34,880 nucleotides of DNA from Bryobacterales bacterium (GCA_030693045.1 JAUYBU010000078.1:1-34880), one strand, 5' to 3'; counted from the stretch's first letter, positions 1 through 34,880 are shown. The notes: generated from the sequence alone by a model not told the origin. A program made the numbers and translations.

Positions 1-151
1 TTTCGTAGCCTGTGGTCATGATCGCGTCGCGCTCACCGAAGGTGATGAAAACGGGGGACACGCCTGCGGGGTGGTTGCAGCGGTGGTTTGCGTAAAGCTA
101 GCCCGGAGTGTCCCCAGGTCTCTGCTATTTTCGAGAGTGTCCCCGGAATAG
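1..151. repeat. 151-bp dispersed repeat, copy A
   Basis: This segment matches 11512-11662 in the same orientation and at the same length. The first ~66 bases differ at about 2 positions, a ~23-base core is unrelated, and the last ~62 bases differ at about 5. It carries GGGGGACAC at 53-61 and two GTGTCCCC boxes at 108-115 and 137-144, which can pair as alternative hairpins. It ends 2 bases before the stop codon of the minus-strand gene at 153, so it is that gene's 3' flank and may act as a terminator. The left side is cut by the window edge. Confidence 0.85.
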
Positions 152-152
152 G

Positions 153-1679
153 TCACATGACGGGGCCGATGCGCCAGGGGACGAATTCGCGGTGGCCCAG
201 GATCTCGGCGGCGGCGCGGTGGCCGGAGGCGACGCGCAACAGCAGGTCGAAGATCTCGCGCCCGATTTGCTCGACGCTGGCTTGGCCGTCGGCGATGCGG
301 CCGGCGTTGATGTCGATGTTGTCCGGCATGCGGCGCCAGGTGGCGCTGTTGCTGGAGATCTTGACCACCGGGACGGTGGGGAAGCCGATGGCGCTGCCGC
401 GCCCGGTGGTGAAGGCGATCAGGTTCACGCCGCCGGCGGCCAGGCCGGCCAGCGAGGGCGGGTCGTAGCCGGGGGTGTTCATGAAGACCAGTCCGGGAGT
501 GCGGATGCGCTCGGCGAAATCGACGGCGTCCATCAGAATCGAAGTGCCGCCCTTGGCCACCGCGCCCAGCGATTTCTCGAGAATGTTGGTCAGGCCCCCG
601 TCCTTGTTGCCCGGCGAGGGGTTGGCGTCGAAGCTCACGCCGAATTGGTTCAAGTACGCCTTGTAGCTTTGGATATAGCCGAGCAGCTTCTGGGCGACGG
701 CGCGGTTTCGCGCGCGGCGCACCAGCAGGTGCTCGGCGCCGACAATTTCCGGGGTTTCGGCCAGCACCGCGGTGCCGGCGAGGCCGGCGAGAAGGTCCGA
801 GCAGTGTCCCAGCGCCGGGTTGGCGGTAATGCCCGAAAAGCTGTCGGAACCGCCGCAGTTGAGGCCCAGCACGATTTTCGAGGCGGGCGTGGGGACGCGC
901 CGTTCGGTGGCGGCGCGTTCGATGAAGCGCGCGATTTCGCGGCGGGCGGCCTCAACCGCGCCGCGGGTGCCGCCGCTGGATTGCAGGGTCAGGCCGGCCA
1001 GCCGGTCGCCGGGGCCCAGGTAGTGTCCGATCTGGTTCACTTCGCAGCCCAGGCCCAGAATGATGGCGGCCGAAACGTTGGGGTGATCCAGCACGCCGCC
1101 GATGGTTCGCTGAAGCTGCACCGTATCGGGACCGATAGCGCACCCGCAACCTTCGCCGTGCGGAAACGCGACCACGCCGTCGACGTTGTCCGGCAACGCT
1201 TCGGTCTCATAGCTGCGCGCGATCAGTTCGGCCGTGTGCGCCGCGCAGTTGGAGGCGGCGACCACGGCGATGTAGTTGCGCGTTCCCACGCGTCCGTCGG
1301 CGCGAGGGTAGCCCAGGAAAACCGGCGCGCTGGCGGGCTCGACCGGCAGCGGCGTTTCGCGCACCGGGAACTCATACTCGAAAGCGATCTCCTGGAAGGC
1401 GACGTTGTGCGTATGAACGTGCTCGCCGGGTGCGATGGCGCGCGAGGCCCGGCCCATCAACTGGCCGTAGCGCAGAATCGCGCCCCCGGCGGCAATCGGT
1501 TTCAGCGCCACTTTGTGGCCCGCCGGGACGGGGTCGCGCAGCACGATCTCGACGCCCTGGACGCGAACCGGCGCGCCCGCCGCCAGCCGAGCGCGCGCGA
1601 TGGCGACGGTGTCGGCGGCGTTCAGCAGGATGAGGGAATCGTCCGGACCCGGCGCTTTCGTGATATCGATAAGACTCAA
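153..1679 (-). CDS. UxaA/GarD-family sugar-acid dehydratase
   Basis: A 508-residue cytoplasmic protein of the altronate/galactarate dehydratase family, which removes water from aldonic or aldaric acids to give 2-keto-3-deoxy acids. Residues ~10-95 look like the small N-terminal SAF domain, and the rest is the catalytic domain. The signature GYPRADGRVGTRNYIAV is at 123-139. HGEGCGC at 174-180 and later GLGCEVNQ and GLNCGGSDS carry the conserved cysteines and histidine expected for iron binding. The length fits E. coli UxaA (about 495) and GarD (about 523). Both domains lie in one chain, so it is not a split enzyme. Substrate (altronate, galactarate or another acid) cannot be told from sequence. 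It starts 24 bases after the HIT-like gene ends, so the two are probably co-transcribed. Confidence 0.88.
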   Translation of the reverse strand: MSLIDITKAPGPDDSLILLNAADTVAIARARLAAGAPVRVQGVEIVLRDPVPAGHKVALKPIAAGGAILRYGQLMGRASRAIAPGEHVHTHNVAFQEIAFEYEFPVRETPLPVEPASAPVFLGYPRADGRVGTRNYIAVVAASNCAAHTAELIARSYETEALPDNVDGVVAFPHGEGCGCAIGPDTVQLQRTIGGVLDHPNVSAAIILGLGCEVNQIGHYLGPGDRLAGLTLQSSGGTRGAVEAARREIARFIERAATERRVPTPASKIVLGLNCGGSDSFSGITANPALGHCSDLLAGLAGTAVLAETPEIVGAEHLLVRRARNRAVAQKLLGYIQSYKAYLNQFGVSFDANPSPGNKDGGLTNILEKSLGAVAKGGTSILMDAVDFAERIRTPGLVFMNTPGYDPPSLAGLAAGGVNLIAFTTGRGSAIGFPTVPVVKISSNSATWRRMPDNIDINAGRIADGQASVEQIGREIFDLLLRVASGHRAAAEILGHREFVPWRIGPVM

Positions 1680-1703
1680 AAGTTCAACCTCTTCGGCGGC
1701 GCG

Positions 1704-2255
1704 TCACCGCATCAGCGCGGTTTCGGTGATGTTCTCTTCCAGGTGCACGTGCAATTTGTTGCCGGCGGGGTGAATCCAGAGGCCCTTGCGCGGGTGCTTG
1801 GGAATCTGCGAAGACCGGCTGATGGTGAGGATCTTTCCCGAGCAGACTCCTTCGAGCAGCTTACCGATGTGCAGATGAGTATGGCACTGGGTGCGGACCG
1901 CTTCTCCGTTGTAGGCCACGCCCCACTCATCGCCCCACAGTTGGCCGGCCTTTTCGATGGCGGCGATCCACAGGGCGATACGATCCCGGTCCGGCAACTG
2001 GTCCAGGTGATGGCCGGCGGAGGTGTGCGCGCGGGGCAGCGCCAGCCAGCGGTTGGGCTTGCGCGGGTTGGTGTCCTTGAGATAAAAGATCTTCACCTCG
2101 GGCGGCTGTTTCTCGGCCTCGCGGCACAGGCCGCACTCGCGGGCCTGCATGGTCTCGGGTTTGGCCGGGTCGCAGGCGCAGTTGGTCACATCGGCCCAGG
2201 CGGCCCAGGCCCAGGCCAGCGCCGCTAAGATTCGCAACGTGGACATCACGCTCAT
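1704..2255 (-). CDS. Exported HIT-like domain protein
   Basis: A 183-residue protein with a hydrophobic N-terminus (residues ~7-21, ending AWA) that looks like a signal peptide. A histidine-triad motif H125-T-H127-L-H129-I-G-K and a second histidine-rich stretch, IHPAGNKLHVH (161-171), suggest a HIT-like fold; that family hydrolyses or transfers nucleotidyl groups. CAC at 26-28 and CGLC at 41-44 are possible metal or disulfide sites. The layout recalls CDP-diacylglycerol pyrophosphatase-type HIT proteins, but the substrate is unknown. A perfect TATAAT box overlaps the first ATG, so the second ATG (2246, MSTLRIL) may be the real start on a leaderless message. It is upstream of the sugar-acid dehydratase in the same direction. 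Confidence 0.7.
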   Translation of the reverse strand: MSVMSTLRILAALAWAWAAWADVTNCACDPAKPETMQARECGLCREAEKQPPEVKIFYLKDTNPRKPNRWLALPRAHTSAGHHLDQLPDRDRIALWIAAIEKAGQLWGDEWGVAYNGEAVRTQCHTHLHIGKLLEGVCSGKILTISRSSQIPKHPRKGLWIHPAGNKLHVHLEENITETALMR

Positions 2256-2261
2256 TATACT
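2254..2261. promoter_or_regulatory. Overlapping divergent -10 boxes
   Basis: ATTATACT reads as TATAAT on the minus strand (2259-2254) and TATACT on the plus strand (2256-2261). It sits between the divergent HIT-like and glycosyltransferase genes. Neither side has a convincing -35 hexamer. The plus box is only 6 bases before the first GTG, so starts would be leaderless or lie further inside the genes. Confidence 0.35.
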
Positions 2262-2265
2262 TGTT

Positions 2266-2463
2266 GAGTGTTCGAGCTGAGCGGGCGCGCGCGGGCGGGG
2301 TGGTTGGCGGCGGCGGCCAGCCTGTGTTTTCGAGTGTTCGATGTGAGCGGGCGCGCGTGGGCGGGGTGGTGGGCGGCGGCGGTCCGCCCGTATTGTCGAG
2401 TGTTCGATGTGAGCGGGCGCGCGCGGGCGGGGTGGTTGGCGGCGGCGGCCTGCCTGTGTTTTC
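2266..2463 (+). repeat. 66-bp x 3 in-frame tandem repeat
   Basis: Three copies begin with GAGTGTTCGA at 2266, 2332 and 2398, with an exact 66-base period (22 codons). Copies 1 and 3 are nearly identical; copy 2 has more changes. Each holds a GTG in the glycosyltransferase frame (2268, 2334, 2400), so the translation start region itself is triplicated and three N-terminal lengths are possible. The repeated peptide is roughly FDVSGRARAGWLAAAACLC. Confidence 0.92.
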
Positions 2464-3875
2464 TGTACCTGTTCGGCCTCAGCGGCATTGGGGTGATCGG
2501 GCCGGACGAGGCGCGCTACGCCTCGATCGGCCGCGAGATGGCGGTTTCGGGCGACTGGGTGACGCCGCGGCTGTGGGGCCGGCCGTGGTTCGAAAAACCC
2601 GCGCTGACGTATTGGATGGTCGCGTTCGGAGTGGGCGCGGGCCTGGGGCCGGAACTGGGGCCGCGTTTGCCGATTGCACTGCTGAGCGTGGGGTTTCTGA
2701 CGTTCTACTATTTCGCGCTGCGCCGCGAATTCGGCCGCCAGGCGGGACTGTATGCGAGTGCGATCCTGGCGACGTCGGCGGGATGGCTGGCCTTCAGCCA
2801 GGTGGCGGTGACGGACCTGCCGATGTCGGCGTGCTTTTCCGCCGCGATGCTTCTGGCGTTGCGATGGATCGAGACGGGCGGCCGCCGGACGCTGGTGGCG
2901 GCGGGCACGCTGCTGGGGGCCGCGGTGCTGGCAAAGGGTTTGGTGCCGCTGGCGCTGGCGGCGCCGCTGGTTTGGTTTGCGCGCCGCCGAATCCGCCAGG
3001 CGTGGCCCGGCGCGGTGGCGTTTCTAGCGGCCGCCGCGCCGTGGTACGCGCTGTGCTGGGGGCGCAACGGGCGGGCCTTCTTCGACGAATTCATCTGGCG
3101 GCATCATTTCGAGCGCTTTGCCACGGACTCGCTGGCGCACCAGCAGCCTTTCTGGTTCTACGCGCCGGTGCTGGCGGCCGGCTTGTTCCCGTGGACTCCG
3201 CTTCTGGCGCACCTGGCCGGACGCGCGGCAGTGAAGGACTGGAAGCGGCAACTGCTGGCGGCGTGGGTGGTCTTCGGCTTGGTGTTCTTCTCGGCGGCCA
3301 CCAACAAACTGCCCGGCTACCTGCTGCCGCTGCTGCCGGCGGTGTGCGCGCTGATGGGAATCGCGCTGGCCGAAGGGCGGGGAGCGCGGTGGACGCTGGC
3401 GGCCTCGGCCTTGCTGCTGGCGCTGCTGCCCGCGATTGCGGCGGTGCTTCCGGGCGCGCTGCTGGGGGGTTTGCGGAATGCGCAATTGACTGGCGCGCAA
3501 TGGACCTGGCTGGCTCCCGCGGCGGCGCTGGCGCTGGCCGTCTGGTGGCTGTCGAGGGCGGGCCGCCCGGCGCCCACGCCGGGCCTGTTCCTGATTGCGG
3601 TTTTCGCCGCGGCTGGATTCACGGCGGTTAAGGTGACCGCTTCGGCGCGCGTCGATGAACTGGCGACCGCGCGGCCCTTGTGGCGCGCCATCGCCGGCCG
3701 TTCCCCGGACGTGTGTGTGGACCAGATGCATCGCGCCTGGCGCTACGGGCTGAACTACTACTCGGTGGAGCCTCTGCCGGACTGCGAAACCGCGCCGCGC
3801 GCGCTTCGAATTTGGCAGCAGCCCGGGAAGCCGCCAACGGTCGAGTCGGAGGACGCCGCTTCGCCGGGGCGGTGA
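2268..3875 (+). CDS. ArnT/PMT-like membrane glycosyltransferase (GT39/GT83 type)
   Basis: An integral membrane protein of up to 535 residues. The sequence IGPDEARYASIGREM followed by GDWVTPRLWGRPWFEKP is the hallmark of ArnT-type transferases, which move a sugar from a polyprenyl-phosphate carrier to lipid A or protein on the outer face of the inner membrane. The DE pair is the expected catalytic/metal site. About ten or more hydrophobic segments follow. The first ~66 residues come from a triplicated 22-residue unit. The family normally begins with one transmembrane segment just before the DE loop, so GTG 2400 (491 residues) is the likely ancestral start, with 2268 and 2334 as alternatives. 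No strong Shine-Dalgarno site is seen at any. The stop is 3 bases from the stop of the convergent AAA+ gene. Acceptor unknown. Confidence 0.85.
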   Translation: MFELSGRARAGWLAAAASLCFRVFDVSGRAWAGWWAAAVRPYCRVFDVSGRARAGWLAAAACLCFLYLFGLSGIGVIGPDEARYASIGREMAVSGDWVTPRLWGRPWFEKPALTYWMVAFGVGAGLGPELGPRLPIALLSVGFLTFYYFALRREFGRQAGLYASAILATSAGWLAFSQVAVTDLPMSACFSAAMLLALRWIETGGRRTLVAAGTLLGAAVLAKGLVPLALAAPLVWFARRRIRQAWPGAVAFLAAAAPWYALCWGRNGRAFFDEFIWRHHFERFATDSLAHQQPFWFYAPVLAAGLFPWTPLLAHLAGRAAVKDWKRQLLAAWVVFGLVFFSAATNKLPGYLLPLLPAVCALMGIALAEGRGARWTLAASALLLALLPAIAAVLPGALLGGLRNAQLTGAQWTWLAPAAALALAVWWLSRAGRPAPTPGLFLIAVFAAAGFTAVKVTASARVDELATARPLWRAIAGRSPDVCVDQMHRAWRYGLNYYSVEPLPDCETAPRALRIWQQPGKPPTVESEDAASPGR

Positions 3876-3878
3876 GGT

Positions 3879-5120
3879 TTACGAGCCCGGGCCGCGCCGC
3901 GGAGGGCGCCCGCTGGAGGGGCGCGCGCCTTCGGCGGCCACAACGCTGGCCAGGGCCAGCAGGGGCAGCGTGAGGCTGCCGTCGGTCAATTCCGCCATCG
4001 CCTGGAAGGACAGCCCCTGGTCCCGTTGGATGAACGCGAGGCGTCCGGCGTCGGCCGCAAAGTCGACTTCGACGCAGTCGCCGCCCCGGACTTGGTCGGT
4101 GGCGATCAGGTTCGACAGCGGCTGGACCAGGCAGCGTTCGATGGCGCGTTTCAGGTGGCGCGCGCCGTACTTGATATCCGTGCCCTGGTCGAGCAGGAAC
4201 TGCTTCGCCGCCGGGGTGGTGGTGAAAACAAAACAGCGCTCCCCGGAAGCGCGGAACACGCGCTGCTGAATAAAAGTAAGTTCGATGTCGAGCACCTTCC
4301 TGAGCTCTTCGACGCCCAGCGTTCGGAAGACCACGATCTTGTCCAGCCGGTTCATGAACTCCGGAGTGAACTTCCGCCGCGCCGCGTCGATACCGCTGCG
4401 GGCGATCTTTCGGCTGAGCTTATCGTCCGGACGCTCGGTGGAAGTGCCGTTTTGGGATTGGATTATGCCGGCGAAGCCCAATTTGGGACCCAGCAGCGAC
4501 TCCATCTGCGAGGCGCCCAGGTTGCTGGTCATGAAAATCATGGCCTGGCTGAAGTCCACCCGGCGGTTGTCGCCGAGCGTCAGGGTGGCCTTGTCCAGAA
4601 TTCCCAGCAGCAGGTTCCAGAGCGCATCGCTGGCCTTTTCGATCTCGTCGAACAGCACGAAGGAGATGCGCATGCGGTCGGTGTGGTGCTGGTTCAGGAC
4701 TTCCTGGCATAAGAGCGGATGGGTCTCGCGGTGTCCGAGATAGCCCGGCGGCGATCCGATCAGCTTGGCGATCTCGTGGCTGTGCTGGAACTCGGCGCAG
4801 TCTATCTTGATGACGGCGCGAGAGGTTCTCATCAAACTCTCGGCGGTCGCCTCGACGACGCGGGTCTTTCCCGAGCCGGTGGGTCCCAGAAACAGGAAAC
4901 TCCCGATGGGCCGGTCCGGGCTGCTCATGCCGGTGCGGTGCATCTGATAGATGTTCACGATCTGTTCGATCGCTTCGTCCTGCCCGACGATCAGCCGGCG
5001 CAAATTGGCTTCGAGATCCACCGCCTCATGGCCGGTTCGAGTCGGGTCCAGGGAGACGTTCAGCCGGTTTGGCCGGACACTCCGGGAATCTATCGCGCGT
5101 ACTGACATGGTCGCCGTCAC
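3879..5120 (-). CDS. Stand-alone ClpB-D2-like AAA+ ATPase
   Basis: A 413-residue protein matching only the second ATPase domain of Clp/Hsp100 unfoldases plus its small D2 C-domain. Walker A GPTGSGKT is at 79-86, Walker B/DE in FVLFDEIEK at ~154-162, pore loop GSPPGYLGH at 122-130 with the substrate-gripping tyrosine, sensor 1 in MTSN (197-200) and sensor 2 in GARHLKR near the C-terminus. The usual N-domain and D1 ATPase are absent; the first ~40 residues are low in recognisable features. The last ~30 residues are Arg/Pro/Gly rich. GTG 5120 is the longest start; ATG 5108 (MSVRAID) would give 409 residues. It probably forms a ring that remodels a partner protein, but none is encoded nearby. Confidence 0.85.
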   Translation of the reverse strand: MTATMSVRAIDSRSVRPNRLNVSLDPTRTGHEAVDLEANLRRLIVGQDEAIEQIVNIYQMHRTGMSSPDRPIGSFLFLGPTGSGKTRVVEATAESLMRTSRAVIKIDCAEFQHSHEIAKLIGSPPGYLGHRETHPLLCQEVLNQHHTDRMRISFVLFDEIEKASDALWNLLLGILDKATLTLGDNRRVDFSQAMIFMTSNLGASQMESLLGPKLGFAGIIQSQNGTSTERPDDKLSRKIARSGIDAARRKFTPEFMNRLDKIVVFRTLGVEELRKVLDIELTFIQQRVFRASGERCFVFTTTPAAKQFLLDQGTDIKYGARHLKRAIERCLVQPLSNLIATDQVRGGDCVEVDFAADAGRLAFIQRDQGLSFQAMAELTDGSLTLPLLALASVVAAEGARPSSGRPPRRGPGS

Positions 5121-5175
5121 CTGCCCGAGGTAAGAGCAAGGAGGTGGCCACTCTTGGGCCGGATCTACCCGGCCC

Positions 5176-5886
5176 CTACTTCCGGGGCCTGGACGGGCGG
5201 ACCTCGACGCGGCTGATGAGCGTGCGTTCGGGCATGCGAAGCACCGCCACGACGATCTCGGCGATGTCGTCGGGAGCGATCTTCCAGTCTTCGCCGCCGG
5301 GCTGGAACCCGGTTGCCACGCTGCCGGGCATGATCGAGCTGACGCGGACGTTGTCGTGGCGGTGGTCCAGCATCATGGCTTCGCTAAAGCCGTTGAGGCC
5401 GAACTTGGAGGCGTTGTAGGCCGCTCCGCCCGCGAACGGGTTCTTGCCGGCCAGGCTGGAGATGTTGACGATGAAGCCGCCGCCGCGCCGGCGAAACCGC
5501 GGCAGGGCGAGGTTGCAGCAGTAAAATGCCCCCGTGAGGTTGGTGTCGACGACGCGCTTCCACTCCCGGGGCGTCAACTCTTCCACGCTGCGAAAGATGC
5601 CGATGCCGGCGTTGTTGACCAGAATGTCGATGCCGCCCAACTCGCGGTCCACAAACTCGAACAGCGCTTCGACGTCTTCCCAGCAGGTTATGTCGGCCGC
5701 CCGTCCGGCGACTGTGCCTCCGGTCTCCTCGCGCAGTCCCTCGACGGCCAGCTCGACGCTCTCCAGGGTCCGGCCGCAGATGGCCACGGCCGCGCCCTGC
5801 TTCAACAGCGCCGCGGCGATGGCGCGCCCGATGCCGCGCGTTCCGCCCGTCACCAGCGCGCACTTTCCTTCCAAAAACTTGTCCAT
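5176..5886 (-). CDS. Short-chain dehydrogenase/reductase (SDR)
   Basis: A 236-residue classical SDR with a Rossmann fold. The nucleotide-binding motif TGGTRGIG is at 13-20 and NNAG at 91-94. The catalytic set is N116, S144, Y157 and K161 (YNASK). Arg/Thr at 39-40 (CGRT) after the second strand suggests NADP(H) preference, an inference. The substrate is not predictable. It is upstream of the AAA+ gene on the same strand with a 55-base gap, so co-transcription is possible but not certain. Length is typical of the family. Confidence 0.9.
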   Translation of the reverse strand: MDKFLEGKCALVTGGTRGIGRAIAAALLKQGAAVAICGRTLESVELAVEGLREETGGTVAGRAADITCWEDVEALFEFVDRELGGIDILVNNAGIGIFRSVEELTPREWKRVVDTNLTGAFYCCNLALPRFRRRGGGFIVNISSLAGKNPFAGGAAYNASKFGLNGFSEAMMLDHRHDNVRVSSIMPGSVATGFQPGGEDWKIAPDDIAEIVVAVLRMPERTLISRVEVRPSRPRK

Positions 5887-5908
5887 ACCTAACTATAAAC
5901 CGGGGACG

Positions 5909-6053
5909 GAGTACTCGAGCCAATTGCAAAATTCACGCCCCGCTTCCTGACGGTCGCGGCTCGGAAGCGCGCCACTGATCCGCAACTGGTTACTGAGCCG
6001 CGAGCGTCAGCGAGCGGTCGTTCAGCGAATTCTGCATTTGGCTCGGAGTACTC
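5909..6053. repeat. 145-bp inverted-repeat element (REP/MITE-like)
   Basis: The ends form an imperfect inverted repeat of about 26 bases, starting GAGTACTCGAGCC at 5909 and ending GGCTCGGAGTACTC at 6053. Inside are GGTCGCGGCTCGG and CCGCGAGCGTCAGCGAGCGG, the core of a repeat family also present at 16126, 22273 and 28237. It fills the gap between the divergent SDR and TonB-receptor genes. It codes for nothing convincing; apparent reading frames through it are by-products of the repeat. Confidence 0.75.
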
Positions 6054-6068
6054 TTTCCCCATTTTTCC

Positions 6069-6134
6069 CACGGCCCGATGGCCGTGCCATTACACCGCCG
6101 GAAGGCGGTTCTACTACACGGCCTCAAGGCCGTG
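6069..6134. repeat. Three consecutive short hairpins
   Basis: Three perfect small stem-loops follow one another: CACGGCC/GGCCGTG (6069-6086), ACCGCC/GGCGGT (6094-6109) and CACGGCC/GGCCGTG (6117-6134). Related GCACGGCCTT-type sequences recur near 32061 and 34712. They lie just before the TonB-receptor start and could act on its 5' leader, or could simply be REP-type repeats. Confidence 0.7.
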
Positions 6135-6157
6135 CCAGCGCGGTCGATGAGTAGTAC

Positions 6158-8194
6158 GTGATGTGGTCACGGAACGCTTTGCCCATGTGGAGGTGGCGGG
6201 CCCTGCTGGCGGCCTGCCTGATGATGCCGGCGCTGGCCCGCGGCGGCGACGATCTGACGCAACTGAGCTTGCAGGACCTGCTGCAGGTGCCGGTAACGTC
6301 GGTCTCGAAGCGGAAACAGCCATTATCGCGGACCGCGGCCGCGGTCTACGTCATCACCCAGGAGGACATCCGGCGGTCGGTGGCGACGTGCCTGCCCGAA
6401 CTGCTGCGGATGGCGCCGGGGCTGCACGTGGCCCGGATCGATGCGAATAAGTGGGCGGTTGGCGCGCGCGGTTTCGGCGGGCGCTATTCCGACAAGCTGC
6501 TGGTGCTGGTGGACGGCCGCAGCGTGTACACGCAGATGTTCAGCGGAGTGTACTGGGAATCCCTGGATCTGCCGCTGGAGGACATCGATCGAATCGAGAT
6601 CATCCGCGGCCCGGGCGCGGCGGTGTGGGGCGCCAACGCGGTCAACGGGGTCATCAACATCATCACCAAGCCCGCCCGCGACACGCGCGGCGCGCTGGTT
6701 TCGGCGCAGACGGGAAGTTCGGACCGGGCGGTGGGGACGCTGCGCTACGGCGGGGCGCTGGGCAGGAAATTCGCCTACCGGACCTACGTGCGGGGCGGGC
6801 TGCGCGCGCCCTATTCCAACTTGAGTGGCCAGAGCGCGCAGGATGGCTGGGACAGCCTGCAGGCCGGCTTCCGCGCCGACGGCCAGAGCGCGCGCGGCGA
6901 CCGCTATATGCTGCAAGGCGAGGGCTACGGCATGGAAGCGGACAGCCGGACGGTCAGCCTCTCCCGGGTGAAACCCTATCAGTCGAATTCTCTGGGAACC
7001 CTCCGGATGAGCGGCGCTTCGGGGCAGTTTCGGTGGGAGCGCCCGTTGTCGGAAACTTCGAACCTGAGCCTGGAAGGCAGCTTTTCCGGATATTCCCGCG
7101 ACGAAGGGAAAACCGGCATCGCTCTATCGGACCGGGCGGCCTCGTTGGACATGCAGCACGGTTTCCGCGCCGGAAACCGGCAGCAGGTCACCTGGGGGCT
7201 CGGATTCCGCCGGTCCCTGAGCGATTTCAAATCCATCTCTGTGCAGGCCTTGGCCACGGGCAGGACTCTGGATGCCCTCAGCCTGTTCGCCGAGGACGAG
7301 TTCGAACTGCTCCGCGAGAAGCTCTATCTGACCGTGGGCGCGAAGCTGGAGCGCCACACGTACACCGGTTGGGGCTTGCAGCCGCGGGTTCAGATCTCGG
7401 TCCCGTTCCACAAGCGCCAGTTGGCCTGGATGTCGGCCGCCCGGGCGCTGCGGACGCCGTCGCGCTACGAAAGAGATTTGCTCGGCGCGGACGTGAGCTA
7501 CCTGGGCGAAATCTTCGGCATGCCCGCATTCGCCAGCCTGGCAGGCAATCCGAACATCCAGGCCGAGGTGGTGGACGCTCTGGAGGCGGGCTATCGCCTT
7601 CAGGCGAGTTCTTCGCTTTCTTTCGACATCGCCCTGTTCGTCAATCGTTACCGCCGCCTGCGCGTGGCGGTCCCCGGCAACCCGCGCCTGGATGGGGGCC
7701 CGCAGGGCGCCGCGCTGGTGGTCCCGGTGTCTATGTCGGATTCGGGCCGCGGCACCGAAAAAGGCGGCGAATTGGCGGTGACCTGGATGCCGGCGCCGCG
7801 CTGGAAACTGAATGCCAGCTACAGCCACGCGACGCCGCACATTACCGGCGGAAGCGCGCGGGCGGCGCGCGGATCCGACTTCGCCTATCCGCGCAACCAG
7901 GCCAGCGGCCGGAGTTTCCTGGACCTGCCCAAACGCTTCTCCCTGGACGCCAGTTATTACTACGTGAGCCCCGTGACCGTCGTGCTGGCCGACGGGACCC
8001 GAGTCCCGCTGGCCCCGGGATTGCGGGGCGACCTGCGCCTGGCGCGCCGTTTCGGCAACGGCCTGGAACTCATGTTCTGCGCCGATCATCTGTTCGGCCC
8101 GGCCCGAGTGGAGTACGTGCCGGAAGCTTTCTCCGGCGGCAGCCGCATCGGGCGCAGCTACCACCTGCGGCTGCTTTGGCGGCCCCGGGATTGA
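6158..8194 (+). CDS. TonB-dependent outer-membrane receptor
   Basis: A 678-residue outer-membrane protein. A hydrophobic signal peptide is followed by LTQLSLQDLLQVPVTSVSKR (33-52), a lead-in I associate with TonB receptors that neighbour YfiR-like proteins. The plug domain spans ~55-171 with VYVITQEDI and IEIIRGPGAAVWGANAVNG, and the remainder is a predicted beta-barrel. It ends in LLWRPRD rather than the usual terminal aromatic. GTG 6158 and ATG 6161 are possible, but ATG 6185 (MWRWRALL) gives a cleaner signal peptide; no good ribosome site decides it. It begins a three-gene plus-strand run with the YfiR-like protein 22 bases downstream and a hybrid kinase after that, suggesting ligand-dependent signalling rather than nutrient uptake alone. 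Ligand unknown. Confidence 0.9.
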   Translation: MMWSRNALPMWRWRALLAACLMMPALARGGDDLTQLSLQDLLQVPVTSVSKRKQPLSRTAAAVYVITQEDIRRSVATCLPELLRMAPGLHVARIDANKWAVGARGFGGRYSDKLLVLVDGRSVYTQMFSGVYWESLDLPLEDIDRIEIIRGPGAAVWGANAVNGVINIITKPARDTRGALVSAQTGSSDRAVGTLRYGGALGRKFAYRTYVRGGLRAPYSNLSGQSAQDGWDSLQAGFRADGQSARGDRYMLQGEGYGMEADSRTVSLSRVKPYQSNSLGTLRMSGASGQFRWERPLSETSNLSLEGSFSGYSRDEGKTGIALSDRAASLDMQHGFRAGNRQQVTWGLGFRRSLSDFKSISVQALATGRTLDALSLFAEDEFELLREKLYLTVGAKLERHTYTGWGLQPRVQISVPFHKRQLAWMSAARALRTPSRYERDLLGADVSYLGEIFGMPAFASLAGNPNIQAEVVDALEAGYRLQASSSLSFDIALFVNRYRRLRVAVPGNPRLDGGPQGAALVVPVSMSDSGRGTEKGGELAVTWMPAPRWKLNASYSHATPHITGGSARAARGSDFAYPRNQASGRSFLDLPKRFSLDASYYYVSPVTVVLADGTRVPLAPGLRGDLRLARRFGNGLELMFCADHLFGPARVEYVPEAFSGGSRIGRSYHLRLLWRPRD

Positions 8195-8216
8195 AGAGCC
8201 AAACCAGACCCGGCAC

Positions 8217-8756
8217 ATGAGGCGCCCACACTTCATCTCCTGGCTAACAGCCGCCATCCTGGCGGCGGCGCTGGGGTATGGGCAAACGCCGGCGACGGTC
8301 TCGGAAGCGCAGGTGAAAGCCGCCTTTCTGCTGAACTTCCCGAAGTTCGTGAGTTGGCCGGCCGGCAATGCGGCTCCGGGGCGGCCCTTTGTAATCGGAC
8401 TGCTCGGGCAGGACGAGGTCGGCGAAGCGGTGCGCGCGCTGGCGCAGGGTAAGAAGCTCGGCGATCGCCCGCTGGTGGTGCGCCGTTTCACCCTGGTGAG
8501 CGAAGTGGCCGAATGCGACCTGCTGTATCTGGCGGCCGGGGAAAGCAGGCGGGCGCCGGTGGTGCGCGCGGCTCTGGAGGGCCGCGGCGTGCTCACGGTG
8601 GGAGATTGGGCCTCGTTCGCGCACGAGGGAGGAATGATCGCCCTGGTCGCCGACAAGAGCCGTATCGTCTTCGTGGCCAACCCCAAGGCGGCGCAAGTAG
8701 CGGGCCTCGCCATCAGCGCCCAGTTGCTGAGCCTGGCCAAGACGGTGGAGCGTTGA
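8217..8756 (+). CDS. YfiR-like periplasmic protein (DUF4154)
   Basis: A 179-residue protein with a signal peptide (residues ~1-22, ending LGYG) and the YfiR-family pattern: [19 protein letters not shown] near the N-terminus, then [15 protein letters not shown] and a late [22 protein letters not shown] stretch interrupted by variable segments. In Pseudomonas, YfiR is a periplasmic inhibitor of the YfiN diguanylate cyclase. Here no GGDEF protein is nearby; the downstream neighbour, 4 bases away, is a membrane histidine kinase with a periplasmic loop, which is the likely partner. The tight spacing with both neighbours points to one operon. Confidence 0.85.
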
Positions 8757-8760
8757 TCCC

Positions 8761-11091
8761 ATGAACCTCCCGCCAAAACGCCGGCTCGACTGGGTGCGCT
8801 TCTCGCTCGAAAACAAGCTGAAGCTGGTCATGACGCTGATCTCGGGCGTCGTGCTGCTGGTGACGGCGCTGTTACTGGTGAGTCTGGAAGTCTACCGCTC
8901 CGGGCTGGAACTGGCGCAAAGACTGGCGACCAGCGCCGAACTGGTCGGGCGAAACACAACCGCGGCATTGGCCTTCGACGACCGCAAAGCGGCCGGCGAC
9001 ACCCTGGCCTCGTTGGCGGCCATCGGCGACATCACGGCCGCCGACCTGTTCGATTCGCACGGCCGCGTTTTCGCCAGCTTCCGCCGAGCCGCTGCCAGCG
9101 ACGGCGATGGGCGGTTGCGCCAGCCGATTCTCCTGCAAGGAGAGCGGATCGGGGCGATCGAGATCCGATTCACCGGCGCTTCGGTGCGGAACAAAGTTCT
9201 GGGCTACGCCGTCGTGGTCCTGCTCATGTTCCCGATTCTGGTGGGGGCGGCGTTCCTGCTCTCCTCGCGCTTGCAGGCATTGATCTCGGCGCCGATCGTG
9301 GAGCTGGCGGAAACCGCGCGGCAGGTCTCGGCGCACCGCAACTTCGCGGTGCGCGCCCGGCTGGGCGAGCAAGGCGAGATCGGCACGCTTATCGCGGCCT
9401 TCAACGGGATGCTCGACGAGATCGAATCGCACAACAACCAGTTGCTGCGGCTGAACGGCGACTTGCAGGCGGCAAAAGAGCGGGCCGAGGGACTCTCGAA
9501 GTTGAAGAGCGAGTTTCTGGCGAACATGAGCCACGAGATCCGCACCCCCATGAACGGGATTCTGGGCATGACGGCGATCGCGCTGGAAGCCTGCCGCGAC
9601 AACGACCAGCGCGACTGCCTGCGCGCGGTCACGACGTCGGCCGAGGGGCTGCTGGTGGTGATCAACGACATCCTCGATTTTTCGAAAATCGAAGCCGGCC
9701 GCATGACCCTCGACCCGCACGACTTCTCGTTGCGCGGCGAGTTGGGATCGCTGGCGCGCGCGCTGGCGCCGCGGGCGCACGAGAAGGGACTCGAGCTGAT
9801 CCTTTCGATCCAGCCGGAGGTCCCGGAATGGGTCCGGGCGGACTCCGGCCGTCTGCGTCAGATTCTCTGGAACCTGTCCGGAAACGCGATCAAGTTCACC
9901 GAGCGCGGCGAGGTGGCCATCGAAGCCGGAATCGAGGACGGTCCCCCAGGGGCGTTGCGGCTGCGATTCGGCGTGCGCGACACGGGGATCGGCATCGCTC
10001 CCGAAAAGCGACGCCTCATCTTCGAGCCGTTCGAGCAGGCCGACGGCTCGACCTCGCGCCGCTACGGAGGCACGGGCCTGGGCCTGGCAATCGCCAGGCA
10101 ACTGGCCGAGCTCATGGGCGGACGAATTTGGGTGGAAAGCGAAGCCGGCCGTGGAAGCGCCTTCTTCTTCACCATCGCAGCCGAGACGGCCGCATCGCGC
10201 CCGGTTGAAGACCGGCCGGTCGACCTCGACCGCCTTCGTGGCGCGCATGTGCTGGCCGTGGACGACAATGAAACCAATTGCCGGGTCATTCAGGGTCTGT
10301 TGAGCGCCAAGTCCATTCCCGTAACCACGGCCCGCTGCGGCCGGGCCGCCCTCGATGAACTCGAGCGGGCGGTCCAATCGGGCAACCCCTACCGGCTGCT
10401 GCTTCTGGATGCCGAGATGCCGGAAATGGACGGCTTCGCGCTGGCCGCCGAGGTTGTGAGGCGCAAACTGGCGCCCGGCGGGCAAATCATCATGCTCAGC
10501 TCCCTGGATCTTCAGGACAGCGTCGAACGTTGCCGGGCCGTTGGCATTTCGGTCTATCTGGTCAAGCCGGTCTTGGAAAGCGCCCTGCTGGAGGCAATGA
10601 GCCGGAGCCTTGGCGCGGCCGGCCCGCGCCAGGACCGCCCCGAGGCGCCGGCCGCAACCGCGGACCAGGCACCGGCGCCGGCGCCGCTCCGCATCCTGGT
10701 GGCGGAAGACAATCGCATCAACCAGAAGCTGATTCTTCGGTTGCTCTCGCGCGGGGGCCACCAGGTGTCTCTCGCCGAGAACGGGCTGGAGGCGCTGGAG
10801 GCGTTGCGCAAGGCGTCCTTCGACCTGGTTCTCATGGATGTGCAGATGCCCGGGCTCGACGGCCTGGAGGCGACGCGCCGAATCCGCGCCCTCGAAGTCC
10901 CCGGCGGAGACCGGTTACCCATCGTGGCGCTCACCGCCCACGCCATGAAAGGCGACGAGGAGGAATGCTACCGCAGCGGCATGGACGGCTATCTTTCAAA
11001 GCCCATCGACATCGCGAGCCTGAACTCGCTGATCGCCAGCGTCTCCGAAAGCGGCGATTTCCGCGAGCAAGCCCGCAAAGCCCGCCAATAA
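8761..11091 (+). CDS. Hybrid histidine kinase (periplasmic sensor-HAMP-HisKA-HATPase-REC-REC)
   Basis: A 776-residue inner-membrane kinase. Transmembrane segments lie at ~22-42 and ~148-168, enclosing a ~105-residue periplasmic sensor of CHASE8-like size. A HAMP segment (~170-225) and a short coiled coil lead to the H-box [10 protein letters not shown] with phospho-acceptor H258. The ATPase domain has an N-box, DTGIGI and GGTGLGLAI motifs. Two receiver domains follow: REC1 (~495-610, D550, fairly divergent) and REC2 (~642-765, D693, SKPI lysine). There is no HPt domain or output domain, so the final acceptor must be encoded elsewhere. It is the last gene of the TonB receptor-YfiR-kinase run, starting 4 bases after the YfiR-like stop. 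Confidence 0.92.
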
Positions 11092-11153
11092 ACCGGCGTC
11101 TCTTTTCACAGCCTGTAGGCCGTGAGACAATGGGAGCGACGGAAGGCTGAACC

Positions 11154-11519
11154 ATGGCGGCGAGAATCCCAATCGATTCACAAGCGGTTGCCAGTCTTTG
11201 CCGGCGTCGCCATATCCGGAAACTGGCCCTGTTCGGGTCCGTCCTGCGAGACGATTTCTCGGCCGCTAGCGACGTGGACGTTCTGGTGGAGTTCGACGCC
11301 GGTCACGTTCCCGGCCTGGAGTTCTTCGCGATCGAAGCCGAACTCTCCGAGCTGATGTGCCGCAAAGTCGACCTTCACACTCCCCAATCCCTGAGCCCAT
11401 TCTTCCGCGAACAGGTGCTGGCGTCGTCCGAGTTTCAGTATGTCGCACGCTCGGCGACGGCGCGCCCCTATTTCGGGGACAGGCTACGAAATCCCGAAAT
11501 TAATTTCGGGATTTCGTAG
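11154..11519 (+). CDS. MNT-type minimal nucleotidyltransferase, orphan with altered C-terminus
   Basis: A 121-residue protein with LFGSVLRDDF and SDVDVLVEF, giving the GS-x10-DxD pattern (G28, S29, D40, D42) of minimal nucleotidyltransferases. These usually act as the antitoxin partner of a HEPN (DUF86-type) toxin, modifying it with nucleotides. No HEPN gene follows. The natural end is expected after EFQYVA (~residue 99); the last ~10 residues, RNPEINFGIS, and the TAG stop are encoded by the palindrome at 11479. The gene therefore seems cut at its 3' end by the repeat, which may also have removed a partner gene. A GGAAGG ribosome site precedes the ATG. Confidence 0.75.
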   Translation: MAARIPIDSQAVASLCRRRHIRKLALFGSVLRDDFSAASDVDVLVEFDAGHVPGLEFFAIEAELSELMCRKVDLHTPQSLSPFFREQVLASSEFQYVARSATARPYFGDRLRNPEINFGIS

Positions 11520-11524
11520 CCTGT
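11479..11524. repeat. 46-bp perfect palindrome
   Basis: Two 23-base arms are exact reverse complements with no spacer, centred between 11501 and 11502 (core CGAAATTAATTTCG). The right half overlaps the start of repeat copy B at 11512, whose first bases also open the window at position 1. It encodes the tail and stop of the MNT gene. Perfect spacer-less palindromes of this size suggest a recent insertion or fold-back event. Confidence 0.95.
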
Positions 11525-11662
11525 GGTCATGATCGCATCGCGCTCACCGAAGGTGATGAAAAAGGGGGACACGCCTGTGTCTCTGGACGGGCGACGGGTT
11601 GCGTAAGATTAGCCCGGAGTGTCCCCGGGTCTCTGCTATTTTCGAGAGTGTCCCCGAAATAG
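11512..11662. repeat. 151-bp dispersed repeat, copy B
   Basis: Same length, orientation and box order as 1-151 (GGGGGACAC, then two GTGTCCCC). It ends 4 bases before the stop codon of the minus-strand c554-like gene, just as copy A ends 2 bases before its neighbour's stop. Read on the minus strand, the outer hairpin is followed by CTTTTTC, resembling a Rho-independent terminator. Confidence 0.88.
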
Positions 11663-11666
11663 ACGG

Positions 11667-12776
11667 TTACCGCGCCAGGCGGCTGATGGTGAGGAAGGTG
11701 ACGCGCTTTTCCGTTTCGGCGGTGGCCGTGGGCGAGTAGTGGTACCAGAAGGTCGCCTTGACCTGGGTCTGGACGCCCTGGGGGATGTCGAAGTAGAACG
11801 TCTCGGTGCGTTTCTCGTCCGGGGCCAGGCGCGTGTCGGAGGTCGTTTTGGCGGCCTTCACGAAGGCCAGATGCTCGCGCTCCAGGGGCGCGCCGTTCTG
11901 ATCGGCGACGGTGCGCTGGTAGACCCGCTCCTGGCGAAAGTGTTTGCCGTCGTAGGAGTCGGCCCGAAGTTCCAGCACGATCTTGCGCAACGGCGAGCCG
12001 GTCGGAACGTAATGTCCGGCCGCGGCGTTGGCGACGTCGACGGTGACCTTGAGTTTGCCACCCTCTCGGGCGGTGGAAAGCTGCGCCTTGAAGGTGCTGT
12101 TCAATTGGTCGATCGAGTGGCTGCCCGGCATCAGGTGCAGGTTGACCGTGTTGTCCGAAGATCGTTTGATCTTCGGATCGACGACATCGCCGGCCACCTT
12201 CGACATGTGGCATGATTGACACTGCTTGCCGGCCTTGGCATAGGAGCTGGCCTTCCATTCCGAGTAAGTGCTCAGAACCGCGAAGCCCTGCGCGTTGCGA
12301 TATTCGTGGCACGGCGCGCAGATGGCCGAGGAGGTGTGCACCTGGGAGAAGACCGCGCTGTGCGCGGTGGGACTGGCGCCCTTGAGAGTTCCGCTCTTGA
12401 CCAGGCCAAACTCGAGCTTCGCTCTGGGGTTGGGTCCCGTCAGCACGACCTCCCTCACCGAGTGGCAGTAGTCGCAGGTCACGCCTTCCCAACTCACTTT
12501 CTTCTGCAGCGTCAGGTCGCCGGTCTGAACCGCAATCGGAGAATGGCAACTCAGGCAGGTCTTTCGAACCGCGGCGCCCAACTCCGACTCGGCGCTCTCC
12601 AGCGCGTCCTGAAACAGACGGCTCTCCATCGAGCGCGCGTGAGCCGAACTCTTCCACGCTGCGTGGATCGCGCGGTGGCACCGCCCGCAGAACTCGGCGC
12701 TGCCGATCAACTCAACTCCGGCGCCGGAAGCGGACATGGCGAGCGCGCCGGCGAGCAAGCACGAAGCGAAAGACAT
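11667..12776 (-). CDS. Pentaheme cytochrome c, c554-like
   Basis: A 369-residue exported cytochrome with a signal peptide (~1-19). Five CxxCH heme sites are at 30, 74, 101, 153 and 186, in the spacing and context (SAEFCGRCH, WEGVTCDYCH, CQSCHM) typical of cytochrome c554-like proteins. Residues ~205-369 carry no heme and look like a beta-sandwich domain (GHYVPTGSPLRKIVLELRA). Enzymatic activity cannot be assigned; an electron carrier or small-molecule reductase in the periplasm is plausible. It is the last gene of the minus-strand electron-transfer run, 3 bases after the nonaheme gene. Confidence 0.85.
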   Translation of the reverse strand: MSFASCLLAGALAMSASGAGVELIGSAEFCGRCHRAIHAAWKSSAHARSMESRLFQDALESAESELGAAVRKTCLSCHSPIAVQTGDLTLQKKVSWEGVTCDYCHSVREVVLTGPNPRAKLEFGLVKSGTLKGASPTAHSAVFSQVHTSSAICAPCHEYRNAQGFAVLSTYSEWKASSYAKAGKQCQSCHMSKVAGDVVDPKIKRSSDNTVNLHLMPGSHSIDQLNSTFKAQLSTAREGGKLKVTVDVANAAAGHYVPTGSPLRKIVLELRADSYDGKHFRQERVYQRTVADQNGAPLEREHLAFVKAAKTTSDTRLAPDEKRTETFYFDIPQGVQTQVKATFWYHYSPTATAETEKRVTFLTISRLAR

Positions 12777-12779
12777 GGA

Positions 12780-14027
12780 TCAACTCCCACCGGTCCCGGA
12801 ACGCGGTCCGCGATGGTTCTCGATAGACCGGATCGCCAGCCACAAGCCGGCCATGGTGGCCAGAATGGCGGCCAGGGAAATGGACAGACCGAAGCGCCGG
12901 AAAGTGCGCTCCTTCAAGGCCGCCACTCCGGCCGCATACGTCTTGCCGGCAACCACCAGCCCGGCCTGGACGGGCTTTGCGACGGCGGCGGTCTGAAAGG
13001 CGTGGACCGCCAGCCGGGCTTTGATCATGTTCTCGCGGCCATCCATGAGCTGAAGCTGCGCTTCCGAGACCTCCATTCCCGACTGCCGGGCCCGTTCCAG
13101 GATCTCTTCCGAGCGACCCAGGGCCGCATCCAGTTCCTTGATCCGGTTCGCGATCTCGGCCGCGGCCCGGCCACCCGCCGAATCCGCCTCGTGACACTGG
13201 GCGCACACGCTCCCGTCGCCGGAAAGCATCTTCACGGCAGGCTTCTCGATCTTGTGCTTGCCGTGGCAGACGATGCACCCGGCGGCTCCCATCGCGGTGA
13301 AAACCGGCTGGTGAGGGCTCTTTTTGTACAGTTCCTCGAATAGCACGTGGCAAGTGCCGCAGACCGCGGCCACGGAGTTGACTTGCGGCGGCGTCGCGCC
13401 GTGGTTGCCGTGGCAGGAGGCGCAACTGGGCGCCGACAGGTCTCCGCGCTTGGCCAGCGCGGTCCAGTGCACGCTCTGACGGTACTCGTCGAACTGGGTG
13501 TGCTCGATTTTGTACTTCGACATCCGCCCGGCGTCGGCATGGCAGCGGGCGCAGGTCTCCGGCAAACGGAGCGGATGGACCGGCGAGAGCGCGTGGCGAA
13601 CCTCGCGAATGTCGTGGACGCCGTGGCAATCCACGCAATTGGCCACCGCGGCGTCGCCGGCCGCCAGGCGCTTGCCGTGCACGCTGGTGCGGTACTGAGC
13701 GAGCTGGTCGACGCGTTGCTGGGGTTTGAACTTGTGGATCAGATTGGAGTCGCTGTGGCAGCGCGCGCACAAGTCGGGGACCGCGGTTCGCGCGATCTTG
13801 CCCTTGTAGCCGCGGGCGCGGCTCATCGACACGGCCGGGTCGCCGGAGGCGGCGTCGCCGCCGTGGCAGTCGGTGCATCCGAACCCGCGCGTCGAATGGA
13901 TGTCGATCTTGAATGCCAGGGCCGGCTTCTGGAGACGCCCTTCGAGCGCCGCGTGGCACTCCAGGCAGGAGTTTCCGGCCGCGGCGAGCGGGGCGAGAAA
14001 CAGCAGGAACAAAGCGGCGGTTCTCAT
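12780..14027 (-). CDS. Nonaheme cytochrome c with C-terminal membrane anchor
   Basis: A 415-residue protein with a signal peptide (~1-17) and nine CxxCH sites at 21, 51, 87, 131, 159, 202, 223, 251 and 275. After the heme domain comes a helical, probably coiled-coil stretch (~287-345) and one transmembrane segment (~380-400), leaving a short cytoplasmic tail. The heme domain should sit in the periplasm next to the cytochrome b. ATG 14027 overlaps the cytochrome b stop as ATGA, so translation is probably coupled. I do not recognise a named enzyme; a quinol-to-cytochrome relay is the simplest reading. Confidence 0.85.
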
Positions 14028-15118
14028 TTCCAGTACCCCAGGGCGGAAAACGTCGCCAGGTAGGCTATCAACACCACCGCCGTTCCCGTCAGCAGGCGGG
14101 TGCGCTCGCCGCCGCTGCGATCGTTCGCCCAGAACGGCAGCGTGACCCACCAGGCGGCCAGCAGGCCGAAGCCGAGCAATCCGAGCAATTCGCCCTCGAA
14201 CATCCAGACGTGGCTCGGAATCAGTTTCAGGGTGTAGAACGGCGCCAGAAAATACCATTCCGGGCGGATGCCCGCCGGCGCCGGGGCGAAAGGATCCGCT
14301 TTCTCGCCCAGCTCCCAGGGAAAGATGGCCGCCAGCATGCCCAGCACGGCCAGGGCGGCGTACCAGGCCATCAGCTCGCGGAGAAAGAAATTCGGGAAAA
14401 ACGGCATCTCCGGCGCCGGACCGCCGGAAGCGCGGTTCTGCTCCTCCACGCGCGGCGGCGAACTGATGCCGAAGCTTTGCACCAGGAACAGGTGCACCAG
14501 CAGCAGGCCCGTGGTCAGGGCCGGCAGCACCGCCACGTGGAACCCGAAGAACCGGGTCAGCGTGGCGCCTCCGACATCGTCGCCCCCGCGCAGAAACCGG
14601 GCCAGCGTGGGGCCGATCAGCGGCACGGCGGCGGCCATGTCGGTGCCCACCTTGGTGGCGAAGTAGGAGATCGTGTTCCAGGGCAGCAGGTAGCCGCTGA
14701 AGCCGAATCCCAGCGCCAGCCCCAGCAGACCCACGCCGCTCAGCCAGGTGATTTCGCGCGGCCTGCGGTAGGACCGCAGGAACACCACGCTGAACATGTG
14801 GATGAAGGCCGCCAGGATCATCAGGTTGCCCGACCAACTGTGAATGGACCGGATCAGCCACCCGAACTCGACTCGCGTGACGATGAACTGAACGCTCTCG
14901 TATGCCTCGGCGGCCGAGGGCCGGTAGTACAGCAGCAGAAGGATGCCGGTGGCTACCTGGATGCCAAACAGAAACAGCGTGATTCCGCCGAAGTAATACC
15001 ACATGGTGGCGGAGTGCTTGGGCACCCTCTTGTGCGCAACAAAGGATTGGATGGCGTCAAACGCCAGCCGTTCTTCGAGCCACCCGATCAGGGGCGGCTT
15101 ACCCTTAAGTGAAGCCAT
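14024..15118 (-). CDS. Cytochrome b (b6-like, fused with subunit IV region)
   Basis: A 364-residue membrane protein, the quinol-oxidising core of a Rieske/cytochrome b complex. Heme-b ligands are H93/H107 and H194/H209; the second pair is separated by 14 residues, as in b6-type proteins. The Qo-site motif PEWYF is at 286-290, so the subunit IV part is fused to the b6 part. About seven to eight transmembrane helices are visible. It starts 15 bases after the Rieske gene and overlaps the nonaheme gene by 4 bases. No cytochrome c1 or f gene is present; one of the neighbouring multiheme proteins may fill that role. Confidence 0.93.
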
Positions 15119-15133
15119 AAGCTACCTTCCGGC

Positions 15134-15565
15134 CTAGCCGCGGCGAGACAACACTACTTCATCCCCGCGGACACGCACCGTGAATTCCTCCAGCGGCCGC
15201 GGCGGCGGGCCGGAAACGACTTTCCCGTTCAGGTCGTAAAAGCCGTTGTGGCAGGCGCACCAGATCTGCCGGCTGGACTCCTGGTATTGAACCGTGCAAT
15301 TCAGATGCGTGCAAACCCCGGAGAACGACCGCCACTCGTTGTCGCCCAGCCGGACCAGCAAGGCGGGCGTGCTTCCGAACTTCACAATCTTGGCGGCATT
15401 GACCTTGAACTCCTGGACCTTGCCGGCGCTAACTTCGTTGACCGTCGCTTCCGCAATCAGCGGGGGCGCCATGAACCGGAGTACCGGATAGAGGAACGCC
15501 GCAATCGATGCGGTGACGCCTCCGCCCAGCAACCAACTCGCGAGACCTCGTCTTGTCTGGGGCAT
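15134..15565 (-). CDS. Rieske [2Fe-2S] protein
   Basis: A 143-residue protein with an N-terminal transmembrane anchor (~11-30) preceded by TRRGLASWL, which could be a Tat-type signal anchor. The Rieske ligands are in CTHLNC (85-90) and CACHNG (103-108), with the extra cysteines forming the usual disulfide. It takes electrons from quinol at the cytochrome b Qo site. ATG 15565 is preferred because GGTAGG lies upstream at suitable spacing; a TTG at 15586 would add 7 residues. Confidence 0.92.
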   Translation of the reverse strand: MPQTRRGLASWLLGGGVTASIAAFLYPVLRFMAPPLIAEATVNEVSAGKVQEFKVNAAKIVKFGSTPALLVRLGDNEWRSFSGVCTHLNCTVQYQESSRQIWCACHNGFYDLNGKVVSGPPPRPLEEFTVRVRGDEVVLSRRG

Positions 15566-15610
15566 AACTGACCTACCGAGGAACAATTATGCCATAGCCC
15601 GGAATGAAAT

Positions 15611-15694
15611 GTGGGACCGGGGGGCGCCCGCTGGGCCCGGCCGGTCTTGTTTGGCAGATTGGAAGGACAGGACCGGCCGGGAGGCCTGTCCCAC
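15611..15694. repeat. Long intergenic hairpin
   Basis: The outer arms GTGGGA (15611) and TCCCAC (15694) and the inner arms CCCGGCCGGTC / GACCGGCCGGG (15636-15681) form a strong stem-loop directly after the monoheme cytochrome stop and before the Rieske gene. It could attenuate transcription or protect the upstream message; it may also be a member of a dispersed repeat family. Confidence 0.6.
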
Positions 15695-16021
15695 TTATTT
15701 CTTCAATGTACGCAGGAAGGCGATCCCGTCGGCTATTTCCGCGTCCGTCAGACCCTTGGACACAACCTTGTGCTTCGGCAAGCCGGTGATCTTCACTTTG
15801 ATCTCGGCGTCCTTCATCGCCTGGAACTTGGCCGAGCTGAAGGCCATCATGCCGGGGTTCGCCTTCACCAGCGCCGCCGTCGGAGTGCCGTCCGCGCCAT
15901 GGCAGACCTTGCACTTCTTTGTGTAGAGATCCTTGCCGGCGTCGGCCTCGGCGCCGAACAGGACGGCGACATTCAAGAACAGCACGAAGCTGAGTAAAAT
16001 CGCGATGCTTACTTTGTTCAT
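15695..16021 (-). CDS. Monoheme cytochrome c
   Basis: A 108-residue periplasmic class I cytochrome with a signal peptide (~1-24) and one heme site, CKVCH (37-41, followed by GADGTP). A methionine pair in NPGMMAFSS is a candidate for the sixth iron ligand. AAGGAG lies before the ATG. It leads the Rieske/cytochrome b block, and a candidate sigma-54 promoter is 35 bases upstream. It is likely the soluble or loosely bound electron acceptor of that complex. Confidence 0.88.
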   Translation of the reverse strand: MNKVSIAILLSFVLFLNVAVLFGAEADAGKDLYTKKCKVCHGADGTPTAALVKANPGMMAFSSAKFQAMKDAEIKVKITGLPKHKVVSKGLTDAEIADGIAFLRTLKK

Positions 16022-16066
16022 AGCAGTTTCTCCTTATGGCCGGTTCCGCCATCGTCGCGCCCGGCA

Positions 16067-16082
16067 AGCATTCACTATCCCA
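16067..16082 (-). promoter_or_regulatory. Candidate sigma-54 promoter (weak)
   Basis: On the minus strand TGGGATAGTGAATGCT has GG and GC separated by 10 bases, the essential -24/-12 layout, with TGG and TGCT flanks but several mismatches. The inferred start is about 35 bases before the monoheme cytochrome ATG. A GG-N10-GC core alone occurs often by chance in GC-rich DNA. Confidence 0.3.
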
Positions 16083-16125
16083 TAATCGGGCCTCAAACAC
16101 CAATACTGACGCCTTCAAAGACTCT

Positions 16126-16230
16126 AGGTCTCCGACCGTGTGATTCGGTTCTTCCGCTTGCTGACGCGCGCGGCTCAGAATCGTTTCCGAGCCGCGACCG
16201 TGAGGGAGCGGAACCAGCGGTCGGAGACCT
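16126..16230. repeat. 105-bp inverted-repeat element
   Basis: Perfect 13-base ends AGGTCTCCGACCG (16126) and CGGTCGGAGACCT (16230) enclose imperfect arms containing GGTTCTTCCGCTTGCTGACG and CCGTGAGGGAGCGGAACC. The left 39 bases recur at 22117-22155. The core matches the repeats at 5909, 22273 and 28237. Noncoding, REP/MITE-like. Confidence 0.85.
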
Positions 16231-16257
16231 ACCGTTGCACGGTTCGATTGTCAACCG

Positions 16258-16454
16258 TTACGGCACGCGGAAAAACGGCAGGTCCGGAAGCGCGGCCGCC
16301 AGGGGCGGCGCGCCGGATTGATGGCCCACGCCGAGCGCGCAGTGGTGGGTGGGGCCTTGCTCGCACCAGGCGTTTACGAAGGCCGCCGGCGGCAGTTTAG
16401 CGAGCCGCCGGCGGTTTGCGTCACGCGCAGGGTGGTCACCAGCCCGGTGCGGAC
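16258..16454 (-). pseudogene. 3' fragment of an isomerase-like gene
   Basis: The minus strand encodes remains of the C-terminus of the L-fucose isomerase-like gene at 28304. Bases 16320-16395 match 28366-28441 at 75 of 76 positions, and flanking bases match less well, down to the stop. A second block (~16405-16454) matches ~28530-28580, with the ~90 bases between deleted. The second block runs directly into the stop codon of the NrfD gene, so the junction lies at the NrfD 3' end. A related repeat element lies just downstream of both the fragment and the intact gene, so they may have moved together. The fragment has no start and is not expected to be functional. Confidence 0.88.
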
Positions 16455-17798
16455 TTACTGCACCGGTTCGGTGCCGGGCATGTAGGATCGTACGCGCTCG
16501 ATCACTTCCGGCAACGAGTGTTCCCTGCCCTCCTGCACTTCCCAGATCGAGATGATCGGAAAGAACCTGGTAAACAGCATGTACAGAAGGATGAACGTGG
16601 CGCCGAACCCCAGCGTGATGGCAATCTCGATCCAAGTGGGTGAATACAGACCCGTGGCCCAGGGCAGGCGCGGCTGAGACATCGTCGGCACCACGATGGT
16701 AAGGCGCTCGAGCCACATCCCGATGATGACCGATATCGACGCGACCACCGTGCCGGCGACGGTGCGCGTTCGCCGCCACGCCAGAATTGGGAAGGGGATC
16801 ACAAAGCAGGTCGCGAACATGGTCCAGAACGCAAGAGCGTAACGGCCCGTGAGCTTTGAATAGAAGACCGTCAGGTGCGACGGATCGCCGCCGTAAAACG
16901 TCGTAAGGTACTCGGCGAAAGTGAAGTAAAACCACAGCAGCGACATTACCATCAGCAGCAGGCCCAGGTGGTTGAAGTGAACCGGCTTGAGGTAGTCGTG
17001 CAGGAAATAGATGCGGCGGATCAGCGCCATGGCGATGATAAGGGCGGCGATCCCGGAGAAGATGGCGCCCACCACGAAGTAAGGTCCGAAGATCGCGGAG
17101 TGCCACCCCGGCTGAACGGTCATGGCGAAGACCCAGGAAACCACCGTGTGCACCGAGACCGCGATCGGAATCACGAGAACGGCCATCACGGCAATGGCGC
17201 GGTCCAGCCGCCGCTTCTGTTTTTCAGTCCCCCGCCATCCGGCCGCCAGAAAACGGTAGAACCAGGAGGCGCCGCCGGTGCGGTCGCGCAGAATGGCTAT
17301 GTCGGGAATGAGGGGCAGGTAGAGGTAGATCGTGCTGGCCATCAGGTAGACGCTGATGCTGCACACGTCCCACAGCAGGGGAGAGCGAAAGTTGGGGTGC
17401 CGCAGGACATTCAACGCGCGGTCCGGCCGGCCCAGATCCATGATGATGCTGCCGACTCCGAAGAAAAGCACGAGCACCGTGATGACCTCGGCGGCGCGCG
17501 TGATCGAGCGCCGCCACTCGGCGTGGCAGAGGCGCAGAATGGCCGAGATCAGCGTGCCCGCGTGGCTGATGCCGATGAAGAAGACGAAGTTGGTGATGTA
17601 GACGCCCCAGTAGACCGGCACATTCAGCCCGGTGACCCCCAGGCCCCGCCGCAGTTGTTCCACCCAGGCGAAGAAAGCGAGCGCGCTGAAGGCCAGCAGG
17701 GCCGCCGCCAGGTAGTAGAAAGAGCCGCGCGCGGCCACAATGGGCTGGATCAGGACAGCGTCGTCCCGGCTTATCTCAAGTTTGGTTTCCACGTCCAC
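16455..17798 (-). CDS. NrfD/ActC-like quinone-binding membrane subunit
   Basis: A 447-residue polytopic membrane protein with about ten helices. The segment SHAGTLISAILRL followed by EWRRSITRAAE and MDLGRP is characteristic of NrfD-family subunits, closest in pattern to the long ActC/QrcD type of alternative complex III and Qrc. These bind quinone and exchange electrons with an Fe-S partner. GTG 17798 is chosen because GGAG precedes it and it overlaps the ferredoxin gene by 23 bases; an upstream in-frame start at 17894 would lie deep inside that gene. It is the last gene of the molybdopterin/Fe-S module. Its stop codon sits at the junction with the isomerase fragment. Confidence 0.9.
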   Translation of the reverse strand: MDVETKLEISRDDAVLIQPIVAARGSFYYLAAALLAFSALAFFAWVEQLRRGLGVTGLNVPVYWGVYITNFVFFIGISHAGTLISAILRLCHAEWRRSITRAAEVITVLVLFFGVGSIIMDLGRPDRALNVLRHPNFRSPLLWDVCSISVYLMASTIYLYLPLIPDIAILRDRTGGASWFYRFLAAGWRGTEKQKRRLDRAIAVMAVLVIPIAVSVHTVVSWVFAMTVQPGWHSAIFGPYFVVGAIFSGIAALIIAMALIRRIYFLHDYLKPVHFNHLGLLLMVMSLLWFYFTFAEYLTTFYGGDPSHLTVFYSKLTGRYALAFWTMFATCFVIPFPILAWRRTRTVAGTVVASISVIIGMWLERLTIVVPTMSQPRLPWATGLYSPTWIEIAITLGFGATFILLYMLFTRFFPIISIWEVQEGREHSLPEVIERVRSYMPGTEPVQ

Positions 17799-18486
17799 CG
17801 CTCCATTCTCCTTCCGCCAGGTGAAACACCTTCGGTTTGGTGCCCAGGTCCTCCAGAAGACGAAATGCCCGGGGATTGCGCGCCAGTTGGGCAACCGCGC
17901 TGGCTGGGTCGTCGAGATCCCCGAAGGTGATCGCGCCCGAGGGACACACCTCGGCGCAGGCGGGCAAGTAGTCTCCTTCGGCCAAGGGCCGCTTGGCGGC
18001 CTTGGCTTCCTCGCGCGCCTGCATCAGGCGGTGGTGGCACAAGGTACACTTCTCGACCACGCCTTTGGGCCGAACCGAGACATCCGGATTGAGAGCCAGC
18101 GCCAGGTCGCCGGGGAACTCGGGTTTGTACCAATTGAACATGCGCCGCGTATAAGGGCAGCCCGTGGTGCAGTAACGGCAGCCGATGCAGCGCGGATAGA
18201 TCTGGTGCACCGTGCCTTCGGCATTGATGCCGGTGGCCTTCACCGGGCAGACCAGGATGCAGGGGGGGTTGTCGCAGTGCAGGCAGGGCAAGGGCACCAG
18301 GCGCATGGAGAGGCGCGGGTACTCGCCCTCCAGTTCGGGCAGCAGGCTGATCCACGACAGGATGCGGCCGCTCCTGGCTTCCTCCGGCGGCACGCACGGG
18401 ATATTGTTCTCGCTCTGGCAAGCTACCACACACGCCTGGCAAGCGCTGCATTTCGCAAGATCGATAGCCATTCCCCAACGAGCCAT
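17776..18486 (-). CDS. Four-cluster [4Fe-4S] ferredoxin subunit (PsrB/ActB2-like)
   Basis: A 236-residue Fe-S protein with 16 ligand cysteines: 13, 16, 19, 23; 68, 71, 76, 80; 100, 103, 106, 110; and 147, 150, 177, 181. This is the four-cubane pattern of PsrB/DmsB/NrfC subunits. It should wire the molybdopterin-family subunit to the NrfD membrane subunit. It has no signal peptide and would be co-exported with the Tat-bearing partner. It lies 16 bases after the molybdopterin-family gene and overlaps the NrfD gene. Confidence 0.94.
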   Translation of the reverse strand: MARWGMAIDLAKCSACQACVVACQSENNIPCVPPEEARSGRILSWISLLPELEGEYPRLSMRLVPLPCLHCDNPPCILVCPVKATGINAEGTVHQIYPRCIGCRYCTTGCPYTRRMFNWYKPEFPGDLALALNPDVSVRPKGVVEKCTLCHHRLMQAREEAKAAKRPLAEGDYLPACAEVCPSGAITFGDLDDPASAVAQLARNPRAFRLLEDLGTKPKVFHLAEGEWSGGRGNQT

Positions 18487-18502
18487 GATTTCCGGATCCC
18501 TT

Positions 18503-20911
18503 TCAGCTTGGATACACCCTCACGTACGTGCCCGCGCTTTGCGGCAGACCCGCCACCGGTTCGCGCCGGTCTTCCAGCAGGCTCAACGGATTGACCCCGC
18601 CGCGGCTCAGTTCGCTGCCAGCCGTGTGGCCGTAGCCCAGAGGCAGGTGTACGACGCCGGGACGCACTCCCGCGTATACGCGCGCGCGCACCTGGGCACG
18701 CCCCCGACGCGACTCGATCCACACGATGGCGCCGTCGGGAATGTGCAGCTTGTGCGCCGTTTCCGGATCCATCTCGAGCCAGCTTTCCCAGGCCTCGAAC
18801 AGATGCGAGCCGGCGATCTGTTGCAGGTACGGCAGGTGCCCGCCTTCGCCGCCGGCCAGCGGCAGCACTTCGATCGGGAGCAACAGGAGCGGGTAGCCCG
18901 GCGGCGGGTCGGCGATGGGCGTCTGGTGCGGCAGGAACAGGCGGTCGTCATCCGGCTTCATGCCGGCATTGCGCGCAAACTCGGGATGAGCCGCGGCCCA
19001 GTGCGCCAGCGTCTGGGAGTAGAACTCGAAGCGTCCGGAAGGGGTCTTCAGCACCCGCTGCCACTCGCCGTGGGAGTAAGTGGGGTCCCACCAGCCTCCC
19101 TGCTTCTGCATCTGTTCCCACAGCTCGTCGGCGGTGGCATAGGTGGGCGACCACCAGCCGGAGCGGTCCAGAAGCCGGTTCCAGGCGTCTTCCATGCTGG
19201 TGCTGAAGACCGACCCGCTCTGGGCGGCAAACAGTTCACCGGCCTGGGCATGCACGTACTCCTCGAAATTCGCCGCCGGAAGAGCCTGCGCCGCCGCCCC
19301 GCCAAGCTGGTGCGCCAGTTCCAGAATCACATCCGCCGGCTGGCGCGCCTGGTAGCGCGGCGGAACCACCGGCGCGGCGATCGATTGCACGGCAGAGGGG
19401 AAGGTGGGCGGGGAGGTGACGGCCTGCCACTTTTCGAGGTCCGTTTGCGCGGGCAGGACCAGGTCGGCTCGCATCGCGCTCTCGTCCAGGAACACGGCGA
19501 AGCTGGCCACGAACGGCGTCTGATCGAGACATTGCTCGAAGGCCGTCCCGTTGGGCATCGAGAAAACCGGGTTGACTTCGTTCAGGATGATCGCCTGAAC
19601 CGGGTACGGGCGGCCGGCGAGGATGGCTCGCGCCGCCTCGGCCAGGTGGTGTCCCGGAAAGACGCTCGAGGGCGACTGGTCGATCCGGGGCCATGCGGTG
19701 ACGCTGCCCGGCGGCGGGGACGCGGGCATCACGGCCTGAATCAGCACGCCTCCCGGCGCGTCGATGCTTCCTACCAGCGCGTTCAGGCTATGCACCGCCA
19801 TGGCGCTGTAGGGGTTCCCCGGCAGAGTGCTGGTTTGCGAATCTCCCAGCGCCACCGCGGGACGGTGATTGCCGAACTCGCGTGCCAGCCGGAGGATGGT
19901 CTCTTCGGGGACGCCGGTCAGCGCCGCCACGTCCTGGAGGCGGTATTCGCTCAACACCAGCGAGCGGAACCCCTGGTGCGCCCTGCCGGCGTCGTCGTGC
20001 CAGTCCTCGAACCCGAAGGTGTGCTCGCGGACGAAGGCCGCATCGTAAAGGCCCTCGGTGATCAGGACGTAGGCCATGCCCAGGGCCAGGGCGGCCTCGG
20101 CGCCCGGCCGCAGCGGCACCCACTCGTCGGCGCGGGATGCGGTCAGCGAGAAGCGAGGTTCAACCTGCACGAACTTCGTCCGGCGGCCCGAGGACGGGTC
20201 GCGCCAGCGCCCAAACGCGCGCATGATGCTGGCCGGCGAACCCCACCCCTCCAGCAGGTTGACTCCGAAGCTGAGAACGTACTGCGCACGGTCCCAATCG
20301 TAGGCCACCGGCTGCGTGACGCCTTGCTGCAAGTGCACGGCGGTCTTCAGAGCGTCCTGACCCGATGGGAGCACCAGGTAGTTTGGCGATCCGTAGGCGG
20401 TCATGAAGCGCTGCATCAGGCGGCTGGACAGGCTGTGCCGGTTGCGCTCCACCAACGCCACCGTGTGCGCCTGTCCCGCGTCGCGAAGCTTGCGGAGCTG
20501 CCCGGTCAGCGTGGCGATGGCCTCGTCCCACGAAATCTGCATCCAGCGGGGAGACTTGCGCGTTCCGGTATTCCTCATCGGCGCGCGCAAGCGATCCGGA
20601 TGGTAGAGCGTTTGCAGTTCGGCCACGCCCTTGGGGCAAAGTCCCCCCTGGTTGACCGGATGGAGCGGATTACCCTGGACCTTTACCGCCCGCGCGCCGA
20701 CCTTGCGCACGCGCAGGCCGCAACCCGCCGGGCACTGCGTGCATACCCCCAGCGCCCAGCTTTCCGGCCCGCCCGGCACCTGCATCTGTTCGGCGGCCAG
20801 CGCCTCGTTGAAGCGGCTGATGGCTTCCATGCCGATGCCCGAGGCCGCCATTCCAAGGGCGCCGCCTCCGGCGAACCGGACAAAATCCCTGCGACCGACT
20901 TTGAAACTCAT
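18503..20911 (-). CDS. Molybdopterin-family oxidoreductase subunit, Tat-exported
   Basis: An 802-residue member of the DMSO-reductase superfamily. The twin-arginine signal GRRDFVRFAGGGALG is at 6-20. A [4Fe-4S] motif follows with C57, C60, C64 and C92 (CX2CX3CX27C). Domain signatures continue (YGSPN, DRAQYVLSFGVNLLEGW, WDEAIATL), and a C-terminal cap domain is present. At the place where related enzymes carry the Cys or Ser that binds molybdenum, the sequence reads LPSGQD (182-186), with Gln185 where I would expect the ligand; the subunit may lack metal, as reported for ActB of alternative complex III and QrcB. ATG 20911 overlaps the previous stop as ATGA and has GGAGGG upstream. Function in quinol oxidation or quinone reduction is inferred from neighbours. 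Confidence 0.88.
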   Translation of the reverse strand: MSFKVGRRDFVRFAGGGALGMAASGIGMEAISRFNEALAAEQMQVPGGPESWALGVCTQCPAGCGLRVRKVGARAVKVQGNPLHPVNQGGLCPKGVAELQTLYHPDRLRAPMRNTGTRKSPRWMQISWDEAIATLTGQLRKLRDAGQAHTVALVERNRHSLSSRLMQRFMTAYGSPNYLVLPSGQDALKTAVHLQQGVTQPVAYDWDRAQYVLSFGVNLLEGWGSPASIMRAFGRWRDPSSGRRTKFVQVEPRFSLTASRADEWVPLRPGAEAALALGMAYVLITEGLYDAAFVREHTFGFEDWHDDAGRAHQGFRSLVLSEYRLQDVAALTGVPEETILRLAREFGNHRPAVALGDSQTSTLPGNPYSAMAVHSLNALVGSIDAPGGVLIQAVMPASPPPGSVTAWPRIDQSPSSVFPGHHLAEAARAILAGRPYPVQAIILNEVNPVFSMPNGTAFEQCLDQTPFVASFAVFLDESAMRADLVLPAQTDLEKWQAVTSPPTFPSAVQSIAAPVVPPRYQARQPADVILELAHQLGGAAAQALPAANFEEYVHAQAGELFAAQSGSVFSTSMEDAWNRLLDRSGWWSPTYATADELWEQMQKQGGWWDPTYSHGEWQRVLKTPSGRFEFYSQTLAHWAAAHPEFARNAGMKPDDDRLFLPHQTPIADPPPGYPLLLLPIEVLPLAGGEGGHLPYLQQIAGSHLFEAWESWLEMDPETAHKLHIPDGAIVWIESRRGRAQVRARVYAGVRPGVVHLPLGYGHTAGSELSRGGVNPLSLLEDRREPVAGLPQSAGTYVRVYPS

Positions 20912-22110
20912 GGTTTCCCTCCGGCGCGCTGCCGCGGGCGCTGTCCCGCGCCGAGGAACTCCATCAGATCGGCGACCTCCGCGGGAAGGAAGCGAGGCCA
21001 GGGGATCTGCCGCCGCTCCATCGTGCCAAGCATCAGCGGCCCGTGGTTCCAGAGGGCGGCGGCGAGCCGGACCGGGGAAGCCGCGCCGCGCCACGCGGCC
21101 AGGCTGGGACCGCGCGCCGCGCCGGCACCCGGGGAATGGCAGCTCCCGCAGCCTTTCTCCTCAAAAACGCGCCGGCCGCGGTCGGCGTTGCCGCTGGCCT
21201 CGAAATAACGCTGGGTGAACAGGTGCGCGATCAGGTCGGCCATCTCCTGGTTGGAAAACTGGGGCGGCGCCATCTTGTGCGCCTGCATGCTGCTCCACAT
21301 GGCCGGAGCGTGGTTCCACATCAGCGTGGCGAACTGGCCGAGAGTGCGCGGCAGGGGCCGGACTCCCAGATCCGGCCCTCCTTTGCCGCCGGCGCCGCGA
21401 AAGGAATGGCACGTCGCGCATCCCTTCTGTTCAAACAGCCGGGCGCCCGCCTCCGCATTCGCCAGGCGCGGGTTCGCGCGCGTCTTCGGGACGCCTGCCA
21501 GCGTGCGGATGTATGCGATGATGTCGGTCATATCGTTGTCTTTGAACTCGGGCCAGCTCAGCCCGCGCGCGGCCATCAGCGATCGCATGGCCAGGCCGTG
21601 GTTCCACATGGCCTGAATCCAGCTCACCGGGTTGCGGTGGCTGGTCCAGGTTCTCAGGTCCGGTCCGGCGCCCCGGCCCGCAGAGGAGACCGCGTGGCAT
21701 TCCAGGCACTTCTTGTCGCTGAGCAGCCTGCGGCCCCGCTCCGGGTCGCCCGGTTCGTCCAGGCTCCGGACGGAGTAGAGAAACGCGAACAGGTTGGTCA
21801 TTTCCGGGTCGCTGAAACGGGGCAGGTTCAGCCGCTCGACGCGCATTTTATTCCACATGGCGGGCGCGTGGTTCCACATCGCCGCGACGGCCTCGGCGGC
21901 GCTCAGGTGGCCCGCGGGCACGCGCGCCAGGTCGGGGGCGGTGCGGCCGCCCTCGCCCAGAACCGCGTGGCAGCGGGCGCAGCCTTTGTCGAGAAAGACC
22001 CGCATGCCGGCTTTGGGATCCCCGGGCACGAAGTAGGCCCCGCGGCTCACCGTCTCGGCCCCCAGCAGCGGCAGCGCGGAGAGGATCAGAATCAAAACGC
22101 CGGTCTTCAT
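20908..22110 (-). CDS. Tetraheme cytochrome c with repeated MWNH modules (periplasmic)
   Basis: A 400-residue protein made of four tandem class I cytochrome units of roughly 90-95 residues after a signal peptide (~1-18). CxxCH sites are at 44, 135, 231 and 321. Each unit also carries a MWNHAPAM-like motif about 34 residues after the heme (78, 168, 264, and LWNH at 353), followed by a WPEF/MTDIIAYI-like helix. The Met or His in that motif may serve as distal heme ligand. It is paralogous to the anchored protein at 22894. Its stop overlaps the molybdopterin-family start, so it is likely a subunit or direct partner of that complex. Confidence 0.88.
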   Translation of the reverse strand: MKTGVLILILSALPLLGAETVSRGAYFVPGDPKAGMRVFLDKGCARCHAVLGEGGRTAPDLARVPAGHLSAAEAVAAMWNHAPAMWNKMRVERLNLPRFSDPEMTNLFAFLYSVRSLDEPGDPERGRRLLSDKKCLECHAVSSAGRGAGPDLRTWTSHRNPVSWIQAMWNHGLAMRSLMAARGLSWPEFKDNDMTDIIAYIRTLAGVPKTRANPRLANAEAGARLFEQKGCATCHSFRGAGGKGGPDLGVRPLPRTLGQFATLMWNHAPAMWSSMQAHKMAPPQFSNQEMADLIAHLFTQRYFEASGNADRGRRVFEEKGCGSCHSPGAGAARGPSLAAWRGAASPVRLAAALWNHGPLMLGTMERRQIPWPRFLPAEVADLMEFLGAGQRPRQRAGGKP

Positions 22111-22163
22111 CCCGCCAGGTCTCCGACCGTGCGATTGGGTTCTTCCGCTTGCTGAGAAGCTGT

Positions 22164-22246
22164 AAGAGAATCCTGGGGGACACGCCTGTGGGCGCTTCAA
22201 AGTGTTGTTTCCGTGAAGCCAGCCCGGAGTGTCCCCGGATTCTCTT
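22164..22246. repeat. GGGGACAC hairpin repeat, third locus
   Basis: Arms of ~18-20 bases beginning AAGAGAATCC (22164) and ending GGATTCTCTT (22246) enclose GGGGGACACGCCTG and AGCCCGGAGTGTCCCC, the same boxes as in the repeats at 1 and 11512. It lies between two cytochrome genes of the minus-strand operon. The left 22117-22155 stretch copies part of the 16126 element. Confidence 0.8.
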
Positions 22247-22272
22247 GCGGCTTGGCCCAGAGGGCACCCCGC

Positions 22273-22344
22273 GCGCGGCTCGGAATCGTTACCGAGCCGC
22301 GACTCAGAATCGTTACCGAGCCGCGACCGTGAGGGAGCGGAACC
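22273..22344. repeat. GCGGCTCGGAATCG hairpin repeat
   Basis: GCGGCTCGG and CCGAGCCGC (22275-22300) form a perfect stem, and a partial second copy continues to GAGGGAGCGGAACC. It is the same family as the cores at 5909, 16126 and 28237. Together with the neighbouring element it fills the gap between the stop at 22358 and the start at 22110. Confidence 0.8.
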
Positions 22345-22357
22345 AGGGGTCAAGGCA

Positions 22358-22894
22358 CTAGCGATGGCAGTCATTGCACTCCGTCCCGCCTCGGTTGTTT
22401 TCGTGACACTGGGTGCAGGCGTCCATGGTGAATTCACGGAAGGGCCTGGCCGGCGGCGCCGTGGCTTTCTCCATGGGGCCATGGCAGATGGCGCAGGCAA
22501 TTTTGGCCAGCACGACGTGACGCCGGTGCGAGAAGAACACGTGCGCCGGCACCTGCGTCAGCCGGACCCAGGCAAGCTCCTTCCCCGCCGCCGCCAGATC
22601 GCGAACTTTCCGCTCCTCCGCGCTCGCGGTCAGCGCCGTCGCGTGGCAGTTCATGCACGTTTCCAGCGCCGGCAACGTTGCGCGCGCCTGGGTTTCGACT
22701 CCCGTGTGGCAGTCCGTGCAGGACATCCCGTTGGCCAGATGCTTGGCGTGATTGAAAGCGATGGGTTGCGAGGCCGCGTGGTTCCGGCCGGCCGCGGAGA
22801 ATACCACAGCGCCCACGAGAAAACACAGGACAAAGCCTCCTCCTATGGTCCAGCGAGCCGCAAGCGGCGGGGGCATCGGGCTCCAATCCGCCAT
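22358..22894 (-). CDS. Pentaheme c7/class III-type cytochrome, membrane-anchored (ActA/QrcA-like)
   Basis: A 178-residue protein with an N-terminal transmembrane anchor (~17-35) and five CxxCH sites at 59, 80, 134, 160 and 173; it ends one residue after the last heme. Histidines in FNHAKH (47-52) and FSHRRH (121-126) before the hemes are typical distal ligands of class III cytochromes. Size, anchor and heme number match ActA of alternative complex III, and the following molybdopterin-family, ferredoxin and NrfD genes complete that resemblance. Its ATG overlaps the upstream gene's TAA (TAATG), indicating coupled translation. Confidence 0.9.
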   Translation of the reverse strand: MADWSPMPPPLAARWTIGGGFVLCFLVGAVVFSAAGRNHAASQPIAFNHAKHLANGMSCTDCHTGVETQARATLPALETCMNCHATALTASAEERKVRDLAAAGKELAWVRLTQVPAHVFFSHRRHVVLAKIACAICHGPMEKATAPPARPFREFTMDACTQCHENNRGGTECNDCHR

Positions 22895-24123
22895 TAGCGC
22901 CGCCCCTCAACGGGAGAATTGAGAAAGCTCACCAGGTTGCCGATGTCGCCTTCGTTGAGGGTGGGCCACGCAATCTTGAGCTCGCGCGTGCGCCGGTACA
23001 TGCTGGGACCGTGACTCCAGAGCGCGGTTGCCAGCACCACGGTCGAATAGGTCCGGCCTCGGATTCTGAGAGCGGGGCCCAAGCGCGAGCCCAGGGCCGT
23101 GCCTCCGTGGCACCGGCTGCAATCGCGCTCGGTAAACACCGTCTCGCCGACCTGCGCCGACCCCATCGGTTCGAAGTAGCGAATGCTGGCGAGAAACGCG
23201 ACCAGGTCCGCGATCTGCTGACCGTTAAAGGTGGGGCGCGGGATGTTTTGATTTGACTGGGCTTTCCACATTTCCGGCGAATGGTTCCACATCAAGGCGG
23301 CGAATTGAACGACGGTCAGCGGGAGCGGGCGGTTGGGGCCCAGCTCCGGTCCGATGTGTCCTCCCTTGCCGCTCACGGCGTGGCAGACGATGCAGGATTT
23401 GCTTTGAAATAGCGCCCAGCCGTGTTTCGGGTTGGCCGGCAGCAAAGTTGTTTCGCGCCGGGGCCCGCGCGAGACCTCGCGAATGTAGGCCAGCAGATCG
23501 TTCATATCGCGTCCTTCGAATCTCGGCCACGCAAGCCCGCTTTCCTGCATCCGCGCCTCCATGATGGGGGCGTGGTTCCACATCGCCTGGGTCCACACGA
23601 TGGGCGTGTCCACGCCGGCGACCGAGGCCAGGTCCGGTCCTCGGTCGCCTCCGGTTCCATCCACTGCGTGGCAGCGGACGCACCCCTTCGTCCGGAGCAA
23701 CTGGTAGCCCCGCTCTTTGTCGCCGAACTCGTCCAGGTACCTGGCGGTGTAGAGGAAAGCGAAGATGTGGGCCGTTTCCTCCTGGTTGAGGTCGGGGAAC
23801 TTCAATTTCTCGGCGCGCAGGCGCTCCCACATTCGCGGCGCGCAGTTCCACATGGCCGACACAAGCTGGCTCATGCTCGACTGCGGCAAGCTGGCAAAGC
23901 CCAGGTCGGGAGCGCTCTTGCCGCCGTACCCGTTGACCGGATGGCAGTGAGCGCAGCCCTTCTTCTCAAAGAAGAGCGTGGCGCCCAAGTGCGGGTCGCC
24001 GACCCAGAGATTGGTCCATCGAGCGTTTGAGTGTCTGTGCTCCCAGAACAGCACACCCACCAGCAGCGCCAAGGCTGCAACCGCCATTACTCCCCAGATG
24101 AACAGTTGCTTTTTCGACGTCAT
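22894..24123 (-). CDS. Tetraheme cytochrome c with repeated MWNH modules (membrane-anchored)
   Basis: A 409-residue protein with an N-terminal membrane anchor (~8-27) and four tandem heme units. CxxCH sites are at 57, 148, 244 and 335, with MWNC (91), MWNH (181, 278) and LWSH (368) about 34 residues behind each. It is a paralogue of the periplasmic tetraheme protein two genes downstream. ATG 24123 is preferred because GAGGG lies 8 bases before it; ATG 24138 would add five residues. It is the first gene of the molybdopterin/NrfD block, with a candidate sigma-54 promoter about 37 bases upstream. Confidence 0.88.
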   Translation of the reverse strand: MTSKKQLFIWGVMAVAALALLVGVLFWEHRHSNARWTNLWVGDPHLGATLFFEKKGCAHCHPVNGYGGKSAPDLGFASLPQSSMSQLVSAMWNCAPRMWERLRAEKLKFPDLNQEETAHIFAFLYTARYLDEFGDKERGYQLLRTKGCVRCHAVDGTGGDRGPDLASVAGVDTPIVWTQAMWNHAPIMEARMQESGLAWPRFEGRDMNDLLAYIREVSRGPRRETTLLPANPKHGWALFQSKSCIVCHAVSGKGGHIGPELGPNRPLPLTVVQFAALMWNHSPEMWKAQSNQNIPRPTFNGQQIADLVAFLASIRYFEPMGSAQVGETVFTERDCSRCHGGTALGSRLGPALRIRGRTYSTVVLATALWSHGPSMYRRTRELKIAWPTLNEGDIGNLVSFLNSPVEGRR

Positions 24124-24170
24124 TCCGGCTGCCCTCATTTGCTTGAGATCGTTGCCGCTGGAACTGTGAA

Positions 24171-24186
24171 AGCACGTCAGCGGCCA
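24171..24186 (-). promoter_or_regulatory. Candidate sigma-54 promoter
   Basis: The minus strand reads TGGCCGCTGACGTGCT: TGGC and TGCT with GG and GC exactly 10 bases apart. The predicted start near 24160 gives a leader of about 37 bases for the first cytochrome of the block. A symmetric site ~100 bases further upstream could bind the NtrC-like regulator encoded next door. Confidence 0.4.
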
Positions 24187-24263
24187 AAGCCGCCGCGCAC
24201 CGTTCCCATGAACAAAGCAATCGAGTTGGAACAGGCTGCGGGCAATTGCGGCCGGGCCGGCAG

Positions 24264-24298
24264 TGTCCGACAGACGTCCGATGTACGAGAATCGGACA
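24264..24298. promoter_or_regulatory. Candidate activator binding site
   Basis: TGTCCGA (24264-24270) and TCGGACA (24292-24298) are an exact inverted pair, with a further GTCCGAT at 24276 pairing with ATCGGAC at 24291. It lies roughly 105-138 bases upstream of the predicted sigma-54 start, a usual distance for enhancer sites of NtrC-type activators. Function is inferred. Confidence 0.4.
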
Positions 24299-24517
24299 GA
24301 ATTCAGAAGTCAGAAGTCAGAAGTCAGAAGTCGGAAGTCGGAATGAGGACGCCAGCGACGAGATTCTGTGCTTGCGGACTATCGTCTCCATCGCCGCGAA
24401 CATTGCGGAAGGGTTTTTGCAGCACCAAGCCAGTTGCCCGAAGAGGTCGGCAAGCTGTGGGAGGCCTTTCCGCAGGCCATTCTGAATTCTGTCTTCTGAA
24501 TTCTGTCTTCTGCTTCC
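24297..24517 (+). pseudogene. Decayed four-helix-bundle (S23/IVP-like) element
   Basis: Seven 7-base units of the CAGAAGT type run from 24297 to 24345. An inverted version (CTGAATTCTGTCTTCTG) closes the element at 24480-24513, just before the response-regulator stop codon. Between them the plus strand encodes RTIVSIAANIAEGF, the signature helix of four-helix-bundle proteins related to the 23S rRNA intervening-sequence protein, then loses resemblance. No complete gene of the usual ~120 residues remains. It appears to be the remnant of a small mobile cassette. Confidence 0.65.
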
Positions 24518-25881
<1,364 letters not shown>

Positions 25882-25885
<4 letters not shown>

Positions 25886-27201
25886 GGATGCGCCTGCTCG
25901 AGCGCCGGCCGGGGTTGGCAGCACGGCAGTTCGACGACCGCCGTGGTGCCCCGGTTGGGAGCGCTGTCCAGACGCAGGGAGCCGCCATGTTCGAGAACGA
26001 TGTTCTGCGCGATCGACAGGCCCAGCCCGGTGCCCCCGCCCGGCCCCTTGGTGGTGAAGAACGGCTCGAAAACACGCGGCAGATCGGCGGCCGCGATGCC
26101 GGGACCGTCGTCCGATATCCGGATCTCAATGCATTCGGGAGAAGACTTCCGGCATTGGATGGAGATGGAGCCCTGGCTGGCGATGGCGTCCAGAGCGTTG
26201 CTGAGCAGCACCGACAACAGCGCCTCGAGGAGGTTGCGGTCCGCCATGACCCGTTCGCCGGAAGCCGAGTCCGGGTCGAGCGTCACGCGCGCCCGCTTGG
26301 CCTCCATCGCCGGGGCCAGAAAATTCACGACGCCGCGGATCAGCGGGCCGACTTCCTCGGGCTGCTTGCGGGTCGCCGGACGCCGGCTGAACTGGAGCAA
26401 GCGCTCGACGAACTGCTTGCAGAAACCCATGCCGGCCTCCAGGCGCTCCAGATCCGCCGCCACCTGGTCCCGCGCGGGGCGCTCGCGCATCATCTGCACG
26501 CGAAGCAACATGGCTGCCAGCGGCGTGTTCAAATGGTGGGCCGTGCCCGCCGCCATGCGACCCATGGTGGTCAGCTTCTCCAGTTCCACAAGTCTCTCCC
26601 GAAGACGGACGCGCTCCCGGATGTCCTCGGTGACTTCCAGGAAAAGATGCTGCGCGGCGGCTTCCCGGAACGGCAGCAGGCTTAGTTGGACCTCGAACGC
26701 CGTGCCCATCTTGTCACGGCGCAAAGTCTCGATATCGAGGAGCGACTCGCCCGCCCGAACCCGGTCGAGAAAGCTCCGCAGTTCCTCCTGCTTCCCGGCC
26801 GGGACGGTCGGCAGAGGCTTTCCCAGCACCTCCGCCTTGCTGAAGCCGTAAAGCCGCTCGGCGGTCGCGTTCCACTCGCTGACCCGCAAGGACGCATCGT
26901 ACAGGGCGACCGCGCCGGGAGAAACTTCCAGCAGACCCCGGTATCGCTCCCGGGACCGGCGGAGTTCTTCTTCGCTGCGACGCCGCTGGGAAATCACGTA
27001 CCAGGCGGCCCAAAACGCCAAGAACAGGGAGGAAGCGATCCCCCGCGTGATGTAGAGGTAATGCAGCGTGACGTAGTCGGCGTGACGGAAGAATCGGTTC
27101 TCCGCCACTTCCCAGACCGCGAACGTAATGGCGGCGATACTGATGCAGGAGAGTATCAGCGTGACCCAGAGCCACCGTTGTTCCTGCATGCCGCGGTGCA
27201 C
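25882..27201 (-). CDS. PAS-containing membrane histidine kinase
   Basis: A 439-residue kinase with two N-terminal transmembrane helices (~10-30 and ~52-70), a PAS domain (~85-195), a HisKA domain and an ATPase domain (DDGPGI, GTGLGLSI). The H-box reads AAGTAHHLNTPLAAM, so the phospho-acceptor H222 is followed by His where most kinases have Glu or Asp. The periplasmic part is only ~20 residues, so the signal is probably sensed in the membrane or by the PAS domain, for example redox or quinone state; this is inference. GTG 27201 and ATG 27189 are both possible starts; GGGGAG lies upstream but at poor spacing to either. Confidence 0.92.
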
Positions 27202-27243
27202 AACTCCCCCTCACCAGGCCCAACATCCCGATCCCTTGGCCAC

Positions 27244-27252
27244 ATTATAGCA
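27244..27252 (-). promoter_or_regulatory. Extended -10 promoter for the kinase-regulator pair
   Basis: The minus strand reads TGCTATAAT, an extended -10 box with a perfect TATAAT, preceded by a GCAGG/CCTGC hairpin. No -35 is evident. A start near 27237 gives a ~36-48 base leader, so the two-component genes may be expressed independently of the cytochrome upstream. Confidence 0.45.
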
Positions 27253-27281
27253 GGAGCGGGCCTGCCGCCCCGCGCTTGCCG

Positions 27282-27590
27282 TCAGCGGCCTTTGGGCAGC
27301 CCCCGGACAAACGTCACCAGTTGCTTGACCTCGTCTTTGGACAGGCGGCCCTTTTGACTCGGCATCTTGTCCTTTCCGTTTTCGATGACCGCGAGCAGTT
27401 GCGGATCGGACTGCCCCTGGGTGGTCTGGGCGCGCAGGTCGCGCAGCCCCAGTTTCTTGCCCATCGGCGTATTGCCGCTCCCGTCGGTGCCGTGACACAT
27501 GGTGCACTTGGTCTTGTAAAGGTCCGCCGCGGGAGCCGCGGCCAGCGGCAAACCAGCCGCAATCGCGAAGATCATGAGGATTGGTTTCAT
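27282..27590 (-). CDS. Small monoheme cytochrome c (c6/c555-like)
   Basis: A 102-residue periplasmic cytochrome with a signal peptide (~1-19), heme site CTMCHG (29-34) followed by TDGSGNTPMG, and a methionine ligand in KDKMPSQKG (~74-82). It resembles small class I carriers that shuttle between a quinol-oxidising complex and an oxidase. It is the first gene of the minus-strand electron-transfer and regulator region. A good sigma-54 promoter candidate lies 34 bases before the ATG. Confidence 0.9.
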   Translation of the reverse strand: MKPILMIFAIAAGLPLAAAPAADLYKTKCTMCHGTDGSGNTPMGKKLGLRDLRAQTTQGQSDPQLLAVIENGKDKMPSQKGRLSKDEVKQLVTFVRGLPKGR

Positions 27591-27623
27591 AATAGCTTTC
27601 TAATCCCGGTCGGTTGATCCAGT

Positions 27624-27639
27624 TGCATTGCGACTGCCA
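27624..27639 (-). promoter_or_regulatory. Sigma-54 promoter (best candidate)
   Basis: The minus strand reads TGGCAGTCGCAATGCA, matching the consensus TGGCA-...-TGCA with GG and GC 10 bases apart. The predicted start near 27613 leaves a ~23-base leader for the small cytochrome. It is the strongest of three such sites in the window. Confidence 0.6.
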
Positions 27640-27933
27640 CCCGCTCGGCCGGGCTGCCAGCGCAACCGGTGCTGTTCAGACGGAGCTAACACACGTAGAT
27701 GCAATGGGCTGGCGGCGCAAGCTGAAATCGAAGCGCCGGGGGCCGGAACCGGGGAAGCGGAGAACACCGTCCGAAAAACAGTCGGTGTCAGAAAGTCGTA
27801 CGCCCGGCGCCGGGCTCGGCGCGCTGGCCCACCGGCGCCATAGGCGGCGCCCAGCGAGGACCTCAAGTGCCGCGCGCACCATCCGCTCGCGCTAATCGGC
27901 CTGCATAACGCGCTACGCTACGAACAGGAGAAT
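27640..27933. other. Gene-free stretch with an inverted repeat
   Basis: No convincing coding region. ACACCG (27764) and CGGTGT (27788) flank GTCCGA and GTCGG, partly resembling the candidate activator site at 24264, and lie ~150-175 bases upstream of the predicted sigma-54 start. A GGCGCC/GGCGCC hairpin is near 27834-27851. Nothing else was recognised before the ribosome site at 27926. Confidence 0.4.
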
Positions 27934-28206
27934 ATGAGCCGGCGGGAGAAGTGGCGGAAGGTTCTCGATTCCGAAGTGAAGCGTTGGTCGGCCCTGTCGT
28001 GCGTGCAATTGGCTTCCGAGTTGCAGGACCAGCAAACGTATGAGGTCGAAGTCGATTCCAAGAAGTACCAGGTAGAAGTGGAGATCCTGGAAAACACCGG
28101 GCAGTACCTTCACGTCATGGTCTCGGTGGATGACGGCAGCCTCCCGGCATCCATTGTACCGGTGACTCACAGTTTCATTCGCCAAAAAGCCCTTCCGGAT
28201 ACTTAG
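27934..28206 (+). CDS. Conserved-looking small protein of unknown function
   Basis: A 90-residue protein preceded by a clear AGGAG site (27926-27930) at good spacing. There is no signal peptide or membrane segment. The N-terminal half is helical and basic (MSRREKWRKVL); the rest has beta-strand character with YEVEVDSKKYQVEVEIL and YLHVMVSVDDGS, ending in VTHSFIRQK. I do not recognise a named domain. It is a single plus-strand gene between the cytochrome region and the isomerase-like gene. Composition and codon use look normal for the window. Confidence 0.7.
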   Translation: MSRREKWRKVLDSEVKRWSALSCVQLASELQDQQTYEVEVDSKKYQVEVEILENTGQYLHVMVSVDDGSLPASIVPVTHSFIRQKALPDT

Positions 28207-28236
28207 GGGAATTCCGCAGTCAAGCCACTGCCGTGG

Positions 28237-28290
28237 CACGGTCGCGGCTCGGAAACCTCTGCTGAGCCGCGCGCGTCAGCAAGCGGTACC
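28237..28290. repeat. GCGGCTCGG hairpin repeat downstream of the isomerase gene
   Basis: GCGGCTC (28244) pairs with GAGCCGC (28270), followed by GCGTCAGCAAGCGG. It belongs to the same family as at 5909, 16126 and 22273 and lies between the stops of two convergent genes. A member of this family also lies beside the isomerase fragment at 16258. Confidence 0.75.
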
Positions 28291-28303
28291 GGCCGCCTGG
28301 CCG

Positions 28304-29758
28304 TCACGGCACCCGAACAAACGGCAGGTCCAGAAGCGATGCCACCTTCGCCAGCGCGCCGGCCTGATGGCCCACGCCGAGCGCGCAGTGGTGGGTGGGG
28401 CCTTGCTCGCACCAGGCGTTCACGAAGGCCGCCGGCGGCAGCGCGAATCGCAGCCGCGAGTTGGTGTTGCCGATCTCCAGGATCGGGCCGGGGAGCGATT
28501 CGCCTTCCGCTGCTAGCATCTTGAGCGAGCCTTCCGCCGTTTGCGTGACGCCCAGGATGGTCACCGGCCCGGTGCGGACTTTGAACTCGACCGAGACGCC
28601 GCGGCCGCGCTTGCCGTGGTACAGGCCCAGCCCGCGCAAGGTTGGCTTCCGGTCGCAGATGGCCAGATGCCCGGGGCCGTCGTGGCCCATCAGGAGGAAG
28701 CCCTCGACCAGGTCCATGGCGTAAAACTCGGTGAAGGAGCCGCCCGCGCCCAGCCGGTCCAGGATCATCATCGACAGGCACGTTTTGAGGTCGCCTTCGC
28801 CGCTGGCGGGAATGCCGCGCGCGGTCAGCAGCGAGTTGCCCAGAATCATTCCCGCGCCCAGGCGCTCGTAGCGATTGCCATCCAGGCCGCGGTAATAGTA
28901 GGTCAGCCCGTCGAGATCGAACTTGCCGGCCAGGCGGTCCAGGCCGGCCGCCACGCGCGCGGCCCAGGCCAACTCGTCCGCGTCGACGTTTTCCAGCGCG
29001 AAGATCCGGGTCGCCAGCGCCAGCCGGTCGGTCACTTCGCTCTGCGGCACGGCCTCCACGCATTGGTCGAGGTCGCACATTTCGAGCACCTCGACGTGCG
29101 CGCCGGTCTGCGCCTGGACCGTCGTGAAATCGGAATACATGTCCAGCATGCCCGGGTAGGTGTGGCCGAGAAAACCGATGCGGCTTGATCTGAGCGCGTG
29201 CACGGCGCGCGTGGCGCGGCACCAGGCGGCGATCTCGCCCCACGCGGCGGGGTCGTCGCGCAAGGCGCCCGAGACCACGCGGAACTTCACACGCGCGCGG
29301 GCGAAAGCGTTCGAGATTTCGGGAACGCAACAGGTGGAACAGTTCGCTAGCCACTCGCCGGTATCGGTGGTCTGGTAGTCCAGCGCCGCGCTCGGTTGCA
29401 GGTTCAGCACCACCACCGGCAGCTTCGAGCGCTGCACCACCGGCAGCACCTGCGATGAAGTGGCGTAGGTGCCGACGTAGCAGACGATCAGATCCAGATC
29501 GGCGGCGGCGAAGCGCGCCCCCGCGGCGGCCGCGCGCTCGGGCGTGTCGACCAGTCCCGCCGAGACCACGTCGACGCCGAAAGCGGCCATGGCCGCCTCG
29601 ACTTCCTGTTGGTAACCTTCCAGCCGCTCCTTCAGCCCGGCAAACTGCGGCCAGTAAGCGGCCAGACCGATGCCGAAAACGCCGATCTTGCCCCGGCCGG
29701 GCTTGCGGCTTGCTTCCAGCGCCAGAAGCGCTTCGTTGAAAATGGCAGACGGGTTCAT
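28304..29758 (-). CDS. L-fucose/L-arabinose isomerase-like protein
   Basis: A 484-residue cytoplasmic protein with the layout of the L-fucose/L-arabinose isomerase superfamily: an N-terminal Rossmann-like part (IGVFGIGLAAYWPQF, LIVCYVGTYATSS), a middle domain (GFLGHTYPGMLDMYSDFT) and a C-terminal barrel domain ending in EQGPTHHCALGVGH. Acidic and histidine residues that could bind a metal are present in these blocks, but exact ligands are not assigned. Substrate unknown. ATG 29758 is favoured; a TATACT box ends only ~12 bases upstream and there is no ribosome site, so the message may be leaderless. A near-identical 3' fragment of this gene lies at 16258. Confidence 0.8.
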   Translation of the reverse strand: MNPSAIFNEALLALEASRKPGRGKIGVFGIGLAAYWPQFAGLKERLEGYQQEVEAAMAAFGVDVVSAGLVDTPERAAAAGARFAAADLDLIVCYVGTYATSSQVLPVVQRSKLPVVVLNLQPSAALDYQTTDTGEWLANCSTCCVPEISNAFARARVKFRVVSGALRDDPAAWGEIAAWCRATRAVHALRSSRIGFLGHTYPGMLDMYSDFTTVQAQTGAHVEVLEMCDLDQCVEAVPQSEVTDRLALATRIFALENVDADELAWAARVAAGLDRLAGKFDLDGLTYYYRGLDGNRYERLGAGMILGNSLLTARGIPASGEGDLKTCLSMMILDRLGAGGSFTEFYAMDLVEGFLLMGHDGPGHLAICDRKPTLRGLGLYHGKRGRGVSVEFKVRTGPVTILGVTQTAEGSLKMLAAEGESLPGPILEIGNTNSRLRFALPPAAFVNAWCEQGPTHHCALGVGHQAGALAKVASLLDLPFVRVP

Positions 29759-29767
29759 CACACCGAA

Positions 29768-29863
29768 GTAGTATACAATTCCCAGTGTGCGGGAGGCCAA
29801 GGTGCGGGCACACGGGTAGTATGAATTCCCAGTGAGCGGGAGGCCAAGGTGCGGGCACGGCGC
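29768..29863 (+). repeat. 48-bp tandem duplication of a translation start
   Basis: GTAGTATACAATTCCC at 29768 and GTAGTATGAATTCCC at 29816 begin two copies of ~47 bases, each with GGGAGG, a short spacer and GTG CGG GCA. Copy 2 supplies the real start of the acylase (29849). Copy 1 starts a five-codon frame (29802) ending in TAG at 29817-29819. The first copy also holds the TATACT box (29775-29770) of the divergent isomerase gene. Confidence 0.9.
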
Positions 29864-32074
29864 GTCATTCTTTCACTGATTTGGCTGGCGGTTCCCTCGT
29901 TCGCCGAGGAGCGGATCGCGGTGGAGGGACTGCGCGCGCCGGTCGAGATTCTGCGCGACCGTTGGGGCGTGCCGCACATCTACGCAACAACCTCGGACGA
30001 CCTTTTCTTCGCCCAAGGCTTCATGGCGGCGCGCGACCGGCTCTTTCAAATCGACCTGTGGCGCCGCGTGGGCACGGGCAAACTGGCGGAAGCGCTGGGG
30101 CCCGGTGCGATCCCGCGCGACCGCATGGCCCGCCTGGTTTCTTTTCGCGGCGATTGGGACGCCGAGTGGCGAAGCTACGCGCCCGACGCGCGCGAGATCG
30201 CCACGGCCTTCACGCGCGGCATCAACGCCTACATTCGCTCGCTCGGCGGCAAGCGGCCGGTCGAGTTCCGCATGGCGGGCTACGATCCCGGATTGTGGAC
30301 GCCGGAAGATTGCGCGGCCCGTATCGCCGGGCTGGTGATGATTCGCAACCTGGCACGCGAGGTCGAGCGCGCCGGTGACATCAAGAAATTCGGGATCGAG
30401 ACGGTGGAGAAGTTTCTGCCGCCGGATCCGTTCGTCAAGATCGAAATTCCGAGAGGACTGGCTCTGGACGACATCACGCCGGAAATCCTCGGCGGCTACC
30501 GCCGGGTGACCGGAGACGTGCGTTTCCCAGCCGACCAGGGCAGCAACAACTGGGTGGTCGACGGGAGCTTGACCAGAACCGGCAAGCCGCTGCTGGCCAG
30601 CGACCCGCACCGCCCCTTGCTGATCCCTTCCCTGCGCAAGACCGTGCACCTGGTGGGGCCGGGCTGGAACGTAATCGGGGCCGGGGAACCCGCCCTGCCC
30701 GGCATCGCGCTGGGCCACAACCAACACATCGGTTTCGGTTTCACCATCGTGGGCATCGACCAGGCGGATCTCTACGTCGAGAAACTGAACCCGGCCAACG
30801 CCGGCGAGTACTTCCACCGCGGCGCCTGGCGCAAGGTGGAGACCCTGCGGCAGACGCTCGCGGTGAAAGGGCGCGACGTCCCGGAGAACCTCGAGTTGCG
30901 CTACACGGTCCACGGGCCGATCCTGCACGAGGACCGCGCGCGGCATCGCGCCTATGCGTTGCGCTGGGTGGGCGCCGAACCGGGGACGGCCGGCTATCTG
31001 CCCGCCTTGTCGGTGGCGCGCGCGACGAACTGGCGCGAGTTCCAGCAGGCCATGGCGCGCTACAAAGTCCCCTCCGAGAACATGGTGTACGCCGACACGG
31101 CGGGCAATATTGGATGGCAACCAGGCGGGCTTACACCGGTGCGTCAGAACTGGACCGGGCTGCTGCCGGTTCCGGGCGACACCGGCGAGTACGAGTGGAA
31201 CGGCTTCCTGCCGTTCGAGGAAATGCCCCGCCTGTTCAATCCGCCGTCGCATTTCATCGCCACGGCCAACCACAACATCCTGCCGCCGGGTTACAAACAC
31301 CGGCTGGGCTACGAATGGGCGCTGCCCTTTCGCTTCGAGCGCGTCCGGGAAATGCTCCGGGCGGGCGCGAAATTCACGGTCGCCGATTTCGAGCGCATGC
31401 AGCAGGACGTGGTCTCGCTCCCCGCGCGCCGCTTCCAGGCCATTCTGCGGCAGTGGCGTCAGCCTTCGAGCGGCACGCAGGAAGCCATGGTCAAACGCCT
31501 GCTCGCCTGGGATGCGGCGCTGACCCTGGAATCGGTGCCGGCAGCCATTTACGCGCATTGGATCGCGAGGCTTCCGGCGGCCGTGTTTGGCGCCGGACTG
31601 GGAGCGCGCACGAACCTGGAGATGCTGCTCAAGACGCTGGAGTCGAAGCCGAATCCAAAAGCGCTGGCCGAGAGTCTGGACCTGGCGCTGAAGGACCTGG
31701 CGAAATCCGGGGGCCCGGACATCGAGAATTGGAAGTGGGGACGAATGCACGGTCTCTCGCTCCGCCATCCGCTGGGCGTCAAGGCGTTGGGCCGCGGCCC
31801 CATCCCCCGGCCGGGCGACGCCAACACGGTGAACGCGGCCGGCGGCGGAATGAATCAAACCAGCGGCGCTTCGTATCGCCAGATTCTCGATCTGGCGGAT
31901 TGGGACCGCTCGGTGATGACCAACCTGCCGGGCGAATCGGGCGATCCGGCCAGCCCCCACTACAGCGACCTGATGGCGGACTGGGCGGCCGGCAAGTATC
32001 ATCCCATGCCCTTCACGCGCCGCGCGGTGGAAGCCGCCACCGTCGAGCGCATCCGGCTGGTGGCACGGCCTTAA
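29849..32074 (+). CDS. Penicillin acylase-family N-terminal nucleophile hydrolase
   Basis: A 741-residue exported enzyme with a signal peptide (~1-19, ending SFA). The family makes one precursor that cuts itself so that a serine becomes the N-terminal nucleophile. That site is seen as QG-SNNW with Gly231/Ser232, followed by the conserved GKPLLASDPHR. The N-terminal block has RDRWGVPHIYA and FFAQGFMAARDRLFQ, and a late asparagine-rich NTVNAAGG fits the active-site Asn region. Natural substrates may be acyl-homoserine lactones, cyclic lipopeptides or beta-lactams; sequence does not decide. GTG 29849 has GGGAGG at ideal spacing. A decoy start with the same site lies 47 bases upstream. Confidence 0.92.
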   Translation: MRARRVILSLIWLAVPSFAEERIAVEGLRAPVEILRDRWGVPHIYATTSDDLFFAQGFMAARDRLFQIDLWRRVGTGKLAEALGPGAIPRDRMARLVSFRGDWDAEWRSYAPDAREIATAFTRGINAYIRSLGGKRPVEFRMAGYDPGLWTPEDCAARIAGLVMIRNLAREVERAGDIKKFGIETVEKFLPPDPFVKIEIPRGLALDDITPEILGGYRRVTGDVRFPADQGSNNWVVDGSLTRTGKPLLASDPHRPLLIPSLRKTVHLVGPGWNVIGAGEPALPGIALGHNQHIGFGFTIVGIDQADLYVEKLNPANAGEYFHRGAWRKVETLRQTLAVKGRDVPENLELRYTVHGPILHEDRARHRAYALRWVGAEPGTAGYLPALSVARATNWREFQQAMARYKVPSENMVYADTAGNIGWQPGGLTPVRQNWTGLLPVPGDTGEYEWNGFLPFEEMPRLFNPPSHFIATANHNILPPGYKHRLGYEWALPFRFERVREMLRAGAKFTVADFERMQQDVVSLPARRFQAILRQWRQPSSGTQEAMVKRLLAWDAALTLESVPAAIYAHWIARLPAAVFGAGLGARTNLEMLLKTLESKPNPKALAESLDLALKDLAKSGGPDIENWKWGRMHGLSLRHPLGVKALGRGPIPRPGDANTVNAAGGGMNQTSGASYRQILDLADWDRSVMTNLPGESGDPASPHYSDLMADWAAGKYHPMPFTRRAVEAATVERIRLVARP

Positions 32075-32087
32075 GGCCAATGCGAGG

Positions 32088-32116
32088 TTGAATCCGACCC
32101 GCGCGTCCTCTATAGT
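32088..32116 (+). promoter_or_regulatory. Sigma-70-type promoter of the pyrophosphatase gene
   Basis: TTGAAT (32088-32093) and TATAGT (32111-32116) are separated by 17 bases, 4/6 and 5/6 matches to consensus. A start near 32123 gives a ~98-base leader ending with AGGAGG (32206-32211) 9 bases before the ATG. The leader contains GC-rich pairing segments but no riboswitch class I recognise. Confidence 0.7.
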
Positions 32117-32220
32117 GATTAGTTGGGCCGAAGCCTAGGTAGATCCACCGAGCTGCCACTCCACAGCGAGGGGCCCATCTCGCCCGGAGCCGAAATCTTA
32201 TATTCAGGAGGCTTTGAGTA

Positions 32221-34701
<2,481 letters not shown>

Positions 34702-34744
34702 AGTTCGGTAGCACGGCCTTCAGGCTGTGTCCGTTTCCTCACGG

Positions 34745-34880
34745 GTAGAGTCGAGGATGGGCGCGGGTACTGACGCCGGAGGCCGCCCCGTTTCCCATCC
34801 CCGCTCATCAAACCGGACGTGCCCATTTCGAGCATCCGGCTTTCCGACCGGCTTCATCGCAGGCTCACGTACGCGCGGCC
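34745..34880 (-). mobile_element. Group II intron, 3' end (domains V-VI), truncated by window edge
   Basis: On the minus strand, bases 34841-34811 form a domain V-like hairpin: lower stem AGCCGGA/TCCGGTT with the AGC triad, a two-base CG bulge, and an upper stem closing on a GAAA-containing loop. A second stem with GGATGGG/CCCATCC (34754-34799 region) fits domain VI, and the intron probably ends at ...CGACTCTAC near 34745. The stretch before domain V reads GRAYVSLR then TGA, possibly the last residues of the intron-encoded reverse transcriptase. The rest lies beyond the window. Confidence 0.75.

Follow-up and report, generated by a model that had tools for sequence, protein, structure and literature searches.

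Alternative complex III (ACIII) and its homologue Qrc work in opposite directions. In class I cytochromes c, the distal Met normally lies in a loop just before the C-terminal helix. It has been reported that QrcB has no redox cofactor, that the electron donor of Qrc is the tetraheme cytochrome TpIc3, and that Y113 of QrcC and S138, Y150, D70, and Y110 of QrcD are essential residues (PMC13059093); in ACIII, the quinone-site residues of ActC are H139, D169, and D253 (PMC8076601). Our study concerns two tetraheme cytochromes, TetA and TetB, encoded in a stretch of 34,880 nucleotides from a Bryobacterales bacterium (GCA_030693045.1, JAUYBU010000078.1:1-34880), which is referred to here as the window. 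Their genes lie in a cluster whose products share features with both complexes (Table 1).

Table 1. Features of the TetA/TetB gene region, listed from the highest to the lowest window coordinates.
Feature	Coordinates	Strand	Size or evidence
Small monoheme cytochrome c upstream of the kinase	27282..27590	(-)	Pfam
PAS histidine kinase, partner of the regulator	25882..27201	(-)	Pfam
Sigma-54-type response regulator adjoining TetA	24518..25924	(-)	Pfam
TetA: membrane-anchored tetraheme cytochrome, four class I domains	22894..24123	(-)	409 aa from 24123
Pentaheme c7-type cytochrome with N-terminal anchor, ActA/QrcA-like	22358..22894	(-)	Five CxxCH; NCBIfam QrcA 89.5 of 180 bits
TetB: exported tetraheme cytochrome, four class I domains	20908..22110	(-)	400 aa
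Molybdopterin-oxidoreductase-like subunit, QrcB-like	18503..20911	(-)	NCBIfam QrcB 338.8 of 440 bits
Four-cluster Fe-S subunit, QrcC-like	17776..18486	(-)	NCBIfam QrcC 287.7 of 400 bits
NrfD-type quinone-reactive membrane subunit, ActC-like	16455..17801	(-)	PDB ActC 6f0k_C 253.5 bits
Small monoheme class I cytochrome c	15695..16021	(-)	Pfam
Rieske [2Fe-2S] protein	15134..15577	(-)	Pfam
Cytochrome b (b6/petB type)	14024..15118	(-)	Profile matches
Nonaheme c7/c3-type cytochrome with C-terminal hydrophobic segment	12780..14027	(-)	Pfam, hydropathy
Pentaheme c554/ExtKL-like cytochrome	11667..12776	(-)	NCBIfam ExtKL 81.2 of 250 bits; Pfam PF13435

The preliminary description of this locus spoke of two proteins, each made of four units with a CxxCH and a tryptophan motif, one of them anchored and the other exported, whose genes flank the pentaheme gene and precede a gene of the molybdopterin family; our analysis agrees with it on each of these points. 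The CxxCH motifs are found at residues 62, 153, 249, and 340 of TetA and at residues 44, 135, 231, and 321 of TetB, one per unit, and all eight units, of about 90 residues each, match Pfam PF00034. The sequence W[N/S][H/C]xxxM follows the CxxCH in 8/8 units, at a distance from its first Cys of 33-34 residues in TetA and 32-34 residues in TetB. By domain, the motif reads MWNC, MWNH, MWNH, and LWSH in TetA, and MWNH three times and LWNH once in TetB; domain 1 of TetA is among the units of the family in which the His is replaced and the Met is kept. Hydropathy analysis places an N-terminal hydrophobic segment at residues 7-25 of TetA (mean hydropathy 2.66), with no obvious cleavage site, and a signal-like segment at residues 3-21 of TetB. 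An alternative TetA start at 24138 would give a protein of 414 aa. The pentaheme gene, which sits between the two tetraheme genes, has an ATGA overlap with TetA, and the molybdopterin-family gene overlaps the stop of TetB in the same manner. TetA and TetB are 42% identical overall; domains in the same position share 46% (A1-B1), 46% (A2-B2), 43% (A3-B3), and 35% (A4-B4) identity, compared with 21-42% for the non-corresponding A-B pairs. That same-position domains are the most alike indicates one duplication of the entire gene as the origin of the pair. As for regulation, no sigma-54 promoter was found upstream of TetA in positions 24139-24517, allowing up to two mismatches; a sigma-54-type regulator also adjoins the tetraheme gene in many relatives.

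Our set of relatives included Acidobacteriota (Solibacteraceae, Bryobacterales, Thermoanaerobaculia, and others), MAGs labelled Rokubacteria, Gemmatimonadetes, Phycisphaerales, Lentisphaerae, and Deltaproteobacteria, and, in addition, whole genomes. Conservation across about 270 units is 98% for the Trp of the motif, 82% for the Asn, 94% for the His, and 95% for the Met that lies four residues beyond it. The classical distal-Met site before the C-terminal PxF is mostly occupied by W, R, Y, or P, and never by Met (176 units). In the fetched loci, WxHxxxM appears at the right spacing after 232 of the 284 CxxCH of the tetraheme family, whereas outside the family it follows 6 of 811, five of these six being in an unrelated decaheme. 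A chance occurrence of the motif is ruled out by these two proportions. The preliminary description had considered that the motif might prove to be common in ordinary class I cytochromes, which is not so in the fetched loci; an identity of the tetrahemes with such cytochromes was also discarded, since in the loci examined the motif is confined to the tetraheme family, whose units lack the loop Met. Profile searches yielded no named Pfam or NCBIfam family for the tetraheme cytochromes, and what had been proposed as a special cytochrome class is a distinct family present in several phyla. No publication on the motif or on the complex turned up in a literature search that omitted most subscription journals.

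The Tet units resemble other class I cytochromes of PF00034, such as actinobacterial QcrC and cytochrome c551, in their CxxCH, their fold, the P.L after the heme motif, and the final helix. They differ from them in the missing loop Met before the last helix, in the presence of WNHxPxM in an extended third helix, and in the joining of four units in one chain. In the AlphaFold2 model of TetB (pLDDT 83.5), each of the four domains carries the motif half-way along a single helix of 21 residues, and the model of a single unit (pLDDT 89) also has it in the middle of a helix. The best PDB matches of the unit model in Foldseek were all class I cytochromes, with probabilities of 0.97-1.00 and TM of about 0.5, none with an E-value below 0.001. 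Since the classical position is never Met, it is most probably WNHxxxM within helix 3 that supplies the distal ligand, which seems to have been displaced from the loop into the helix. An unusual distal ligand had been suggested from the outset; the idea is plausible, and the absence of the classical loop Met and the location of the motif in helix 3 support a displaced one. The linear heme wires that the preliminary description also proposed may be formed by the four-unit chains.

It is important to note that conservation does not separate Met from His as the ligand, both being kept in about 95% of the roughly 270 units. On a helical wheel, the inward face of the helix, computed with the motif residues left out, is at 274-283 degrees, and the Met, His, and Trp are at 240, 200, and 0 degrees, respectively, so that the Met is about 35-40 degrees off this face and the His about 75-80 degrees. 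Because the wheel puts the Met nearer to the inward face, the reading that we favor, with somewhat better than even confidence, is a His/Met ligation in which the Met of WNHxPxM, a helix turn beyond the conserved His, would be the distal ligand of the heme and the His and Trp would flank it. In addition, a small residue (A, G, or S in 89%) is found one helix turn before the motif Met. The conserved His of WNH could itself be the distal ligand, which would make the hemes bis-His ligated and low in potential within a class I fold and leave the Met with a structural function. We consider this rather doubtful, although the His is as widely kept as stated above, the i/i+4 spacing sets both residues on the same side of the helix, and about 11 of the 270 or so units have lost the Met and retained the His; only one aligned unit clearly lacks both, that is, all but one of the Met-less units keep the His. 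Against this stand the angle of the His and about 13 of the same units, domain 1 of TetA included, that have the Met but carry C, K, D, R, S, N, A, Q, or P instead of the His.

The cluster resembles Qrc in its order of cytochrome, MoCo-like, FeS, and NrfD genes, in the best scores of its pentaheme, MoCo-like, and FeS subunits, which are obtained against the NCBIfam models of QrcA, QrcB, and QrcC, in its tetraheme cytochrome partner, and in a B subunit without a conserved Mo ligand. However, all the scores are below the NCBIfam equivalog cut-offs (Table 1), and the window NrfD is far from QrcD (44.7 of 570 bits; 119.5 bits for DsrP). The QrcB-like subunit has a Tat-type RRDF motif and keeps the four FS0 cysteines, which are incomplete in the highest-scoring QrcB (L135); its would-be Mo ligand is not conserved in the clade, and its best PDB matches are ArrA and PsrA/thiosulfate reductase. 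QrcA has six hemes; five CxxCH are counted in the window pentaheme, and the same count gives five in the QrcA of L135. The QrcC-like subunit keeps the CRYC tyrosine that corresponds to QrcC Y113. Aligned with the QrcD of L135, the window NrfD keeps the equivalents of S138, D120, Y150, and R358, those of S138 and Y150 being S and Y in 31/32 NrfD relatives, but not those of the proton-path residues D70 and Y110, in a pair so distant that the register is uncertain. The partner also differs: it is a class I cytochrome here and a class III c3 in Qrc, and the CxxCH of the Tet proteins, unlike those of TpIc3, are not closely packed, their class I domains being about 90 residues apart.

With ACIII, the cluster shares an ActA-like pentaheme (its best PDB matches are ActA chains, 87.8 bits), MoCo-like and four-cluster FeS parts, an ActC-like NrfD, and a partner that is a class I cytochrome c. 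The MoCo-like and FeS parts, which ActB fuses, are encoded by separate genes in the window; neither ActD nor ActF, and only one NrfD, was found among the cluster genes assigned by profile searches; and the place of the one-heme ActE is taken by a four-heme partner in two copies. At the positions of ActC H139, D169, and D253, the window NrfD has D, D, and V; as D occupies the H139 site and V or I the D253 site in 31/32 NrfD relatives each, two of the three named quinone-site residues are altered (H139 to D and D253 to V/I). By these sequence comparisons, the window complex departs from both Qrc and ACIII in features that were tested, and our best reading is that the Tet proteins would be the electron carriers of a third, undescribed lineage of the ACIII/Qrc superfamily.

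One or the other of two gene orders recurs in several groups of the relatives: kinase-regulator-TetA-pentaheme-TetB-MoCo-FeS-NrfD or pentaheme-MoCo-FeS-NrfD-tetraheme. Similar gene order is seen in MAGs labelled Acidobacteriota, Rokubacteria, Gemmatimonadetes, Phycisphaerales, and Lentisphaerae. These loci were selected via the tetraheme gene, and the linkage was therefore retested via NrfD in 396 sampled Acidobacteriota genomes, taking a score of 549 bits or more as a close NrfD and a distance within 7 kb as nearby. A tetraheme gene was within 7 kb in 25 of the 27 genomes that reached this NrfD score (G002 and G032 reach it but have no tetraheme gene) and was present anywhere in only 6 of the other 369. 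From this linkage, we infer that the Tet proteins are physically associated with the complex. In a midpoint-rooted tree built on the molybdopterin-like subunit, loci with a tetraheme gene, themselves chosen via the tetraheme, are set apart from Desulfobacterota-type Qrc; L151 falls inside the tetraheme clade, yet has no tetraheme in its locus. The tetraheme gene also occurs without the complex, beside Rieske, cytochrome b, and nonaheme genes in L078 and L080 and with cytochrome b and Rieske genes in L023; in five other loci (L011-L014 and L020) it is beside another NrfD/FeS pair with a decaheme. Its presence next to Rieske, cytochrome b, and nonaheme genes suggests a carrier shared by several quinone complexes, probably as their common link in the periplasm.

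Our main reading, to which we give a probability of roughly 0.6, is that TetA and TetB would serve as dedicated carriers, with His/Met-ligated hemes, of a quinone:cytochrome c oxidoreductase that faces the periplasm and belongs to the ACIII/Qrc superfamily, menaquinol oxidation being its usual direction. Menaquinol would be oxidized at the NrfD/FeS quinone site, from which electrons would be exchanged with the Fe-S clusters, the pentaheme, the anchored TetA and the mobile TetB, and further cytochromes. The proposed direction is inferred from the membrane subunit, which has ActC as its closest match. A Qrc-like working, in which periplasmic donors would reduce the tetrahemes and these the menaquinone pool, is the main alternative, though the less probable direction. 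QrcA, QrcB, and QrcC are the top NCBIfam models for three subunits, Qrc itself receives its electrons from a tetraheme (PMC13059093), dsrA is present in the window's genome, and qrcABCD have been assigned in a sulfate-reducing Terriglobia MAG (PMC10564751). This has to be weighed against scores that all remain under the equivalog cut-offs, an NrfD nearer to ActC than to QrcD, the altered D70 and Y110 equivalents, and the presence of dsrA in only 6 of the 31 tetraheme-bearing genomes (26 of 365 in the others; p = 0.03, uncorrected for kinship). With so few dsrA carriers, sulfate reduction is not required, and a tie of the tetrahemes to it was set aside as weak.

The nona-, penta-, and decaheme genes that adjoin the cluster in the window and its relatives could also mean that the tetrahemes belong to an extracellular electron conduit; we think this distinctly unlikely, as TetA is anchored by its N-terminal helix and no porin or outer-membrane conduit gene appeared among the cluster genes in a general profile annotation. 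Even less probable is that the QrcB-like subunit is a working molybdoenzyme whose cytochromes serve a specific substrate: its FS0 cysteines and its PDB matches to ArrA and PsrA/thiosulfate reductase would be in keeping with such a function, but the would-be Mo-binding residue is not conserved in the clade and the best curated model is QrcB. As for the preferred oxidoreductase, an extended form of it seems to us unlikely, if somewhat less so than a conduit, namely that quinone:cytochrome oxidoreductases of the third lineage occur in several phyla with the class I tetraheme as a built-in subunit, the His and Met of helix 3 acting as alternative ligands that would set or switch the potential.

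What is new here is a class I chain of four units in which the distal-ligand motif is displaced, together with its tie to a member of the ACIII/Qrc superfamily that had not been described. The Tet heme domains exemplify a class I cytochrome in which the distal ligand has apparently shifted into a helix. The proposed lineage, whose membrane complex has received little study and belongs to bacteria of soils and sediments, occurs in Acidobacteriota, some of them with dsrA, and in several other uncultured groups of poorly known respiration. As it combines a membrane part similar to ActC with peripheral parts similar to those of Qrc and has a tetraheme partner of its own, it would help to explain how direction and partner choice have evolved.

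In the gap between the sigma-54-type response regulator gene and TetA, the two arms of an inverted repeat are 93% complementary and lie 157 nt apart; the 79-aa ORF that they enclose had no match in a Pfam search. At the contig end, a group II intron match scores 43.3 bits against the Rfam gathering score of 40. The third tetraheme paralog of the same genome shares 35% identity with TetB and, in two of its units, has lost the motif Met together with part of the helix that follows it. A look-alike of the WNHxPxM motif, FLWEHPPVM, is present in unrelated decahemes at three of the fetched loci.

Coordinates of the features described (L, fetched loci; G000, the window's own genome)
Feature	Location	Strand	Remarks
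Inverted repeat, 28 nt	window 24295-24322 + 24480-24507		between regulator gene and TetA
Third tetraheme paralog	G000:C163:4971-6047		L003, L005 4923-6137
Group II intron family match (Rfam)	window 34745-34844	-	contig end
Pentaheme-MoCo-FeS-NrfD, then small cytochrome c, Rieske, cytochrome b	L151 5342-14534		contiguous
Rieske + cytochrome b + nonaheme block	window 12780-15577		also L030, L078, L080, L086
Decahemes with FLWEHPPVM	L011 4094-6169; L012 8705-9724; L020 3708-4943		adjoin tetraheme genes
dsrA	G000:C246:5869-7041		592.5 bits

In the L151 locus, whose source genome belongs to the same phylum as that of L034, genes for a small cytochrome c, a Rieske protein and cytochrome b come directly after those for the pentaheme, MoCo, FeS and NrfD proteins, and no tetraheme gene is found within this locus. 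The Rieske/cytochrome b/nonaheme block recurs in the window and at four fetched loci, and in L086 it comes together with the c554-like pentaheme gene.

Because the dsrA of its own genome exceeds the family cut-off, the organism may reduce or oxidise sulfur compounds.
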